Origin: Rhodobium gokarnense
Lineage (GTDB): Bacteria; Pseudomonadota; Alphaproteobacteria; Rhizobiales; Rhodobiaceae
Reading direction: 5' to 3'
Length of the DNA: 64,000 nt
Assembly: GCF_025961475.1 (NCBI RefSeq)
Contig: NZ_JAOQNS010000001.1
Location: 248,001-312,000, forward strand
Numbering within the stretch: the stretch's first letter is position 1; each line of letters starts with the position of its first letter. The position numbers and the translations under genes were made by a program. Positions 1-64,000 of this stretch are shown piece by piece. The notes under the pieces were generated by a model. The model saw only the letters and a program-made list of their open reading frames with translations. It made no database searches and was not told the origin of the DNA.

Positions 1-447
1 CAGGGCGTCAACCTCCTCACCAGCCAGGAAATCTACGTCATGGACTGCTGGGAGCCGATGGTCTTCGTCGCCCGCGACAAGGGCGTCAACGTCAAATATG
101 CCTCGCCGAAGGAAGGCTACCTCCTGTGGGCGATGGCCGCCTATCTGGTCAACAACCCGGACCGCAGCGAGGAAGAAACCGACGCCGCCTACGCGCTGCT
201 CGATTTCATGCTCGGCCCCTGGTACGGCGCCAAGATCACCGGCATGCGCGGCTACATGACCAATCCGATGGCGGCGGAATATGCGGCCGCCCATCCGGAC
301 GAGTTCTCCAAGGAAGAGGCGGAGAAAATCGCGGCCATCGATGCCCGGGTGAAGGAAAAGTTCGCCTATGGCGGCACCTGGCAGAACCGCTGGCCGACCC
401 ATGTCGAGGCATACGAAGAGGAGTGGCAGCGCTTCAAGGCCGCATAG
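1..447 (+). CDS. ABC transporter substrate-binding protein, polyamine type (3' part)
   Basis: The reading frame is open from the first base, so the start and signal peptide lie outside the window; 148 residues are visible. They resemble the C-terminal lobe of PotD-like family 1 periplasmic binding proteins, with a final helix rich in Trp, Glu and Lys before the stop. Two PotB/PotC-type permeases follow on the same strand, which supports a role as the solute receptor of an ABC importer for a polyamine-like or other small cationic compound. The ATPase gene is not in the window and is probably upstream. The substrate cannot be told from this fragment. Confidence 0.8.
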   Translation, partial: QGVNLLTSQEIYVMDCWEPMVFVARDKGVNVKYASPKEGYLLWAMAAYLVNNPDRSEEETDAAYALLDFMLGPWYGAKITGMRGYMTNPMAAEYAAAHPDEFSKEEAEKIAAIDARVKEKFAYGGTWQNRWPTHVEAYEEEWQRFKAA

Positions 448-505
448 GCCCGGCTGCGTAACCTCCCATCCAGCATGCGGGCACGCCGATCTTGAGGACA
501 CCACG

Positions 506-1381
506 ATGAAAAGCATCCGTTTCGACGCTCTTCTTCGCGTCCTCGTGCTCGGCCTGCCGCTCCTTCTGGTGGCGATCCTGATCCTCGGCCCGCTGGGGAT
601 CATGGTCGCCGTCAGTTTCTGGAAGAAGACGGGATTTGCCATGGTCCCGGATTTTACATGGCATGCCTATGCGACGTTCCTCTCCGGGGTCCGGATCGAG
701 GTCTTCTGGCGCAGCCTCTGGGTGGCGGCCTCGTCCACCGTCCTGATGCTGCTGATCGCCTATCCGCTCGCCTATATCGTCGCCAAGAAGGTGCGGCCGA
801 CCTTGGTCGGGGTGACGCTGTTCCTGTTCTCCGTACCCTTCCTCGTCAACTTCATCATCCGCACCTTTTCCTGGTCGGACATCCTCGGCCGCAGCGGCTT
901 CGTCAACAGCGCGCTGATGGGGCTCGGCCTCACCGATGCGCCGCTCGACTGGTTGCTCTACAGCGATTTCGCGGTCTATCTGGGGCTCGTCACGGCCTAT
1001 ATGCCGTTCATGATCTTTCCGATCTGGCTGTCGCTGTCGGGCACCGACAAGCGCTACGAGCAGGCGAGCTGGGTGCTCGGCGAGGGCCGTCTGATGACCT
1101 TCTGGCGGGTGACGCTGCCGCTGTCGCTGCCGGGCGTCTTTGCCGCCGCCATCTTCGGCTTCGTCGGCGCCTTCGGCGAATTCGCCGTCTCCGTCATCCT
1201 CGGCGGCACCGGCTACCAGCTTCTCGGCAACTCCATCATCTCCTCGCTCAACGTCATCAACTATCCGCTGGCCTCGGCGATGTCGACGTTCTCCGTCGTC
1301 GTCATGCTGGCGCTGCTGGTGGCGTGGTTTTATTTCTTCGATTTGCGCCTCTTCCTCGGCAAGATCATGGGGCGCCGATGA
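506..1381 (+). CDS. ABC transporter permease, PotB-like
   Basis: A 291-residue inner-membrane protein with about six hydrophobic segments, the first at residues 10-37. The cytoplasmic EAA loop that contacts the ATPase is visible at about 185-209 (EQASWVLGEGR, then LPLSLPG). The ATG at 506 is chosen because it opens directly onto the first membrane segment; an in-frame upstream extension would read back into the preceding gene. It lies 58 bases after the binding-protein gene, and its stop overlaps the next permease start as ATGA. It forms half of the membrane channel of a polyamine-type importer. Confidence 0.88.
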   Translation: MKSIRFDALLRVLVLGLPLLLVAILILGPLGIMVAVSFWKKTGFAMVPDFTWHAYATFLSGVRIEVFWRSLWVAASSTVLMLLIAYPLAYIVAKKVRPTLVGVTLFLFSVPFLVNFIIRTFSWSDILGRSGFVNSALMGLGLTDAPLDWLLYSDFAVYLGLVTAYMPFMIFPIWLSLSGTDKRYEQASWVLGEGRLMTFWRVTLPLSLPGVFAAAIFGFVGAFGEFAVSVILGGTGYQLLGNSIISSLNVINYPLASAMSTFSVVVMLALLVAWFYFFDLRLFLGKIMGRR

Positions 1382-2169
1382 CGACGCCGGCACCGACATC
1401 CGCGCAGCGCGCCGCCAACGGCCTCGTCTGGGGCTTCGTCGCCCTGGTGCTCGTCTTCCTCTATGCGCCGATGGTGCCGCCGGTGCTGCGCTCGTTCGCC
1501 GGTGCCTCGGCGGAGACCGGCGGTCTGTTCGTCAGCTACCGGGCGATTTTTGAGGACCCGCTCCTCATCGGCGGCATCTGGAACACCGTCATGATCGGCG
1601 CCATCGTCGCCGTGGTTACGCCCGTTCTGGCACTGGCGATCGCCCAGGCGCTGCGCGAATGGCAGAAGCCGCGGCTGATCCTCGGCCTCGTGCTGTTGCC
1701 GCTGTTCGTTCCCGGCGTCAGCATGGGCGTTGCCATGGCCGTGTTCTTCAAGGTGCTCGGCGTCGAGCCGTCGCTGCTCACCATGAGCGTCGTCCAGATC
1801 CTCTGGGCGCTGCCGTTCGCGACGCTGGTCATCATGACGGTGATGGCGAGTTTCGAGCAGACCTATCTGGAGGCCGCCTATGTGCTCGGCTCCAACCGCT
1901 TCGCCGCGTTCTGGAAGGTGGAGCTGCCCTGCATCCGCCAGGGGCTGTTCGGGGCGGCGGCGTTCTCGCTGATCCTCTCCTTCAACGAGACCATCCGCAC
2001 CTCGATCGTCCAGGGCGGCCGCAATACCGTGCAGACCTATCTCTGGTCCCAATATCAGCAGGTGGGCCTCAGCCCGGCGCTCTATGCGCTGATGACCTTG
2101 CTGATTGTCGCAACGCTCGCTCTTATGGCAGGGATCGTCGTCATTACCCGACGGCGCCAACTCTCCTGA
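1378..2169 (+). CDS. ABC transporter permease, PotC-like
   Basis: A 263-residue membrane protein starting at the ATG that overlaps the previous stop by four bases, which implies translational coupling. It has about six membrane segments and an EAA loop (YLEAAYVLGSNRFAAFWKVE). It is the second, non-identical permease of the importer; PotB/PotC heterodimers are the family norm. A LysR gene starts four bases after its stop on the same strand, so regulator and transporter are probably cotranscribed. Confidence 0.88.
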   Translation: MTTPAPTSAQRAANGLVWGFVALVLVFLYAPMVPPVLRSFAGASAETGGLFVSYRAIFEDPLLIGGIWNTVMIGAIVAVVTPVLALAIAQALREWQKPRLILGLVLLPLFVPGVSMGVAMAVFFKVLGVEPSLLTMSVVQILWALPFATLVIMTVMASFEQTYLEAAYVLGSNRFAAFWKVELPCIRQGLFGAAAFSLILSFNETIRTSIVQGGRNTVQTYLWSQYQQVGLSPALYALMTLLIVATLALMAGIVVITRRRQLS

Positions 2170-2173
2170 GGCC

Positions 2174-3061
2174 ATGCGCTACCGACAGATCGAAGCCTTC
2201 CGCTATGTGATGGTGACCGGCACCACCACCGGTGCCGCCGACGCCATGGCGATCACCCAGCCGGCCGTCAGCCGCCTGATCGCGGACCTGGAGGCCGATC
2301 TCGGCTTTCGCCTGTTCAATCGGGTCAAGGGCCGGCTGGCGCCGACCACGGAGGCGCTGCGCTTCTACCAGGGCGTCGAGCAGTTCTATATGGGCCTCGA
2401 CCATGTGGAGCGGGTGGCCGAACAGATCCGCACCCAGCGGCCGGCCGACCTCAAGGTCTGCGCGACGCCGGCGCTCGCCACCTACATCTTTCCCGAAGCG
2501 GTCAAGCGGTTCCGGGTCGACCATCCGGAGGTCAGCCTCGTCATCGAGGGGTTCTCGTCCTCGGAGATCGTCACAAGGCTGCAGACGCACCTGTCGCATC
2601 TGGCGGTGACGCTCGCCTTCCCGGAGGTGACCGGCATCGTCCAGGAGCCGCTGATGGAGGCATCGCACGTCTGCGCCGTGCACGAATCCCATCGGTTAGC
2701 GCAGAAGGAGGTGGTGACGCCGGAGGATTTCATCGGCGAGGATGTGCTCCGGATCCTGCCGAGCGGCCTCGTCAACTGGAACCGGGTGGCGAAGATCCTC
2801 TCCGATGCCGGTGTCGACTACGAGCGCGGCATCGGCATCCAGAACTCCCACACCGGCTACGGCCTCGTCGCGGCGGGGCTGGCCATCGCGCTGATCGAGC
2901 CCTTCGCGGCGCCGACCTGGCTCAACAACGGCGTCGTCATCCGCCCGTTCGAGCCGAAGGTGACCTTCCAATACGTCATCGCCCACGCCCAGTCGCTGCA
3001 GCAGACCGACACCCAGCGCGCCTTCGCGGAAATCGTCCGGGACCTCTGCCAGGGACCTTGA
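2174..3061 (+). CDS. LysR-family transcriptional regulator
   Basis: A 295-residue LTTR. The N-terminal winged helix-turn-helix spans about residues 2-60 (motif AITQPAVSRLIADLEADLG), followed by a periplasmic-binding-protein-like effector domain. The start at 2174 directly precedes the conserved MRYRQIEAF opening. LTTRs usually lie divergent from their targets; here the gene is codirectional and four bases downstream of the permease gene, so it may be made from the transporter mRNA. The effector is probably the transported solute or a catabolite (inference). Confidence 0.88.
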   Translation: MRYRQIEAFRYVMVTGTTTGAADAMAITQPAVSRLIADLEADLGFRLFNRVKGRLAPTTEALRFYQGVEQFYMGLDHVERVAEQIRTQRPADLKVCATPALATYIFPEAVKRFRVDHPEVSLVIEGFSSSEIVTRLQTHLSHLAVTLAFPEVTGIVQEPLMEASHVCAVHESHRLAQKEVVTPEDFIGEDVLRILPSGLVNWNRVAKILSDAGVDYERGIGIQNSHTGYGLVAAGLAIALIEPFAAPTWLNNGVVIRPFEPKVTFQYVIAHAQSLQQTDTQRAFAEIVRDLCQGP

Positions 3062-3142
3062 GGGGCCGCTCTTAAGATCGGAGCCGGGAACGGGCGCGCG
3101 ACCGGTGCCACGCCGTCTCCCTGTTTTGCCCGGCCTCAGCCC

Positions 3143-3682
3143 TCACGCCACTTCGGCCACAGCCATCGTCAGACCGGCGGCGAAGGCGTTTTGGTTGAGG
3201 CGTTCGAGTTTGGCGGGGGTCATGGCGAGGATGCTGGCGAGGAGGGGCTCGGGCGGGCAGAGGCCGCTCAGGGCCGTCAGGGCGCCGAGGGCGACGATGT
3301 TGGTGACGCGCGGGTTGCCGAGGTTTCGGGCGGTCTCGGTGAAGGGGAGCCGGAGCGCGCGGAAGGGGCCTTCGGGGACGGTCGTGACCCGTTCGGCATC
3401 GACCAGGACCAGAGAATGGGCACCGAGGAGGCCATCCGAAGCCCGCGCCGCAGCATCGTCGAGGATCAGCAGGTAGTCGAGGCGCCTTGCCAACGGATAG
3501 TCGGCCTCGCCGTCGCTGACGACGAGGTCGGAGCGGCTGAGGCCGCCGCGCGAGACCGGCTCATAGGCGTTCGACTGGGCGACGGTGCGGCCGGCGCCGG
3601 CGAGCGCCGCCGCCATGATGCGGGCGGAGAGCAGGAGGCCCTGGCCGCCGCTGCCGCTGAAGCGGATTTCCGTCGTCGCCAT
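3143..3682 (-). CDS. 2-oxoacid:acceptor oxidoreductase, gamma subunit (KorC/PorG type)
   Basis: A 179-residue protein of the pyruvate/ketoisovalerate oxidoreductase catalytic gamma domain family, with the typical N-terminal nucleotide-binding-like motif SGSGGQG at residues 9-15. The ATG at 3682 shares one base with the stop of the beta-subunit gene (TGATG); a GTG one codon upstream is a weaker alternative. It is the last gene of a five-gene operon. With the alpha and beta subunits just upstream it should complete an enzyme that oxidatively decarboxylates a 2-oxoacid to acyl-CoA with ferredoxin as acceptor. The substrate is not determined. Confidence 0.85.
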   Translation of the reverse strand: MATTEIRFSGSGGQGLLLSARIMAAALAGAGRTVAQSNAYEPVSRGGLSRSDLVVSDGEADYPLARRLDYLLILDDAAARASDGLLGAHSLVLVDAERVTTVPEGPFRALRLPFTETARNLGNPRVTNIVALGALTALSGLCPPEPLLASILAMTPAKLERLNQNAFAAGLTMAVAEVA

Positions 3683-4527
3683 CACGCCTCCTCCTCGCCG
3701 CGCTGGCGGGCTGCCATCGCCCGGTAGGCGGCGCCGTATTCCGGCCGCTCGTTGCGGGCGATGACGCCGGTCTTCAGATGGTTCGGCCGGAACGGCACGT
3801 CGACCGTGTTGCGATAGGCGAAGGGGCGCATGGCGCTTTTCTTCGCCAGCATCATCTCCGGCGAGGCGCCGAGGTCGTTCTTGCGGCCGTAGATCTCCGT
3901 GCAGTCCGAGAGCACCTCCACGAAGGAGAAGCCCGGATGGGCGATAGCCTGGCGGATCAGGTCGCGGAGCGACAGCACCTGCGCCGTCACGTCCCGGCCG
4001 ACGAAGCCGGCCCCGGCAGCGGCAACGAGCGCGCAGGCATCGAAGGTCGGCTCGGTGTTGCCGGCCGGCGTCGTCGAGGTATAGCGCCCCTCAGAGGTGG
4101 TGGGCGAGACCTGACCGCCGGTCATGCCGTAAATCTCGTTGTTGAGCATCAGGCAGGTGATGTCGAGATTGCGCCGTGCGGCATGGATCAGGTGGTTGCC
4201 GCCGATGGCAAGGCAGTCGCCGTCGCCGGTGATGACGATGACGTGGAGGTCGGGGCGCGCGAGCTTCAGGCCGGTGGCGAAGGTCAGCGGCCGGCCGTGA
4301 GTGGTATGAAACGTGTTGGCGTCGATATAGGCGCTGAGCCGGCCGGAACAGCCGATGCCGGAGACGACCGCCAGCCTGTCCTTGTCGAGGCCGAGGTCGT
4401 GGATCGCCCACAGGAGGGCGCGGAGCGCGATGCCGTGGCCGCAGCCGGGGCAGAGGAAATGCGGCATCTGCTCCTGGCGGATCCAGGCGTTGATGTCGAA
4501 CGGGTCGGTTTTCAAAGGAGCGTTCAT
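3682..4527 (-). CDS. korB: 2-oxoacid:ferredoxin oxidoreductase, beta subunit (TPP-binding)
   Basis: A 281-residue thiamine-diphosphate-binding beta subunit. Motifs visible in order: CPGCGHG (26-32), GIGCSGR (57-63), GDGDCLAIGGNH (101-112; the GDG start of the TPP/Mg site) and NNEIYGMTGGQ (129-139). Length and motifs fit the KorB/VorB class. Its ATG overlaps the alpha-subunit stop by four bases, indicating coupled 1:1 translation. 2-Oxoglutarate is the default guess for Kor-type enzymes, but an aryl or branched-chain 2-oxoacid is equally possible given the IorA neighbour. Confidence 0.88.
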   Translation of the reverse strand: MNAPLKTDPFDINAWIRQEQMPHFLCPGCGHGIALRALLWAIHDLGLDKDRLAVVSGIGCSGRLSAYIDANTFHTTHGRPLTFATGLKLARPDLHVIVITGDGDCLAIGGNHLIHAARRNLDITCLMLNNEIYGMTGGQVSPTTSEGRYTSTTPAGNTEPTFDACALVAAAGAGFVGRDVTAQVLSLRDLIRQAIAHPGFSFVEVLSDCTEIYGRKNDLGASPEMMLAKKSAMRPFAYRNTVDVPFRPNHLKTGVIARNERPEYGAAYRAMAARQRGEEEA

Positions 4528-5666
4528 GCCAGCGCCTCCCTTGCGGCGTGGGCGATGTCGTCGGGCGAGATGGCCTGGCCATCGATGCGGTTGAGCGGGC
4601 GAGCCTCGGCCCTGCCGGCAAGCACGCGCTCCACCTCCAGCACCAGTTGCCCCTGGTTCATCTCCGGGACCAGCACGGTGCGGGCGCCCGATCTGGCGAG
4701 GACGTCGCGGAGCGCCTGTTCCGGGAACGGCCAGAGCGTCACCGGGCGGAAGAGGCCGGCCTTCAATCCCTCGGATCGGAGCTCGCGGATGGCGAGCCGG
4801 GCGGCGCGGGCCGAGATGCCGATGGCGACGATCAGGAGATCGGCGTCGTCCGCCTCAAGAACCTGCCAGCGCTCGATCTCCTCGCGGTGCAGTGTCAGCT
4901 TGTCGGTGGTGCGCCGCACGGCAGCGGCGGCCTCTGCGGGCACTTGCGTCGGGAAGCCGCCTGGCGCGTGGGTCAGCCCCGTGGTGTGGGCCCTGAACCC
5001 GTCGCCGGGCCGCGCCATCGGCGGGATGAGATCGTCGGTGACGGCATAGGGCAAAAAACCCTCGCGCGGGCCGTCGGCGAATTTGCGCCAGACCTCCGGG
5101 CCGTCGGGAATGGCGGCAAGGTCGACGGTCTCGGTCAGGTGGCCGATGATTTCGTCGAGGAGCACCACGACCGGGACCCGAAGCCTCTCCGACAGCGCCA
5201 CCGCGCGCATCGTCTCGGAGTACGCTTCGCTGACGGAAGCCGGCGCCAGCACGACGATGGCGTGGTCGCCATGGGTGCCCCAGCGCGCCTGCATGATGTC
5301 GCCCTGGGCCGGGCGCGTCGGCATGCCGGTCGAGGGCCCGCCGCGCATCACATTGACGATGACGCAGGGGATTTCCGCGCCCGAGGCATAGCCGAGGTTT
5401 TCCTGCTTCAGCGAAAAACCGGGGCCGGAGGTGGCGGTCATCGCCTTGACGCCGCCCATGGAGGCGCCGATCACCGCGCCCATGGAGGCGATCTCGTCCT
5501 CCATCTGGACGAAGGTGCCTCCGACCTTCGGCAGTTCGCGCGACATCACCTCGGCGACTTCGGAGGACGGCGTGATCGGGTAGCCGGCGAAGAACCGGCA
5601 GCCGGCGCGGATGGCGCCGAGCGCGCAGGCTTCGTTGCCTTCCAGGTTTCGGCGCAGCGCGGTCAT
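4524..5666 (-). CDS. korA: 2-oxoacid:ferredoxin oxidoreductase, alpha subunit
   Basis: A 380-residue alpha subunit with the pyrimidine-binding domain motif YPITPSSEVAE (about 29-39), the SGPGFSLKQEN segment and GPSTGMPTRPAQGD, all characteristic of KorA. The start at 5666 overlaps the stop of the preceding IorB-ferredoxin gene (ATGA). It pairs with the beta subunit directly downstream to form the catalytic core. No gamma domain is fused at its N-terminus, unlike many KorA proteins; gamma is supplied by the separate gene at the end of the operon or by the IorB-like subunit. Confidence 0.87.
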   Translation of the reverse strand: MTALRRNLEGNEACALGAIRAGCRFFAGYPITPSSEVAEVMSRELPKVGGTFVQMEDEIASMGAVIGASMGGVKAMTATSGPGFSLKQENLGYASGAEIPCVIVNVMRGGPSTGMPTRPAQGDIMQARWGTHGDHAIVVLAPASVSEAYSETMRAVALSERLRVPVVVLLDEIIGHLTETVDLAAIPDGPEVWRKFADGPREGFLPYAVTDDLIPPMARPGDGFRAHTTGLTHAPGGFPTQVPAEAAAAVRRTTDKLTLHREEIERWQVLEADDADLLIVAIGISARAARLAIRELRSEGLKAGLFRPVTLWPFPEQALRDVLARSGARTVLVPEMNQGQLVLEVERVLAGRAEARPLNRIDGQAISPDDIAHAAREALA

Positions 5667-6586
5667 TCGGCGGGCTCCGTGGCGGCTTTGGTCGTGGCGG
5701 GGGTATCGGCGACCGGCGTGTTGGTGACGGTGATCGCGAGGTCCGGGCAGAGCCAGGCGCAGAGCTGGCAGCCGGTGCAAAGATCCGGCAGCGCCAGCTC
5801 CGCCTTGAGCTGGCCGTTGAGCCGCAGGCAGCGTTCCGGGCAGATCTTCACGCAGATGTCGCAGCCCTTGCACCAGTCCGCGACGATCTCCACGACCGTC
5901 TCGACCTCGGGGTGGTGCACTTCGACATGCGCCTTATGGAGCCCGTCGGGCGTGACGTCGATGCGTTTCGGCGCGGCGCCGGCCCAGGCGCGACCCTCGG
6001 CGAACGCCTTGCGGTTGATCTCGACGGATTTCTCCGGAACGGTCGCGGAGATGACGTCGAGCCAGGCGTCCTCGGGGAAATCGAGCGCCGTGGACAGGGC
6101 GCCGAGGAGCACCGTGTTGGCGGCCTTGGCGTTGCCGAGATTGGCGGCCATCGTCGTTGCGTCCATCACATAGCCGGCGTGCACCTGCTCGATGATCTCC
6201 TCCGGCGCCTGGGGCGCATAGGCGGGTTCCGCGCCGCGCTTGCGGCTGAGGCAGGCAAAGGGCGGCACGATCTTCTGGCAGTCGGCGATGAAGGTGCCGG
6301 TGTCCGGCTTCAGGTGGCGTAGCCAGCGCAGGCCCTCGGCCCATTCCAGCGCGACCAGGATATCGACCTCGCCCTCGGGGATCGTCGGCGACCAGACCTT
6401 GGGGCCGAAGCGGACGTGGCTGAAGACGCCGCCGCCCCTCTTGGCCATGCCGTGGACCTCGCTCTGCTTCACGTCGTGGCCGTCGGCCTGGCAGAGCTGC
6501 GCCAGCACCTTTGAGACCATGATGACGCCCTGGCCGCCGACGCCGACGATCAGCACGTTCATGGTGCGGTTCGACTTCTCGCCCAT
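5663..6586 (-). CDS. IorB-like gamma subunit fused to a 2x[4Fe-4S] ferredoxin domain
   Basis: A 307-residue fusion. Residues 10-205 are an IorB-type gamma domain (VGVGGQG at 15-21; EVHGMAKRGGG around 43-53). Residues 235-285 carry two cluster-binding sets, C239/C242/C245/C249 and C270/C273/C276/C280, each ending in CP as in PorD/VorD delta subunits. A Thr/Ala-rich tail follows. The start at 6586 has AGGG six bases upstream; ATGs at 6592 and 6562 are alternatives. It lies just after iorA and overlaps korA. The delta-like domain probably carries electrons for one or both oxidoreductases encoded here. Confidence 0.85.
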   Translation of the reverse strand: MGEKSNRTMNVLIVGVGGQGVIMVSKVLAQLCQADGHDVKQSEVHGMAKRGGGVFSHVRFGPKVWSPTIPEGEVDILVALEWAEGLRWLRHLKPDTGTFIADCQKIVPPFACLSRKRGAEPAYAPQAPEEIIEQVHAGYVMDATTMAANLGNAKAANTVLLGALSTALDFPEDAWLDVISATVPEKSVEINRKAFAEGRAWAGAAPKRIDVTPDGLHKAHVEVHHPEVETVVEIVADWCKGCDICVKICPERCLRLNGQLKAELALPDLCTGCQLCAWLCPDLAITVTNTPVADTPATTKAATEPAE

Positions 6587-6594
6587 CGCCATCC

Positions 6595-8409
6595 CTAGTG
6601 CACCGGCCGGATCGAGTGGGAGGCGCAGAGCTGGGCGCAGAGGCTGCAGCCGATGCAGGCTTCCGCGTCGATCCGCACCTTGTGGCGGCCCTCGTGCCAT
6701 TCCTCCGACCAGGTCAGCGCCGGGCAGCCGAGGTTCATGCAGGCCTGGCAGGCGATGCAGCTTGCCTGATCGACCTCCAGCGCCGGGCCCTTGATCTTGA
6801 CCGGGTCGAGGACGCAAGGGCGGTCGGAAATCACCACTGAGACGCCCCTGTGGCTTGTGGCCTCGCGAAGCTGGCGGTGCATGGTCGCGACGTCGTAGCT
6901 GTCGACCTTTTCCACCCACTGGACACCGAGTGACTTGACGAGCTCGACGAAATCGACCCGCGGGGCCACGTCGCCGCGCAGGGTCTTTCCGGTGCCCGGA
7001 TGGTCCTGGCCGCCGGTCATTGCGGTGATGTGGTTGTCGAGGATGAAGACGGTGATGTCGGCGTTGTTGTAGACCGCATCGATCAGCGGCGGGATGCCGG
7101 AATGGAGGAACGTGGAATCGCCGATGGTGGCGACGATGGGCTTTTCCTCGCTGCCGGCCTTGGCCATGCCGACGGCGTTGGCGATGCTGGAGCCCATGGA
7201 AACGCAGGTGTCGATGGACTTGAGCGGTTCGACCACGGCAAGCGTGTAGCAGCCGATATCGCCGGCGACCCGGGCATCGAGCGCGCGCAGCACCATGAAG
7301 CAGGCCGCGTGCGGGCAGCCGGCGCAGAGCACCGGCGGGCGGATCATCGGCGCGAACTCGAACGGCGCGGCGTTGCTGCGCGGCGCCATCAGCCCGGCGG
7401 CGGCAAGCCCGTCATGGACGATCTCCGGCGAGAACTCGCCCTCGCGCGGAAAAAAGGTCTTGCCGTGGCAGGCGATCCCCATCGCCTTCAGCGCATCCTC
7501 GATCAGGGGTTCGAGTTCTTCGACGACGATGACCGTCTCAAGGCCATGGCAGAAATCCTGGATCAGCCGGTCCGGCAGCGGCCAGGTGACGCCGAGTTTC
7601 AGCACCGGCACGTCGGGCACGCATTCCTTGACGTAGGTATAGGCGATGCCGGAGGTGATGATGCCGACGCTGCCCTCGCCCGCCTCGATGCGGTTGAGGG
7701 GGCTCTCGGAAAGCATCTCCTTCAACCGCTTTTCCCGCTCCAGCACCACGCCATGCTGGCGCCTGGCATGGGCCGGGATCATGACGTTCTTTGCGGGGCG
7801 GTCCTTGAAGCCATGCCCCGGATGCGCCTCGCGGGGACCGACGGCGACGGCGCTTCGGGTGTGCGACAGGCGGGTGGTGGAGCGCACGAAGACGGGGGTA
7901 TCGAATGCCTCGGAAAGGTCGAAGGCGGCCTTGGTGAAGTCCAGCGCCTCCTGGCCGTCCGAGGGCTCCAGCACGGGCACCTGGGCAAAGCGCGCATAGA
8001 TGCGGCTGTCCTGCTCGTTCTGGGAGGAATGGATGCCGGGGTCGTCGCAGACCGCCACCACGAGCCCGCCATTGACCCCGATATAGGAGAACGACATCAG
8101 CGCATCGGCGGCAACGTTCAGCCCCACATGCTTCATGGCGGTAAAGGCGCGCACGCCGGCAAAGCTCGCGCCGATGGCGACGTCCATCGCCGTCTTCTCG
8201 TTGGTCGACCACTGGGCGTGGATGTCCTCGCGCGGATAGGTCGCAACGGATTCCAGGATCTCGGTGGAGGGCGTGCCGGGATAGGCGGCGGCGACCCGCA
8301 CGCCGGCCTCCCACACGCCGCGCGCGATGGCCTCGTTGCCGGTCAGCGGCCGGGCGGCACCCGCCGGCTTCGGGTCGGCGGCGCTCTCAGCCAGTGCAGC
8401 TTCGGTCAT
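6595..8409 (-). CDS. iorA: Indolepyruvate:ferredoxin oxidoreductase, alpha subunit
   Basis: A 604-residue protein with full IorA architecture: a pyrimidine domain with YPGTPSTE (43-50), a TPP domain with CAGCPH (362-367), GDIGCYT (383-389), GDST (430-433) and NHITAMTGGQ (459-468), and a C-terminal double [4Fe-4S] domain (C551, C554, C557, C562; C585, C588, C591, C595). The family converts aryl pyruvates such as indolepyruvate or phenylpyruvate to aryl-acetyl-CoA with ferredoxin reduction. It is the first gene of the operon. Residues 1-20 are Ala-rich and unconserved in appearance. Substrate assignment rests on family membership only. Confidence 0.92.
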   Translation of the reverse strand: MTEAALAESAADPKPAGAARPLTGNEAIARGVWEAGVRVAAAYPGTPSTEILESVATYPREDIHAQWSTNEKTAMDVAIGASFAGVRAFTAMKHVGLNVAADALMSFSYIGVNGGLVVAVCDDPGIHSSQNEQDSRIYARFAQVPVLEPSDGQEALDFTKAAFDLSEAFDTPVFVRSTTRLSHTRSAVAVGPREAHPGHGFKDRPAKNVMIPAHARRQHGVVLEREKRLKEMLSESPLNRIEAGEGSVGIITSGIAYTYVKECVPDVPVLKLGVTWPLPDRLIQDFCHGLETVIVVEELEPLIEDALKAMGIACHGKTFFPREGEFSPEIVHDGLAAAGLMAPRSNAAPFEFAPMIRPPVLCAGCPHAACFMVLRALDARVAGDIGCYTLAVVEPLKSIDTCVSMGSSIANAVGMAKAGSEEKPIVATIGDSTFLHSGIPPLIDAVYNNADITVFILDNHITAMTGGQDHPGTGKTLRGDVAPRVDFVELVKSLGVQWVEKVDSYDVATMHRQLREATSHRGVSVVISDRPCVLDPVKIKGPALEVDQASCIACQACMNLGCPALTWSEEWHEGRHKVRIDAEACIGCSLCAQLCASHSIRPVH

Positions 8410-8441
8410 TGTCTTTCCTGTTTCCCCCGCTTTTGAAAATA

Positions 8442-8482
8442 TTGTTACGCTTTCTACTATATGAATAGGAATTTTGTAACAA
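8442..8482. promoter_or_regulatory. Inverted repeat TTGTTAC/GTAACAA in divergent promoter
   Basis: Seven-base arms TTGTTAC (8442-8448) and GTAACAA (8476-8482) flank a 27-base AT-rich spacer. They lie between iorA (start 8409, minus) and the CIA30-like gene (start 8570, plus), in the only AT-rich stretch of the area. Two half-sites about three helical turns apart would suit a dimeric repressor or activator of the oxidoreductase operon. No regulator gene adjoins it, so the protein that binds is unknown. Confidence 0.4.
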
Positions 8483-8569
8483 AGCGCGGATTGACGCGCG
8501 TGTTGGTACCGATCCGGTGGGGGACGATGACCGTATGGGAGAGTGCGTCCGGCGTTTTCAGGAGGACCT

Positions 8570-9127
8570 ATGATGCGGACCATGCTCGGGCTTTTCGCCG
8601 CCGCGCTTTTGCTGGCGGCATCGATCGGCAACGCAATCGGTGGAGAAAAAGTGATCGACGATTTCCGCTCCAATCCCGACCAGAGATGGCGCTTCATCGC
8701 CGACACGGTCATGGGCGGCGTCTCCACGGGCAAGGTTGCCTTCCGGACGGAAGGCGGCGTTTCCTTCGCGGAGATGACCGGTGAGGTCAGCACGGCGAAC
8801 AATGGCGGCTTCATCCAGTTCAGGCGAAAGGTCAATGCGCCACCCGAAGGGATCACCGGTGTGCGGCTCGTCGCCCGCGGCAACGGCCAGCGCTATTTCG
8901 TGCATCTGCGCACCAGCGGGATGATGATGCCCTGGCAGTACTATCAGGCGCCGTTCGAGGCGGGATCGGGATGGCGCGAGATCCCCATCCCGCTGACGGC
9001 GTTCAAGCGCTCCGGATCCTTGCTGCGCAAAGTGCCGTGGGCTGCATCGATCAGGTCCGTCGGCATCGTCGCCTACGGGCAAGACCACACGGCGAAGGTC
9101 CAGGTGCGCGAGATCGGCTGGTACTGA
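8570..9127 (+). CDS. Exported CIA30-family protein (complex I intermediate-associated protein 30 domain)
   Basis: A 185-residue protein with a probable signal peptide (MMRTMLGLFAAALLLAASIG). The rest matches the CIA30/NDUFAF1-like beta-sandwich: the DDF segment followed by W-R-F and DTVMGGVS near the start, then FIQFRRK, and a C-terminal IGIVAYG-like strand. A good ribosome-binding site (GGAGGA at 8561-8566) fixes the ATG at 8570. In eukaryotes the domain serves complex I assembly; bacterial members are mostly uncharacterised and resemble carbohydrate-binding folds. It is divergent from the oxidoreductase operon and ends four bases from the convergent MFS gene. Confidence 0.75.
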   Translation: MMRTMLGLFAAALLLAASIGNAIGGEKVIDDFRSNPDQRWRFIADTVMGGVSTGKVAFRTEGGVSFAEMTGEVSTANNGGFIQFRRKVNAPPEGITGVRLVARGNGQRYFVHLRTSGMMMPWQYYQAPFEAGSGWREIPIPLTAFKRSGSLLRKVPWAASIRSVGIVAYGQDHTAKVQVREIGWY

Positions 9128-9131
9128 GTTT

Positions 9132-10433
9132 TCAGCGCAGCATGCCGTCCGCCCCCGCCGAATCCCTTATGCCGCGCCGGCGCGCGGCGAAATAGGGTAC
9201 GAAGACGAGGGCTCCGATCAGGGCCGCCAGCAGGAAAGGCGCGCCGGGGAACACCGGCAGCCAGGCAACGCCGCCCGAAAAGGCCGAGAAGAGACCCGTC
9301 AGGATCGGCGGCGCGACGAAGAAGACGGCCGCCTTGGCGCTCATGATCGCGCCCTGCACCTCGCCCTGTTCGCTCTCGTCCACCGCATTGGCGGCCAGCC
9401 CCTTCATGGCGTTCGACCCGAGGCCGGAGAGCGATGCCAGCACCATCACCCCATAGGCCCAGGCCCCGCTGGTGACGAAGGCGAACAAGAGGAACGTGAC
9501 GATCGCGAGCGCGGTCGAGCCGATGACCACTTTGTGCTCGCCGAACCGCGCAAGGGCAAAGCGCAGAACGACGCCCTCGGCGAAGGCCAAGAGGATGCCG
9601 AAGAGGGCGAGCGACAACCCGACCTCGGTCGTCGACCAGCCATAGACCGCGGGCGTGAAATAGGCCCAGATCGCCGGATAGACATGGAGCGCCAGCTCCA
9701 GCAGTGCGAAGGCGGCGATCAGCATGAGGATCGGCTTGACCTTCCAGTAGCGGAGCACCGAGCCAACGGGATTGGCGCGGCGCCAGTCGAACCGGCGCCG
9801 ACTTTCGGGCCTCAGGCTCTCCGGCAGAACGAAGAGCCCAAAGGCCACATTGGCAAAGCAGAGAAGGCTGGCAACGACGAACGGCGCCCGCGTGTCGAGC
9901 GCGCCGAGGAGCCCGCCGAGCGCCGGGCCGATGACGAATCCGACGCCGAACGACATGCCGACGAGGCCGAAATTGGCGGCCCGCTTTTCCGGCGCGGAGA
10001 CGTCGGCCACATAGGCAAAGGCGGTAACGAACGTCGCCGCCGCCATGCCGGCGAGGATGCGCCCGGCGAACAGCCAGCCGAGCGTCTGCGCCAGCGCCAT
10101 GATCGTGTAATCAATTCCGAGGCAGGCGAGGCCGACGAGAAGCACGGGCCGGCGGCCGAGACGGTCGGAGAGATTGCCGAGGAGCGGCGCCGACAGGAAC
10201 TGCATGAAGGCATAGGCGAACATCAGCCAGCCGCCGATCACCGCCGCATCGGCCATCGAGCCGCCCGAGACCTCGCCGATCAGCCGCGGCAGCACCGGGA
10301 TGATGATGCCGAGGCCGGTGACGTCGATGACGACGGTGATCAGGATGAAGACGATGGCCTTCGCCGACGCCGGGGCCGCCTTGTTGTTCTCGGATGAAGG
10401 GTCCCCGCCAGCGGGCGCGCGCGTCTCTTGCAT
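9132..10433 (-). CDS. MFS transporter, TetA-like drug exporter family
   Basis: A 433-residue protein with about 12 membrane segments. The motif-A loop between segments 2 and 3 reads GNLSDRLGRRPVLL, and DVTGLGIIIPVLPRL in the first segment matches the TetA/DHA1 class. The ATG at 10433 is preferred over one nine codons upstream because the extra residues are basic and unconserved in appearance. These proteins use the proton gradient to export drugs or metabolites. Tetracycline as substrate is not implied; no TetR-type regulator is adjacent. Confidence 0.82.
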   Translation of the reverse strand: MQETRAPAGGDPSSENNKAAPASAKAIVFILITVVIDVTGLGIIIPVLPRLIGEVSGGSMADAAVIGGWLMFAYAFMQFLSAPLLGNLSDRLGRRPVLLVGLACLGIDYTIMALAQTLGWLFAGRILAGMAAATFVTAFAYVADVSAPEKRAANFGLVGMSFGVGFVIGPALGGLLGALDTRAPFVVASLLCFANVAFGLFVLPESLRPESRRRFDWRRANPVGSVLRYWKVKPILMLIAAFALLELALHVYPAIWAYFTPAVYGWSTTEVGLSLALFGILLAFAEGVVLRFALARFGEHKVVIGSTALAIVTFLLFAFVTSGAWAYGVMVLASLSGLGSNAMKGLAANAVDESEQGEVQGAIMSAKAAVFFVAPPILTGLFSAFSGGVAWLPVFPGAPFLLAALIGALVFVPYFAARRRGIRDSAGADGMLR

Positions 10434-10513
10434 GCGCCTTTGTCGTCGCGCGCCCGGCAACAGTCAACGGGTTATGCGGTTCCCTTCGGGGCGCCGGTAT
10501 CGACCCGCTCGGC

Positions 10514-11140
10514 CTATCCCGCGGCGCGCGCGAGGGCGGCTTTGGCCTGGTTGGTGATGGCGGTCCAGTCCTTGTCGGCGATCTGCTTTTTCGTTGCCAG
10601 CCAGGAGCCGCCGATGGCGGAGACGACGGGGAGGGAGAGGTAGTCCATCATGTTGTCGAGGGTGATGCCGCCGGTGGGCGAGAATTTGAGGCCCTGGCTG
10701 GCATAGGGGCCGGCGAGCGCCTTGATCATCGCCGGGCCGCCGGCCTGGGCGGCGGGGAAGAATTTCAGCACTTTGCAGCCGAGTTCCAGGCCCTGTTCGA
10801 TCTCCGAGGGGGTCATGACGCCCGGCATGAAGAGGCCGCCGGCGTCCTGGAAGTGCTTCACGACCTTGGCGTTCAAGCCCGGCGCGAAGCCGAAGCGGGC
10901 GCCGGCTCCCAAGGCGCGATCCGCCTGCTCCGTCGTCAGCACGGTGCCGGCGCCGAGCATCATGTCCGGGAAGGCCTTGGCGATCCGCCCTATGGCGGCC
11001 TCGGCCGCTGCCGTGCGGAACGTGACTTCGATGATGTCGATGCCGCCCTTGAGCAAGGCTTCGGCGAGGGGTTCGGCGTCGGCCGCGTCCTCGATGACGA
11101 TGACCGGGATGATGCGCCGTTTTAAAAGCTCTTCGAGCAT
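10514..11140 (-). CDS. eda: 2-dehydro-3-deoxy-6-phosphogluconate (KDPG) aldolase
   Basis: A 208-residue class I aldolase that cleaves KDPG to pyruvate and glyceraldehyde-3-phosphate. Catalytic residues are in place: E38 and R42 in EVTFRT (matching E. coli E45 and R49) and the Schiff-base lysine K126 in KFFPA (matching K133). It is the last gene of the minus-strand uronate operon and acts on the product of the neighbouring kdgK. The gap to kdgK holds two stem-loops. Confidence 0.95.
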   Translation of the reverse strand: MLEELLKRRIIPVIVIEDAADAEPLAEALLKGGIDIIEVTFRTAAAEAAIGRIAKAFPDMMLGAGTVLTTEQADRALGAGARFGFAPGLNAKVVKHFQDAGGLFMPGVMTPSEIEQGLELGCKVLKFFPAAQAGGPAMIKALAGPYASQGLKFSPTGGITLDNMMDYLSLPVVSAIGGSWLATKKQIADKDWTAITNQAKAALARAAG

Positions 11141-11154
11141 TTTCTTGTCCTTTG

Positions 11155-11240
11155 GCCACCGGGGGACCGGTGGCGCTCGTTCGATCTGTTATGTTTCAAG
11201 CGTGGTGTCGTTTGCATGCCGGTCCCCGGTGTCGGGGACC
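11155..11240. promoter_or_regulatory. Two intercistronic stem-loops between kdgK and eda
   Basis: First hairpin: GCCACCGG (11155-11162), four-base loop, CCGGTGGC (11167-11174). Second hairpin: GGTCCCC (11221-11227), six-base loop, GGGGACC (11234-11240). Both are perfect pairings in a 108-base gap inside the operon. No T-run follows on the minus strand, so they look like mRNA processing or stabilising elements rather than strong terminators. Confidence 0.45.
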
Positions 11241-11248
11241 CACGCCTC

Positions 11249-12358
11249 TCACCGGTCGACGCGGGCACCGCCGCCGCCGACCAGTTTTTCGACCTCCTTC
11301 AGCGAGGCCATGGTGGTGTCGCCCGGCGTCGTCATGGCGAGCGCGCCATGGGCGGCGCCGTACTCGACCGCTTTCTGGGGATCGCCGAAGGTCATCAGGC
11401 CGTAGATGAAGCCGGACGCAAAGCTGTCGCCGCCGCCGACCCGGTCCATGATCTCAAGCTCGGGGCGGTGGGTGGCGGTGTGGAATTTCCCGTCCATCCA
11501 GCACATGGCGCCCCAGTCGTTGACGGTGGCGGTCTTCACCCCGCGCATGGTCGTCGCCGTCGCCTTGAAGTTCGGGTATTCGGCAACGGCCTTTGCGATC
11601 ATGCGGCCGAAGGCGCCGGTGTCGAGGTCGGTGAGGTTGTCGTCGACGCCCTCGACCTCAAAGCCGAGGCAGGCGGTGAAGTCTTCCTCGTTGCCGATCA
11701 TGACGTCGACATGGCGAGCGATCTCGCGGTTGATCTCGCGGCACTTGTCGATGCCGCCGAAACCCTTCCAGAGCGAGGGGCGGTAGTTGAGGTCGTAGGA
11801 GACGATGGTGCCGTGCTTTTCGGCTGCCTTCGCCGCCTCGATGACGACCGGGCCGGTGGTTTCCGACAGGGCCGCGAAGATGCCGCCGGTGTGGAACCAG
11901 CGCACGCCAAGGGTCCCGAACAGGTGATCCCAGTCGACGTCGCCGGGCTTCAGTTGCGAGGCGGCGGTGTTGCCGCGGTCGGAGCAGCCGACGGCGCCGC
12001 GGATGCCGAAGCCGCGTTCGGTGAAGTTGAGGCCGTTGCGCACGGAGCGGCCGATGCCGTCATAGGGCACCCATTTGATCAGCGAGGTGTCGACGCCGCC
12101 CTGGAGGATGAAGTCCTCCATCAGGAGGCCGAGCTCGTTGTCGGCGAAGGCGGTGACGACGCCGGCGCGCATGCCGAAGCAGCGCCGGAGGCCGCGGGCG
12201 ACGTTGTACTCGCCGCCGCCTTCCCAGGCGCGGAACTGGCGCGCGGTGCGGATGCGGCCTTCGCCCGGATCGAGGCGGAGCATGACCTCGCCGAGCGAGA
12301 CGATGTCGTAGCGGCACTCTTCTGCCGCGCGGATGTGGAGGGTCTTTTCGGTACTCAT
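11249..12358 (-). CDS. kdgK: 2-keto-3-deoxygluconate kinase (PfkB family)
   Basis: A 369-residue PfkB-type sugar kinase. The N-terminal SLGEVMLRLDP and EGGGEYNVARGL segments and the C-terminal anion-hole/catalytic-base motif GGGDSFASGF identify the fold, and the operon context (kduD, kduI, eda) points to phosphorylation of KDG to KDPG. It is longer than the roughly 310 residues of enterobacterial KdgK. The ATG at 12358 (MSTEKT) is chosen; a longer frame would add a charged, unlikely leader. Confidence 0.88.
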   Translation of the reverse strand: MSTEKTLHIRAAEECRYDIVSLGEVMLRLDPGEGRIRTARQFRAWEGGGEYNVARGLRRCFGMRAGVVTAFADNELGLLMEDFILQGGVDTSLIKWVPYDGIGRSVRNGLNFTERGFGIRGAVGCSDRGNTAASQLKPGDVDWDHLFGTLGVRWFHTGGIFAALSETTGPVVIEAAKAAEKHGTIVSYDLNYRPSLWKGFGGIDKCREINREIARHVDVMIGNEEDFTACLGFEVEGVDDNLTDLDTGAFGRMIAKAVAEYPNFKATATTMRGVKTATVNDWGAMCWMDGKFHTATHRPELEIMDRVGGGDSFASGFIYGLMTFGDPQKAVEYGAAHGALAMTTPGDTTMASLKEVEKLVGGGGARVDR

Positions 12359-12407
12359 TGTGTCTCTCTTGTTGTCATTTTCGGTTTTTTTGTTCCCTCC
12401 TGCGGTC

Positions 12408-13178
12408 TTATCGTCCCATCCAGCCGCCATCGACGGCGAGGATGGCGCCGTTCATGTAGTCGGACGCCTTTGAGGCGAGGAATACGACGGGTCCTGCGAA
12501 GTCCTCCGGCTCGCCCCAGCGGCCGGCCGGAATACGGCCGAGGATCGCCGCGGCGCGGTCCGGATCGTCCTGCAGGGCCCTGGTGTTGTCGGTGCGGATG
12601 TAGCCGGGCGCGATCGCGTTGACGTTGACGCCCCTTGCCGCCCATTCGTTGGAAAGGGCCATGGTGAGCTGGCCGATCGCGCCCTTGCTGGCGGCATAGC
12701 CGGGCACGTTGATGCCGCCCTGGAAGGTGAGTAGCGAGGCGGTGAAGATGATCTTGCCGGAGCCGCGCTCCACCATTCCTCTGCCGATCTCGCGCGACAG
12801 CACGAACTGGGCGTTGAGGTTGACCTCGATGACCTCGTCCCAGAGGGCGTCCGGGTGCTCGGCCGCGGGCGCCCGGCGGATGGTGCCGGCGTTGTTGACG
12901 AGGATGTCGATGGTGCCGATGTCGCGGTTGACCTCATCGGCGAAGGCGGCAAGCGCCTTGCGGTCGGAGAAGTCGCAGGAATAGGCGGCGAAGTCGCGGT
13001 CCAGGGCGCGGACCTCTTTTTCGACGGCGCTGCCGTTCTTTTCCAGGGAGGCGCTGACGGCGACGATGTCGGCGCCGGCCTCGGCCAGCGCGACGGCCAT
13101 CGCCTTGCCGATGCCGCGCCTGGCGCCGGTGACCAGCGCCGTCTTGCCGTCGAGGCGAAATGTGTCGAGCACGCTCAT
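12408..13178 (-). CDS. kduD: 2-dehydro-3-deoxy-D-gluconate 5-dehydrogenase (SDR)
   Basis: A 256-residue classical short-chain dehydrogenase. The cofactor motif TGARRGIG is at 17-24, NNAG at 95-98, and the catalytic S148, Y161 and K165 (YxxxK) are present. Next to kduI it most likely reduces 2,5-diketo-3-deoxygluconate (DKII) to KDG with NAD(P)H. The start at 13178 gives the usual SDR length. It is in one operon with kduI upstream and kdgK downstream. Confidence 0.9.
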   Translation of the reverse strand: MSVLDTFRLDGKTALVTGARRGIGKAMAVALAEAGADIVAVSASLEKNGSAVEKEVRALDRDFAAYSCDFSDRKALAAFADEVNRDIGTIDILVNNAGTIRRAPAAEHPDALWDEVIEVNLNAQFVLSREIGRGMVERGSGKIIFTASLLTFQGGINVPGYAASKGAIGQLTMALSNEWAARGVNVNAIAPGYIRTDNTRALQDDPDRAAAILGRIPAGRWGEPEDFAGPVVFLASKASDYMNGAILAVDGGWMGR

Positions 13179-13210
13179 GTCCGGTTCCCTTCGTTGGCAG
13201 TCGGGAAAGG

Positions 13211-13240
13211 GCCGGTGCAGCACCGGAGTGCCGCACCGGC
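13211..13240. promoter_or_regulatory. Intercistronic stem-loop between kduI and kduD
   Basis: GCCGGTGC (13211-13218) pairs with GCACCGGC (13233-13240). An alternative nested palindrome is CCGGTGC-A-GCACCGG (13212-13226). It sits in the 76-base gap before kduD. Competing structures could tune processing or kduD translation; there is no T-run. Confidence 0.4.
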
Positions 13241-13254
13241 AGTCCAGCGGAAGG

Positions 13255-14085
13255 TCAGCGCAAATCGCCGGGCTTCAGGTGATCCATGTCGGTGTAGTCG
13301 ACGTTGTCGCCGGCCATCGCCCAGATGAAGGTGTAGGGGCCGGTGCCGGCGCCGCAGTGCAGCGACCAAGGCGGCGACAGGGCGCCTTCCTCGTTGGCGA
13401 TCATCAGGTGGCGGGTGTGCTCCGGTCGGCCCATCAGGTGCACCAGCCGGGCGTCCGGATCCATGTTGATGTAGAAATAGGCCTCCATGCGCCGGTCGTG
13501 GCGGTGGCAGGGCATGGTGTTCCAGACCGAGCCGTCCTCCAGCGTGGTGTAGCCGAGGACGAGCTGGCAGCTCTCCATCACCAGCGGATGGATGAACTGG
13601 CGGATGGTGCGCTTGTTGGAGGTCGCCGGATCGCCGAGCTTGACCTCCACGCAGTCGGCGACGGTGATGAGGCGGGCCGGGAACTCCTTGTGGGCCGGGG
13701 CCGAGGCGAGGTAGTAGCGCCCGTCGCCTTCGAAGGTGACGGCGCCGCTGCCCTTGCCGAGATAGAGCACGTCGCCATTGTTCAGCGTCCAGGTCTCACC
13801 GCCGGCCGAGACGGTGCCGGTGTCGCCGATATTGACGACGCCCATCTCGCGGCGCTCCAGGAAGGTCGCGGTGCGGGTCTCGTCGACGACGTCCAGCACC
13901 ACCTTGCCGCCGGCCGGCAGGGCGCCGCCCACGGTCATGCGGTCGTAGTGGGAATAGACGAGGTTGATCTCGCCGTCCTTGAACAGTCCCGAGACGAGGA
14001 AATGCCGGCGCAGGTCTTCCGTGCCCATCGTCTCGGCGTGCTCGTAGTGGACGGCGTGGCGGGTTTCAACGTTCAGCATCTTCAT
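13255..14085 (-). CDS. kduI: 5-keto-4-deoxyuronate isomerase
   Basis: A 276-residue cupin-fold isomerase converting DKI (5-keto-4-deoxyuronate) to DKII. Metal ligands are H194, H196, E201 and H243, each offset by two from the E. coli KduI ligands, and the overall length is nearly the same (278). It is flanked by kdgF upstream and kduD downstream, which gives the three-step path from unsaturated uronates to KDG. An internal ATG two codons in (MLNVE) is a possible alternative start. Confidence 0.95.
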   Translation of the reverse strand: MKMLNVETRHAVHYEHAETMGTEDLRRHFLVSGLFKDGEINLVYSHYDRMTVGGALPAGGKVVLDVVDETRTATFLERREMGVVNIGDTGTVSAGGETWTLNNGDVLYLGKGSGAVTFEGDGRYYLASAPAHKEFPARLITVADCVEVKLGDPATSNKRTIRQFIHPLVMESCQLVLGYTTLEDGSVWNTMPCHRHDRRMEAYFYINMDPDARLVHLMGRPEHTRHLMIANEEGALSPPWSLHCGAGTGPYTFIWAMAGDNVDYTDMDHLKPGDLR

Positions 14086-14106
14086 CTCCTTCGTGTCGTT
14101 CCTTGC

Positions 14107-14143
14107 GGCGGCCGACCACCGGGAGGAGGAGTGGTCGGCCGCC
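14107..14143. promoter_or_regulatory. 13-bp perfect stem-loop between kdgF and kduI
   Basis: Bases 14107-14119 pair perfectly with 14131-14143 across an 11-base loop (GGCGGCCGACCAC against its complement). It lies in the 182-base gap upstream of kduI in the operon's direction. A hairpin this stable could block exonucleases from the kdgF side, or attenuate. No T-run follows it on the minus strand. Confidence 0.5.
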
Positions 14144-14267
14144 GGCTTTCGCGGGGTCTGAGTCGCCGGTTTTCCGGCTTCCGCGAATGGTGTTTCGTTC
14201 AGGCCCTGCTTCTTTTTCCTAACGTTTGTGCGCTCCCGTCGGCTCCCTCGGCTCCATTGCAGGGCGT

Positions 14268-14585
14268 TCAGAGAAAATCGTCCCGCCGCGGCGTGAAACA
14301 GTCGATCAGGCGGCCCGCCTCAAGGCAGGTGCAGCCATGGACGGCGCCGGACGGGATGACGAAGCTGTCGCCTTTCGCGACCTCGAATTCCTCGCCGTCG
14401 ACGGAGAAGGCGAAGCGGCCATCCTCCACATAGGTCGACTGGACGTGCGGGTGGCTGTGCAGATCGCCGATGCCGCCGGTCTCGAAGGTGAAGGCGACGA
14501 CCATCAGGGCTTCACTCTCCGACAGCACCTGGCGGGTGACGCCGGGGCCGGAGGGTTTTTTCTCTCTTGGTTCAACGAATGCCAT
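14268..14585 (-). CDS. kdgF: Cupin protein, probable KdgF (unsaturated uronate linearising enzyme)
   Basis: A 105-residue single-domain cupin. The metal-binding motif is HSHPHVQSTYVEDGRF (about 44-59), with the second cupin box near SGAVHGC. KdgF of pectin and alginate degraders has this size and converts 4,5-unsaturated monouronates to the linear DKI used by KduI. The position between the TRAP importer and kduI fits that role. The start at 14585 (MAFVEPREKK) lies 11 bases after dctM. A generic sugar-binding cupin is the alternative. Confidence 0.75.
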   Translation of the reverse strand: MAFVEPREKKPSGPGVTRQVLSESEALMVVAFTFETGGIGDLHSHPHVQSTYVEDGRFAFSVDGEEFEVAKGDSFVIPSGAVHGCTCLEAGRLIDCFTPRRDDFL

Positions 14586-14596
14586 GGTCGGTTTTC

Positions 14597-15877
14597 CTAG
14601 TGGAACAGCGACGGCAGCCACAGCGACAGCGCCGGGATGTAGGTGACCAGCATCAGCGTGAAGACGCCGGCGAGGTAGAACGGCCAGATCGTCTTGACGA
14701 CGTCCCAGACCGGCATCTTGCCGACGGCGCAGCCGACGAAGAGCACCGTGCCGACGGGGGGCGTGCACAGGCCAATGCCGAGGTTGAGGACGAGGATGAT
14801 GCCGAACTGCACCGGGTCGACGTTGAACTCCATCGCCACCGGCAGGAAGATCGGCGTGGTGATGACGATCAGCGGCGACATGTCCATGAACGAGCCGAGG
14901 ATGAGCAAGAGGACGTTGATCAGCAGCAGGATGACGATCGGGCTGTCGGAGAGGTCGCGCATGAACTCCACGAGCTGGGTCGGGATCCTGAGAAAGGCGA
15001 GGAGCCAGCCGAAGGCAGCGGCGCAGCCGATCACCATCAGCACCATGGCGGTGGTGCGCACCGCATCGGAGACGGCCATCCGGAACTGCTCGAAATTCAT
15101 CGTCCGGTAGAGGAAGAAGATCGCGAACATGGCGTAGACGACGGCGATGCAGGAGCTTTCCGAGGCGGTGAAGACGCCGGAGCGGACGCCGCCGAAGATG
15201 ATGGCGACGAGGACGAGGCCGGGCGTTGCCGAGAGCAGCAGGCTGCCGACGGCGCGAATGCCGGGGAAGTCCTCCAGCGGATAGCCGCGCTTCCTGGCGA
15301 CGATCCAGGCGGCGACCATCAGCGACAGCGCCAGCACCAGGCCGGGGATGATGCCGGCGGTGAAGAGGTCGGCGATCGAGATGCGCCCGCCACCGGCGAT
15401 CGAATAGATGATCAGGTTGTGGGACGGCGGCAGCATCAGGGCGATGATGGAGCTGACGACCGTGATGTTGACGGCGTAGTCGGCGTCGTAGCCGCGCTCC
15501 TTCATCTGCGGCACCATCAGGCCGCCGATGGCCGAGGCGTCGGCCGCGGCCGAGCCGGAAATGCCGCCGAAGAGGACCGAGGCGAGGATGTTGACCTGGC
15601 CGAGGCCGCCGCGGAAATGGCCGACCGCGGCGCCGGCGAGCGCGACCAGCCGGCGCGCGATGTCGCCGCGGACCATCAGATTGCCGGCGAAGATGAAGAA
15701 CGGGATCGCCATCAGGGCGAAGATGCTGACGCCGGAATTGAGGCGCTGGAACACCACCACGGGCGGCAGGCCGAGATAGGCGATGGTGGCGAAGGACGAA
15801 ACGCCGAGACAGAAGGCGATCGGCGTTCCGATCAGAAGCAGGAAGGTAAAGGTGCCGAAGAGGATCCAGTACTCCAT
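14597..15877 (-). CDS. dctM: TRAP transporter large permease (DctM family)
   Basis: A 426-residue protein with about 12 membrane segments, full length for DctM/SiaM proteins. The conserved GGISGSAAADASAIGG loop and MKERGYDADYA segment are present. It is the sodium-coupled channel of a TRAP importer with the dctQ and dctP genes just upstream. Operon context (kdgF, kduI, kduD) suggests it takes up a uronate or unsaturated oligogalacturonate-derived acid. It starts two bases after the dctQ stop. Confidence 0.9.
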   Translation of the reverse strand: MEYWILFGTFTFLLLIGTPIAFCLGVSSFATIAYLGLPPVVVFQRLNSGVSIFALMAIPFFIFAGNLMVRGDIARRLVALAGAAVGHFRGGLGQVNILASVLFGGISGSAAADASAIGGLMVPQMKERGYDADYAVNITVVSSIIALMLPPSHNLIIYSIAGGGRISIADLFTAGIIPGLVLALSLMVAAWIVARKRGYPLEDFPGIRAVGSLLLSATPGLVLVAIIFGGVRSGVFTASESSCIAVVYAMFAIFFLYRTMNFEQFRMAVSDAVRTTAMVLMVIGCAAAFGWLLAFLRIPTQLVEFMRDLSDSPIVILLLINVLLLILGSFMDMSPLIVITTPIFLPVAMEFNVDPVQFGIILVLNLGIGLCTPPVGTVLFVGCAVGKMPVWDVVKTIWPFYLAGVFTLMLVTYIPALSLWLPSLFH

Positions 15878-15879
15878 GG

Positions 15880-16410
15880 TCAGCGATCCTCGTCCGGGAG
15901 TTCGACTTCGCCGAAGCGGGCGGTCACCAGGCCGGCGGCCCGGCGGGCGAGCCGTTCCAGCGAGAACAGCACCAGCAGCACGCCGCCGGAAATGAGGGCG
16001 AGGAAGGCGGTGCCGCCGGACCAGCCGACATTGGGGATGGTGGTCGGCCAGGTGGCGTCCGCGAGCTGGACGCCGTAGCCGATCATGCCGCAGCCGAAGG
16101 CGACGACGACGAGGTCGGAGACGGTGTGGAGCACCTTCTTCACCCGGTCCGGCAGCAGGTAGAGGAAGACGTCGAAGGACAGGTGGTAGCCTTCGCGGAT
16201 GCCGACCGCGGCGCCGAGGAAGATGAACCAGCCCATGATCAGGACGGACACGCTCTCGGTCCAGGTCGGGGTGTCGTTGAGCACGAAGCGGCCGAACACC
16301 TGCCAGGCGATGAACGCGGTCATCAGAACGAGGCCGATGCCGGACAGCGCCAGGGCGATGCGGGCGAGGATGGCCATCACCCGCGTCAGTATCAGGAAGA
16401 ACGTCGTCAC
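15880..16410 (-). CDS. dctQ: TRAP transporter small permease (DctQ family)
   Basis: A 176-residue protein with four membrane segments, as expected of DctQ. The conserved WQVFGRFVLNDTPTWTESVS segment follows the first helix (about 35-55), then FLGAAVGIREGYH. It partners DctM in the membrane. A strong hairpin lies in the 80-base gap separating it from the binding-protein gene upstream. Confidence 0.88.
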   Translation of the reverse strand: MTTFFLILTRVMAILARIALALSGIGLVLMTAFIAWQVFGRFVLNDTPTWTESVSVLIMGWFIFLGAAVGIREGYHLSFDVFLYLLPDRVKKVLHTVSDLVVVAFGCGMIGYGVQLADATWPTTIPNVGWSGGTAFLALISGGVLLVLFSLERLARRAAGLVTARFGEVELPDEDR

Positions 16411-16443
16411 GATGGCACCACCGGGCGGGCGACTGGGTTGGGA

Positions 16444-16470
16444 GCCCGGCCCCCGGGAAAGGGGCCGGGC
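16444..16470. promoter_or_regulatory. 10-bp perfect stem-loop between dctP and dctQ
   Basis: GCCCGGCCCC (16444-16453) pairs with GGGGCCGGGC (16461-16470) around a seven-base loop. It lies just downstream of the dctP stop. Hairpins in this position often keep binding-protein mRNA abundant relative to the permeases (established for several ABC operons; inferred here). Confidence 0.55.
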
Positions 16471-16490
16471 CGCGGGCGTTGCGGGCGTGC

Positions 16491-17471
16491 CTATTCGGTC
16501 GCCTGGATGCGTTCCACGAGGGACTTCAGCTTGTCGGAGGTGACGAACTCGTCATAGACCGGCTTCATCGCCTCGATGAACGGGGTCTTGTCGATGTCGG
16601 AGACGATCTTGACGCCGGCTTCCTTGACCTTCGCCTCGGACGCGGCTTCGCGCTCGGCCCAGAGCTTGCGCATGTAGGGCACGGACTCCTTGGCGGCTTC
16701 GCGCACGGCGGCCTGGTCTTCGGCCGAGAGCTTGTCCCAGGTCTTCTTCGACATCACGAGCACTTCCGGCACGATCAGGTGCTGGTCGAGCGTGTAGTAG
16801 GGCGCGACCTCGAAGTGGCCGGAGGATTCAAAGGACGGCCAGTTGTTCTCCGCGCCGTCGATGACGCCGGTCTGGATCGAGGAATAGACCTCGCCATAGG
16901 GCATCGGCGTGGCGTTGCCGCCGAGGGCATCGACCATCTTGACGAAGACGTCGGACTGCATGACGCGGAACTTCATGCCCTTGAGGTCGTCCATGCTCAT
17001 GATCGGCTTCTGGCTGTTGTAGAACGAGCGCGCGCCGGCGTCGTAGAAGCACAGGCCGATCAGGCCATGCGCCTCGAAGGCCTTCAGGATGTCCTCGCCG
17101 ATCGGGCCGTCCATGACCTTGTGCATGTGGTCGATGGAACGGAAGATGTAGGGCAGCGAGGGGACCTTGGTCTCTTCGATGATGTTGTTGAACGGCCCGA
17201 GCGAGACGCGGTCGAGGTCGATGACGCCGAACTGGGTCTGCTCGATGGAGTCCTTCTCCTCGCCGAGCTGGGCGGAGTGGAAGACCTCGATGCCGAGGCG
17301 GCCGTCGGTCTTTTCCTCAAGCAGCTTGCCCATGTACTTGACCGCCTCGACGGTCGGATAGCCGTCGGGGTGGGTGTCGGACGAGCGCAGCATGGTCTCG
17401 GCCGCATTGGCCGCGAGCGCGGTGGATGCGAGCATCGCCGCGGCAATCGTTATTTTCTTCAAGAGTTGCAT
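16491..17471 (-). CDS. dctP: TRAP transporter substrate-binding protein (DctP family), probable uronate binder
   Basis: A 326-residue periplasmic protein with a signal peptide (about residues 1-23, ending ALAANAAE). Typical DctP features include the conserved arginine region [10 protein letters not shown] that binds the carboxylate and [21 protein letters not shown]. An AGGAGG site lies eight bases from the ATG at 17471 but only two from the ATG at 17477, so 17471 is the likely start. It is the first gene of the uronate operon, so the ligand is probably a hexuronate or unsaturated uronate. Confidence 0.9.
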
Positions 17472-17477
17472 GGTCAT

Positions 17478-18000
17478 TTCCTCCTAGTGAGCCTTTGCGG
17501 CTGGGGTGCAGGTCGAACTCCTCGAAAGGGTCCGCCTGCGGCCTGTTGCGCCCGTCGGGGCGTGGTAGGGCTTCCTCCCTCCTGATCCGGGCCGCGGACA
17601 CGCCCTGGCACGGCGCGCATGGCGCCGGCACAGGCATCCTGGGCAGGGAGCAGGAAGGGGAAGAGGGGAAGGCGCCCTGTCGGGACGGCCTTGAACCACG
17701 GTGTGTCTTGTCGAATGCCGGTCGTGCCTTCGGCCCGCGCGGCTGCGGGAATGCCGATCTTTTCGACACCAAAGGCTGCGCCTCTCGGCTTTTTCGTTCC
17801 ACGAGCCCCTCCCAAAAAAGCTCACGGTTCATGAGGGTAGCCGAAGCATTAATATTCTAATATGCTAGTCGGCATTCGGAGTCAATCCGGTATCGTGCGC
17901 GCCGCGCCGGGACAGTCGTCGCGGAGATGCTAAAAGGTGGCGTGAAGGGATTCGGTTCGGCGCCCGGTGCAGCGGGAGCCCGGGCGCGGCCGGTTCGAGA
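17478..18000. other. 523-base divergent intergenic region (TRAP/uronate operon versus GntR gene)
   Basis: The stretch is GC-rich except near 17845-17880. I see no convincing gene: the open frames lack conserved features and a good start site. It should hold the promoter of the leftward uronate operon, probably with a long 5' leader, and that of the rightward GntR gene. The AT-rich block with the TAATAT repeats is the best candidate control site. Confidence 0.5.
17846..17865. promoter_or_regulatory. Candidate GntR operator
   Basis: A 20-base AT-rich element with outer arms GCAT and ATGC and a direct repeat of TAATAT (17850-17855 and 17858-17863). It is the only AT-rich block between the uronate operon and the GntR/FCD gene, about 135 bases from that gene. 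It could bind the neighbouring FCD-type regulator or be part of the promoter -10 regions. Confidence 0.35.
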
Positions 18001-18717
18001 ATGCGGGGATGTGATGTGATTGAAGGGCTGAAATCGCTGACGTTCGATCGGGCGCGGCCTCCCTCGGTCACCGACCAGGTGTACGAGGAGCTCTATGTGC
18101 GGATCATGAAGCTGGTGCTGCCGCCGGGGGCCAAGCTCTCGGAAGCCGAGGTCGCCGGGCAGATGGGCGTCAGCCGGCAGCCGGTGCGCGATGCGTTCTA
18201 CCGGCTCTCCCAGGTCAAGCTCCTGATGATCCGGCCGCAGCGGGCGACGGTCGTCACGCCGATCTCGATCGAGGCGGTCTATGAGGCGATCTTCGTGCGC
18301 ACGGCGCTGGAGATGGAGACGGTGCGGGCGGCGATCCCCAATCTCGACGCGGCGCGCCTCGGCGCCCTGGAGGACCTTCTGGAGCGCCAGCGCAAGGCCG
18401 TCGCGGCCGACGACCGCGAGACCTTCCACATGTATGACGACCGGTTCCACTTTACGATCTGCGAGGCGGCCGGGCACGCCCATGTCTGGACGCTGATCCA
18501 GAACCACAAGGCGCATATGGACCGCATCCGCTACCTGTCGCTGGAAAACGGCGCCGGCTTTGCGCTGGAAGAGCACCTCAGGATCTTCGACCGGCTCGCG
18601 GCCCGGGACGAGGCGGGCGCGCTCGACGAGATGCGCCAGCATTTGCAGCGCATCGGCACCAAGCTCGAGGGTGTCCGGGCGGCCCATGCGGAGTGTTTCG
18701 ACCTGGAGGCGAGTTGA
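18001..18717 (+). CDS. GntR-family transcriptional regulator (FCD type)
   Basis: A 238-residue regulator. The winged HTH spans about residues 20-85 (SEAEVAGQMGVSRQPVRDAFYRLSQV region), followed by an all-helical FCD effector domain whose metal/carboxylate ligands would include the D and H residues near MYDDRFH and the later EEH. FCD regulators commonly sense sugar acids. It is divergent from the TRAP/uronate operon and convergent with uxaA, so it probably represses those genes until a uronate appears. A GTG at 18016 with GGGGA upstream is an alternative start. Confidence 0.87.
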   Translation: MRGCDVIEGLKSLTFDRARPPSVTDQVYEELYVRIMKLVLPPGAKLSEAEVAGQMGVSRQPVRDAFYRLSQVKLLMIRPQRATVVTPISIEAVYEAIFVRTALEMETVRAAIPNLDAARLGALEDLLERQRKAVAADDRETFHMYDDRFHFTICEAAGHAHVWTLIQNHKAHMDRIRYLSLENGAGFALEEHLRIFDRLAARDEAGALDEMRQHLQRIGTKLEGVRAAHAECFDLEAS

Positions 18718-18785
18718 GCTGCCGGCCGGGCGGCTGACTGTCGGGCGCCGCGCGCTGCGGAATGCCGTGGCGGTGCGGACGGCCA

Positions 18786-20324
18786 TCACAGCACCGCCCC
18801 GACGGACCACGGGGCGAATTCCTCGTCGCCGTAGCCGTTCTCTTCGCTGCGGGTGAGCGTGCCGGAGGCCGCGGCGATCACCGCGTCGAGGATGATCCGG
18901 CCCATCGTCTCCACGGTCTCGGTGCCGTCGAGGATCAGGCCGGCATTGATGTCCATGTCGTCGGGCATGCGCTCGTAGAGCGCCGTCGTCGTCGCCAGCT
19001 TCAGGGTCGGCACCGGCTTGGCGCCGAAGGCCGAGCCGCGGCCCGTCGTGAAGCAGATGACGTTGGCGCCGCCGGCGATCAGGCCCGTCACCGAGGAGGG
19101 GTCGTAGCCGGGCGTGTCCATGAAGGAAAAGCCCTTTGCCGTGATCGGCGCGCCGTAGTCGGCGACGCCGTTGAGCGGGGTCGTGCCGCCCTTGGCGACG
19201 GCGCCCAGCGATTTTTCCAGGATGGTGGTCAGCCCGCCCGCCTTGTTGCCGGCCGAGGGGTTGTTGTCGAGGCTGGCGCCGCGCCTTTCGGCATAGTCCT
19301 GCCACCAGGCGACGCGCTCCTTGAGGGTTTCTGCGATCTCGGGCGTTGCCGCGCGGGCGATCAGCAGGTGCTCGGCGCCGAAAATCTCGGGCGTCTCCGC
19401 CAGCACCGCCGAGCCGCCCATGGCGACGAGGAGGTCGGCGGCGCGGCCGAGGGCCGGATTGGCGGTGATGCCCGACCAGGCGTCCGAGCCGCCGCATTCG
19501 AGGCCCAAAATCAGTTCGCTTGCAGGGATCGGCTCGCGCTGCCACCGGTTCGCCGCCGGCAGCATGTCGCGGACGATGGCGATGCCGTCCTCGATGGTCT
19601 TTTTCGTGCCGCCGCTGTCCTGGATGACGAGGTAGCGGGCGTTGTCGTCCTCCGGCAGGCCGTAATTGCCGGCAACGGCGCCGACGGCGTTGGATTCGCA
19701 CCCCAAACCGACGATGAGGAAGCCGGCAACGTTCGGGTGGCGGGCATAGCCGGCGATCACGCGCTGCAGGTGGGGATCGGCGATGCAGCCGAAATCGTGG
19801 GTGAGGGCGACGACGCCGTCGACATTGGGGAAGTCGGCGAGGGGGTCGCCCAGGATCGGGTGGGCTTTGAACGCATCGGCAATGCCGCGGCAGACGGTGG
19901 CCGAGCAGTTCACGGTGGACAGCACCAGCAGATAGTTGCGGGTGCCGGCGCGGCCGTCGGCGCGGCGATAGCCTTCGAAGGTCGGCACGGGGCCGGCGGG
20001 CGCCTCTAAGGTGGCCGCTGGCGCGGCGGAGGCGTGACGCTCGAAGTCGCGGACCTCGACATTGTGGGTGTGGACGTGGGCGCCCGCAAGGATGTCGGCC
20101 GAGGCGAAGCCGATGGTCTGGTTGTATTTTGTGACCGGTGCGCCCGCTGCCATCGCCTTTGATGCCAGCTTGTGGCCCTGCGGGATGGCCTCGACGAGCC
20201 TCACCGCCCCGTGCGGCGTCTCCACGGTCTCGCCGGCCGCCAGGTCGACGGCGGCGATCATCACCGCGTCGGCCGGGTGGAGGGCGATCGCCCGCGCAGT
20301 GCTTGTCGGGGTCCCGTCGGCCAT
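18786..20324 (-). CDS. uxaA: Altronate dehydratase (UxaA family, full length)
   Basis: A 512-residue member of the UxaA/GarD family with both parts fused: an N-terminal SAF-like domain (about 15-100, GAHVHTHNVEV) and the large C-terminal catalytic domain (YRRADGRAGTRNY; GLGCESN; LECGGSDAWSGITANP; NPSAGNKAGG). It dehydrates D-altronate to KDG, the common intermediate of this island. HVHTHN and the C-terminus look closer to UxaA than to galactarate dehydratase, the main alternative. The ATG at 20324 lies four bases after the manD stop. Confidence 0.88.
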   Translation of the reverse strand: MADGTPTSTARAIALHPADAVMIAAVDLAAGETVETPHGAVRLVEAIPQGHKLASKAMAAGAPVTKYNQTIGFASADILAGAHVHTHNVEVRDFERHASAAPAATLEAPAGPVPTFEGYRRADGRAGTRNYLLVLSTVNCSATVCRGIADAFKAHPILGDPLADFPNVDGVVALTHDFGCIADPHLQRVIAGYARHPNVAGFLIVGLGCESNAVGAVAGNYGLPEDDNARYLVIQDSGGTKKTIEDGIAIVRDMLPAANRWQREPIPASELILGLECGGSDAWSGITANPALGRAADLLVAMGGSAVLAETPEIFGAEHLLIARAATPEIAETLKERVAWWQDYAERRGASLDNNPSAGNKAGGLTTILEKSLGAVAKGGTTPLNGVADYGAPITAKGFSFMDTPGYDPSSVTGLIAGGANVICFTTGRGSAFGAKPVPTLKLATTTALYERMPDDMDINAGLILDGTETVETMGRIILDAVIAAASGTLTRSEENGYGDEEFAPWSVGAVL

Positions 20325-20328
20325 CCGC

Positions 20329-21537
20329 TCACCAATTGTACATGGTGCCGTCCTCAAGACGGTTCACCGGCAGGTAGGCGCGGCTGTAGGGGTATTTGGC
20401 GGCAAGCTCCTCGTCGATGTCGACGCCGTGGCCCGGCGCGTCGCCCGGGTGCAAATAGCCGTCCTCGAACCAGTAGGAATGGGGGAAGACGGCGTCGGTC
20501 TCTTCTGTATGCGTCATATATTCCTGGATGCCGAAATTCGGCACCCAGGTGTCGAAGTGCAGCGCTGCGCCCATGCACACGGGCGACAGATCCGTGGCGC
20601 CGTGGCAGCCGGTGCGCACATGGTGGATGTCGGCAAGGGTGGCGATGCGGCGCAGATGCGTGATGCCGCCGGCATGGACGACCGTCGCGCGGATATAGTC
20701 GATCAACCCTTCCTCGATCAGGGTCCGGCACTGCCACAGGGTGTTGAAGATCTCGCCGATGGCGATCGGCGTCACCGTGTGCTGGCGGATGGTGCGGAAC
20801 GCCGCCTGGTTCTCCGCCGGCGTCACGTCTTCCATCCAGAACAGGCGATAGGGCTCCAGCGACTTGCCAAGCCGGGCCGCCTCGATCGGCGTCAGCCGGT
20901 GGTGGGCGTCGTGAAGGAGGTGCGGGCCGAAGCCGAATTTCTCGCGCAGGCGCTCGAAGAGCTGCGGCACGTGGTCGAGGTATTTCTCGCTCGACCAGAC
21001 GTTCTCCGTCGGCAGGTCCGCATCGGCCGGCTCGTAAAACATCTTGTCCCTGGAGACGCCGTAGGTGGAGGGCAGACCCGGAATGCCGCACTGGGCGCGC
21101 ACGGCCTTGTAGCCGAGGTCGAGGAACTTGGCGACCTCGTCGACCGTCTCGGAAATGTCGGCGCCGTTGGCGTGGCCGTAGACCATGACGCCGTTCCGGC
21201 TCCTGCCGCCGAGGAGCTGGTAGAGCGGCATGCCCGCCGCCTTGGCCTTGATGTCCCAGAGCGCGGTGTCGACGGCGGCGATCGCGCTCATCGTCACCGG
21301 GCCGCCGCGCCAGTAGGCGCCGCGATAGAGATACTGCCAGATGTCCTCGACCTGCTGCGGGTCGCGGCCGATCAGGCAGGGAATGACGTGGTCGGTGAGG
21401 TATGACGCGACGGCCAGCTCGCGGCCGTTGAGGGTGGCATCGCCAAGGCCGGTGAGGCCCTCGTCGGTCTCGATCTTCAGGGTGACGAAGTTGCGGCCCG
21501 GACAGGTGACGATGACCTTGGCGGAACGGATCTTCAT
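20329..21537 (-). CDS. manD: D-mannonate dehydratase, enolase superfamily
   Basis: A 402-residue protein of the ManD subgroup of the enolase superfamily, the same length as characterised ManD enzymes. Metal-binding acids are visible in [22 protein letters not shown] and IAIGEIFNT, and GCHGATD and [11 protein letters not shown] mark the active-site lid region. It converts D-mannonate to KDG and replaces the unrelated UxuA used by enterobacteria. It forms an operon with uxaA. Some ManD members have low activity, so kinetics remain uncertain. Confidence 0.9.
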
Positions 21538-21734
21538 GTTCTTGTCCTTGGCTCCTTCGCCTGCCGGGGCTGTGTCACGCCGTCTCGGTCGTGTCCCGGT
21601 GCGGTTCCCGACGGTGCTTTCCGCGCCGCGTCCTGACGCTCGGCCCAGCGGGTTTCCTTCGCCGCCGCTCCCGGCCCAATTCCGCGGCCTCGCACTCCCA
21701 AAAACTCCTGGTTTGAGGCCTCTCAAAATTGGCC

Positions 21735-21764
21735 TGACCACTTGACCACCAGGGCATCTGACCA
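21735..21764. promoter_or_regulatory. Three TGACCA repeats upstream of gntR/uxaC operon
   Basis: TGACCA occurs at 21735-21740, 21743-21748 and 21759-21764, spaced 8 and 16 bases apart. An overlapping TGG-N5-CCA inverted repeat begins just before the first copy. The block lies between manD (start 21537, minus) and the GntR gene (start 21811, plus), in a 273-base divergent region. A FadR-type GntR protein recognising TGG/CCA half-sites is the obvious candidate binder. Confidence 0.4.
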
Positions 21765-21810
21765 TAGGATTCCGGGGACGTCAAGAAAGGGAAAAGGAGC
21801 CGCGCCAGGC

Positions 21811-22593
21811 ATGCCCGTCGAGCCGATCAAACCGCGACGCCTCTACCAGGAAGTCGCCGACCAGCTTTCCCGGCTGATCGCCGGCGGTGAGTTCAAGCCG
21901 GGCACGCGGCTGCCCTCGGAACGCGATCTTGCCCAGAGCCTGCAGGTCTCGCGGCCGACGATCCGCGAGGCGATGATCGCGCTGGAGATTGCCGGGGCGA
22001 TCGAGATCCGCACCGGCAGCGGCGTCTTCGTGCGCGATCCGGCCCGGTCGACCGCCAAGTCCGTCGCCGAGGCCGACATCGGCCCGGGCCCGTTCGAGCT
22101 GATGGAGGCGCGCATCCATATCGAGGGCGAGGCGGCGGCGATTGCGGCCGAGCGGCTGACGGAGTTCGACCGCGCGGCGCTGGAAAAGGCGCTCGCCGAG
22201 ATGGAGCGGCTCGCCGACCGTCAGCAGTCGATCGAGGCGGCCGACCGGGAGTTCCACCAGATCATCGGCCGGGCGACCCGCAACAGCGCCATGGCGGCGG
22301 CCGTCGACCAGCTCTGGGCGTTCCGCGCCCGCAACTCCATGTGGGGCAAGCTCCACGAGCTGATCGGTGAGATAAAAAAGCACCGGGACTGGAACGACGA
22401 CCTCAACGCGCTCACCGACCACCGCGCCATCCTGGAGGCGTTCGACACCGGCGATGCGCAAAAGGCCCGCGCCGCCATGCAGGCGCATTTGAGGCGCCTC
22501 AACGACGTGCTGATGACCGCCTCGGAACTCGACCTCATTCAACTCGACGACCGGCAACCAGGCGACAAGACCGCGCCGGCGGCCAGGGAGTAG
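21811..22593 (+). CDS. GntR-family transcriptional regulator (FadR/FCD type)
   Basis: A 260-residue regulator. The winged HTH is clear at about 8-75 (LPSERDLAQSLQVSRPTIREAMIALE), followed by a helical FCD effector domain (residues about 95-235). The ATG at 21811 has AAAGGAG upstream; a longer frame starting 23 codons earlier would run through the candidate operator. It is the first gene of a plus-strand operon with uxaC (five-base gap) and the fructuronate reductase. Likely an autoregulated uronate sensor similar in role to UxuR or ExuR. Confidence 0.9.
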   Translation: MPVEPIKPRRLYQEVADQLSRLIAGGEFKPGTRLPSERDLAQSLQVSRPTIREAMIALEIAGAIEIRTGSGVFVRDPARSTAKSVAEADIGPGPFELMEARIHIEGEAAAIAAERLTEFDRAALEKALAEMERLADRQQSIEAADREFHQIIGRATRNSAMAAAVDQLWAFRARNSMWGKLHELIGEIKKHRDWNDDLNALTDHRAILEAFDTGDAQKARAAMQAHLRRLNDVLMTASELDLIQLDDRQPGDKTAPAARE

Positions 22594-22597
22594 CGCC

Positions 22598-24013
22598 ATG
22601 TCCGCAGAGCTTCTCGTCCACGAAGACCGGCTGTTTCCGTCCGACCCCGGGGTCAGGGCGCTGGCGCGCGAGCTCTATGCCGGCGTCAGGGACCTGCCGC
22701 TGATCTCGCCGCACGGCCACACCAACCCGGCCTGGTTCGCCGAGAACGCGCCGTTCCCCGATCCCGCGACTCTCTTCCTCCAGCCGGACCACTATCTGTT
22801 CCGCATGCTCTACAGCCAGGGCTGGCGGCTGGAAGACCTCGGCATTCCGCGCCGCGACGGCGGTCCGGTGGAAACCGACACGCGCAAGATCTGGCGCATC
22901 TTTGCGGAAAACTATTTCCTCTTCCGCGGCACGCCCTCGCGGATGTGGTTCGACCATGCGCTCTCCTTCGTTTTCGGCATCGACAAGGGGCTGTCGCCGG
23001 AGACGGCCGACGAGATCTACGACGCCATCGAGGAGAAGCTTGCGAAGCCGGAATTCCGGCCGCGGGCGCTGTTCGACCGGTTCAATATCGAGGTGATCGC
23101 GACGACGGAGCCGCCGAACGACGACCTCCGCCATCACGACGCGATCAGGGCGAGCGACTGGGGCGGCCGGGTCATCACCGCGTTCCGGCCCGACCCGGTG
23201 GTCGATCCGGAGTTCGCCGGTTTTTCCGACAACATCGACAGGCTTGGCGCGCTCACCGGCGAGAACACCCGGACCTGGTCCGGCTATCTTGCTGCGCTGC
23301 GCCAGCGCCGCGCCTATTTCATGGAGCGCGGCGCGACCTCGAGCGACCACGGCCATCCGAGCGCGCTGACCGCCGATCTTTCCAAGGCCGATTGCGAGGT
23401 GCTGTTCGCCAAGGTGCTGACCAGCGACCATACGGCGGGCGAGGCGGAAATCTTCCGCGCCCAGATGCTGACGGAAATGGCGGCGATGAGCCTCGATGAC
23501 GGGCTGGTGCTTCAGATCCATCCGGGGAGCCTGCGGAACCACAACAGGCTACTCTTCGAGACGTTCGGCCGCGACATGGGCGCCGACATTCCGATGCAGA
23601 CGGACTATGTCAACGCGCTGCGGCCGCTGCTCGACCGGTTCGGCAACGAGCCTGGCCTTTCTATCATCCTCTTCACCCTCGACGAGACCGCCTACAGCCG
23701 CGAACTGGCGACCCTCGCCGGCCATTATCCGACGGTGAAGCTGGGGCCGGCCTGGTGGTTCTACGACAGCCCGGAGGGCATGCTGCGCTACCGCCGGGCG
23801 GTGACGGAGACGGCCGGCTTCTACAACACCGTCGGCTTCAACGACGACACCCGCGCCTTCCTGTCGATCCCGGCCCGCCACGACGTCGCCAGGCGCATCG
23901 ACTGCCGGTTCCTTGCCGAACTGGTCGCCGAACACCGGCTCGGCGAGGCGGAGGCCGCCGAGGTCGCCCACGACCTTGCCTACCGGCTGGCGAAATCCGC
24001 CTACAAGCTCTGA
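22598..24013 (+). CDS. uxaC: Glucuronate isomerase (uronate isomerase)
   Basis: A 471-residue amidohydrolase-superfamily enzyme, the expected length for UxaC. The N-terminal metal motif is in LPLISPHGHTNPAWFA (about 29-44), and the conserved HPGSLRNHN and GFNDDTRAFLSIPARHDVARR segments are present. It isomerises D-glucuronate to D-fructuronate and D-galacturonate to D-tagaturonate, the entry step of this pathway. It is sandwiched between its regulator and the reductase. Confidence 0.95.
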   Translation: MSAELLVHEDRLFPSDPGVRALARELYAGVRDLPLISPHGHTNPAWFAENAPFPDPATLFLQPDHYLFRMLYSQGWRLEDLGIPRRDGGPVETDTRKIWRIFAENYFLFRGTPSRMWFDHALSFVFGIDKGLSPETADEIYDAIEEKLAKPEFRPRALFDRFNIEVIATTEPPNDDLRHHDAIRASDWGGRVITAFRPDPVVDPEFAGFSDNIDRLGALTGENTRTWSGYLAALRQRRAYFMERGATSSDHGHPSALTADLSKADCEVLFAKVLTSDHTAGEAEIFRAQMLTEMAAMSLDDGLVLQIHPGSLRNHNRLLFETFGRDMGADIPMQTDYVNALRPLLDRFGNEPGLSIILFTLDETAYSRELATLAGHYPTVKLGPAWWFYDSPEGMLRYRRAVTETAGFYNTVGFNDDTRAFLSIPARHDVARRIDCRFLAELVAEHRLGEAEAAEVAHDLAYRLAKSAYKL

Positions 24014-24024
24014 GGCGGCACGCC

Positions 24025-25491
24025 ATGAAACGCCTGTCCAACGCCGTCCTTGGCGATCTGCCGCCGAGCGTCTCTATCCCCGCCTACGACCGGGCTTCGT
24101 CGGGCATCGGCATCGTCCATCTCGGCATCGGCGCCTTCCACCGGGCGCACCAGGCCGTCTACACCGACGACGTGCTGGCACGCGACGGCGGCGACTGGGC
24201 GATTGCCGGCGTGAGCCTCCGCTCCAAGACCGTGCATGACCAACTCGATCCCCAGGACGGGCTCTTCAGCGTCACGGCGCTCGACGGCGAAGGCCGCGAC
24301 TGCCGCATCGTCGGTTCGGTCAAGGACGTCATCTTCGCGCCGGACGAGAAGGTGCGGCTGTTCGAGCTGATGGCCGCGCCGTCAACGCGGATCGTCTCGC
24401 TGACGGTGACGGAAAAGGGCTATTACCGCGATCCGTCGACCGGCGCACTCCTTGCCGACGATCCGGCGATCCGCGCCGATCTCGCCAGTCCCGACGACCC
24501 GGCGACCGCCGTCGGGCTGATCGTCCGGGCTCTGAAGCTGCGGCGCGCGACCGGGACCGAGCCCTTCACCGTGCTGTGCTGCGACAACCTTCCGGCCAAT
24601 GGCGCTGCGCTGCGCCAGGTCGTCCTCGACTTTGCGCTGCTGCACGATTCCGACCTCGCCGCCTGGATCGAGGAGACCGTGCGGTTTCCGAGCACCATGG
24701 TCGACCGCATCGTGCCGGCGACGACGGGGGAGGGATTGGACGACGTCGCAGCGCATCTCGGCTGCCGCGACGAGGGCGCGATCCTCACCGAGCCGTTCAG
24801 CCAATGGGTGATCGAGGATGATTTTTCCACGGGCCGGCCGGCCTGGGAGGACGCGGGCGCGATGCTCGTTGCCGATGTGGCGCCGTTCGAGTTCGCAAAG
24901 CTCCGGCTCCTCAACGGACCGCATTCCGCCATCGCCTATCTCGGCTATCTCGCCGGCATGGAGTACGTCTCCGACGTCATGGAGAATGCGTCGCTCCGGC
25001 GTTTCGTCGATGCCCTGATGCGTGAGGATATCCGCCCGACGGTGACGGCGCCGGAAGGTTTCGACCTCGATGCCTATATCGATGCACTGCAGGCACGGTT
25101 TTCGAACCCGTCGCTGCATCACCGCTGTTGGCAGATCGCCATGGACGGCTCGCAAAAACTGCCGCAGCGACTGCTCGGCACCGTCCGCGACCGGCTGAAG
25201 GCGGGGGCAAGCGTTGCCCGCTTCGGCCTCGTCGTCGCCGCCTGGATCCGCTACGCCTCCGGCGTCGACCTTGCCGGCAACGCCATCGACGTGCGCGATC
25301 CCTTCAGCGAGCGCTTCGCCGAGCGCTTCACGCCGCTGCTGTCGAAGCCTGAAGCGCTCGCCGAGGCGGCGCTTTCCATGACCGGTATTTTCGGGGCGGA
25401 CCTCGGCGAGAACGCCACGTTCCGCGCGGCGGTGACCGAGGGCATGAAAAAACTCTTTGCCGACGGGGCGATCATCGCGACGGAGCTATGA
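24025..25491 (+). CDS. uxuB: Mannitol dehydrogenase-family reductase, probable D-fructuronate reductase
   Basis: A 488-residue long-chain mannitol dehydrogenase-family enzyme. The N-terminal Rossmann segment is GIVHLGIGAFHRAHQAVY (about 27-44); the catalytic Lys, Asn and His motif is FAKLRLLNGPHSAIAYLG. Next to uxaC and near manD it should reduce D-fructuronate to D-mannonate. No separate tagaturonate reductase (UxaB) is present although uxaA is, so this enzyme may act on both keto acids, or uxaB lies elsewhere. It ends 12 bases from the convergent ABC ATPase gene. Confidence 0.87.
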   Translation: MKRLSNAVLGDLPPSVSIPAYDRASSGIGIVHLGIGAFHRAHQAVYTDDVLARDGGDWAIAGVSLRSKTVHDQLDPQDGLFSVTALDGEGRDCRIVGSVKDVIFAPDEKVRLFELMAAPSTRIVSLTVTEKGYYRDPSTGALLADDPAIRADLASPDDPATAVGLIVRALKLRRATGTEPFTVLCCDNLPANGAALRQVVLDFALLHDSDLAAWIEETVRFPSTMVDRIVPATTGEGLDDVAAHLGCRDEGAILTEPFSQWVIEDDFSTGRPAWEDAGAMLVADVAPFEFAKLRLLNGPHSAIAYLGYLAGMEYVSDVMENASLRRFVDALMREDIRPTVTAPEGFDLDAYIDALQARFSNPSLHHRCWQIAMDGSQKLPQRLLGTVRDRLKAGASVARFGLVVAAWIRYASGVDLAGNAIDVRDPFSERFAERFTPLLSKPEALAEAALSMTGIFGADLGENATFRAAVTEGMKKLFADGAIIATEL

Positions 25492-25503
25492 AGAAATCCG
25501 ACT

Positions 25504-26526
25504 TCAGATCGCCTGCTCGTTCGCATCGAACAGGCTGATGCGGTCTTCCCGGAAGCTCAGGCCGATGGTCTCGCCCTCCTTGACCTCGCGGTCCTCGGTG
25601 TGGCGGATGGTGACGAGGCCGTGCTCGCCGCAGTCCACATAGACGAGGCTGTCGGCGCCGAGGTATTCGACGAGGTCGACCGTGCCGTCCACATGGCCGG
25701 TTCCCGGCTCGGCGACGACGATGTGCTCGGGCCTGACGCCCACGGTCTTCGGGTTTTTCTCTGCCACCGCGTCGATCTTCGCGATGTCGCCGGTCGGGGC
25801 GAAGAGGTTCATCTTCGGGCTGCCGAGGAACTGGGCGACGAAGAGGTTGGCCGGCCGGTCGTAGAGCTCGCGCGGGGGGCCGATCTGCTCGATCAGGCCG
25901 TCGCGCAGGACGACGATCTTGTCGGCCAGCGTCATCGCCTCGACCTGGTCGTGGGTGACGTAGATGGTGGTGGCTTCCAGCTTCTTGTGCAGCTTGGCGA
26001 TCTCGATGCGCATTTCCACGCGCAGCGCCGCATCGAGGTTGGAGAGCGGCTCGTCGAACAGGAACGCGGTCGGGTCGCGGACGATCGCCCGGCCGATGGC
26101 GACGCGCTGGCGCTGGCCGCCGGAAAGCGCCTTCGGCTTCCTGTCGAGATAGTCGGTGAGCTTCAGGATGGCGGCGACCTCGTCGACGCGTTTGGTGATT
26201 TCCGCGGAGGCCATGCCGGCGGTCTTCAGGCTGAAGCCGATATTGGCGCGCACGTCCATGTGCGGGTAGAGCGCGTAGGACTGGAACACCATGGCGAGCG
26301 CCCGCTCCGCCGGGGCGGCGCCGGTGACATCCTTGCCGTCGATGAGCACGGAGCCCGAACTGACGTCCTCAAGGCCGGCGATCATCCTCAAAAGCGTGGA
26401 CTTCCCGCAGCCGGAGGGGCCGACGAAGACGGTGAGTTCGCCATCGGCGATCGTCAGGTCGACGCCCTTGATGACCTCGTGCGGCCCGAACGCCTTGGTG
26501 ACGTCCCGCAATTCGATCTGGCTCAT
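25504..26526 (-). CDS. Sugar ABC transporter ATPase (MalK/UgpC type)
   Basis: A 340-residue ATPase: Walker A GPSGCGKST at about 36-44, signature LSGGQRQRVAIGRA, Walker B FLFDEP, and a C-terminal TOBE-like regulatory region from about 240. It is the last gene of the LacI-led minus-strand operon and energises the two permeases upstream. As in other MalK/UgpC proteins it may serve more than one sugar permease pair. Confidence 0.92.
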   Translation of the reverse strand: MSQIELRDVTKAFGPHEVIKGVDLTIADGELTVFVGPSGCGKSTLLRMIAGLEDVSSGSVLIDGKDVTGAAPAERALAMVFQSYALYPHMDVRANIGFSLKTAGMASAEITKRVDEVAAILKLTDYLDRKPKALSGGQRQRVAIGRAIVRDPTAFLFDEPLSNLDAALRVEMRIEIAKLHKKLEATTIYVTHDQVEAMTLADKIVVLRDGLIEQIGPPRELYDRPANLFVAQFLGSPKMNLFAPTGDIAKIDAVAEKNPKTVGVRPEHIVVAEPGTGHVDGTVDLVEYLGADSLVYVDCGEHGLVTIRHTEDREVKEGETIGLSFREDRISLFDANEQAI

Positions 26527-26549
26527 CGGTTAACTCCAAACAACTGGGA

Positions 26550-27773
26550 TCATCCCTTGACGCCGCCCGCGGCGAGGCCCTGCACCAGGAAGCGCTCGAA
26601 CCAGAGGAAGAGGACGAGGACGGGAATGGTGGCGATCACCGCGCCGGCCATCAGGTGCTGGCGCGGCACTTCCGACGAATTGAGGCTGACGATGCCGCGC
26701 GACAGGGTGAAGAGCGAGGTGTCGTCGAGGAACATGAAGGCGAACAGGAACTCGTTCCAGGCGATCATGAAGACGTAGAGGGAGACGGTGGCCATCGCCG
26801 GCATGGCGAGCGGCAGGGTGATCTTTAAAATCACCTGCCAGCGATTGAGGCCGTCCATCAGCCCGGCCTCCTCCAGCTCGAAGGGAAGGCCCTTGAAATA
26901 GCCCTGCAGCATGTAGAGCGCGACGGGCACCGTGGTCGCCGGATAGACGATGAGGAGGCCGAGATGGGTGTTCCGGAGCCCGAGCTGGGAGAACACCGCA
27001 TAGAGCGGGATCACCAGCACGATGGCCGGGACCATGTAGATCATCAGGATGGAGCGCGACAGCGCCTTGCGGCCGCGAAACCTGAGGCGGGCGACGGCAT
27101 AGGCGCCGGGCACGCAAAAGAGCAACGTGATCGCCACCGTCATCACCGAGACGAAGGCGGTGTTCATCAAGAACGTGCCGAAATCGTAGACGGCAAAGAG
27201 CTCGATATAGGACCGGAAGAGGGTCTCGATGCCGGCGCCGAGGTCGATGGAATAGTCGAGCGGGTTGGACATCAGGGACTGCTGGCTCTTCAGGCTGGTC
27301 ATCAGCATGATGTAGAAGGGCAACAGCACGATGGCGGTGAAGAAGACGTAGCCGAAGCCGATCATCGAGCGGATCAGGTGGGTCTCGAAGAGGCTGCGCG
27401 ACAGCACGCCCTTCGGCATGCCGGCAAGGCAGGCGCGCACAACAAGGGCGGTGACGAGGCCGAAGACGACGATGATGATGGCGCTCGTTGCCGGCGATCC
27501 GGTCAGCGGGGCGCCGAGGGGGGCGTTGCCGTCGAGGGTCACGAGGATGTCGGCGGCGACGACGGCCTGTGCGGCAAAGGACAGCCAGCCCTTTTTCCAG
27601 AAGTGATAGACGCCGGCGGCACTAAGCCCGCCGGCGCCGGCCGAGACCAGGTCGACGGAGAGGATCTGGCCGGAAAAGAGGGTCATTGCGACGGCAAGGC
27701 AGGTGGCGACGACCCAGCCCCAGAAGATGCCGGTAAGGGCCGTCATGACGAGGGAATGGCGGAGCGCGGCCAT
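26550..27773 (-). CDS. Sugar ABC transporter permease (MalG type) with extra N-terminal membrane domain
   Basis: A 407-residue permease; usual MalG-type proteins have 270-300 residues. The standard domain begins near residue 135 (GYVFFTAIVLLPFYIMLMTSLK) and contains the EAA loop (LEEAGLMDGLNRWQVILKITLP). Before it lie about 130 residues with roughly four hydrophobic segments. The ATG at 27773 shares a base with the previous gene's stop (TGATG), with GGAGG upstream. Its partner permease is also atypical. Confidence 0.88.
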   Translation of the reverse strand: MAALRHSLVMTALTGIFWGWVVATCLAVAMTLFSGQILSVDLVSAGAGGLSAAGVYHFWKKGWLSFAAQAVVAADILVTLDGNAPLGAPLTGSPATSAIIIVVFGLVTALVVRACLAGMPKGVLSRSLFETHLIRSMIGFGYVFFTAIVLLPFYIMLMTSLKSQQSLMSNPLDYSIDLGAGIETLFRSYIELFAVYDFGTFLMNTAFVSVMTVAITLLFCVPGAYAVARLRFRGRKALSRSILMIYMVPAIVLVIPLYAVFSQLGLRNTHLGLLIVYPATTVPVALYMLQGYFKGLPFELEEAGLMDGLNRWQVILKITLPLAMPAMATVSLYVFMIAWNEFLFAFMFLDDTSLFTLSRGIVSLNSSEVPRQHLMAGAVIATIPVLVLFLWFERFLVQGLAAGGVKG

Positions 27774-29056
27774 CACAATTCCTCCTTCGGCATGATCCTG
27801 AAGAACAGCAGCGAGAAGGTCAGCAGCACCATGAAGACGACGACGGCAACGGCGGCGCCGGCGCCGAGATTGGAGATCGCAAAGGCCTGCTCGTAGACGT
27901 CGACGACGAGGGTGCGGGTGCCGGAGGCGCCGCCTGTCAGAAGGAAGATGTCGTCGAACTTGTTGAAGGTCCAGATGAAGCGCAACAGGAACAGCACCGA
28001 CATGATGCCGATGAGCTGTGGGATGGAGATGTAGCGGAAGATCTGGAAGGGGCTCGCGCCGTCGACCCGGGCGGCCTCGAACATCTCGGTGTTGATCGAC
28101 TGCATGCGGGCAAGGATGAAGAGGAACGACAGCGGGAAATAACGCCAGGCCTCAAAGGCGATGACGGTGGAGAGCGCCACCGGGAAGTCGATGGTGATGC
28201 CGAAGAGCCCGATCTCGACGGAGCGGGTGCCGAGGAAGTTGACGGCGCCGTCGAGGACGCCGGCCTCCTTGAGATACGCATTGACCGAGCCGGAGAAGGG
28301 ATCGAGCAGGATCACCCAGGCAAAGGCGACCGCGATCACCGGGGCGACATAGGGAAAGAGGAAGAGGCCCCTGAGGATGCCGCGGCCACGGAAGTCGCGG
28401 TCGAGAAGGAGGGCAGCAAAGAGGCCGAGGATGATTGCCGCGAGCGTGCCGAAGATCGTGTAGACGAAGGTGACGCGCAGCACCGTCCAGAATTCGCGGG
28501 CGCTGAACGCCTCGCGGAAGTTTTCCAGCGTGAAGCTGGCGTTGGTGAGGATGTTCTCCGAGTCGCCGGTAGCGGTCGGTTCCCAGGCGTCGGCCTTTTC
28601 GGCGGCATCCGGCGGCGCGGCAAAGGCAAACCGGATGCGGATGCGGGTCGCCGGCGGCAGCTCTTCCAGCTTGCAGGTCAGGCGTTCCGGCGTCCTCTCG
28701 CAGTTCTCCGGCAGCTCTTCCAGCGTCCAGGCGGGATCGACCCTTGCACCGACGACGACGTTCGTGATGGCGGCTGTCCGCGAGGTGTTGCGCAGGCGCC
28801 ATTCGGTGGTGAAGCCGGTGTCGGTGGCGCGCACCCGGTCGGAGAGGAGCACGGAGGGCGGCCTGAGGTCGCCGAGGGTCACCGGCTTGAAGGAAATCCA
28901 GAAATTGGCGAGGAGCGGGAACAGGACGATGGCCGCGACGATGAAGACGGAGGGAAACAGCATGATCCGGGCAAGGCCGGCCTCGGCCCTTGCGAGCGGG
29001 CCTCTTGCTGGCGGGGCCTTGGCGTTGCGGGCGGGTCGGCTGGCTGCATCCGTCAT
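27773..29056 (-). CDS. Sugar ABC transporter permease (MalF type) with periplasmic insertion
   Basis: A 427-residue permease. After the first membrane segment (about 32-55) there is an insertion of about 110 residues with no membrane segment, containing two cysteines (near ENCERTPERLTCKLE) and alternating hydrophobic strands. The standard domain resumes near residue 180, with the EAA-type loop FEAARVDGASPFQIFRYISIPQL. The insertion probably folds outside the membrane and could contact the binding protein, as the differently placed P2 loop does in E. coli MalF. The start overlaps lacI (ATGA). Confidence 0.88.
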   Translation of the reverse strand: MTDAASRPARNAKAPPARGPLARAEAGLARIMLFPSVFIVAAIVLFPLLANFWISFKPVTLGDLRPPSVLLSDRVRATDTGFTTEWRLRNTSRTAAITNVVVGARVDPAWTLEELPENCERTPERLTCKLEELPPATRIRIRFAFAAPPDAAEKADAWEPTATGDSENILTNASFTLENFREAFSAREFWTVLRVTFVYTIFGTLAAIILGLFAALLLDRDFRGRGILRGLFLFPYVAPVIAVAFAWVILLDPFSGSVNAYLKEAGVLDGAVNFLGTRSVEIGLFGITIDFPVALSTVIAFEAWRYFPLSFLFILARMQSINTEMFEAARVDGASPFQIFRYISIPQLIGIMSVLFLLRFIWTFNKFDDIFLLTGGASGTRTLVVDVYEQAFAISNLGAGAAVAVVVFMVLLTFSLLFFRIMPKEEL

Positions 29057-30069
29057 GGCGATGTTCCCTTGAAGGGCGCGGTCGATTTTCGAACGACGAG
29101 CGTCATGTCCAGTCGCGTGTTCCGGAGGGCGGAATCGCCCTCGGCAAGCAGCAGTTCGGCGAGCGCCTTGCCGGCGCGGTAACGGTCCGCCGTTGCCGTC
29201 GTCAGCGGCGGTGCGAGCACGTCGGACGACGAGATGTCGTCGCAACCAATGATGGATAACCCGGGGCCCACCTCAATGCCAAGCTCGGCGGCAACGGCAT
29301 AGACGCCGTGGGCCATGTGGTCGGAGGCGCAGACGATGGCGCTCGGGCGATCGTCGAGGCTGAGAAGCTCTCTTGCGGCGGCGCGCGAGGCCTGCGGGCT
29401 CGGGTCCGAGTGGCGTACCAGATCGGCATCGAGCGGGCAGCCGGCGGCGGCCATGGCGGCCTCGTAGCCCTGGCGCCGGCGGTGGTGGAGCATGAACTCC
29501 TCGGGGCCGTTGAGGAGGGCGATGCGGCGGTGGCCGAGGCCGGTCAGGTGGCGCACCGAGGCCTCGCCGGCGCAGTAATGGTCGATCTCCACATAGCGGT
29601 AGTCCTCGTCCGTTTCCGTGCAGCCGAAGGTGACGAAGGGAAAGCCGACGGAATTGAGGTAGGAGACGCGCGGGTCGAAGCGGCGGGTGCGGCTGAGGAT
29701 CAGCGCATCGACGGCGCCGGAGACGACCTGCGACTTTATGCTCTTCAGCTCGTCCTCCTCGGCGTGGAGCGAGAGGACGTTGAGGTTGAGGCCCTTTTCC
29801 TCAAGCACGGTGTCGAGGCCGGTGAGGGTTTCGAGGAGAACGGGGCTGAGGAATTCGCGGTCGTGGCGGGGGGCGACGAAGCCGACCGTTTCCAGCCGCT
29901 TCTTGCGCCTGAGGCGGCGACTTGCCGCATTCGGCACATAGCCGAGGCGTTCCGCGGAACGCAGCACCAGTTCGCGCGTCTCCGGCTTGACGTCCTCGTA
30001 GCCGTTGAGGGCGCGCGAGACCGTGGAGATGGACAGGCCCAGATGGCGGGCGAATTCGGTGATGTTCAC
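29053..30069 (-). CDS. LacI-family transcriptional regulator
   Basis: A 338-residue repressor. The HTH and hinge are at 1-60 (MNITEFARHLGLSISTVSRALNG; hinge NAASRRLRRKK), followed by a periplasmic-binding-protein-like sugar-sensing domain. It leads the permease/ATPase operon, overlapping the first permease by four bases, so it should be cotranscribed with, and probably control, its own operon and the divergent GH31 gene. Two palindromes of LacI type lie upstream. Confidence 0.92.
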   Translation of the reverse strand: MNITEFARHLGLSISTVSRALNGYEDVKPETRELVLRSAERLGYVPNAASRRLRRKKRLETVGFVAPRHDREFLSPVLLETLTGLDTVLEEKGLNLNVLSLHAEEDELKSIKSQVVSGAVDALILSRTRRFDPRVSYLNSVGFPFVTFGCTETDEDYRYVEIDHYCAGEASVRHLTGLGHRRIALLNGPEEFMLHHRRRQGYEAAMAAAGCPLDADLVRHSDPSPQASRAAARELLSLDDRPSAIVCASDHMAHGVYAVAAELGIEVGPGLSIIGCDDISSSDVLAPPLTTATADRYRAGKALAELLLAEGDSALRNTRLDMTLVVRKSTAPFKGTSP

Positions 30070-30287
30070 GGGGGCAACGCGGCCGGCAGCGTCAGGCGCC
30101 GGCGCGGCGCGGCCGGCAGCCTGGGGCGCCGTGCCTGGTCCGGTGTGCCGACGTTGCGGCGATCCTTCTGGTCATTCCTGCCCTCCCTGACGTCGTTACC
30201 CCAGTGCCGTCCGACCGGTCGCGATCCTCTGGCGGCCCGATCCTACCCTTCTGAGGCCCTTGGAGTCGTGGTTTTTGACTTGACTCC

Positions 30288-30298
30288 AAAAACGTTTT
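30288..30298. promoter_or_regulatory. LacI-type operator, copy 1
   Basis: Palindrome AAAACGTTTT (30289-30298) with the central CG typical of LacI-family sites; the surrounding context reads CCAAAAACGTTTTCGG. Its centre is about 225 bases upstream of lacI and 86 bases from the second copy. Confidence 0.65.
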
Positions 30299-30372
30299 CG
30301 GTAATTGTTTCTATCAAATCGAAATCGCTCCGTCAAATTTCATTTTTCCGAGTGATTTCAGATAATAAAAAA

Positions 30373-30386
30373 CAAAAACGTTTTTG
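30373..30386. promoter_or_regulatory. LacI-type operator, copy 2
   Basis: Perfect 14-base palindrome CAAAAACGTTTTTG, ending nine bases before the GH31 start at 30395 and so touching its ribosome-binding region. A bound repressor would directly block the GH31 promoter or leader. The 86-base spacing to copy 1 is close to eight helical turns, which would allow looping by a tetramer (inference). Confidence 0.7.
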
Positions 30387-30394
30387 GATGCTCG

Positions 30395-32713
30395 ATGCTG
30401 AATCAGGTTGAAAACGCCGCGATGCCCAACGAGACGGTGATGATGTCGCGTGCCAGCGACGGCAGTCCGGTCTCGCTGAGGGTGTCGTTTCCGGCGCCTG
30501 GCGTTGCCCGCCTGCGCCTGGGGTCGCCGGACGACGTCTCGCCGCTGCCGACCCTCACGCTTCCCGACGAACCGCTTGCCGCGACCAGGCTTTCCGACAA
30601 CGCCGTCGCCGGCGGGGGCCTGACGGTCACCCTCGATCCGGAAAAATTCGACTTCCGCGTCGCCGACGACAGCGGCCGGGTGCTTCTGTCGACCAGCACC
30701 CAGGACATGACCCAGAAGGGGGCGATGCGGGTGGAGCCGGTCGAGGTTGCCGAGGCCTTCACCGCGACCTCGTTCCGGGTCGAGCCGGACGACCATTTCC
30801 TCGGCTATGGCGAGAAATTCTGCAATTTCGACAAGCGCGGTCTGACGATCACCTCGTCGAACTCCAATGCCGGCGGCGCCACTTCGGAAGCGGCCTACAA
30901 GAACGTGCCGTTCTTCCTGAACACGCGCGGCTACGGCGTCCTCTTCAACACCACGCGCAAGCTGCGCCACGACGTCGGCGAGCCGCGGCTGTCGATCCTG
31001 TCCTATCGCGTGGAGGTCGATGCTTCCGAGCTCGATTTCTTCGTCATCGACGGGCCCGATCCGAAGACGATCCTGAAGCGCTATGCGGAGCTGACGGGCT
31101 TTGCGCCGGTGCCGCCGCTGTGGACCTTCGGCATCTGGATGTCGCGGTTCTATTTCGAGCGCTGGGAGACGCTGTTCGCCGCGGCCGAGGGCTACCGCTC
31201 CCACGACATCCCCTGCGACGTTGCAGCGCCCGACTCCTACTGGATGTACGGAAACCGGCTGTCCGACCTGCAATGGGACGACGACCGCTTTCCCGATCCG
31301 GCCGAGAGGCTCGCGGAACTGCGCGCCAAGGGATTCCGCACCAGCCTCTGGCTCTACCCGTACATCTCGGAAAAATCGCCGCTGTTCGAGGAGGCCCAGG
31401 CGAAGGGCTATCTGTGCACCTCGCCCGACGGGACGCCGGCGATCGTGCCGACGACCCTGCCTCAGCCCTGCCACGACGAGCCGGGCTTTCGCGGCGTCGG
31501 CACGCTGAAGCACGTCTTCAAGCACCCGATCGCGCCTCCCGGAACGCTGATCGACTTCACCAATCCTGAGGCCGTCGCCTGGTATCAGGGGCTCCTCACA
31601 GATCGGCTGAAGGAGGGCGTTGCCGTCTTCAAGACCGATTTCGGCGAGGACGTGCCCGACGACGTGCAGTTCCATGACGGGCGCACGGGCCGCGACGTCC
31701 ACAACATCTATCCGCTCCTGTTCCAAAAGGCCGTCGCCGAGGCGACCGAGCGCTTCACCGGCGACTTCGTCATCTGGGGCCGCTCCGGCTGGGCCGGCGG
31801 CCAGGCCTATCCCATCCATTGGGGCGGCGATCCGACAACCTCCTGGCAGGCGATGAGCGCTTCGCTGAAGGCCGGGCTCAGCTACGGGCTTTCCGGCGTG
31901 CCGTTCTGGAGCCACGACATCGGCGGCTTTGCCGGCGCACCGCCGTCGGAAGAGCTCTATACCCGCTGGGCCCAGTTCGGGCTCCTCTCCAGCCACTCCC
32001 GGTTCCACGGCACGACGCCGCGCGAGCCCTGGGAGTTCGGCGAGCGGGCGTGCGCGATCGTGCGCGATTTCGCCAAATTCCGGATGCGGCTGCTGCCCTA
32101 TCTCCACCATCTGGCAACGGTTGCCCACGAGGAGGGGCTGCCGGTGATCCGCGCGCTCCATCTGGAGTTCCCGGACGATCCGGGCGCGCGGCTCATCGAC
32201 GGCCAGTACATGCTCGGCGATGCGCTCCTCGTCTCGCCGGTGTTCAATGCGGCGGGCGATGTGGAATACTATCTGCCGCGCGGCTCCCGCTGGCTGGATC
32301 TGCGCTCAGGCCGCTGGTGCGGGGGCGGCCAATGGGTTTCGGAGAAAGGTCTCGACCTTGCCAATATGCCGCTGTTCCTCCGCGACGGGGCCATGGTGCC
32401 TCTGGTGGAGCCGGCGGCTTGCACGGACGAGACCGACTTTTCGACCCTTGCCCTGCTGGTCACGCCGGAAGCGTCCGGAGCGTTGACCTTCTCGCTGCCG
32501 GACGGGACGTCGGTTGAGGTGGCGTTCCGCCGGGACGACACTGGCTGGCAGGGCCGCGTTTCGGGTGTGGCCGGGATCAGGCTCTTGATCGCGGGCGGCC
32601 CGGAACCGGCGACCGCGACGCTCTGCGAAGGAGACTGGCAGGCGGTCGATGCCCGACCGGAAGAAATCAATCTGAGCGCCTACGCGTTTAGCAAAGCAGG
32701 AGGAAGTCCATGA
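30395..32713 (+). CDS. GH31 alpha-glycosidase (YicI-like alpha-xylosidase/alpha-glucosidase)
   Basis: A 772-residue glycoside hydrolase family 31 enzyme, the same length as E. coli YicI. The nucleophile motif is FKTDFGEDVP and the acid/base aspartate lies in IHWGGDPTTSW; WSHDIGGF follows. No signal peptide is seen, so it acts in the cytoplasm on imported alpha-linked oligosaccharides, releasing glucose or xylose. The start at 30395 follows operator copy 2; the ATG at 30422 is an alternative. Its stop overlaps the binding-protein start (ATGA). Confidence 0.9.
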   Translation: MLNQVENAAMPNETVMMSRASDGSPVSLRVSFPAPGVARLRLGSPDDVSPLPTLTLPDEPLAATRLSDNAVAGGGLTVTLDPEKFDFRVADDSGRVLLSTSTQDMTQKGAMRVEPVEVAEAFTATSFRVEPDDHFLGYGEKFCNFDKRGLTITSSNSNAGGATSEAAYKNVPFFLNTRGYGVLFNTTRKLRHDVGEPRLSILSYRVEVDASELDFFVIDGPDPKTILKRYAELTGFAPVPPLWTFGIWMSRFYFERWETLFAAAEGYRSHDIPCDVAAPDSYWMYGNRLSDLQWDDDRFPDPAERLAELRAKGFRTSLWLYPYISEKSPLFEEAQAKGYLCTSPDGTPAIVPTTLPQPCHDEPGFRGVGTLKHVFKHPIAPPGTLIDFTNPEAVAWYQGLLTDRLKEGVAVFKTDFGEDVPDDVQFHDGRTGRDVHNIYPLLFQKAVAEATERFTGDFVIWGRSGWAGGQAYPIHWGGDPTTSWQAMSASLKAGLSYGLSGVPFWSHDIGGFAGAPPSEELYTRWAQFGLLSSHSRFHGTTPREPWEFGERACAIVRDFAKFRMRLLPYLHHLATVAHEEGLPVIRALHLEFPDDPGARLIDGQYMLGDALLVSPVFNAAGDVEYYLPRGSRWLDLRSGRWCGGGQWVSEKGLDLANMPLFLRDGAMVPLVEPAACTDETDFSTLALLVTPEASGALTFSLPDGTSVEVAFRRDDTGWQGRVSGVAGIRLLIAGGPEPATATLCEGDWQAVDARPEEINLSAYAFSKAGGSP

Positions 32714-34053
32714 AAAACATGCTCAAGATGGGCATTTCGGCAATCGCCCTGACCGTCTTTACGTCCGGTGCGCTGGCCGAGAACATCGTCTACTGGACCC
32801 AGGAGGTCCAGCCGAAGCGGATGGAGATCCAGCGCGCCGTCGCCGATGCCTTCACCAAGAAGACCGGCCACACCGTGGAGATCGTCCCGGTCGAGGAGAA
32901 CGAGCTCGGCCCGCGGGCGACCGCGGCCTATGCCGCCGGCGACCTGCCGGACGTCATCATGATGCCGATCGGCGACGTGCTTCCCTGGGCCGAAGAGGGC
33001 ATCCTCGACATCGACACCAACAACGACGTCGTGGAAGACCTCGGCCGCGGCACCTTTTCCGAAGGCGTCCTCGGCATGACGGAGAGCGACGGGGTTGCCG
33101 CCGCGGTGCCGTTCTCGGCCTGGCCCTATATCACCATCTACCGCAAGAGCCGGTTCGAGGAGCTGGGCCTGAAGCAGCCGACCTCGTTCGAAACCGTGCT
33201 TGCTGCCGCCAAGGCGCTCGACAACCCGCCGAAGGTGCATGGCTTTGCCGTCGCCACCAAGGTCGACGAAGGCTTCATGAGCCAGACCCTGGAGCAGCTC
33301 TTCCTCGCCAACGGCGTCAGCCCCGTCAAGGAAGACGGCACGGTCGACTTCGACCGGGAAAAGACCAAGGAAGTGCTCGACTTCTACAAGGAGCTCAAGT
33401 CGATGAGCCCGGAGGGCGAGCTCTACTGGAAGCAGACCCGCGAGACCTATTTCAACGGCTCGGTGGAATTCACCTTCTGGTCGCCGTTCATCCTCGATGA
33501 GATGGCGGGCCTGCGCGATGCCGCCCCGGTCGCCATCAACGACGATCCGACGACGCGGGCGCTCTCCGACGACACCGAGGTGCTGACCGGCCTTGCCGGC
33601 CCGTCCAACCCGGAGGGGGCGACCTGGGTCGAGCTCACCGTCTTCGGCATCACCACCGACGCCAAGACCGATGCGGCGATGGAATTCGTCAAGTTCATGA
33701 TGTCGGACGGCTACATGGACATGCTGTCGATCGCGCCGGAGGGCTTCTTCCCCGTGCGCACCGGCTCGGCGGAAGGCAAGTCCGACTATGTGGACGGCTG
33801 GGCCGGGCTTGAGGTCGGCGTCGACCGCCGCGCCCCGCTCGGTGAGCTCTATCCGGCCGAGACGATCCAGGCGATGGTCGACGGCCTTTCGGTCGGCACC
33901 CGCTGGGGCGTCGCCGAAGGCCAGCTTTCGCTCGCCTCCAAGATCATCAACTCCGGTCTCGTCAACCGGCTGGTCCGCGAATATGCCGACGGCGTGCGCG
34001 ATGCCGACGCCACCGTCGATCTCCTCAATGAGGAAGCTTCCGCCATCAAATAA
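32710..34053 (+). CDS. Sugar ABC transporter substrate-binding protein (family 1)
   Basis: A 447-residue periplasmic binding protein with a signal peptide (about 1-23, TSGALAE). The mature part resembles MalE/UgpB-type proteins (FTKKTGHTVEIVPVEENEL; ATAAYAAGDLPDVI; PFSAWPYITIYRK). It is coupled to GH31 by ATGA and serves the permeases encoded divergently, so importer and hydrolase genes are split over two LacI-linked transcripts. The ligand is probably an alpha-glucoside or alpha-xyloside. A good terminator follows. Confidence 0.9.
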   Translation: MKNMLKMGISAIALTVFTSGALAENIVYWTQEVQPKRMEIQRAVADAFTKKTGHTVEIVPVEENELGPRATAAYAAGDLPDVIMMPIGDVLPWAEEGILDIDTNNDVVEDLGRGTFSEGVLGMTESDGVAAAVPFSAWPYITIYRKSRFEELGLKQPTSFETVLAAAKALDNPPKVHGFAVATKVDEGFMSQTLEQLFLANGVSPVKEDGTVDFDREKTKEVLDFYKELKSMSPEGELYWKQTRETYFNGSVEFTFWSPFILDEMAGLRDAAPVAINDDPTTRALSDDTEVLTGLAGPSNPEGATWVELTVFGITTDAKTDAAMEFVKFMMSDGYMDMLSIAPEGFFPVRTGSAEGKSDYVDGWAGLEVGVDRRAPLGELYPAETIQAMVDGLSVGTRWGVAEGQLSLASKIINSGLVNRLVREYADGVRDADATVDLLNEEASAIK

Positions 34054-34076
34054 AAATAAATCCTCCAGCATTTCTT

Positions 34077-34106
34077 GGGGGCGTCCGTTCGCGGGCGCCC
34101 CTTTTT
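34077..34106 (+). terminator. Rho-independent terminator after the binding-protein gene
   Basis: A nine-base-pair GC-rich stem (34078-34086 with 34093-34101, one G-T wobble) with a six-base loop is followed directly by TTTTT (34102-34106). It starts 24 bases after the stop of the binding-protein gene and should end the GH31 transcript. Confidence 0.8.
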
Positions 34107-34197
34107 ACTTGCGGCGGCATTCGAAATAAAAACGGGGAACGATTGGCGTTGCGCCGCGTTACTTCCATTGTCTTGAACGACATCAAGGAGTCGCCCA

Positions 34198-34392
34198 ATG
34201 ACCGAATTGAAGGAACGTGACGCCAAGCAGGGACGCAGCGGCCACCGCGCCCTGATCATCCTCGTTGCCGGACTGGCGCTCGCCGTCATCGTCGCAGCGG
34301 GACTGATGTTCTCCATGGACAGCATCGTCGACGAAGCGGCGGTGACGAACCCTGACGCCACGACCCCGGTCACCGAGGGCAACGGGGTCTAG
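34198..34392 (+). CDS. Small single-span membrane protein, function unknown
   Basis: A 64-residue protein: a polar, basic N-terminus (1-17), one hydrophobic helix (about 18-40, ALIILVAGLALAVIVAAGLMF) and a short acidic, Thr-rich tail predicted outside. AAGGAG lies eight bases before the ATG. It follows a terminator, so it needs its own promoter, and it ends tail-to-tail with the TRAP permease gene. The charge distribution and proper start support a real gene; I do not recognise a family. Confidence 0.6.
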   Translation: MTELKERDAKQGRSGHRALIILVAGLALAVIVAAGLMFSMDSIVDEAAVTNPDATTPVTEGNGV

Positions 34393-34398
34393 ACCCGG

Positions 34399-34414
34399 GG
34401 CGTCTCCCGACGCC
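34399..34414. terminator. Possible bidirectional hairpin between convergent genes
   Basis: GGCGTC (34399-34404), loop TCCC, GACGCC (34409-34414), between the stop of the small membrane-protein gene and that of the TRAP permease gene. There is no clear T-run on either strand, so termination is only possible. Confidence 0.3.
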
Positions 34415-34419
34415 AGTCC

Positions 34420-36189
34420 TCAGATGAAAAGCAGCACCGCGCCGACGGCGACGAGGCCGACCCTCTGCCACCACACCCGCGGCGCGATGATGCCGAAGGA
34501 GATGGCGGAGAGCGCGACGCCGATCTTGACGGCGGCGAGGATCGCCATGAAAGGCGCCGCTGCAAAGCCGATGAGCGCCGGGTTGGCGATCATGCCGAGC
34601 GGGATCAGATAGAGCCCGACGCCGAGAAGCATGGCGCGCCCGGCGACCTTCAGCCAGTCCTCCCCGACCATTCCCGCCGCAATGAAGACCGCGCCGCAGA
34701 CCGGCGGCGTGATGGTCGACAGCAGTGCGAACCAGAACACGAAGAGATGCGCCTGCAGCGGCTCCAGCCCCAGTTCCTGCAGTGCCGGCCCGGCGACGGA
34801 CACGCAGATGACGTAGGCCGCCGTTGTCGGCACCTCCATGCCGAGGATCAGGCAGGCGAGCGCCGTCAGGAGCAGGGCCGGCCACAGCATGTCGCTGGAC
34901 GCCGAGAGGATCAGCGACGTGATCTTGACGCCGAGGCCGGTCTGGCCGAGGACGCCGATGACGATGCTGGCGCACAGGATAATCGAAGCGACGACCGCCA
35001 CCTGCTTGCCGGTGTTGAGCGCGACCTCTTCCAGCCGCGCGACGGTGCGCGGGACCGAGAGCGTCAGCCTTGCGTCGAAGAACAGCATGACGAAGGCGGC
35101 CAGGATGGCGACGCTTGCCGCGTATTGCGGCGTGTAGTCGCCGATGAACATGCGTTCCAGGAGGACGAAGAAGGGGACGGCGAAGAACGCGGTGGTGATC
35201 AGCACGGTCTTCGGCGCCGGCCGGTCGGCCTCCGACAGGCCGGGCAGCTCGTGGCGCTGTGCGAAGGCGTTGATGCCGACCCAGACGGCGAGGAAGTACA
35301 GGATCGCCGGCAGGAAGGCGGCGGCGATGATGCCGGTATAGGGCGTGCCGGTGAGTTCCACCATGACGAAGGCGCCGGCGCCCATCAGCGGTGGCATGAT
35401 CTGGCCGCCGGAGGACGCGACCGCTTCGACCGCACCGGCGAGTGCCGGCGGATAGCCGAGGCGCTTCATGGCCGGCAGGGTGACGGCGCCTGTGGAGGCG
35501 ACATTGGCCGAGGCAGAGCCGGAGATCGAGCCGAAGAGGGCGGAGGACAGCACCGAGACTTTCGCGGCGCCTCCCGTCAGGCGACCGGCCGCGGCAGCGG
35601 CCAAGTTCATAAAACCCTGGCCGGCCTCGCCGGCATTCAGCACGGCGCCCATGATGATGAAGACGGCGACGATGTTGACCGAGATGCCGGTGAGGCTGCC
35701 CCAGACGCCGCCCTCCGCAATGGTCAGCGTGCCGAGGAAGCTGGCGACGGGAAGGCCGGGATGGCCGAATTCGCCGGGCAGATACTGGCCGAGGAGGCCG
35801 TAGGCAAGGGCAAGCGCCGCGACCAGCGGCAGCGGCCAGCCGATGGCCCGGCGCGCCATCTCAAGCACCACCAGCAGCAGCACCGAGGCGATGGCGATCT
35901 GGTAGGTGCCGTAGAGCGAGCCGTACTGGTCGCCGAGGCTTTCCTGATTGACGACGATCCAGGCGCAGCAGAAGAGGCCGGCGGCGAGGAACACGCTGCC
36001 GGTGATGCGGCTTGCCATCCCCTTGGCCGCGAACAGGAACACGAAGGGCAGGGCCAGCATCATGTGGATGGGCCGCGCGATCAGGTTCGGGGCGAGGCCG
36101 TAGAAGATGAGGCCGAGATGGAAGGCAATGGATGCCGCCCCGAGGGCCGCAAAGAAAATGCGGCTCCGGAGCGTCAGGGAATGGATCAC
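34420..36189 (-). CDS. TRAP transporter fused permease, TAXI type
   Basis: A 589-residue protein fusing the small (4-segment) and large (12-segment) TRAP membrane domains, as in TAXI-type systems. Conserved signatures include GSISGSASANVASTGAVTLPAMKRLGYPPALAGAVEA and the repeated hydrophobic helices. It lies 41 bases downstream of a TAXI binding-protein gene in the same direction. TAXI systems are often linked to glutamate, 2-oxoglutarate or other dicarboxylate uptake, but the substrate here is unknown and no enzyme gene adjoins it. Confidence 0.9.
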   Translation of the reverse strand: MIHSLTLRSRIFFAALGAASIAFHLGLIFYGLAPNLIARPIHMMLALPFVFLFAAKGMASRITGSVFLAAGLFCCAWIVVNQESLGDQYGSLYGTYQIAIASVLLLVVLEMARRAIGWPLPLVAALALAYGLLGQYLPGEFGHPGLPVASFLGTLTIAEGGVWGSLTGISVNIVAVFIIMGAVLNAGEAGQGFMNLAAAAAGRLTGGAAKVSVLSSALFGSISGSASANVASTGAVTLPAMKRLGYPPALAGAVEAVASSGGQIMPPLMGAGAFVMVELTGTPYTGIIAAAFLPAILYFLAVWVGINAFAQRHELPGLSEADRPAPKTVLITTAFFAVPFFVLLERMFIGDYTPQYAASVAILAAFVMLFFDARLTLSVPRTVARLEEVALNTGKQVAVVASIILCASIVIGVLGQTGLGVKITSLILSASSDMLWPALLLTALACLILGMEVPTTAAYVICVSVAGPALQELGLEPLQAHLFVFWFALLSTITPPVCGAVFIAAGMVGEDWLKVAGRAMLLGVGLYLIPLGMIANPALIGFAAAPFMAILAAVKIGVALSAISFGIIAPRVWWQRVGLVAVGAVLLFI

Positions 36190-36230
36190 GTTTGGGTACT
36201 CTTAACGGCGGGCGCGGACGGCCGGCCGGA

Positions 36231-37187
36231 TCAGCGGGAGCGTTCGGGCACGGCGATGCCGGCCTCGTCGTAGTACTTCAACGCGCCCGGATGGATCTTG
36301 CCGTAGATGTTGGCGACCATCTCGCCGTCGACGCCCTTCCACCACGGATTGGCGTCGCCCATCTTGGCCTTTTCTTCCCAATAGGTCTTGGTCAGCTCAT
36401 AGGCGGTGGCGTCGTCCATGTCGGTCGTGGTGTAGGCGATCACCGGCAGCGAGGTGGTGACGGTGTCGGTGTCGACACCGGCATAGGTGCCGGCAGGGAT
36501 GACGAGCTTGGTGCGCTTGGTGCGGCCGACCTCGTCGTCGGTCATGGAGATCAGGGTGACGCCGGTGCTGGCAGCGGCCTCGATGACGTTCGGGGCCGGG
36601 TAGGAGCCGGCGGTGACGAAGCCGTCGATCTGCTTGTTCTTCAGCGCGGCAACGGCGGCGTTGAGCTCGACGCTGGCCAGCGCCACCTTGTCCTCAAGGT
36701 CGAAGATCTTCAGATACTTCGCGCCTTCGCGGGCGCCGAACGAGCCCTTGCCGAGGAGGATGCTCTTGCCGGCGAGGTCGGAGATGGACTTGGCGCCGGT
36801 GTCGGCGCGCATGACGAAATGCATGGTCAGGGACGGGATCGGGAAGAGGGCGCGGATCTCGTCGAATTTCGGGTTGGCCTTGCCCTCGAACATCGCCTTG
36901 CCATTGTGGGCGAGCTCGACCAGCGCCGGCGGCGTCGTGAAGACGTAGTTGCCGGTGCGCACGGCCGCTTCCATGACGTTCTGGACCGAGCCCTGGCTCT
37001 CCTCCACGGTGACGATGATGTCGCCGTTGGTGCCGGCCTTGACCGCCTCGGCGATCTGGACGCCCATCTGGTAGTAGGACGACGAAGACTTGGCGGACTT
37101 GTAGGTGACGCGGGTCTCGGCGTTTGCCGTGCCGGCGAGCGCAACGGCGCAGATGCCGGCGACAAGGGCGTGCTTCAGAAGTTTCAT
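36231..37187 (-). CDS. TAXI-family TRAP substrate-binding protein
   Basis: A 318-residue periplasmic protein with a signal peptide (about 1-23, AVALAGTANAE). The fold matches TAXI proteins: YQMGVQIAEAVKA near the start, VQNVMEAAVRTGNYVFTTPP, and a C-terminal WWKGVDGEMVANIYGKIHPGALKYYDEAG. It is the first gene of a two-gene operon with the fused permease. No regulator is adjacent. Confidence 0.9.
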   Translation of the reverse strand: MKLLKHALVAGICAVALAGTANAETRVTYKSAKSSSSYYQMGVQIAEAVKAGTNGDIIVTVEESQGSVQNVMEAAVRTGNYVFTTPPALVELAHNGKAMFEGKANPKFDEIRALFPIPSLTMHFVMRADTGAKSISDLAGKSILLGKGSFGAREGAKYLKIFDLEDKVALASVELNAAVAALKNKQIDGFVTAGSYPAPNVIEAAASTGVTLISMTDDEVGRTKRTKLVIPAGTYAGVDTDTVTTSLPVIAYTTTDMDDATAYELTKTYWEEKAKMGDANPWWKGVDGEMVANIYGKIHPGALKYYDEAGIAVPERSR

Positions 37188-37378
37188 GGGGGCGGTCCTC
37201 CCTGCGGTGTCAGAGCCTTGCGGTGTTCGGCGGCCTGGCGGCGACGGTTATCGCGTTTTTCGCCTGCGCCGTCGCCGGCCGCGGCATGATGGCAGGGCAA
37301 TCTAGTTGGTTTCGTCTGTCGTTGGAACCCGCTGCAAGCCCATGGCTTGCCTGTTGTTCGCCGGGGCGGGGACGCCGG

Positions 37379-38446
37379 TTATCGCGCGGCCGTCTCGGCC
37401 AGCGGCACGAGGTCCTCGCGGCGCCAGCCGATCGTGACCTCGCCGCCGATCGCCAGCGGCTCTGTGACGTCGCCGACGGCGATGATCTGCTGGCCGCCGG
37501 CGCGCACGGCCGAGCGCGTCACGCCGCCGAGGAAGTTGCGGGCCTCAAGCGTGCCGGAGATGGCGATGAGGCCGGTATCGGAGGGGCTCACCGAGACCTG
37601 CTCCTTGCGCAGCATGAAGCGGTGCCTGCCGGGGGCAAGGCCGGAAAAATCGCCGAGCGGGATCGGCGTGCCGTCGGCAAGGGTGCCGCTCCAGCCGTGT
37701 TCGCTGCGGCGCACGGTGATGGTCAGGATGTTGGCGCCGCCGATGAAGTCGGCGGCAAAGACGGTGCCGGGATTGCGGTAGATGCCTTCCGGGCTGTCCT
37801 TTCGCTCGATGCGGCCGGCATTCATCAAGACGACGGTGTCGGCGAGCGCGAGCGCCTCGGTCTGGTCGTGGGTGACGAAGACGGTGGTGAGGCCCAGCGT
37901 CTGGTGCAGGCGCTTCAGCTCGACCTGCATGTCTTCGCGCAGGCGCGCATCGAGGTTGGAGAGCGGCTCGTCGAGGAGGAGCACGTCCGGCTCGGCGACA
38001 ATGGCCCGGGCGAGCGCCACCCGCTGCTGCTGGCCGCCGGAGAGCTGGCGCGGATAACGCCCGCCGAGGTCGTGGAGCTGGACGAGGCCGAGGGCCTCCT
38101 CGACCTTTTCGTCCTGGTCGGTGCGGGGAAGGCCACCCTTCATGCGCAGGGGAAAGCGGACGTTTTCCGTCACTGTCATGTGCGGCAGCAGGGCGTAGCT
38201 CTGGAACATCAGGGCGACGTTGCGCTTTTCCGGCGCCAGCCTCGTCACGTCGCGGCCGGCGATCTCGATGGTCCCGGCGTCGGGCGTCTCAAGGCCGGCG
38301 ATGATGCGCAAAAGCGTGCTCTTGCCGCAGCCGCTGGGGCCGAGGAGCGCGACGAAGTCGCCCCGTTCCGCCGTCAGCGCGATCTCGTGCAGCGCAGTGA
38401 AGGCGCCGAAGGTCTTGGTGGCGGCGGATATGACGAGGTGGCTCAT
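37379..38446 (-). CDS. ABC transporter ATPase (PotA type)
   Basis: A 355-residue ATPase with Walker A GPSGCGKST (36-44), signature LSGGQQQRVALARA, Walker B VLLLDEP and a C-terminal TOBE-like domain. It is the last gene of the minus-strand operon DUF3830, binding protein, PotB-like, PotC-like, PotA-like. The ATG at 38446 gives the usual N-terminus; it lies 17 bases after the permease stop. It powers import of a polyamine-like or organic-acid solute. Confidence 0.9.
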   Translation of the reverse strand: MSHLVISAATKTFGAFTALHEIALTAERGDFVALLGPSGCGKSTLLRIIAGLETPDAGTIEIAGRDVTRLAPEKRNVALMFQSYALLPHMTVTENVRFPLRMKGGLPRTDQDEKVEEALGLVQLHDLGGRYPRQLSGGQQQRVALARAIVAEPDVLLLDEPLSNLDARLREDMQVELKRLHQTLGLTTVFVTHDQTEALALADTVVLMNAGRIERKDSPEGIYRNPGTVFAADFIGGANILTITVRRSEHGWSGTLADGTPIPLGDFSGLAPGRHRFMLRKEQVSVSPSDTGLIAISGTLEARNFLGGVTRSAVRAGGQQIIAVGDVTEPLAIGGEVTIGWRREDLVPLAETAAR

Positions 38447-38463
38447 GGGCTCGGCAACTCCGG

Positions 38464-39261
38464 CTACATGATTTTCGACAGGCCGAAGATGCGGTCGAGC
38501 AGGAGCACGAGGACCGCGGTCATGGCGATCATGATGGTGGACACCGCCGCGACGGACGGGTCGGGGCTGAACTCCAGCGTCGAGTAGATGCGCATCGGCA
38601 GGGTCTCGACGTCGGGGGCGCGCATGAAGAGGGCGACCACCGCGTCGTCGAAGGAGATGTTGAAGGCAAAGAAGGCGCCGGCCGCCATGCCGGTGCGGCA
38701 TTGCGGCAGGATGACGAGGAAATAGCGCTGCCACCAGCGCGCGCCCATCATCCGCGCCGCCTCGTCGAGATGCGGGTCCATGTCGGCGAGAGAGGCCGTC
38801 ACCGTGCGGATCACGTAAGGAAGCGTGATCACCGTGTGGCCGATGACGAGACCGAAGAGGGACGGGCCGTTGCCGTAGATGCTGAAGACCATCAGGAGGC
38901 CGATGGCAAAGATCAGCGAGGGCAGGATCAGCGGCGACAGGAAGAGGGACGAAATGAAGGCGCGTCCGGGAATGCGGAAGCGGGCGAGGGCGAGGGCTGC
39001 CGCGGTGCCGAGGCTGAGCGACAGGGCGACGGTCATGAGCGCGAGCAACAGGCTCGTCCAGGCGGCCGACAGATAGGCGTCGGACTGCAGCACCTCGGCA
39101 TACCAGCGCCCGGACAGCCCGCGCGGCGGGAACACCAGGAACTCGCTCGCCGAGACGGAGCTGGCGACGACGACGACCAGCGGTGCCAGCATGAAGATGG
39201 CAATGGCGATCACGAAGAGGACGGCGAGGGGGCGGACCCAGCCGGGAACGGCGCCGATCAT
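38464..39261 (-). CDS. ABC transporter permease (PotC type)
   Basis: A 265-residue permease with six membrane segments and an EAA loop (LDEAARMMGARWWQRYFLVILPQ). The ATG at 39261 overlaps the previous permease stop by four bases (ATGA). It pairs with the upstream PotB-type permease. Confidence 0.9.
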   Translation of the reverse strand: MIGAVPGWVRPLAVLFVIAIAIFMLAPLVVVVASSVSASEFLVFPPRGLSGRWYAEVLQSDAYLSAAWTSLLLALMTVALSLSLGTAAALALARFRIPGRAFISSLFLSPLILPSLIFAIGLLMVFSIYGNGPSLFGLVIGHTVITLPYVIRTVTASLADMDPHLDEAARMMGARWWQRYFLVILPQCRTGMAAGAFFAFNISFDDAVVALFMRAPDVETLPMRIYSTLEFSPDPSVAAVSTIMIAMTAVLVLLLDRIFGLSKIM

Positions 39262-40112
39262 TGCCGGCCCCCCATGCGCGCCGACGCCATCATGTAGGGC
39301 ACGATGAGCGCCAGCGTGGCGGCAAGGAGCGTGACGGAAAGGACGGCGGCAAAGTTCCAGTCGAAGGAGCCGGTGACCTGCTGGTAGATGCTGCCGGCCA
39401 TCACCGGAAGGCGGACGCCGCCGACCAGCGACGGGGTGATGAAGGAACTGATGGAGAGCGCAAAGACCAGCAGCGAGCCGGAGACGAGGCCGGGCACCGA
39501 CAGCGGCAGGGTGACGTGCCAGAGCGCCCGGAAGAAGCCGGCGCCCATGGTGCGGACCGCGCGGTCGAGGTCGGGCGGGATCCTGTTGAGGCTGCCGAGC
39601 GTCGTCAGCACCAGGAAGGGGAGAAGCACCTGGACCATGGCGACGACGATGCCGGCCTCCGTGTGCATCAGCGATATCTGCCGATCGATGAGGCCGAGGC
39701 TCTTCAGCGCCCAGCTCAGCCCGCCGCCGGGGCCGAGGATGACGAGCCAGCCGAAGGTGCGGATGACGACGCTGGTCATCAGCGGCAGCACGATGAGGAC
39801 GATGAGGAGGCGGCGCACGCCCGGGCCGGCCCGCGACATGATGACGGCGAGCGGAAAGCCGATGACGAGGCTTGAGGCGGTGATGACGATGGAGAGCGCG
39901 AAGGTGCGCCAGGCGACGCCGAGATAGAAGTCGTCGGCGACGAGCTTGCGGTAGTGCTCCAGCGTCAGGCCGTCGGCAAGGCCGCCCTTGCCGAGGAAGC
40001 TGAGAACCAGCATCTGGAAGGCGGGAAAGAAGAAGGCGAGCACCAGGAAGGCGACGCCCGGCGACAACAGGAAGAAGGGCTCGCGCCACTGGGCCGTGCC
40101 ACCCCTCGCCAT
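39258..40112 (-). CDS. ABC transporter permease (PotB type)
   Basis: A 284-residue permease with six membrane segments; the EAA loop is replaced by the diverged but alignable LDRAVRTMGAGFFRALWHVTLPL. It follows the binding-protein gene after a 122-base gap holding a very stable hairpin, and it overlaps the PotC-type gene. Confidence 0.88.
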   Translation of the reverse strand: MARGGTAQWREPFFLLSPGVAFLVLAFFFPAFQMLVLSFLGKGGLADGLTLEHYRKLVADDFYLGVAWRTFALSIVITASSLVIGFPLAVIMSRAGPGVRRLLIVLIVLPLMTSVVIRTFGWLVILGPGGGLSWALKSLGLIDRQISLMHTEAGIVVAMVQVLLPFLVLTTLGSLNRIPPDLDRAVRTMGAGFFRALWHVTLPLSVPGLVSGSLLVFALSISSFITPSLVGGVRLPVMAGSIYQQVTGSFDWNFAAVLSVTLLAATLALIVPYMMASARMGGRQ

Positions 40113-40152
40113 GCCAGTTCTCTCCTCCTAACGCGTCCGAAACGGCGGAAAT

Positions 40153-40178
40153 GCGGGGTGCCGGTGTCGGCACCCCGC
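40153..40178. promoter_or_regulatory. 11-bp perfect stem-loop between binding-protein and permease genes
   Basis: GCGGGGTGCCG (40153-40163), loop GTGT, CGGCACCCCGC (40168-40178). It lies just downstream of the binding-protein stop and upstream of the permease start on the minus strand. With no T-run it probably protects or partially terminates the binding-protein mRNA, favouring excess binding protein. Confidence 0.6.
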
Positions 40179-40234
40179 CAGAGTGCGGCCTAAGGCAATA
40201 CGCGACAACATTCGCACCTCGGGCCGATCACCGG

Positions 40235-41275
40235 TTATCTGGCGATGGCCCGTGTCCAGGCCTCGTTCCACTCCGGCTTGTTCTTGGAAATCGTCTCCGC
40301 ATCGAAGGTGACGAGCTTTGCTGCGGCTTCCTCGCCGACGGTCACTTCCGCGGCGACGTCGTCGGGCAATTCGACCGTCCTGTTGGTCGGCGAATAGCGA
40401 AGGGCCTCGGCCCAGCCCCTGGAAGCCTCGGCGCGGATCGAGAAGTCGATGAATTTCAGCGCCAGCTCCCGGTTCGGGCGACCGGCGACCAGGTTGACCG
40501 TGATCGGCGCGATGACGCCGCCTTCCTTCGGCAGCGTGAACTTCACCGGCAGGCCGGCCTTGGTCAGCGTGTAGGCGTAGTCCTGGGCATAGGGCGCGAT
40601 CCAGGCGTTGCCTTGCGCGAAGTTCTGCTGGATCTCGGGCGACTTGGCGACGATCGTGGAGGTCGGCAGGATCGACTTGATGAAGTCGAGGCCCGGGGTG
40701 ATGTCGTCGAGCGTGCCGCCCGCGACCTTGTTGATCATCAGCATGCCGAGCATGCCGTAGGTGTTGCCGGCCGCATCGGTCAGGAGCACGTGGTCGGCAT
40801 AGGCCGGGTCGGCGAGGTCCTTCCAGGAGGTGGGGGCCTCGGGCACCGCCTCGGTATTGTAGAGGAGGCCGATGACGGCGGTCGAATACATCGGGCCGAC
40901 GCCCTTATCGAGGCCCGCCACGGCAAAGGGGTACATCTCGTCGTAATGGGTCAGTTCTTCCGGCTTGATCGGCGCCAGCAGCCCTTCGGCCGCGGCCGTC
41001 GTCTCCAGGCCGCCGGAGAAATGCACCACGTCGAACTGCGGGTTGTCCTTCTGGGCGCGGAGCTGGGCGAGGGTGTCGCTGGAATAGGCGGTGATGACCT
41101 TGACCTTGACGCCGTATTCCTCCTCGAACGGGGTGATGACCAGGTCGCGGTGGGTCTTTTCGTAGGAACCGCCGAAGGAATTGATGACCAGCGTTTCCTC
41201 GGCGAGGGCCGCCGAGCCCATCAGGGTCGCGGCGGCGACGGCGAGCGCGGCGCCGATGCCGAGCTGCTTGTTCAT
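40235..41275 (-). CDS. ABC transporter substrate-binding protein (PotD type)
   Basis: A 346-residue periplasmic binding protein with a signal peptide (about 1-25, MGSAALAEE). The mature start LVINSFGGSYEKTHRDLVITPFEE is typical of family 1 spermidine/putrescine-like receptors. The ATG at 41275 (MNKQLGIG) is chosen over an upstream frame. It lies 52 bases downstream of the DUF3830 gene and upstream of the permeases; the ligand is unknown. Confidence 0.9.
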   Translation of the reverse strand: MNKQLGIGAALAVAAATLMGSAALAEETLVINSFGGSYEKTHRDLVITPFEEEYGVKVKVITAYSSDTLAQLRAQKDNPQFDVVHFSGGLETTAAAEGLLAPIKPEELTHYDEMYPFAVAGLDKGVGPMYSTAVIGLLYNTEAVPEAPTSWKDLADPAYADHVLLTDAAGNTYGMLGMLMINKVAGGTLDDITPGLDFIKSILPTSTIVAKSPEIQQNFAQGNAWIAPYAQDYAYTLTKAGLPVKFTLPKEGGVIAPITVNLVAGRPNRELALKFIDFSIRAEASRGWAEALRYSPTNRTVELPDDVAAEVTVGEEAAAKLVTFDAETISKNKPEWNEAWTRAIAR

Positions 41276-41327
41276 GACTGTCGTCCTTTTCGCGTTTGCA
41301 CCAATGGCGTTCATTCAAAAGACCGCT

Positions 41328-41801
41328 CTAAAGGCGGCCGATCTCGATCGTCTTGATCCCTTCCGTCCGGGTGGTCCGGCAGGCGTTCGCGAACTCCTCA
41401 AGGCCGGACGTGATCTTTCCGAACATGTTGCAGGGCGTCCAGCCGAGGGGGCCGTGGATGCGCGCGCCGGCATCGTAGAAGACGCCGATCTCCCAGAGTT
41501 CGTCGGTCAGGCCTTTCATGACGTTCTTGCCCTGGTAGAACCACAGGCACTCGCCGGCCTCCGGGAAGCAGGTCTGGTTTTCCGCCGGGATCGCCGTCGG
41601 ATCGAAGGTCTGGGCCTCTTGCGGCAGGCCCATCATGATCTCCGGGCCGGCGAACATGGCGTGGATGGCGGTGATACGGACCGGGTTTGCCAGCGCGTTC
41701 CACAGCGTCTCGCAGGTGGTCGGCGCGTTTTCCTCGTAGAGGGTGATGATGCCGCGGGCGCGGCTGTCGACGAATTCGATGTAGAGCTGGCGTCCCGGCA
41801 T
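41328..41801 (-). CDS. DUF3830 family protein (cyclophilin-like fold)
   Basis: A 157-residue protein without signal peptide or membrane segment, matching the DUF3830 cyclophilin-like family: IEFVDSRARGIITLYEENAPTTCETLW near the start and FYDAGARIHGPLGWTPCNMFGKI near the end. These proteins often sit beside transporters and amidohydrolases; their activity is not established. Here it is the first gene of the PotD/B/C/A-type operon and divergent from a LysR gene, so it is likely tied to the imported compound. Confidence 0.78.
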   Translation of the reverse strand: MPGRQLYIEFVDSRARGIITLYEENAPTTCETLWNALANPVRITAIHAMFAGPEIMMGLPQEAQTFDPTAIPAENQTCFPEAGECLWFYQGKNVMKGLTDELWEIGVFYDAGARIHGPLGWTPCNMFGKITSGLEEFANACRTTRTEGIKTIEIGRL

Positions 41802-41895
41802 GCTTTTCGCGGACCTCCGATGGGCTTTGCGGCTTCTGGTTTTCGCCGGAAACGGGGCCGGCGGGACAAATCGTTGCACCTCGTCGATAAAACGT

Positions 41896-41937
41896 CGAAT
41901 TAAATAAACGAATTTCGTGATAGATTGAATTTATCAC
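41896..41937. promoter_or_regulatory. LysR-type box and CGAATT direct repeats
   Basis: GTGATA-N9-TATCAC (41917-41937) contains the LTTR signature T-N11-A (T41921, A41933) and ends 21 bases before the LysR start. A direct repeat of CGAATT (41896-41901, 41909-41914) lies just beside it. The whole block is AT-rich and placed between the divergent LysR and DUF3830 genes, as expected for LTTR recognition and activation sites. Confidence 0.65.
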
Positions 41938-41958
41938 ATATGCCTTCCGGAGCCCGCC

Positions 41959-42885
41959 ATGGACCGGCCCGTGCCGCACCCGACCGTCGCCTCGGCGCTG
42001 ACGCTGAAGAATCTGAGGACGTTCTACTGGCTCGCGCGCTACCGCAACTACCACGCGGTGGCGCGCTATCTGAACGTCACCCAGCCGGCGATCTCCTCGC
42101 GCATCTCCTCGCTGGAGGAGGTGCTGGGCGTCCGGCTCTTTTCCCGCGACAACCAGTCGGTGGAACTGACGCCGGAGGGCCACGAGGCGCTACGCCTCAC
42201 CGAGATCGTGCTCGACAATGCCGACACGCTCGCCGAGCGGTTCTCCCGCTCGCGCGACCCGTCCGGCTTGGTGCGCATCGGCGTCGTGGAGACGGTGGCG
42301 CGGACCTGGCTGCCGGGGCTCCTCAAGGCCCTGCAGGAGCGCTATCCGAACATCGAGCTGGAGATCACGACCGAGAGCACCTCGCTGCTCCATGCGATGC
42401 TGAAATCCTCGGCCATCTCCATGTGCGTCTCCATGGCGCCGGCGGAGCTCTCCGACGTTTCCAACGAGGAGATCTGCCGCTACGGCATGGAGTGGGTGGC
42501 CGATCCGCGCATTTTCGATGCGGGCCACGTCCATACGCTCGCCGAGCTGATCCGGCTGCCGCTGATCGGCTATCTCGCCAACAGCCCGCCGGGGGATTTC
42601 CTCGACCGCTATTTCGGCGACGCCTATCGCGACAGGACCGTCCACAACAGCACCAACTCCATGTCGACGATGATCTGGCTCGCCGAGAACGGCCTCGGCA
42701 TCGCCGCCATCCCGCCCGTCGCCGTCGCCCAGCACCTTAAGGACGGGCGGCTGGCGATCATTGCGACCGAGACGCCGATGGAGCCGGTGTCCTTCTTCCT
42801 CAACCACCGCACGCGGCCGCTGTCGCCGGTCACCAAGGCGGTGAAGGCGCTGATCGTGGAGATGGCCGAGAGCTACCGGGCATAG
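41959..42885 (+). CDS. LysR-family transcriptional regulator
   Basis: A 308-residue LTTR with an HTH at about 14-75 (YLNVTQPAISSRISSLEEVLGVRLF) and an effector domain. It is divergent from the DUF3830/ABC operon with a T-N11-A box in between, the classic layout for an LTTR controlling its neighbour. The coinducer is probably the imported solute. Confidence 0.9.
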   Translation: MDRPVPHPTVASALTLKNLRTFYWLARYRNYHAVARYLNVTQPAISSRISSLEEVLGVRLFSRDNQSVELTPEGHEALRLTEIVLDNADTLAERFSRSRDPSGLVRIGVVETVARTWLPGLLKALQERYPNIELEITTESTSLLHAMLKSSAISMCVSMAPAELSDVSNEEICRYGMEWVADPRIFDAGHVHTLAELIRLPLIGYLANSPPGDFLDRYFGDAYRDRTVHNSTNSMSTMIWLAENGLGIAAIPPVAVAQHLKDGRLAIIATETPMEPVSFFLNHRTRPLSPVTKAVKALIVEMAESYRA

Positions 42886-43014
42886 TTCCTACCTTCGGCA
42901 ACGGCAGTGACTGCCGGCGCGCTTCTGCAACCTTCTGCCCAATCCCCGGTCATTGCCGCCTCGAACGGCGCCGCTTTTTTCGGCTCTGTGCCTAGCGCTG
43001 CGCCAATTCATTCA

Positions 43015-43032
43015 AAGTCCTCTATAGGACTT
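43015..43032. promoter_or_regulatory. GntR operator, copy 1
   Basis: Inverted repeat AAGTCCT (43015-43021), spacer CTAT, AGGACTT (43026-43032), a perfect 7-base-arm palindrome 63 bases before the GntR start. A second copy lies 55 bases further on. Confidence 0.65.
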
Positions 43033-43069
43033 GACTCGTTTTTTTGGCGGCCATAGCGTTTCCATCATC

Positions 43070-43086
43070 AAGTCCTCAAAAGGACA
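43070..43086. promoter_or_regulatory. GntR operator, copy 2
   Basis: AAGTCCT (43070-43076), spacer CAAA, AGGACA (43081-43086); same arms as copy 1 with one outer mismatch. It ends eight bases before the GntR start, so binding would block transcription or translation of the regulator and the operon behind it. Confidence 0.65.
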
Positions 43087-43094
43087 TTGTCCGT

Positions 43095-43904
43095 ATGACA
43101 AAAGCTCCGCTGCGTCGCGCCACCGAGCCGGCCAAGGCCAAGCACCGGCAGATATCGGAAGAGATCCTGTCGGCGATCGAAGCCGGGCGCTGGCTGCCGG
43201 GGGACCAGTTGCCGGCCGAGGACCAGCTTGCCGAGGAGATGGGCGCCAGCCTCGGCACCGTGCAGCGGGCGCTGCGCAGCCTGCAGCAGATGGGCGTCGT
43301 GGAGCGCCACCACGGCCGCGGCACCTTCGTCTCCGGGGCGCGGGCCAAGGAAGAACAGCTCCGCCATTTCCGCTTCATGGCCGAGGGCGGACACCAGATC
43401 CTGCCGGCCTATTTCCGGGTCCATTCGGTGGAGCGGACGCGCGAGAGCGGGCCGTGGAGCCATTTCTTCGGCCAGCAGGGCGACGGCGAGTACATCGCCA
43501 TCCAGCGGCTCGTCTCCATCAACGACGAATTCGAGGCGTTTTCCGAGGTCTATCTGCCGGCCGACCGGTTCGCCGAGCTTTCCAGCATGGCGGAAAAGAG
43601 CCTCAGCCGGTCGACGGGCAAGACCACCCTCGACGGCGTTTCCCTGCGCGACATGCTGGCCGAGCGCTTCAACGCGCCGACCCTCAGCGTGCGCCAGACC
43701 ATGGCCTGCCAGTCGCTGCCGCCACGGGTGACGCGGCTGCTCAAGGTGCCGCCGGGCCAGTTCGGGCTCGTCTGGACCATCGGCGGCCTCAGCTACCGCG
43801 ACGTCCCGATCACCTGGCAGCGCATCTTCGTGCCGCCGAGCGACCGGGTCATCGAGATCGTGCCGGTAACGGCCTCGACGCCGATCTTCAAGGAAGTGAC
43901 ATGA
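43095..43904 (+). CDS. GntR-family transcriptional regulator (HutC/UTRA type)
   Basis: A 269-residue regulator: winged HTH at about 15-80 (LPAEDQLAEEMGASLGTVQRALRSLQQMG), then a UTRA effector domain (about 100-260). The ATG at 43095 is chosen because a longer frame would start inside the operator block. It leads the TRAP importer/PHP-enzyme gene run. UTRA domains bind small organic acids or sugars, so the inducer may be the TRAP solute. Two operators immediately upstream indicate autoregulation. Confidence 0.9.
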   Translation: MTKAPLRRATEPAKAKHRQISEEILSAIEAGRWLPGDQLPAEDQLAEEMGASLGTVQRALRSLQQMGVVERHHGRGTFVSGARAKEEQLRHFRFMAEGGHQILPAYFRVHSVERTRESGPWSHFFGQQGDGEYIAIQRLVSINDEFEAFSEVYLPADRFAELSSMAEKSLSRSTGKTTLDGVSLRDMLAERFNAPTLSVRQTMACQSLPPRVTRLLKVPPGQFGLVWTIGGLSYRDVPITWQRIFVPPSDRVIEIVPVTASTPIFKEVT

Positions 43905-43940
43905 CACGGCGGCCGCCTGCTGCCGGCAACAAGGAGAGTG

Positions 43941-43968
43941 GGCGCCAAAGCCCATCGGAGCGCCTTTT
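43941..43968 (+). terminator. Possible attenuator between gntR and dctP
   Basis: GGCGC (43941-43945) can pair with GCGCC (43960-43964) and is followed by TTTT (43965-43968), in the 118-base gap after gntR. The stem is short and the loop long (14 bases), so this is at best a weak attenuator separating regulator from transporter expression. Confidence 0.3.
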
Positions 43969-44022
43969 CGCGGGGCCGAGGTGCCCCCGGAGACCATCCC
44001 TTCAGACAGGAGATCCACATCC

Positions 44023-45063
44023 ATGAATGCGACCATGCCTGAGACCAAAGGCCGTGCCCGCGGAATCCTCCGCCACGCCCGCGCGCTCGTTGCCGCCGCC
44101 GCCCTTTCCGGCATTGCGATGGGCGGCGCGCTTGCCGCCGACATGCCGGAAATGACGCTGAAATTCGGCCATCCCTACAACGAGACCCATCCGCTCGCCC
44201 TCGGCGCCCAGAAATTCGCCGACATCGTCAAGGAAAAGAGCGGCGGCAAGATTACCGTCCAGGTGTTCCCGAACAGCACCATCGGCTCCTCGCGCGATCT
44301 CGTGGAAGGCATCCAGATCGGCGTCGTCGACTTCGCCCTCGTTCCGACGACCAACGTCGCCAGCTTCTATTCGCCGCTCGACATCTTCTACCTGCCGTTC
44401 CTGTTCCGCGACAAGGAACACGCCTATGCGGTCTCCGACGGCCCGGTCGGCGAGAAGCTCTATGCCGACATGCTGGAAAAGACCGGCATCCGCACGCTGG
44501 CCATGTATGAAAGCGGGTTCCGCACCATCACCACGCGCGACACCAAGATCGAAAAGCCGTCCGACATGGAGGGCATCAAGTTCCGCGTCGTGAACAATCC
44601 GCTGAACGTCGCCACCTTCAAGGCGCTCGGCGCCAACCCGACGCCGATGGCGCTGTCGGAGGTCTTCACCGGCCTGCAGCAGGGCACCGTCGACGGCCAG
44701 GACAACCCGGTCGGCAACGTCAAGGCGTTCGGCTTCGACAAGGTCCAGAACTACATCACCCTGTCGCACCACCAGTGGGCCGGCATCATGTTCCTCGCCG
44801 ACGACAAGATGTGGAAGGAGCTGCCGGACGACGTCAAGACGCTTTTCAAGGAGACCGCCCTTGAGACCCAGGACTGGGAGCGCAAGGAGATCAACGCGGT
44901 AGAAGAGAAGTATCTCGACGAGATGGAACAGGGCGGCATGACCGTCACCCGGCTGACGCCGGAACAGGCCAAGGCCTTCCAGGACGCCATGGAAGCGGTC
45001 TGGGACGAATACCGCGGCAAGATCGGCGCCGAGCTGATCGACTCCGCCGTCGCGGCCAAGTAG
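44023..45063 (+). CDS. TRAP transporter substrate-binding protein (DctP family)
   Basis: A 346-residue periplasmic protein with an N-terminal basic stretch and a hydrophobic signal segment (about 22-44, ending GGALAAD). The carboxylate-binding region MEGIKFRVVNNPLNVATFKALG and PMALSEVFTGLQQGTVDGQDN are typical. AGGAGA lies ten bases before the ATG at 44023. It heads the dctPQM genes under the GntR/UTRA regulator; the ligand is unknown but probably the substrate, or a product, of the PHP-like enzyme downstream. Confidence 0.9.
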   Translation: MNATMPETKGRARGILRHARALVAAAALSGIAMGGALAADMPEMTLKFGHPYNETHPLALGAQKFADIVKEKSGGKITVQVFPNSTIGSSRDLVEGIQIGVVDFALVPTTNVASFYSPLDIFYLPFLFRDKEHAYAVSDGPVGEKLYADMLEKTGIRTLAMYESGFRTITTRDTKIEKPSDMEGIKFRVVNNPLNVATFKALGANPTPMALSEVFTGLQQGTVDGQDNPVGNVKAFGFDKVQNYITLSHHQWAGIMFLADDKMWKELPDDVKTLFKETALETQDWERKEINAVEEKYLDEMEQGGMTVTRLTPEQAKAFQDAMEAVWDEYRGKIGAELIDSAVAAK

Positions 45064-45108
45064 CCCGGCAAAGTTCCGCCGCCAGGCCCATCTCCGGAGA
45101 CATCGGTC

Positions 45109-45609
45109 ATGTCCCTTCTTGCCAAAGTGCTCGACGCTTCGGAACGCGTCCTGGCGGCGGTCTGCATCCTCTCCTTCGCCGCGATGTTCGTCCTTGGCAT
45201 CGCGACGGTGGTGTTCCGCTTCATCATCGAAAGCTCGCTCGCCTTTCCCGACGAACTGATCCGCTACCTGTTCGTGTGGATGATCTTCCTCGGCTCGGCC
45301 GTCGCCTTCCGGCGCAACATGCATGCCGCCATCGGCATCGTCGTCGCCCATCTGCCGGCGCTGCCGAAGCGCCTCGCCCTGCTGGTCGCGACCGCCGTCA
45401 GCGGCGTCTTCTTCGCCCTCATCTTCTGGGCCGGGATGAAGCTGACGATCCGCGTCGTGCCGCAAATCTCGCCGGCGCTGGAGGTCTCCATGGCCTGGGT
45501 CTACGGCGCCATTCCCGTCGGCATGGCCTTTCTCATCGTCTATGCGCTCGAGCTGTTTGCGCGCCAGTTGACGGCGCCGGCCGCCGATCTGACGGCGGAG
45601 GGGCAGTGA
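45109..45609 (+). CDS. TRAP transporter small permease (DctQ family)
   Basis: A 166-residue protein with four membrane segments and the conserved FRFIIESSLAFPDELIRYLF region followed by FLGSAVAFRRNMHAAI. It follows dctP by 45 bases. An unusual 310-base gap with palindromic repeats separates it from dctM. Confidence 0.87.
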   Translation: MSLLAKVLDASERVLAAVCILSFAAMFVLGIATVVFRFIIESSLAFPDELIRYLFVWMIFLGSAVAFRRNMHAAIGIVVAHLPALPKRLALLVATAVSGVFFALIFWAGMKLTIRVVPQISPALEVSMAWVYGAIPVGMAFLIVYALELFARQLTAPAADLTAEGQ

Positions 45610-45919
45610 TGGTTTTTCTTACCGTCTCGGGCCGCCGGGGGCCGAAACTGCTGCCGGATTCGCGGTTCACGCACTCCGGGCCCCACCCACTCTGCGTCAC
45701 CACCGGGCGTCGACCCGGTGGTCCATACGACGCCAGCCCGCTGCTCCGAAAGGCCTCATGGATTGCCGTGTCAAGCACGGCAATGACGCCTGAGAGGGGG
45801 CGAGGTGGAGGACAAAGCTGGCGTGCCGAACAAGCTGATCCTCTGGCATCAGTTTGTCATTCCAAGGAAGTGAGCGACGAGAAACGGCCTAATTCGGCCA
45901 GCCGCCGGGAGCGCCTGAG
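45610..45919. repeat. Dispersed palindromic repeats within the TRAP operon
   Basis: The gap between dctQ and dctM has no gene. It contains two perfect hairpins: ACCACCGGG (45699-45707)/CCCGGTGGT (45714-45722) with loop CGTCGA, and ATTGCCGTG (45762-45770)/CACGGCAAT (45776-45784) with loop TCAAG. Each is flanked by CGTCA or TGACG-like ends. These modules resemble those at 49.8 and 55.0 kb and look like non-coding repeats that inserted between cotranscribed genes. Confidence 0.65.
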
Positions 45920-47191
45920 ATGACCACCTTTGCGCTCTTCGGCTCCCTTGTCCTTCTGATGCTGCTGCGCGTGCCGATCGCCGTCGCGCTCGGGCTCTCC
46001 GCCGTCATCGGCCTCGTCATGAGCGACATCAGCCTGGAGATCGTCGCCCAGCGGATGCTCTCCACCAACAACTCGTTCCCGCTGCTCGCCATCCCGTTCT
46101 TCATCCTCGCCGGCGAGATCATGTCGACCGGCGGCATGTCGCGGCGGCTGGTCGGCTTTGCCGGGGCGCTGGTCGGGCACCTGACCGGCGGGCTCGGCGC
46201 CGTCGCCATCCTCGGCTCCAGCTTCTTTGCCGCGCTCTCCGGCTCCAACGCGGCGACCGTTGCCGCCATCGGCGGCGTCATGAACGAGCCGATGGCCGAA
46301 AAGGGCTACCGCCCGTCCTATACCGCGGCGACCATCGCGGCGGCCGGCGTTACGGGCATGATCATCCCGCCGAGCATTCTTTTGATCCTCTACGGCGTCG
46401 TCACCGGTGTCTCGATCGCCGATCTGTTCCTCGCCGGCCTCCTTCCCGGCATCCTCATCTGCATCAGTCTCCTCATCCTCAACCGCATTCTCGCAGGCCG
46501 GCTCGGCATAGAGCGGGCGCCATTCGAGGGCGCCGCGGGCATCTGGGAAAGCTTTAAGGCCGCGTTCTGGCCGCTCTTGATGCCGGTCATCATCCTCTCC
46601 GGCATCTATGGCGGCGTCTTCACGCCGACCGAGGCCGCCGTCGTCGCCGTCCTCTACGGCCTCATCGTCGGCTTCGCCTGCCGGGAGCTGACCTTCGCCG
46701 GCCTCTACAAGGCCTTTTTCAAGGCGGTGATGTCGTCGGCCGTCGTCATGTTCATCATGAACGCGGCCGGCGTCTTTGCCTGGCTCATCACCATCAACCA
46801 GATCCCGCAGACCATCTCCCAGTCGCTGACCGAGGTCGCCGGCGGGCCGGTGCTCTACCTGCTGCTCGTCAATGTGTTCCTGCTGGTCGTCGGCTGCATG
46901 ATGAACGCGGCGGCGGCCATCGTCATCTTCACCTCGATCCTCTATCCGGCGGCGATGAGCTTCGGCATCGATCCGATCCTCTTCGGCATCATCGTCTCGG
47001 TGAACCTCAGCATCGGCACGGTGACGCCGCCGCTCGGGGTAGACCTCTTCATCGCCTCGGCGATCACCAAGGTCTCCATCGAGCGCATCGTCGCGGCGAT
47101 CTGGCCGTTCATCCTGGTGCTGATCGTCGATCTCCTGATCATCACCTATGTCCCGCCGATCTCGCTCGCCCTCGTCGGCATCTTCGGCTAG
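45920..47191 (+). CDS. TRAP transporter large permease (DctM family)
   Basis: A 423-residue protein with about 12 membrane segments and DctM signatures (ALSGSNAATVAAIGGVMNEPMAEKGYRPSY; GMIIPPSILLILYG). It completes the TRAP importer. The start at 45920 follows the repeat-filled gap, so it may depend on readthrough or on a promoter inside that gap. Confidence 0.9.
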   Translation: MTTFALFGSLVLLMLLRVPIAVALGLSAVIGLVMSDISLEIVAQRMLSTNNSFPLLAIPFFILAGEIMSTGGMSRRLVGFAGALVGHLTGGLGAVAILGSSFFAALSGSNAATVAAIGGVMNEPMAEKGYRPSYTAATIAAAGVTGMIIPPSILLILYGVVTGVSIADLFLAGLLPGILICISLLILNRILAGRLGIERAPFEGAAGIWESFKAAFWPLLMPVIILSGIYGGVFTPTEAAVVAVLYGLIVGFACRELTFAGLYKAFFKAVMSSAVVMFIMNAAGVFAWLITINQIPQTISQSLTEVAGGPVLYLLLVNVFLLVVGCMMNAAAAIVIFTSILYPAAMSFGIDPILFGIIVSVNLSIGTVTPPLGVDLFIASAITKVSIERIVAAIWPFILVLIVDLLIITYVPPISLALVGIFG

Positions 47192-47254
47192 CGCCGCAAA
47201 TCAAAAAATCGGGGTAAACGTGCCCCCCAAACGCACGAAACGGAAGGTTTTCCA

Positions 47255-49579
47255 ATGTCTGAGAGCTCTCGCACCGCCGGCGCAAGGCGCCCCTGGGAGG
47301 AGATGAACGCCGGCACGATCCGCGAGGCGATCGCTCCGGAAAAGCTCGGCACCGCCGAGATCCGGCCGACCGGCAGCTTCGCCGCCGGCTCCTATGCCTC
47401 CTTCGAGCTGGTCTATACCGCAGGGCTTTTCGGCATCGACGATTCCGGCAACCTCCGCGTCTGTTTCCGCTTCGCCTCCGACCAGAGCCGGCCGCAATTC
47501 GACGACCCGAAGGCGCCGAACTACTGCACCGTGACGGCGTCGAACAATGCCGTCTTACAGGTGAAGTGGGACCCGAAGAACAATGTCCGCCCCTGGGACC
47601 GGACGCTGTGGATCAAGGTGGTGCAGGGCTTTTTGCAGCAGGGTGACACCATCACCATCCGCTTCGGCGTCACCGACGGCGGCAGCCCCGGCATGCGACT
47701 TCAGACCTTCTGCGAAGAGACGCTGGAATTCCGGGTGCTGGTCGACCCGATCGCCACCTTCAATTTCCAGACCCTTCCCGTGCAGCCGATCATTTCCGTC
47801 GTGCCGGGCCCGCCGGAGCGCTATGTCGGCGTCATCCCGACCCTGCGCCGCCCCGGCGAGACCTTCTCCCTGAAGCTGAAGGGCGAAGACAAATGGGGCA
47901 ATCCGTCCGACCAGTGCGACATCACCCTCCATCTGGAAGCGGAGGGCGCGATTGCCGGCCTGCCGGAGACCGTGACGCTGTCGAAGGGTGAGTTCGCCGT
48001 GAGCGTTGACGGGCTTTCCGTCAATGAGCCTGGCAAGGCTGCTATCCTGATCAAGGACGGCGACGGCAACCTCCTCATGCGGACCAATCCATTGGTCGTC
48101 GAAGACCGGGAGCTCGTCCATTTCTGGGGCGACATGCACGGCCAGTCGGAAGAGACCATCGGCACCAACAGCGCCTATGAGTACTTCGCCTTCGCCCGCG
48201 ACCGGGCCTTCGTCGATGCCTGCGGCCACCAGGGCAACGACTTCCAGATCACCGACGAATTCTGGGCCGAACTGGACCGGCTCTCGGCCGAATTCGACGA
48301 GGCGGGCTCCTTCGTCGTGCTGCCGGGCTATGAATGGTCGGGCAACACGGCCCTCGGCGGCGACCGCAACGTCTATTTCCCGGAAGAGGGCCGGACCATC
48401 CGCCGCTCGTCCCACGCCCTCATCGAGGATCAGAGCACCCTCGACACCGACTGCAACACGGCCCGCGAACTCTTCGAGGCCTTCGAGGCCAATGGCGAGT
48501 TCGACGTCGTCCTCTACGCCCATTGCGGCGGCCGCTATGCCGACATCGCCTATGCCCATGACGGCCGGTTCGAAAAGTCGATGGAGATCCACTCCTCCTG
48601 GGGCACCTTCGAGTGGCTGCTGGAAGACGCCTTGAAGCTCGGTCACCGGGTCGGCGTCGTCGCCAATTCCGACGGCCACAAGGGCCGGCCGGGCGCGAGC
48701 TATCCCGGCGGCGGCAAGTTCGGCGCTATCGGCGGCCTCACCTGCTTCAACCTGAAGGAGCTGACGCGCCCGGCGCTGCTCGACTGCATGCGCAAGCGCC
48801 GCCACTACGGCACCACCGGCGGCCTTGGCGGCCGGATGATGATCGACGTCACGGCCTCCTTCACCAAGGAGGGCGCGCTCTACCACGACGACCCGAAGCT
48901 GGGCCCGGCGGAGTCGGTCCCGGCGACCGAGGCGATGATGGGGGATATCGTCCACCTGCCCGACGGCGGGGAGGCGGGGATATCCGTCTCCGTCCACTCC
49001 AACTCGCCGATCGTGCGCGTCGACATCTTCAACGGCCTCGACCTCGTCGAGACCGTCCGGCCGTACCCGGAAGCCGATCTCGGCGCCCGCATCCGGCTGC
49101 ACTGGGAAGGGGCGGAATATCGCGGGAGGTTCCGGCAGGTAATCTGGGACGGTTCCGCCACCGTTTCGGGCAACAGCGTTCTCGGCGCGACGCCCGTCAA
49201 CTTCTTCAACCGCGACAAGACGGTCCACCTCGTCGGCTCCACCGGCGCGAGCTGGGAAGCTCTGACGACCGGCAATTTCGGCGGCGCCGACCTGATGTTA
49301 TCCGACGCCACGGCCGGCATGCTGACGGTGGCAACGCCCCTCATCAATTTCGAGATGGGCATTGCCGACATCGGCTTCGACGACACGGTCTATGATGCCT
49401 CCGGCGTCCTGCCGCGCTTCCTAAAAGTCTACCGGCTGCCGGACAATAATCCCCACCGGTCCTTCGCCTTCACCCGCCCGATCGCGCTCAAGGACGACGG
49501 CGACAACGCCATCTATATCCGCGTCGAGACCGAAGACGGCACCCGCGCCTGGACCAGCCCGATGTATATTTATCGGTAG
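47255..49579 (+). CDS. PHP/DUF3604-like metallohydrolase, function unknown
   Basis: A 774-residue cytosolic protein (no signal peptide or membrane segment). Residues about 1-285 look like beta-rich sandwich domains. The middle part carries a metal-site series like PHP/DUF3604 proteins: GDMHGQS (292-298), HQGND (325-329), GYEWSG (358-363), H423, E444/H446 and NSDGHKG (471-477). A beta-rich C-terminal region follows. It lies 63 bases after dctM and should act on the imported solute, perhaps as a phosphoesterase or C-O/C-N hydrolase (inference). I know of no characterised homologue. Confidence 0.7.
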   Translation: MSESSRTAGARRPWEEMNAGTIREAIAPEKLGTAEIRPTGSFAAGSYASFELVYTAGLFGIDDSGNLRVCFRFASDQSRPQFDDPKAPNYCTVTASNNAVLQVKWDPKNNVRPWDRTLWIKVVQGFLQQGDTITIRFGVTDGGSPGMRLQTFCEETLEFRVLVDPIATFNFQTLPVQPIISVVPGPPERYVGVIPTLRRPGETFSLKLKGEDKWGNPSDQCDITLHLEAEGAIAGLPETVTLSKGEFAVSVDGLSVNEPGKAAILIKDGDGNLLMRTNPLVVEDRELVHFWGDMHGQSEETIGTNSAYEYFAFARDRAFVDACGHQGNDFQITDEFWAELDRLSAEFDEAGSFVVLPGYEWSGNTALGGDRNVYFPEEGRTIRRSSHALIEDQSTLDTDCNTARELFEAFEANGEFDVVLYAHCGGRYADIAYAHDGRFEKSMEIHSSWGTFEWLLEDALKLGHRVGVVANSDGHKGRPGASYPGGGKFGAIGGLTCFNLKELTRPALLDCMRKRRHYGTTGGLGGRMMIDVTASFTKEGALYHDDPKLGPAESVPATEAMMGDIVHLPDGGEAGISVSVHSNSPIVRVDIFNGLDLVETVRPYPEADLGARIRLHWEGAEYRGRFRQVIWDGSATVSGNSVLGATPVNFFNRDKTVHLVGSTGASWEALTTGNFGGADLMLSDATAGMLTVATPLINFEMGIADIGFDDTVYDASGVLPRFLKVYRLPDNNPHRSFAFTRPIALKDDGDNAIYIRVETEDGTRAWTSPMYIYR

Positions 49580-50036
49580 GGTTTGGTCCGGCGGGATGGC
49601 GCGGTATGGGATGGTCGCTAGGGCTCGCCCTTCGGCCTTCTCCTCGTCGGCCTTCTACCGGCCGGTTTCGTCCCCCTCGACTGCGTGCTGCTCGTTCCCC
49701 CGGCATGCTGCGCGAGGCCTCTTCCTCTGGCGTCGTGCAGGGCTGGGAGTTTCCCCTCGGCGTCATCCCGGGCGGAGCGAAGCGGAGACCCGGGACCCAT
49801 TGCCCGTCTCGATGCGGTAGCCCGTTGCGGGTCTCATCTCAGCGGCTGGATTGCCGCGTCGGCCTGTCGGCCTCCTCGCAATGACGTTGAAACTATTGAG
49901 CTATCCGTCATTGCGAGCGCAGCGAAGCAATCCAGAAACGGCTTTCGCGATTACTGTCGGCATACCGTGTGGAGAGGGGCAATGGGCCCCGGGTCAAGCC
50001 CGGGGTGACGACGGAGTGGGGGGCGGGCGCCTGCGA
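49580..50036. repeat. Mosaic of dispersed palindromic repeats
   Basis: No gene seen between the PHP-like gene and cobF. Modules: TCCCGGG (49766-49772)/CCCGGGA (49789-49795); a GGATTGCCGCG...CGCAATGACG pair around 49849-49886; CGTCATTGCGAGC...GCAATCCAG (49907-49934); and CCCCGGG (49987-49993)/CCCGGGG (49999-50005) with loop TCAAG. Bases 49955-50014 recur in inverted orientation at 55008-55067 with few mismatches. Confidence 0.7.
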
Positions 50037-50804
50037 TCAAGCGGCACGCACGGTGCGCCGGATCAGATAAATATCCATGATCCAGCCGCGCTGTTCCCGC
50101 GCTTCGGCGCGGGCCGCGACGATCTTCGGGCCGACCTCGGCGAGCGGCCCGGAAAACAGCATTTCCCCGTCCATGCCGAGATAGGCGCCCCACCAGATCA
50201 TGAGGCCTTCCGGATCGAGGCTCTGGAAGGCGCAGGCGCCGTCGAGCATGACGGCGACCGTGTCGGCGTCCGCCGGAAAGCCGCGTTCGCGGAGGCGCCG
50301 GCCGGTTGTCACCAGCACCGGTGCGCCGACGTCGTTGAAGGGGATGGCGTGGGCGGCGCACAAGGCCTGCAGGGCGGTTATGCCGGGGATGACGCGGATC
50401 GACGGCCGCGGGTCGAGGCGGGCGGCGATCCTGAGCGAGGAATCGTAGAGGGAAGGATCGCCCCAGATGAGGAGCGCGACCTTTTTCGGCGCCGGGTCGG
50501 CGCTTGCGACGGTTTCGGTCCAGACGGCGGCGATGGCGTCGTGCCAGTCGGAGACACCGGCAAGGTAGTCGCCGTCCGCGTCGCGCTTCGGCAGGTCGAA
50601 TTCGGCAATCCTCGTCTCGGCGCCCTCCAGCACCCTGGCGCAGATCTCGCGCCTGAGGTCGGCGAGATCGGCCTTATCCTCGCCCTTGCGGGGAATGATG
50701 ATGAGGTCGGCATCGCGCATCGCCGCGGCGCCCTGAAACGTCAGATGGTCCGGGTTGCCGGTGCCGATGCCGATGAGGGCGAGGTCGAAGGAGGCTTCGC
50801 TCAC
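50037..50804 (-). CDS. cobF: Precorrin-6A synthase (deacetylating)
   Basis: A 255-residue SAM-dependent methyltransferase of the tetrapyrrole methylase fold: GIGTGNPDHLT near residue 12, LLIWGDPSLYDS and the DAADLI-like segment DADLIIIPRK. CobF methylates C-1 and removes the C-20 acetate in the aerobic cobalamin pathway. Its presence indicates the oxygen-dependent route. It overlaps the cobB stop by four bases. Confidence 0.93.
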   Translation of the reverse strand: MSEASFDLALIGIGTGNPDHLTFQGAAAMRDADLIIIPRKGEDKADLADLRREICARVLEGAETRIAEFDLPKRDADGDYLAGVSDWHDAIAAVWTETVASADPAPKKVALLIWGDPSLYDSSLRIAARLDPRPSIRVIPGITALQALCAAHAIPFNDVGAPVLVTTGRRLRERGFPADADTVAVMLDGACAFQSLDPEGLMIWWGAYLGMDGEMLFSGPLAEVGPKIVAARAEAREQRGWIMDIYLIRRTVRAA

Positions 50805-52126
50805 GCCGACGCCTCCGTGATCAGGTGGAAGAAGCTGCCGGTGACATTTCCCCGCCGGGACCCGGTCTCGGCGACGGGATTGCCGCCGGCATCGAGCACC
50901 TCGGCGAGGTCCTCGTCGGGTTGCTCCAAAATGGTCGAATAGTGGAATTCGTGGCCGCGCAGCAGTATCCCCGGTTCGTGCCCCGGCACCGGCGCCTTCA
51001 GCCGCGCCTGGCGGTAGCCGAGATGCAGTCGGCGGCGCTCGTAGCTGGTGACGAGGCCGAGCAGGCCGGTCATCTGATGCCGGGTGCCGTCGGCGTCGAT
51101 CAGGGCTTCACCCAAAACCATGTAGCCGCCGCACTCGCCATGGATCGGTTTATCCTCGGCGTGCCTGACCAACCCCTTTCGGAAATCGGATGCAGCCGCG
51201 ATGCGTGCGGCATGCAGTTCCGGATATCCCCCCGGCAGCCAGACGAGATCGGCGCTTTTGTCCGGCGCCTCGTCGGCAAGGGGCGAAAAGGGCAGGATCT
51301 CCGCGCCTGCCGCCTGCCAGCCGGCTAAGAGATGCGGGTAGATGAAGGAAAAGGCGGTGTCGCGGGCAATGGCGATGCGCTGGGCCGGCGGGGTCGGCAG
51401 GGCGCCGTCCTGGGGCGCGGCCTTGCGGACCCGGGCGGCATCGCGGATCGCAGCCAGGTCGCAGTGGTCGCGGATGAAGGCGGCAAGGCGCTCGATGGCG
51501 GCTTCCAGGTCAGCATGCTCCTCGGCCTGGACGAGGCCGAGATGGCGCTCCGGCATTTCGAGGTCCGACCGGCGGGGCAGAGCGCCGAGGACGGCGATGC
51601 CGAGCCTTGCCATTTCGGAACGGATCATCATTTCGTGGCGGGCGCCGGCGACCCGGTTGAGGATGACGCCGGCAAGTTTCGGGGCATCCGGGTGGCGGGC
51701 GAAGCCGAGCGCCGTTGCCGCCGCCGACTGGGCCTGGCCGCCCACATCGAGCACCAGCACCACCGGCCAGCCGAAGCGGCTGGCGATCTCCGCGCTCGTC
51801 CCCCGTCCGCTGGCGCCGGGCGCGACCGTGCCGTCATAGAGCCCCATGGAGCCTTCCGCGACGACGAGATCGGCACCGGTCGCCTTTGCCGCGATGGCCT
51901 CCAGGAGGGCGTCGTCCATCGCCCAGCCGTCGAGGTTGAAGGAGGCATGGCCGGCGGCGACCCGATGGAACGCCGGGTCGATATAGTCCGGGCCGTTCTT
52001 GAAGGGCTGGATCGTCAGCCCCTCGTCGCGCAGTGCCCTGAGGAGCCCCAGCGTCACGGTCGTCTTGCCAAGGCCGGAGGCCGGAGCGGAGACGACGAGG
52101 CCGGGCGGCAGAGTAGGGTCGGTCAT
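50801..52126 (-). CDS. cobB: Hydrogenobyrinate (cobyrinate) a,c-diamide synthase
   Basis: A 441-residue glutamine-dependent amidating ligase: P-loop-like APASGLGKTT at 14-23, DTBS-type domain to about 240, and a class I glutaminase domain with nucleophile C332 (HGECGGYMVLG) and catalytic His at about 434. It amidates the a and c side chains. It is in one operon with cobF downstream. Confidence 0.94.
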   Translation of the reverse strand: MTDPTLPPGLVVSAPASGLGKTTVTLGLLRALRDEGLTIQPFKNGPDYIDPAFHRVAAGHASFNLDGWAMDDALLEAIAAKATGADLVVAEGSMGLYDGTVAPGASGRGTSAEIASRFGWPVVLVLDVGGQAQSAAATALGFARHPDAPKLAGVILNRVAGARHEMMIRSEMARLGIAVLGALPRRSDLEMPERHLGLVQAEEHADLEAAIERLAAFIRDHCDLAAIRDAARVRKAAPQDGALPTPPAQRIAIARDTAFSFIYPHLLAGWQAAGAEILPFSPLADEAPDKSADLVWLPGGYPELHAARIAAASDFRKGLVRHAEDKPIHGECGGYMVLGEALIDADGTRHQMTGLLGLVTSYERRRLHLGYRQARLKAPVPGHEPGILLRGHEFHYSTILEQPDEDLAEVLDAGGNPVAETGSRRGNVTGSFFHLITEASA

Positions 52127-52175
52127 GGATGGTCCTTGTTCTTGCCTCTCCCGATGCGCCAGCGGGGGTCGTGTG

Positions 52176-52709
52176 TCAAGCAGCGGTGACGGGCGGGAGG
52201 TCGCGCGTTATCCACGCGCCGTAGGCGAATTTCGCCTGCCAGGGGTGGGGATGGCCGGTGGCGGCAAGGACCGCGCGCATGACGCCGGCATGGGTGACGC
52301 AAAGGAGCGGTTCTGCCGGGTCGCAGTCGGCGAGGAAACGGCTGACGCGCGCGGCCAGCATGGCAACGCTCTCGCCGCCATGGGGCCGGGCACCGAGGAC
52401 GTCGGCGGCCCATTCGTCGAGTTCGGCCAAGGGAACGTCGTCCCAGGAAACGCCCTCCCAGCGGGCGAAATCGATCTCCGCGATGCGCTCGTCGATGGCC
52501 AAGTCGAGGCCGCGCGCGGCGGCGATCCGTTCGGCCAGGCGGCGACAGCGGGTGAGGGGGCTTGAGACGATCCGCGTTGCCTCCGGCAGGCCGGGGATCA
52601 GCGCGTCCGCCTCCTCCTCGAAATCGACCCGCACCGGGACGTCGAGCCGGCCGTAGCAGATGCCCGGATCGATGTCCGGCGGCAGATGGCGCAGGAGGAT
52701 CAAAGGCAT
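52176..52709 (-). CDS. Histidine phosphatase, probable alpha-ribazole phosphatase-like
   Basis: A 177-residue histidine-phosphatase-superfamily protein. The catalytic motif LILLRHLPPD at 3-12 has LRH in place of the common RHG/RHA triplet; SSPLTRCRRLAE and the late THAGVMRAV complete the fold. The overlap with cobS by ten bases and the cob context suggest removal of phosphate from alpha-ribazole phosphate or adenosylcobalamin phosphate (CobC role). A general phosphatase is possible. Confidence 0.72.
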   Translation of the reverse strand: MPLILLRHLPPDIDPGICYGRLDVPVRVDFEEEADALIPGLPEATRIVSSPLTRCRRLAERIAAARGLDLAIDERIAEIDFARWEGVSWDDVPLAELDEWAADVLGARPHGGESVAMLAARVSRFLADCDPAEPLLCVTHAGVMRAVLAATGHPHPWQAKFAYGAWITRDLPPVTAA

Positions 52710-53512
52710 GCGAGAACGGCGAGGAGGATGGCGGTCTCGGTGAGCTGCTGCAGGCCGCCGAGGGCATCGCCCGTATAGCCGCCGATGCGGCGCTTCAGCA
52801 TGCGTTCCAGCCAGAGATAGACGGCGGCGGCGGCAAGGGCCGCGACAAGGGCCACAAGCGGCGAGACGAGGAGGGCGAGGCCGAAAAACGTTGCCGCGCC
52901 GGTAAGGACCGCGATGGCGACGCGGGTCGGCCCAGGACCGGTCCCGGCGAAGGCGGCGGCGCCTTCTTTCCGCGCATACGGGAGCCGGACCATCATCGCC
53001 AGCACGGAGAGCCGGCTGAGGCCGTGGGCGGCGATGATCGTGGCGACGGCCGCGGGGCCGAGGGCGCCGATGCTGGCGGCCTTCAGGCCGACGACGATGA
53101 TGAGGGTGATGACGCCGTAGCTGCCGATGCGGCTGTCGCGCATGATCTCCAGGGCGCGCTCGCGGGTGGCGCCGCCGCCGAGGCCGTCGGCGACATCGGC
53201 AAGGCCGTCCTCGTGCAGGGACCCTGTCAGCCGGACGCCGGCACCGAGCGCCACGAACGCGGCGACAAGGGGCGGCAGGACCGATGCTGCGAGCCAATAA
53301 ACGAGGGCAATGCCCGCTCCGATGACGAGGCCGGCGAGCGGCAGATAGCCCATGGCGCGGGCCATGCGCTCCGTCGAATAGCGGGTATCGATGGGGATCG
53401 CGAGCCGGGTCAGGAACTGCAGGCCGAGGACGGCCGTCAGCGCCTCGTCGGCGATACGCGCGGCCGGGCCGGCGGGCTTTTCCTCGGTCGGGTTTCCTGG
53501 CTGGTCGTCCAT
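52700..53512 (-). CDS. cobS: Adenosylcobinamide-GDP ribazoletransferase (cobalamin synthase)
   Basis: A 270-residue membrane enzyme with about six hydrophobic segments. The conserved LTRLAIP near 48-54, LHEDGLADVADGLGGG motif and RDSRIGSYG segment are diagnostic. It joins the lower ligand to adenosylcobinamide-GDP (called CobV in Pseudomonas denitrificans). The ATG at 53512 is preferred over a much longer basic leader. It is divergent from cobU/P and overlaps the phosphatase gene. Confidence 0.93.
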   Translation of the reverse strand: MDDQPGNPTEEKPAGPAARIADEALTAVLGLQFLTRLAIPIDTRYSTERMARAMGYLPLAGLVIGAGIALVYWLAASVLPPLVAAFVALGAGVRLTGSLHEDGLADVADGLGGGATRERALEIMRDSRIGSYGVITLIIVVGLKAASIGALGPAAVATIIAAHGLSRLSVLAMMVRLPYARKEGAAAFAGTGPGPTRVAIAVLTGAATFFGLALLVSPLVALVAALAAAAVYLWLERMLKRRIGGYTGDALGGLQQLTETAILLAVLACL

Positions 53513-53660
53513 GTTGCAGGCCTTCGTGTTCGTGCCGGCCTTTCCTAGGACGCTTCGGCGGCGCCTGCAATTGCCGGGGCGGTATCGGCGGGGGCGATTG
53601 AACGCCGCGGCGCCGGCGGCTATGGATCGCCGGTATCGAGGTGCAGCGGGAGTTGGCGAC

Positions 53661-54167
53661 ATGGGCGAGATTATTCTGGTGACGGGTGGCGCACGCTCGG
53701 GAAAGAGCGTCTTTGCCGAGGAGCGGGCCAAGGGCTTTGCCGGCCGGCCGGTCTATATCGCCACATGCGAGCCCTATGACGACGAGATGCGCGAGCGGGT
53801 CGCGGCCCATATCGATCGGCGCGGGAACGACTGGGAAACGGTCGAGGAGCCGCTGGCGCTGGCAAAGGCGCTCGACGAGACGGACGGAGCGGGCGCACGG
53901 CTGGTCGACTGCCTGACGGTGTGGCTCGCCAATTTCATGCTGGCCGAAAAGCCGTGGGAGGGCGAGGTCGACGCGCTCCTTGAGGCACTTCAGCGCCAGC
54001 AGAGCCCGGTCGTCCTTGTCACCAACGAGGTCGGCATGTCGATCGTGCCGGAAAACGCGCTCGGCCGCGCCTTTCGCGACGCGCAGGGGATTCTGAACCA
54101 GAAGGTGGCGGGCGTCGCCGGCGAGGTGACTCTGGTCGTCTGCGGCCAGGCGCTGAGGATCAAGTAG
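53661..54167 (+). CDS. cobU: Adenosylcobinamide kinase/adenosylcobinamide-phosphate guanylyltransferase
   Basis: A 168-residue bifunctional enzyme (CobP in the aerobic nomenclature). P-loop TGGARSGKS at 8-16; VYIATCEPYDDEMRERVAAH and RLVDCLTVWLANF are family hallmarks, including the His that becomes guanylylated. GGAG lies nine bases before the ATG. It is divergent from cobS, with 148 bases between. A riboswitch-led gene follows on the same strand. Confidence 0.92.
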   Translation: MGEIILVTGGARSGKSVFAEERAKGFAGRPVYIATCEPYDDEMRERVAAHIDRRGNDWETVEEPLALAKALDETDGAGARLVDCLTVWLANFMLAEKPWEGEVDALLEALQRQQSPVVLVTNEVGMSIVPENALGRAFRDAQGILNQKVAGVAGEVTLVVCGQALRIK

Positions 54168-54217
54168 GCCGTTCGGAGAGCTTGACGCTGCCGGCAAACA
54201 CTTTAGGTATCATCGAT

Positions 54218-54376
54218 GTGTTGGTGCCCCCTTGAACCGGGGGTGAAAAGGGAAGCCGTTCCGGCGCTGCCCCCGCAACTGTACGCGGCGAGCCAAGCCC
54301 GCAAAGGCCACCGGTCAAGACCGGGAAGGCCGGGCAACAAGGTGACGACCCGCGGAGCCAGGAGACCTGCCAGCAC
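54218..54376 (+). ncRNA. Cobalamin (B12) riboswitch
   Basis: All main sequence signatures are present in order: GGTGCCCCC and a P3-P6 core with GGGTGAAAAGGGAA (54241 on), the B12-box-like CCCCGCAACTGTACG (54271-54285), and GAGCCAGGAGACCTGCC (54355-54371). P1 forms from GTGTTGG (54218-54224) with CCAGCAC (54370-54376), one G-U. A hairpin GGCCG-TTTTT-CGGCC (54415-54429) in the downstream leader may belong to the expression platform. The only coding sequence downstream on this strand is the cysteine-rich protein at 54503. Confidence 0.93.
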
Positions 54377-54502
54377 GCTTTTCGACCACGGGCGGTGGGC
54401 CCGGCGGGACGCGCGGCCGTTTTTCGGCCCGTTGCACCGTTCCCCTCCACCCGCATTTCAGACAGCCGAGCCCGCAAGGCCCGGCGTGGACGAGGCAGGA
54501 CC

Positions 54503-54856
54503 ATGCAGCCCAAGGACATGACCAAGAACGAGGCCTTCAAGGGGTTCACCAACGAGGCCTGCCCGTTCCTGCCCTGCCATCAGGGGGTGACGCGGGAGTT
54601 CAACTGCCTGTTCTGCTATTGCCCGCTGATCGCCTATGAGTGCCCGGGGCCGTACGAGGTTTACACCGACAAGAACGGCCTGACGCGCAAGGACTGCTCG
54701 GCCTGCAAGCTGCCCCATGACGGCTATCTGCAATCATGGAATTTCATCCAGAAATGGCTCGAATACCCGGTGGTCTGGAAAGGCGAGGAGCAGACCGATC
54801 CGCCGACGAAGCGGCCAAGACCGCCGGGGGCGCCGGAGGACGAGGACGAGGAATAG
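54503..54856 (+). CDS. Cysteine-rich small domain protein in cobalamin cluster
   Basis: A 117-residue soluble protein with eight cysteines: C20, C25, C35, C38, C40, C47, C65, C68, plus H26 and H72; the order suggests two metal sites. It fits the 'cysteine-rich small domain' family often found near cobalamin genes (family knowledge). A Pro-rich, acidic tail (98-117, ending PEDEDEE) follows. The start at 54503 has GCAGGA upstream. It is headed by a B12 riboswitch and convergent with cobQ, so it forms a single-gene unit repressed by B12. Function unknown. Confidence 0.8.
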   Translation: MQPKDMTKNEAFKGFTNEACPFLPCHQGVTREFNCLFCYCPLIAYECPGPYEVYTDKNGLTRKDCSACKLPHDGYLQSWNFIQKWLEYPVVWKGEEQTDPPTKRPRPPGAPEDEDEE

Positions 54857-55300
54857 ACGGACGTTTTTCTGCGCCGGTGCTGGCGCCGCAGGGTGATGGT
54901 CTCCGTCCATCGTCATTGCGAACGAGCGAAGCGAGCGCGGCAATCCAGGGCCGCGCTTCCAACATGCCGAGCGCCGGTGGCTGATGCTCCTGTGCCCGCC
55001 AAACCCTCCGTCGTCACCCCGGACTTGATCCGGGGCCCATTGTCCCTCTCGACACGGTATGTCGGTTGTTGGTTGGAACGGGCAGTGGTCCGAGGGCAGG
55101 CCGCGCCAAAGCCGATGCGGGCAACCGTGCGGATAGGGGCAATGGATCCCGGGTCTCCGCTTCGCTCCGCCCGGGATGACGGCGGAGGGTGCAGCGATCA
55201 AGCGATCCAGTTCGCAAATGCCGTTCTGGATCCACGCGTCGCCTTCGGTCCCTCGCGATGCCGGCGCACCTCATCTGCTTTCGCCAGTATGGCGTCCTCG
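54857..55300. repeat. Mosaic of dispersed palindromic repeats
   Basis: No gene seen between the convergent cysteine-rich protein gene and cobQ. Modules: CGTCATTGCGAACG...GCGCGGCAATCCAG (54911-54948); CCCCGG...CCGGGG (55017-55034) within 55008-55067, which matches the inverse of 49955-50014; and ATCCCGGG...CCCGGGAT (about 55146-55178). The same building blocks occur at 49.8 kb in different order and orientation. Confidence 0.7.
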
Positions 55301-56770
55301 TTACCGCGCGAGCCCCAAAAGCGCGTCGAGGTCGAGGTCCTGTTCCAATTCGCCGGCAAAGGCGTCGAGGGCGGCTTCCACGGCCTCTTCGTACTGGTGC
55401 CTCGATGCCGCGCCGCCCATTTCCGAAATCCAGTGGCTCCTGAACGCGTCTGCGGAAAAGAGGCCGTGCAGGTAGCCGCCCATGATGCGACCGTCGGGCG
55501 AGACGGCGCCTTCGGGGCGGCCATCGAGCCTTAGCCAGGGGCGGACGAGGCCGGGGCCTTCCGTTGTGCCCATGTGCATCTCGTAGCCGGTGACGCGAGT
55601 GCCGCTGATCTCCTCAGACGCGTCGATCGCCACGAGGCGCTTTTGCGGGCCGATGGTGGTTGCGATGTCGAGGAGGCCGAGGCCCGGCGTCTCGCCAGCG
55701 GGGCCTTCGATGCCGTCCGGATCGCGCACGACATTCCCAAGCATCTGGAAGCCGGCGCAGATGCCGACGACGCGACCGCCGCGGCGATGGTGGGCGCGGA
55801 TGTCGATGTCCCAGCCTTCCTTGCGCAAGGCATCGAGCGCGGCACGGGTGTTTTTCGAGCCCGGCAGCAGCACGACGTCGGCGTCGGCCGGGAGCGGCGT
55901 TCCGGGGCGGATCCAGCTCACCTCCACGCCCGGTTCGGCGGCGAGGGGATCGAGGTCGTCGAAATTGGAGATGCGCGGAATCTGCGGCACGGCGACGACG
56001 AGGCCGGTGCCGCCCTTGGTGCGTTTTTCCAGCGCCAAGGAATCCTCCGGCGGCAGGGCGCGGACGGCCTCGGACCACCTGATGAGGCCAAGGACGGGCC
56101 AGCCGGTCTCTGCTTCGATGTCGTTCGCCGCCGGGGCGAAGACGGCGGGATCGCCACGGAATTTGTTGACGAGGATGCCGGCGACGCGGGCGCGTTCGGT
56201 TTCGGTCCAGAGCTGGTGGGCGCCGATGGCGGAGGCCGTGACGCCGCCGCGGGACTCATCGCCGAGCAGCAGCACGGGAAGATCCGCCGCCTCGGCAAGG
56301 CCCATATTGGAGATGTCCTGGGGGCGCAGATAGCGCTCGGCGCCGCAGCCGGCGCCTTCGATCAGGACGAGGTCGCGGTCCCCTGACAGCCTGTCGAGGG
56401 ACGCGACGACAGCCGCGCGCAGGCTCGGCTTCAGGCGCTGGTAGGCGCTGGCGGAATAGCGGCCGAGGACTTTGCCCGTAACGATCACCTGAGCGTCGAC
56501 ATCAGTCTCTGGCTTGAGGAGGACGGGGTTCATGTCGGTAAGGAGCGGCGTCTTTGCGGCGCGGGCCTGCAAGGCCTGGGCGCGGCCGATCTCGCCGCCA
56601 TCCGCCGTGACGGCGGCATTGTTCGACATGTTCTGGGCCTTGAAGGGCGCGACCTCGAGGCCGCGCCTTGCATAGGCGCGGCAGAGGCCGGCGACGACGA
56701 GGCTCTTTCCGACGTCCGAGCCGGTGCCCATGACCATCAGCCGGCGGGCGCGACCCATGGAGGAGGTCAT
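55301..56770 (-). CDS. cobQ: Cobyric acid synthase, copy A (diverged)
   Basis: A 489-residue CobQ: DTBS-like domain with GTGSDVGKS (15-23) and EGAGCGAERYLRPQD (138-152), glutaminase domain with C338 (GICAGFQMLG) and H435 (GYLHGLF). CobQ amidates side chains b, d, e and g. It directly follows a second cobQ, overlapping by four bases. The usual DRGG motif reads SRGG here (S173), an unusual change near the ATP/substrate site. Its C-terminal half is very similar to copy B, the N-terminal half much less so. Confidence 0.88.
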   Translation of the reverse strand: MTSSMGRARRLMVMGTGSDVGKSLVVAGLCRAYARRGLEVAPFKAQNMSNNAAVTADGGEIGRAQALQARAAKTPLLTDMNPVLLKPETDVDAQVIVTGKVLGRYSASAYQRLKPSLRAAVVASLDRLSGDRDLVLIEGAGCGAERYLRPQDISNMGLAEAADLPVLLLGDESRGGVTASAIGAHQLWTETERARVAGILVNKFRGDPAVFAPAANDIEAETGWPVLGLIRWSEAVRALPPEDSLALEKRTKGGTGLVVAVPQIPRISNFDDLDPLAAEPGVEVSWIRPGTPLPADADVVLLPGSKNTRAALDALRKEGWDIDIRAHHRRGGRVVGICAGFQMLGNVVRDPDGIEGPAGETPGLGLLDIATTIGPQKRLVAIDASEEISGTRVTGYEMHMGTTEGPGLVRPWLRLDGRPEGAVSPDGRIMGGYLHGLFSADAFRSHWISEMGGAASRHQYEEAVEAALDAFAGELEQDLDLDALLGLAR

Positions 56771-58341
56771 TTTGCCAGCGCCAGCAGCGCGTCGAGGTCG
56801 AGGTCCTGTTCGAGCTGGTCGGCAAGGGCATCGAGGGCCGCGTCGACCTCTGCCTGGTAGCGGCGTTCCGAGGCCGCGCCGCCGACTTCGGCGATCCAGT
56901 GGCGCCGGAATCCGTCGGCGCCGAAGATGCCGTGGAGGTAGCCGCCCATGACCCGGCCGTCGGGCGACATGGCGCCTTCGGGGCGGCCGTCGAGGCGGAA
57001 CCAGGGGTTTTTCAGGCCGGGGCCTTCGGTGCGGCCCATATGCATTTCGTAGCCGGTAACCCTCGTGCCGCTGACAGCGTCGTCGGCGTCGATTTCCACG
57101 AGCCGCTTGTCGCCGCCGATCGTCGTTTCGATGTCGAGGAGGCCGAGGCCGCGGGTCTCGCCCGGCGGGCCCTCGATGCCGTGGGGATCGCGCACGACCG
57201 TTCCCAGCATCTGGAAACCGGCGCAGATGCCGACGACGCGACCGCCGCGCCGGTGGTGGGCGAGGATGTCGATGTCCCAGCCTTCGGCGATGATCGTATC
57301 GAGGGCGGCGCGGGTGGTCTTGGACCCGGGCAGGAGCACCACGTCGGCATCGGCCGGGATCGGCCGTCCGGGGCGCACCCAGCGAAGGTCGACGCCGGGC
57401 TCACTCGATAACGGGTCGAGGTCGTCGAAATTGGCCATGCGCGAGATCTGCGGCACGGCGATGACGAGGCTGCCGCCCTCGCTGCGGGCCGGGCGGGCGA
57501 GCGCCAGAGCGTCCTCGGCCGGCAGGTGATCGGCGGTGTCGAACCAGCGCACGACGCCGAGCAGAGGCCAGCCGGTCTTTTCCGTCATGACGTCGCAGCC
57601 GGGCTCATAGAGCGAGAAATAGCCGCGGAACTTGTTGACGATGTAGCCGCGGATGCGGGCGCGCTCGGCATCGTCGTGCAGCAGCCAGGAGCCGACGACG
57701 GCGGCGATCGCCCCGCCCCGGTCGTTGTCGGTGAGGAGCACCACCGGCAGGTCGGCGACCTCAGCGAGCTTCATGTTGGTGATGTCGCAGTGGCGTAAGT
57801 AAACCTCGGTGCCGCTGCCGGCGCCTTCCACCAGCACCAGATCCGCATCGGCGGCAATGCGCCGGTAGCTGTCCATGATCGCCGGAAGCAGCATGGGTTT
57901 GAGGTTGTGGTAGTGCCGTGCCGGCCAGTTGCCGAGCGCGCGGCCGCGCAGGACGACCTGCGAGCCGACGAGGGCCTGGGGTTTTAACAGCACCGGGTTC
58001 ATGTGGATGGAGGCGGCAAGGCCGGAGGCGCGGGCCTGGAGGGCCTGGGCGCGGCCGATCTCGCCGCGCGGGGCGGGGGCGTCCGGGCCATCCTCAAGGT
58101 CGCTGTCGACGGTGACGGCGGCGTTGTTCGACATGTTCTGGGCTTTGAAGGGGGCAACCTTCAGGCCGCGCCGGGTGTAGGCCCGGCAGAGGCCGGCGAC
58201 CAAGAGGCTCTTGCCGACGTCGGAGCTCGTTCCCTGGATCATCAGCGAGCGGCCGCGGCGCGGCGGCGCCGGGTCGAGCATCGGCACCGTAATGTCGGGC
58301 AGGGGCGGGCAGTCGTCGGGGAACGGGGGACGCGTGTTCAT
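56767..58341 (-). CDS. cobQ: Cobyric acid synthase, copy B
   Basis: A 524-residue CobQ with a 32-residue Pro-rich N-terminal extension before the P-loop segment QGTSSDVGKS (36-45). The canonical DRGG (207-210), C373 and H470 are present. A 14-residue insertion (about 79-92, Asp/Pro-rich) follows MSNNAAVT. With standard motifs it is the likelier main cobyric acid synthase. The ATG at 58341 is chosen. It is upstream of copy A and downstream of cobO in the same direction. Confidence 0.92.
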   Translation of the reverse strand: MNTRPPFPDDCPPLPDITVPMLDPAPPRRGRSLMIQGTSSDVGKSLLVAGLCRAYTRRGLKVAPFKAQNMSNNAAVTVDSDLEDGPDAPAPRGEIGRAQALQARASGLAASIHMNPVLLKPQALVGSQVVLRGRALGNWPARHYHNLKPMLLPAIMDSYRRIAADADLVLVEGAGSGTEVYLRHCDITNMKLAEVADLPVVLLTDNDRGGAIAAVVGSWLLHDDAERARIRGYIVNKFRGYFSLYEPGCDVMTEKTGWPLLGVVRWFDTADHLPAEDALALARPARSEGGSLVIAVPQISRMANFDDLDPLSSEPGVDLRWVRPGRPIPADADVVLLPGSKTTRAALDTIIAEGWDIDILAHHRRGGRVVGICAGFQMLGTVVRDPHGIEGPPGETRGLGLLDIETTIGGDKRLVEIDADDAVSGTRVTGYEMHMGRTEGPGLKNPWFRLDGRPEGAMSPDGRVMGGYLHGIFGADGFRRHWIAEVGGAASERRYQAEVDAALDALADQLEQDLDLDALLALAK

Positions 58342-58484
58342 TGGGATTCTGTCGCGGGCATGCCTTGCGGATCGTCGGGCGCGCGAACGCGCCACCGTCC
58401 TTGTCAAGCAAGCGGAGCGTCCAGTGTCAATCGGGCTTTACGCGGATGCGGCGGGATCGCGTCGCGGCGAGGGCACCTTGCCGC

Positions 58485-59099
58485 TCAGAACTCCACGCCG
58501 GGCTGGCCCTTGATGCCGGAGCGGAACGGGTGCTTGACGAGGGTCATCTCGGTGACGAGGTCGGCAGCCTCGATGAGGGCGTCCTTGGCGTTGCGGCCGG
58601 TCAGCACGACATGGGTCAACGGCGGCTTTTCGGCTTCCAGGAAGTCGAGGATCTCCTGAACATCGAGATAGTCGTAGCGCAGCGCGATGTTGATCTCGTC
58701 GAGCAGCACCATGCGGATGCTCTCGTCGCGGATCAGCTCCTTGGCTTTTTCCCAGCCGGCGCGGGCGGCGGCGATGTCGCGCTCTCGGTCCTGGGTCTCC
58801 CAGGTGAAGCCCTCGCCCATGGCATAAAACTGACAGAGATCGCCGAAATGGCCGGTCAAAAGGCGCCGCTCGCCGGTGTCCCAGGCGCCCTTGACGAACT
58901 GGACGACCGCGCACGGCATTTCGTGGGCGATGCAGCGCAGGATCATGCCGAAGCCGGAGGAGGACTTTCCCTTGCCTGTGCCGGTGTGGACAATGATCAG
59001 GCCCTTTTCGCCGGATTTCGTCGCCATGATCTTGTCGCGGGCGGCCTTCTTCTTGGCCATCTTCTCGGCGTGGCGGGCATTGGAGGGGGCGTCGGTCAT
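58485..59099 (-). CDS. cobO: Cob(I)yrinic acid a,c-diamide adenosyltransferase
   Basis: A 204-residue CobA/CobO-family adenosyltransferase: modified P-loop GTGKGKSSS (about 40-48), VQFVKGAWDTGERRLL, and the Walker-B-like LLDEINIALRYDYL. It attaches the adenosyl group to the reduced corrin. The ATG at 59099 gives the typical N-terminal Lys-rich helix that caps the ATP site. It is the first gene of the cobO-cobQ-cobQ run. Confidence 0.94.
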   Translation of the reverse strand: MTDAPSNARHAEKMAKKKAARDKIMATKSGEKGLIIVHTGTGKGKSSSGFGMILRCIAHEMPCAVVQFVKGAWDTGERRLLTGHFGDLCQFYAMGEGFTWETQDRERDIAAARAGWEKAKELIRDESIRMVLLDEINIALRYDYLDVQEILDFLEAEKPPLTHVVLTGRNAKDALIEAADLVTEMTLVKHPFRSGIKGQPGVEF

Positions 59100-59202
59100 T
59101 GGCGCTCCTTGGCAGGGTGATTCCACACCGCGCACAGTAGGGGGTTTGCCTCGTCGGTCCAATGCAAAGGCCGGCCGGTCACGATCGGCCGCCAAAGCGC
59201 GA

Positions 59203-59922
59203 TCAGTCGCGTTCGTTGGCGAAATCGCGGGCAAAGGGCGCGCCGGACTTGTGGATGTGGACATCCGCCGAGCTGTCGAACGAAAGACCCCATGCCTTGC
59301 CGAGCTTGGCGAACTTGTCGGCGTCGTAGAGCTCACCGGCGAAAAAGCGGTCGGCGGGCTTGTCCTCGAAAAACGCCCTGACCTGAAGACGATGATTGTT
59401 GAAGGCACGGACGTAGATCTCCTCCGCGCCTTCGATTCTCAATTGCGGTTCCACGCCGGCATCGAGCAGGGCATAATAGTCGGAAAGCCGGTCGTAGACC
59501 ATGGAATGCCGCTTCGGATCGCCCGGGGCGAACCCCTTGGAATGGGACTTCATGGATTTCAGCCAGTCCTCGACCGGCCTTGAAAAGTAGACGAAGCGTG
59601 CGTCTGGAAAGGTCCAGTAGAGATATTTGAACAGCGGCGGATGGTACCATGGACCGTCCTCGAAGACGGTGTGGGACCGGAAGTCCTCGCTGTCGAGAAT
59701 ATCCTTGAAACGCCCTTCCAGCGACGCGAGCGGCCACTGATTGCGGGCCGTTTCGTTCCAGCTCGCCGCCGTGTATCCGTTGCGGCGGAAGAACTGTGAA
59801 AACGACTTCGTTCCGCAACGCTGCGGCGAGATGTAGAAGATCTTGCCGGACGCGTTCGCACGCGTGTCTTCCGTCCGCGCGGCGGCGCCCGCCCCGCCGC
59901 GCTCGCTGGAACCCGATTCCAT
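59203..59922 (-). CDS. Sulfotransferase-family protein
   Basis: A 239-residue cytosolic protein. The 5'-phosphosulfate loop is SPQRCGTKSF (32-41) and the 3'-phosphate site is FVYFSRPVEDWLKSMKSHS, with R115 and S123 correctly spaced. It would transfer sulfate from PAPS to a hydroxyl or amine of a glycan or small molecule. It starts two bases after the stop of the SGNH/nucleotidyltransferase fusion gene, so the two are surely cotranscribed and probably act on the same product. Acceptor unknown. Confidence 0.8.
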   Translation of the reverse strand: MESGSSERGGAGAAARTEDTRANASGKIFYISPQRCGTKSFSQFFRRNGYTAASWNETARNQWPLASLEGRFKDILDSEDFRSHTVFEDGPWYHPPLFKYLYWTFPDARFVYFSRPVEDWLKSMKSHSKGFAPGDPKRHSMVYDRLSDYYALLDAGVEPQLRIEGAEEIYVRAFNNHRLQVRAFFEDKPADRFFAGELYDADKFAKLGKAWGLSFDSSADVHIHKSGAPFARDFANERD

Positions 59923-59924
59923 GC

Positions 59925-61925
59925 CTAGGCGACCTTTTCCCCGTACCGTTCGACCAGATAGCGATGCGTCGGCGGCGGCACGATCCGTGCGATTCCGTCG
60001 AAATCGCCCGCTTTCAGGAGACGCCGTACCGTCGAAGCGCTGATCACGGTGCCTTCTTTGCTGATGCGGGGGATGATGTCCACCTTGATCCCGTATTCGG
60101 GCAGGAGCTCGGCCATCTTCTCATTGTATTGGCGCGTGATGTTGCAGGTCGGCTCATAACCGAGGAAGATCACCGAAATCCCCATCGGTGGGGCGATATA
60201 TTCCGCAAAGAACCATGCCTCCATGGAGGCATCCGCCCGCACCTCGCTTACGTCGTCCTTGGAAAAATATTCCGGGAAGGTGAGCTCGGTGCAAATATAG
60301 CGTCCACCTTTCAGCACGGTCACGTTCTTCAGGTGCGCCGTGCCTTCGGTGACCAGTCGCAGGCGATCCTCGAAGGGAAAGAAGCTGAGGTCCTCTTCGA
60401 TCACGAAGAGATAGAGATGATCCACCTTCGAGGCCGCATATTCGATCAGGTGGAGATGGCCGAGCGTCATCGGATTGCAGTTGACGGCCACGCTGCCGAT
60501 CTTTCCGGCCCGCCCTGCGCTCACGTCGCGCACGTATTCCACATAATCCTTGAGGGCACCGCATTCGACGACGTCCGCGGCGTTGCGGTAGATCAGGTAT
60601 TTGACGAAATCGATCGACGGATGCGCCGTGATGGTGTCACCCGACGCCTTGGCATGCCTGGCCTCGCCGGCCTCGATCATGGCATGGATCTTCTCTGCGA
60701 CGATCCGGTTGCCCTTCGGCCCGACATGGGAATGGTCGAAGAACACTTCGCCAAGTTCGTGCGGGCGCGAGAAATCGACGTGGAGGGCTTCCAGATCCTC
60801 CAACTCCGCCGGAACCTCGAAGAGCCGGGGATACCCGAACAGCACCACGACGTCGCCTTCTTCGACGCGCGTCTGGTAGAGATTGTTGAGGCAGACCAGC
60901 AGGGGATTGCCACGCAGGCCGTGGTTCTCAACGGCCCGGGGCTCGCCGCCGCTTTCGTTCAGCAGAGCCTGCAGGAAGCTCGGAACGGTGCGGGCATCGT
61001 CGCTGCCGAAACCGTAGACGTCGGAACCGCCGCACACGAGCACGCGTCGCCTTGCGCCTGCCGGCGCCCCGACCGTGCGCCGCCGGTTGCCGACGACGCT
61101 CACATACCGACTGTCATAGTTCGGCAGGACCACGCGCGTCGCGTGAAGGATATGGGTCGGACCGGTGAAGATCTGATCGACATAATCCTCGTCAAATTCG
61201 GGCACGTCGTCATAGACCAGAGGAAGATGGGGTGGCATGGATTTCAGCCATTCGACCCGCTTGTGCATCTTCTCCCAGAATGCCGCCGCCAGAAGGCCGT
61301 CTTCGACGTCGGTGCGGTTCCGGACATCGAAGAGATTGTCGAGGCTCACATAAAGCAGCCGGGCCCCGCAGGACTCCACGAACCGCTTCGCGTTCGCGAG
61401 CGCGGCAAAGTGGTGCCGCTCCGTGAGAAGGCGGGAGGCTTCCAGGATCGATCTGGGGCCGGCGGCGAGCGGTCCGAGGAAGAAGAGCTGATCGAATTCC
61501 ACATCCTCGCCGTCGAATCCGCCGCCGTCGATCATGGCGATCAACAGCCGCTCCGCCGACGCCGCGTTGGCAAGCGCGGAGCGCACCTCCGCGGGCAGCT
61601 CGGCATGGGCCTTGTGCGCGGCCTCGAGTCTGCCCAGCCGCAGCAGGCATTCGAGCTTTCGTTCGGCGACCGCGGTGTCTTCCGGCCGGCGCGCGAGCCA
61701 GTCATCATAGCCAGTCAGGGCCGCATCGCGGGCGCCGCGCTGCCACAGCCGCTCGCCGAGGCGCAGTGCGACCTCCGGCTCATCGGGAAAATCTTCCAGC
61801 GCCGCGCGCAGGACGCGCTCAGCGACCAGGTCCGCGTGCGAATACGGCTCGCAGGACACGCTGCTCGGCGGATAGTTCGCGTCGATCCACGAAAACACTT
61901 TGGCAACATCGTATCGCTCCGGCAT
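59925..61925 (-). CDS. SGNH-hydrolase-like/CitC-like nucleotidyltransferase fusion protein
   Basis: A 666-residue multidomain protein. Residues about 30-125 are helical and TPR-like. Residues 295-415 look like an SGNH esterase/acyltransferase (GGSDVYGFG at 299-307; DxxH as D397-H400). Residues 475-650 form a cytidylyltransferase-fold domain like the citrate lyase ligase C-terminal domain: NPMTLGH (494-500), EEDLSFFPFEDRL, and ISASTVR (628-634). No signal peptide. Coupled to the sulfotransferase, it suggests acyl or nucleotide activation plus sulfation of a glycan or lipid. Function unknown. Confidence 0.72.
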   Translation of the reverse strand: MPERYDVAKVFSWIDANYPPSSVSCEPYSHADLVAERVLRAALEDFPDEPEVALRLGERLWQRGARDAALTGYDDWLARRPEDTAVAERKLECLLRLGRLEAAHKAHAELPAEVRSALANAASAERLLIAMIDGGGFDGEDVEFDQLFFLGPLAAGPRSILEASRLLTERHHFAALANAKRFVESCGARLLYVSLDNLFDVRNRTDVEDGLLAAAFWEKMHKRVEWLKSMPPHLPLVYDDVPEFDEDYVDQIFTGPTHILHATRVVLPNYDSRYVSVVGNRRRTVGAPAGARRRVLVCGGSDVYGFGSDDARTVPSFLQALLNESGGEPRAVENHGLRGNPLLVCLNNLYQTRVEEGDVVVLFGYPRLFEVPAELEDLEALHVDFSRPHELGEVFFDHSHVGPKGNRIVAEKIHAMIEAGEARHAKASGDTITAHPSIDFVKYLIYRNAADVVECGALKDYVEYVRDVSAGRAGKIGSVAVNCNPMTLGHLHLIEYAASKVDHLYLFVIEEDLSFFPFEDRLRLVTEGTAHLKNVTVLKGGRYICTELTFPEYFSKDDVSEVRADASMEAWFFAEYIAPPMGISVIFLGYEPTCNITRQYNEKMAELLPEYGIKVDIIPRISKEGTVISASTVRRLLKAGDFDGIARIVPPPTHRYLVERYGEKVA

Positions 61926-62209
61926 CGTGATCTCCTGTGCTGCCGCGACAACGCAAAAAGAAGGGCAATTTCATCCTGATAAACGTACGCCCGAACACAA
62001 AACGGTCCCGGAGTCTGCCCGTGACGTTCGCCGAGTCACAGTATCTCCGAGGGCCGCCAAGGTTAAAGCCAATTCTTGCAGGACGCCTGGAAAACTCCAC
62101 ATCGAAAAAGCTGCCGGGCGCGGCAGCGTCTTCGGACGCGGGGCGGCCTTTCGGTCGCCGTCGGATTCGCCGGCCACCATAAGGGGTTTCCCGGAGGGCT
62201 CCAAGGGGG
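61926..62209. other. Intergenic region upstream of the fusion gene
   Basis: A 284-base stretch between the metal permease stop (62210) and the fusion gene start (61925), both on the minus strand. GATCTCCTGT next to the start is the complement of a ribosome-binding site (AGGAGATC). The part at 61950-62050 is less GC-rich and probably holds the promoter of the two-gene unit. No terminator, repeat or RNA gene was recognised. Confidence 0.4.
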
Positions 62210-63055
62210 CTAGGCGGCGACGGTCCGCATCGAGGCGCGTCTGGTCAGGATGAGCCGGCGGACGAAGGCGACGATGAAGAGGGCGGTCAGCATCAGGACG
62301 ATGGTCGGGGCCGGGGCGCTGTCGAGGAAGAAGCTCAGATAGGTGCCGGCGATCATCGAGGCCATGCAGACGCCGATGGCGACGAACAGCATGGCGCCGA
62401 AGCGGCGGACCAGGAGAAAGGCGATGGCGCCGGGTGCGATCAGGAGCGCGATGGCGAGGATCAGCCCGGCGGCGGAAAGGGTCGCGACGATGGTCAGGGA
62501 CAGGGCCGCCAGCAGCCCGTAATGGAGCCAGGCGACGGGCAGGCCGGAGGCCTGGGCCTGCGCCGGGTCGAAGGCGTGCAGCACCAGGTCCTTCCATTTC
62601 AGGGCGATGGCGGCGGAGACGGCGGCCGAGATGAGGCCGGCGGTCCACAGCTCACCCGCCTCCACGCCCAGCATGTTGCCGAACAGGATGTGGCTGAGAT
62701 GGACGTTGGTGTCGACGGAGACGTAGAGCACGATGCCGAGGCCGAACATGCCGGAGAAGACGACGCCCATCACCGTGTCCTGCTTCACCCGGCTGTTGTA
62801 GGCGAGGTAGCCGGTGGCAAGGGCGCAGGTCATGCCGGCGAAAAAGGCGCCGACGATCAGCGGCAGGCCGAGGATGTAGGCCAGGACGACGCCGGGCAGC
62901 ACGGCATGGCTGACCGCATCGCCCATCAGGGCCCAGCCCTTCAGAACGAGAAAGCACGAGAGCAGCGCCGTTGGGACTGAGACGAGGACCGCGAGGAAGA
63001 AGGCGTTCTGCATGAAGCCGAACTGGAACGGCATCAGGAGGGTATCGAAGGACAT
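62210..63055 (-). CDS. Metal ABC transporter permease (SitD/MntB/ZnuB family)
   Basis: A 281-residue permease of the ABC-3 metal family, with about eight or nine membrane segments. The conserved GWALMGDAVSHAVLPGV and FGNMLGV segments and the SAAGLILAIALLIAPGAIAFLL helix are typical. The ATG at 63055 shares a base with the stop of the preceding permease gene (TGATG). The pair of permeases points to a SitABCD-like Mn/Fe importer; the metal cannot be read from the sequence. Confidence 0.9.
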   Translation of the reverse strand: MSFDTLLMPFQFGFMQNAFFLAVLVSVPTALLSCFLVLKGWALMGDAVSHAVLPGVVLAYILGLPLIVGAFFAGMTCALATGYLAYNSRVKQDTVMGVVFSGMFGLGIVLYVSVDTNVHLSHILFGNMLGVEAGELWTAGLISAAVSAAIALKWKDLVLHAFDPAQAQASGLPVAWLHYGLLAALSLTIVATLSAAGLILAIALLIAPGAIAFLLVRRFGAMLFVAIGVCMASMIAGTYLSFFLDSAPAPTIVLMLTALFIVAFVRRLILTRRASMRTVAA

Positions 63056-63939
63056 CAGGCGGCCTCCTCGATGCGCGCGCGCTCGCTTTCGCGGCGGACG
63101 GCGGCGGCGCGGCGGCGGGCGGCGATGAGCCCGTGCTTTGGCGCCAGCACGAATGCGGCAAGGAAGATGAGGGTCTGCAGGCAGACGATGATGCCGCCGG
63201 TGGCGCCGTCGATGAAGTAGCTCGCATAGGCGCCGAGGAAGCTCGTCGCCGTGCCGATCGCCACAGACGTCAGGATCAGTCGCGGGAAGCGGTCGCAGAG
63301 GAGGTAGGCGGTGGCGCCGGGCGTCACCACCATGGCGATGACGAGGAAGGCGCCGACGGTCTGCATGGCGGCGACGACGGAGGCGGAGAGGAGCACGAAG
63401 AAGACGGCCTTCAGGAGGCCGGGCCTCAGGCCGATGGAGCGGGCATGGTTCTCGTCGAAGAAGGTCACCATCAGGTCCTTCCACTTGGCCAGAAGCACGA
63501 CCAGCGAGACGACGCCGATGATGGCGAGCTGCAGGGTGTCCTCCGGCGTGATCGCCAGGATGTTGCCCATGGTGATGGTCTCGATGCTGATCGCCATCGG
63601 ATTGACGGAGATGAGGAAGAGGCCGAGGCCGAAGAAGGACGTGAAGATGAGACCGATGATGACGTCGACCTTGAGGCCCGACCTCTCCGACAGGAACAGC
63701 ATGGCGCCGGCCGCGAGCCCCCCGGCGACGAAGGCGCCCAGCGCAAAGGGCAGGCCGAGGATATAGGCGCCGGCAACGCCGGGCACGACGGAATGGGAGA
63801 GGGCATCGCCGATCAGCGACCAGCCCTTCAGCATCAGATAGGCCGACAGGAACGCGCAGACGCCGCCGACGAGGGCCGAGACCCACATGGCGTTGGTCAT
63901 GTAGCTGTAGCCGAAGGGCTCAAGGAGATGGGCGATCAT
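63055..63939 (-). CDS. Metal ABC transporter permease (SitC family)
   Basis: A 294-residue ABC-3 family permease, related to but distinct from its downstream partner. GWSLIGDALSHSVVPGVAGAYI and TMGNILAI match the SitC type, and a charged C-terminus (about 275-294) follows the last helix. It overlaps the upstream gene by three bases and the downstream gene by one, so the operon is tightly coupled. Two different permeases suggest a heterodimeric channel. Confidence 0.9.
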   Translation of the reverse strand: MIAHLLEPFGYSYMTNAMWVSALVGGVCAFLSAYLMLKGWSLIGDALSHSVVPGVAGAYILGLPFALGAFVAGGLAAGAMLFLSERSGLKVDVIIGLIFTSFFGLGLFLISVNPMAISIETITMGNILAITPEDTLQLAIIGVVSLVVLLAKWKDLMVTFFDENHARSIGLRPGLLKAVFFVLLSASVVAAMQTVGAFLVIAMVVTPGATAYLLCDRFPRLILTSVAIGTATSFLGAYASYFIDGATGGIIVCLQTLIFLAAFVLAPKHGLIAARRRAAAVRRESERARIEEAA

Positions 63940-64000
63940 CGGTCGGATCCGCCTTTCCGGGACCCGTCTTCCTCGCCTCCGTTCTCCTCGCGCCGGCTCT
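63936..64000 (-). CDS. 3' end of an upstream gene, probably the metal ABC ATPase
   Basis: A minus-strand frame is open from the window edge to a TGA at 63936-63938 that overlaps the permease ATG (ATGA). The visible tail is hydrophilic (Arg, Glu, Gly and Lys rich, ending GGSDR), like the C-terminal extension of SitB/MntA ATPases. Identity is inferred from gene order only. Confidence 0.5.
   Translation of the reverse strand, partial: SRREENGGEEDGSRKGGSDR

Follow-up and report, generated by a model that had tools for sequence, protein, structure and literature searches.

Citrate lyase ligase (CitC) acts on ATP and acetate in an AMP-forming reaction. In the OatA (AT3-SGNH) and PatA/PatB (MBOAT, SGNH) systems, the acetyl group of acetyl-CoA is passed to an acyl-tyrosine of a membrane protein and then to the serine of the SGNH domain, as set out in passages of PMC12148441. 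The ATP-dependent acetate ligase TmcAL forms acetyl-AMP from ATP and acetate, according to a portion of PMC7408541. A fusion of SGNH and CitC parts is not described in those parts of the literature that were searched. The 64-kb window analysed here (the whole stretch of DNA under study) encodes a protein that joins an SGNH-like domain to a CitC-type nucleotidyltransferase domain, P0001, beside a sulfotransferase, P0002 (Table 1). P0001 is a real, rare and conserved fusion protein.

A sequence-only reading of the window had described a 666-residue TPR-like/SGNH-like/CitC-like fusion and a sulfotransferase two bases away. Both genes lie where it placed them, the domain make-up is supported, and two bases do separate the P0001 stop codon from the next ATG. 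The P0001 ATG is preceded by a Shine-Dalgarno-like AGGAGAT. In Pfam searches, the nucleotidyltransferase domain matched PF08218 at E 8.4e-57 (192.2 bits, cut-off 20.9), while the TPR-like region gave a marginal TPR_19 match at residues 35–87 (25.2 bits, cut-off 25) and is variable across the alignment of ten fusions. No membrane part was seen by eye in the P0001 sequence. The structure model, in which the SGNH-like region consists of alternating strands and helices, is middling (mean pLDDT 66.5), and active-site geometry is therefore not argued from it. Rfam returned nothing at window 56–64 kb. An anti-phage defence role was rejected, PADLOC giving no match.

Table 1. Features of the fusion-sulfotransferase locus and its borders, in window positions.
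Feature	Position	Strand	Remarks
P0001 fusion protein, 666 aa	59925..61925	-	TPR-like / SGNH-like / CitC-type nucleotidyltransferase
TPR-like region of P0001, about aa 35-110	61596..61823	-	TPR_19 match; poorly conserved among relatives
SGNH-like domain of P0001, about aa 247-430	60636..61187	-	S301, G336/G339, D397, H400
CitC-type nucleotidyltransferase domain of P0001, aa 476-657	59955..60500	-	PF08218
P0002 sulfotransferase, 239 aa	59203..59922	-	Sulfotransfer_4
Segment holding P0001 and P0002, lacking from the corresponding site of congener G060	59083..62115	.	~3 kb
Terminator-like hairpin after upstream ABC transporter genes, at segment edge	62110..62127	-	
cobO, flanking gene outside the system	58485..59099	-	PF02572 214 bits

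The middle domain of P0001 shows the SGNH-like pattern GGS...NHG..G...DHSH (GGS-301, NHG-336/339, D397-H-S-H400) and was recognised by no Pfam family. Four of the nine rows of a profile search were sub-threshold matches to GDSL/TesA-type esterases (E 0.07–1.7), and four other rows were ribosomal proteins, two of them the best matches. PF00657 matched four of nine family members weakly (best E 0.07). The fold-search rows shown cover the nucleotidyltransferase domain alone; no SGNH structure is among them because that domain filled the list, which shows nothing either way. S301, G336, G339, D397 and H400 are invariant in 10/10 aligned fusions, though the Asp-His spacing varies, with an Asp at -3 from the His in two fusions and at -7 in eight, and the His kept throughout. 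The block I Ser after the first strand and the block II Gly are present, in a register that agrees with the esterases 9otv and 4jgg in the printed alignments, and the block V DxxH reads DHSH in the window protein and DQSH in that of Roseovarius. The block III Asn (oxyanion hole) is absent, hydrophobic or aromatic residues occupying the expected strand end; a section of PMC9487903 reports this Asn as lost or unused in the acetyltransferases XOAT1 and PatB1. With profile matches below threshold in every search, membership of the SGNH group rests on motifs, and the domain is called SGNH-like here.

In the C-terminal domain, the signature residues N482, N484-P485, T487, G489-H490, E511-D512, R521, T549, P551, Y553-F554, G589, E591-P592, T597, Y600-N601, S629-A630-S631 and V633-R634 are shared by 10/10 fusions and 13/13 CitC-sized proteins, a reference set in which two members lie in citrate lyase operons, two were checked for a GNAT domain and the others were called CitC by length. 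Of 50 positions invariant in this set, 34 are kept in all ten fusions. The other 16 are not kept throughout, ten of them being changed in every fusion (H505, H538, D569, R586 and F593 among these), so the substrate or chemistry may differ from that of CitC. The sequence-only reading had named loss of catalytic residues across homologues as the observation that would count against it, and both domains give a divided answer: in the SGNH-like domain Ser and His are kept, and so are the signature motifs in the nucleotidyltransferase domain, while the missing block III Asn, the variable Asp-His spacing and the 16 CitC positions that not all fusions keep point the other way.

P0001 scores 181.7 bits with TIGR00124, below the curated cut-off of 262.1; two fusion relatives score 184.5 and 173.4, and the loosely similar protein of the Smac51 plasmid, discussed below, 197.7. 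The fusions match this model only from position 121–124 onward (P0001 from 124). A GNAT domain precedes the nucleotidyltransferase domain in the two CitC proteins checked (PF00583, 24.0 and 21.1 bits against 20.7), and Pfam gave no GNAT match in P0001. In a tree, the nucleotidyltransferase domains of the fusions group in a single clade (support 100/99) apart from the 13 CitC-sized proteins. The Smac51 protein shares a branch with the fusions, but the program warns that this grouping may be false because of long branches. The sequence-only reading had also stated that citrate lyase genes are absent. This holds for CitC, the PF08218 match of P0001 being the only one in the window genome, and for citDEF it amounts to none being noticed by eye among ORFs of at least 100 aa at window 50–64 kb. 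The single PF08218 gene and the absent GNAT part support a predicted function of P0001 apart from citrate lyase.

The fusion is rare, with eleven copies including that of the window, the ten others belonging to Roseovarius and Vibrionales. The relative in Roseovarius sp. MMSF_3359 matches at 53% over P0001 residues 26–657. It is one of eight relatives that a two-sequence alignment picked out of the genome_contigs collection, among 118 candidate stretches selected by the patterns SMEAWFF and [RK]QYNEKM only, so that members without these were missed; the other seven belong to Vibrio, Photobacterium and a Vibrionales bacterium. A plasmid copy in Vibrio sp. THAF190c is the eighth of the Vibrionales kind. 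Of 197 genomes from the family to which the Vibrio fortis genome belongs, three carry the fusion, one of them new (G1186), and 18 more carry CitC-sized frames (336–387 aa) only. The three Vibrionaceae fusion genomes have no second CitC at E <= 1e-40, a limit that the weakest CitC-sized matches barely pass. Ten copies were aligned, the plasmid copy in part, and the eleventh was read by eye.

No second full-length copy was found in 150 genomes of the order, 385 of the class or 398 of the phylum. Matches in the order came to seven genomes including the window's own (three CitC-sized, three marginal), in the class to the window's own, and in the phylum to eight including the window's own, the other seven being CitC-sized frames of 342–416 aa. 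The family of the Roseovarius genome holds one relative in 198 genomes, in that same Roseovarius, which was chosen for carrying one. Nothing was found in the viral contigs searched, and phages gave matches to the CitC region only, in three records. In three Vibrio loci (L027, L013/L014 and L081), the fusion gene adjoins, by eye, the same group of sigma factor, FecR-type and TonB-receptor genes, and the other flank varies (gcv genes in two, a nirB-type gene in one), as if the stretch with the fusion and this group moved as a block. The fusion gene of Vibrio rotiferianus is flanked by two related-looking secreted proteins (L030 5344–7185 and 13799–15589), by eye perhaps M6-type peptidases.

The congener G060 matches the window at 57131–59082 (92.3%) and 62116–64000 (91.0%), two flanks that in G060 lie next to each other with 16 bases between. 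On the left, the alignment has its edge within the first codons of cobO, and the true border is therefore uncertain by some tens of bases; terminal repeats at the edges amount to four 9-base matches. The hairpin at the other edge is weak as a marker, terminator-like sites numbering five against 3.1 expected by chance. The segment has a GC content of 0.619. Overlapping windows of the same length placed elsewhere in the 64 kb, 1121 in number, average 0.666 (sd 0.014), and none is as low. Neither gene has a match in the two same-genus genomes searched (G012 and G060). Since both genes lie on a lower-GC segment that is missing in the congener, they probably arrived together as a unit. The segment is most simply read as a gain in the lineage of the window, loss elsewhere being a possible alternative. 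No glycan genes were seen at window 50–64 kb, where cobalamin and ABC-3 transport genes lie. Two CobQ-like genes stand there in tandem (55301–56770 and 56767–58407), the second recognised as GATase_3 and CbiA by Pfam and the first by eye; in the congener they share one matching cobQ region, at 72% and 92%, and so look like diverged duplicates.

P0002 matches PF17784 (E 4.2e-9, 37.0 bits, cut-off 22.8) and shares with a 36%-identical Roseovarius relative the motifs QRxGTxS and R-x7-S, which we take to be PAPS-binding motifs. Its single-sequence model has a mean pLDDT of 37.4. PAPS supply is no obstacle to sulfation by P0002, since APS kinase was found in 10/10 genomes searched, but the kinase is common, occurring also in 11 of 14 control genomes. 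Searches of phages and of plasmids gave no P0002 relatives. With tblastn, no P0002-like gene was found near the fusions (11 stretches including that of Smac51, best E 0.21) or in the stretch of the eleventh copy (best E 0.46). Ten genomes or records, including the window's own and two plasmid records that represent the plasmids only, and leaving aside the genome of L029, were searched for P0002; relatives were present in the window genome and Roseovarius only, the eight others having none at E <= 0.001. The co-occurrence on which the sequence-only reading had placed weight thus largely fails, and the sulfotransferase is not a necessary partner of the fusion. Other sulfotransferase families were not found near the fusions either, by eye or in a phmmer comparison of five sulfotransferases with 904 frames of at least 60 aa from 11 stretches (none at E <= 0.1), a test that is insensitive across families, since in a control the Smac51 enzyme missed two PF13469 proteins of L037.

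The Roseovarius relative of P0002 lies on a different contig, far from that of P0001. Next to it are two PF13469 sulfotransferases as well as a WbqC protein, a DegT aminotransferase and a glycosyltransferase; an ABC exporter was recognised there by eye. In the Roseovarius family, P0002 relatives occur in 2/198 genomes at E<1e-20 and in 5/198 at E <= 1e-8. The copy in the second family genome adjoins, by eye, genes for a nucleotide-sugar dehydrogenase, a phosphohexomutase and a glycosyltransferase. The two nearest P0002 relatives found thus have a glycan setting, one by Pfam and one by eye, and the weaker relative L083 shows none by eye.

We tentatively propose, as a possibility short of probable, that P0001 is a soluble ATP-dependent O-acylating enzyme and that P0002 sulfates the same or a related acceptor. 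The CitC-type domain would activate acetate, or a closely related small carboxylic acid, to acyl-AMP, like citrate lyase ligase. The SGNH-like domain, standing in place of the GNAT domain of CitC, would receive the acyl group on Ser301 and pass it to an acceptor hydroxyl, with the TPR-like region helping to hold the acceptor. P0002 would use PAPS to sulfate the same acceptor or a related one, most likely a precursor of a glycan or glycolipid in the cytoplasm, and sulfation in the window genome may be an added step on the P0001 product. We infer the acyl-AMP chemistry, the acyl transfer by the SGNH-like domain, the acid, the acceptor, the order of steps and the sharing of one molecule. The replacement of GNAT by the SGNH-like domain suggests acyl-AMP as the donor for the SGNH serine in a soluble enzyme, a role read from architecture and residues. 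The earlier picture of activation, acyl transfer and sulfation in one pathway gains from the domains and the probable co-arrival and loses from the lack of a P0002-like gene beside other copies; its sulfation part is plausible, with weak support outside the window genome.

The SGNH-like domain may instead be non-catalytic or hydrolytic, with P0001 acting like CitC to acylate a protein or carrier thiol for a CitD-like partner. The missing block III Asn, the variable Asp spacing and the retained CitC signature motifs would suit this, but Ser301 and His400 are invariant in all ten fusions, and we regard the carrier reading as quite improbable. A small carrier-protein gene (about 100 aa) would mostly fall below the ORF lengths listed here. 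Rather improbable, too, is a true nucleotidyltransferase making a CDP- or ADP-activated sugar, polyol or pantetheine-like compound, which the SGNH-like domain would trim or edit. Against it, the CitC-specific T-x-P-x-YF and GxEPxCxxTxxYN are kept, and P0001 scores 192 bits with PF08218 against 18.5 with CTP_transf_like. Because the match is to CitC, the nucleotidyl transfer suggested by the sequence-only reading, if taken as transfer from CTP, looks less likely than acyl-adenylate formation.

A separate question is whether P0002 belongs with P0001 at all. P0001 could be an acid-activating acyltransferase and P0002 an independent enzyme, the two being a chance pair within one transferred segment and sharing no substrate. 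Such a pair fits the searches around the other copies and in the eight other genomes or records, where P0001 therefore works without P0002; it sits poorly with the 2-bp spacing, with a segment that holds little else, and with the Roseovarius genome of the nearest P0001 relative, which carries a P0002 relative that is scarce in its family, a single case in a genome picked for its P0001 gene. We consider the chance pair doubtful, while keeping the coupled acylation and sulfation as the preferred reading. In its fullest form, this reading would amount to CoA-independent, membrane-free O-acylation of a glycan, in which CitC-type acyl-AMP feeds a fused SGNH acyltransferase and the co-acquired sulfotransferase acts on the same molecule, giving a third donor besides AT3 and MBOAT; we consider this whole combination unlikely.

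Among systems with a similar make-up, UQZ91357.1 (L016 1–2736), loosely similar to P0001 and encoded on the deltaproteobacterial Smac51 plasmid p_unnamed2, likewise unites TPR and CitC domains with a GDS motif (by eye) in a single polypeptide. It differs in domain order and in an extra C-terminal part, and its N-terminal domain has no detectable kinship with the SGNH-like domain of P0001 (hhalign probability 1.3), so Smac51 presents a parallel rather than a homologous pair. The opposite strand beside it carries a sulfonate-type ABC transporter and a PF00685 sulfotransferase together with CysD and an adenylyl-sulfate kinase that looks CysNC-like by eye, and polysaccharide genes lie ahead of it, across the start of the record. 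In this plasmid region (L016 1–10301 and L048), the PF00685 sulfotransferase forms the C-terminal half of a 660-aa protein. PF05636 (HIGH_NTase1), the family to which TmcAL (tRNA-Met cytidine acetate ligase) presumably belongs, gave weak matches in three P0001 relatives. TmcAL resembles the proposed P0001 activity in making acetyl-AMP from ATP and acetate, as far as a portion of PMC7408541 describes it, and differs in having tRNA as its acceptor and no SGNH domain.

CitC itself shares with P0001 the C-terminal PF08218 domain and its signature motifs, but has a GNAT acyltransferase where P0001 has the SGNH-like domain, and the TPR-like region is also P0001's own; P0001 falls below the TIGR00124 cut-off, and the fusions form a separate clade. 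If the proposal is true, the CitC domain, known from citrate lyase, has been redeployed as an acid-activating module through an exchange of its acyltransferase partner. With OatA and PatA/PatB, the likeness is an SGNH-type domain as the proposed final O-acyltransferase fed by a donor module (passages of PMC12148441). Those systems rely on acetyl-CoA and a membrane protein or domain, whereas the proposed donor in P0001 is a soluble fused nucleotidyltransferase; if so, a soluble ATP-dependent acid-activating domain can feed SGNH acyltransferases in place of acyl-CoA and a membrane shuttle.
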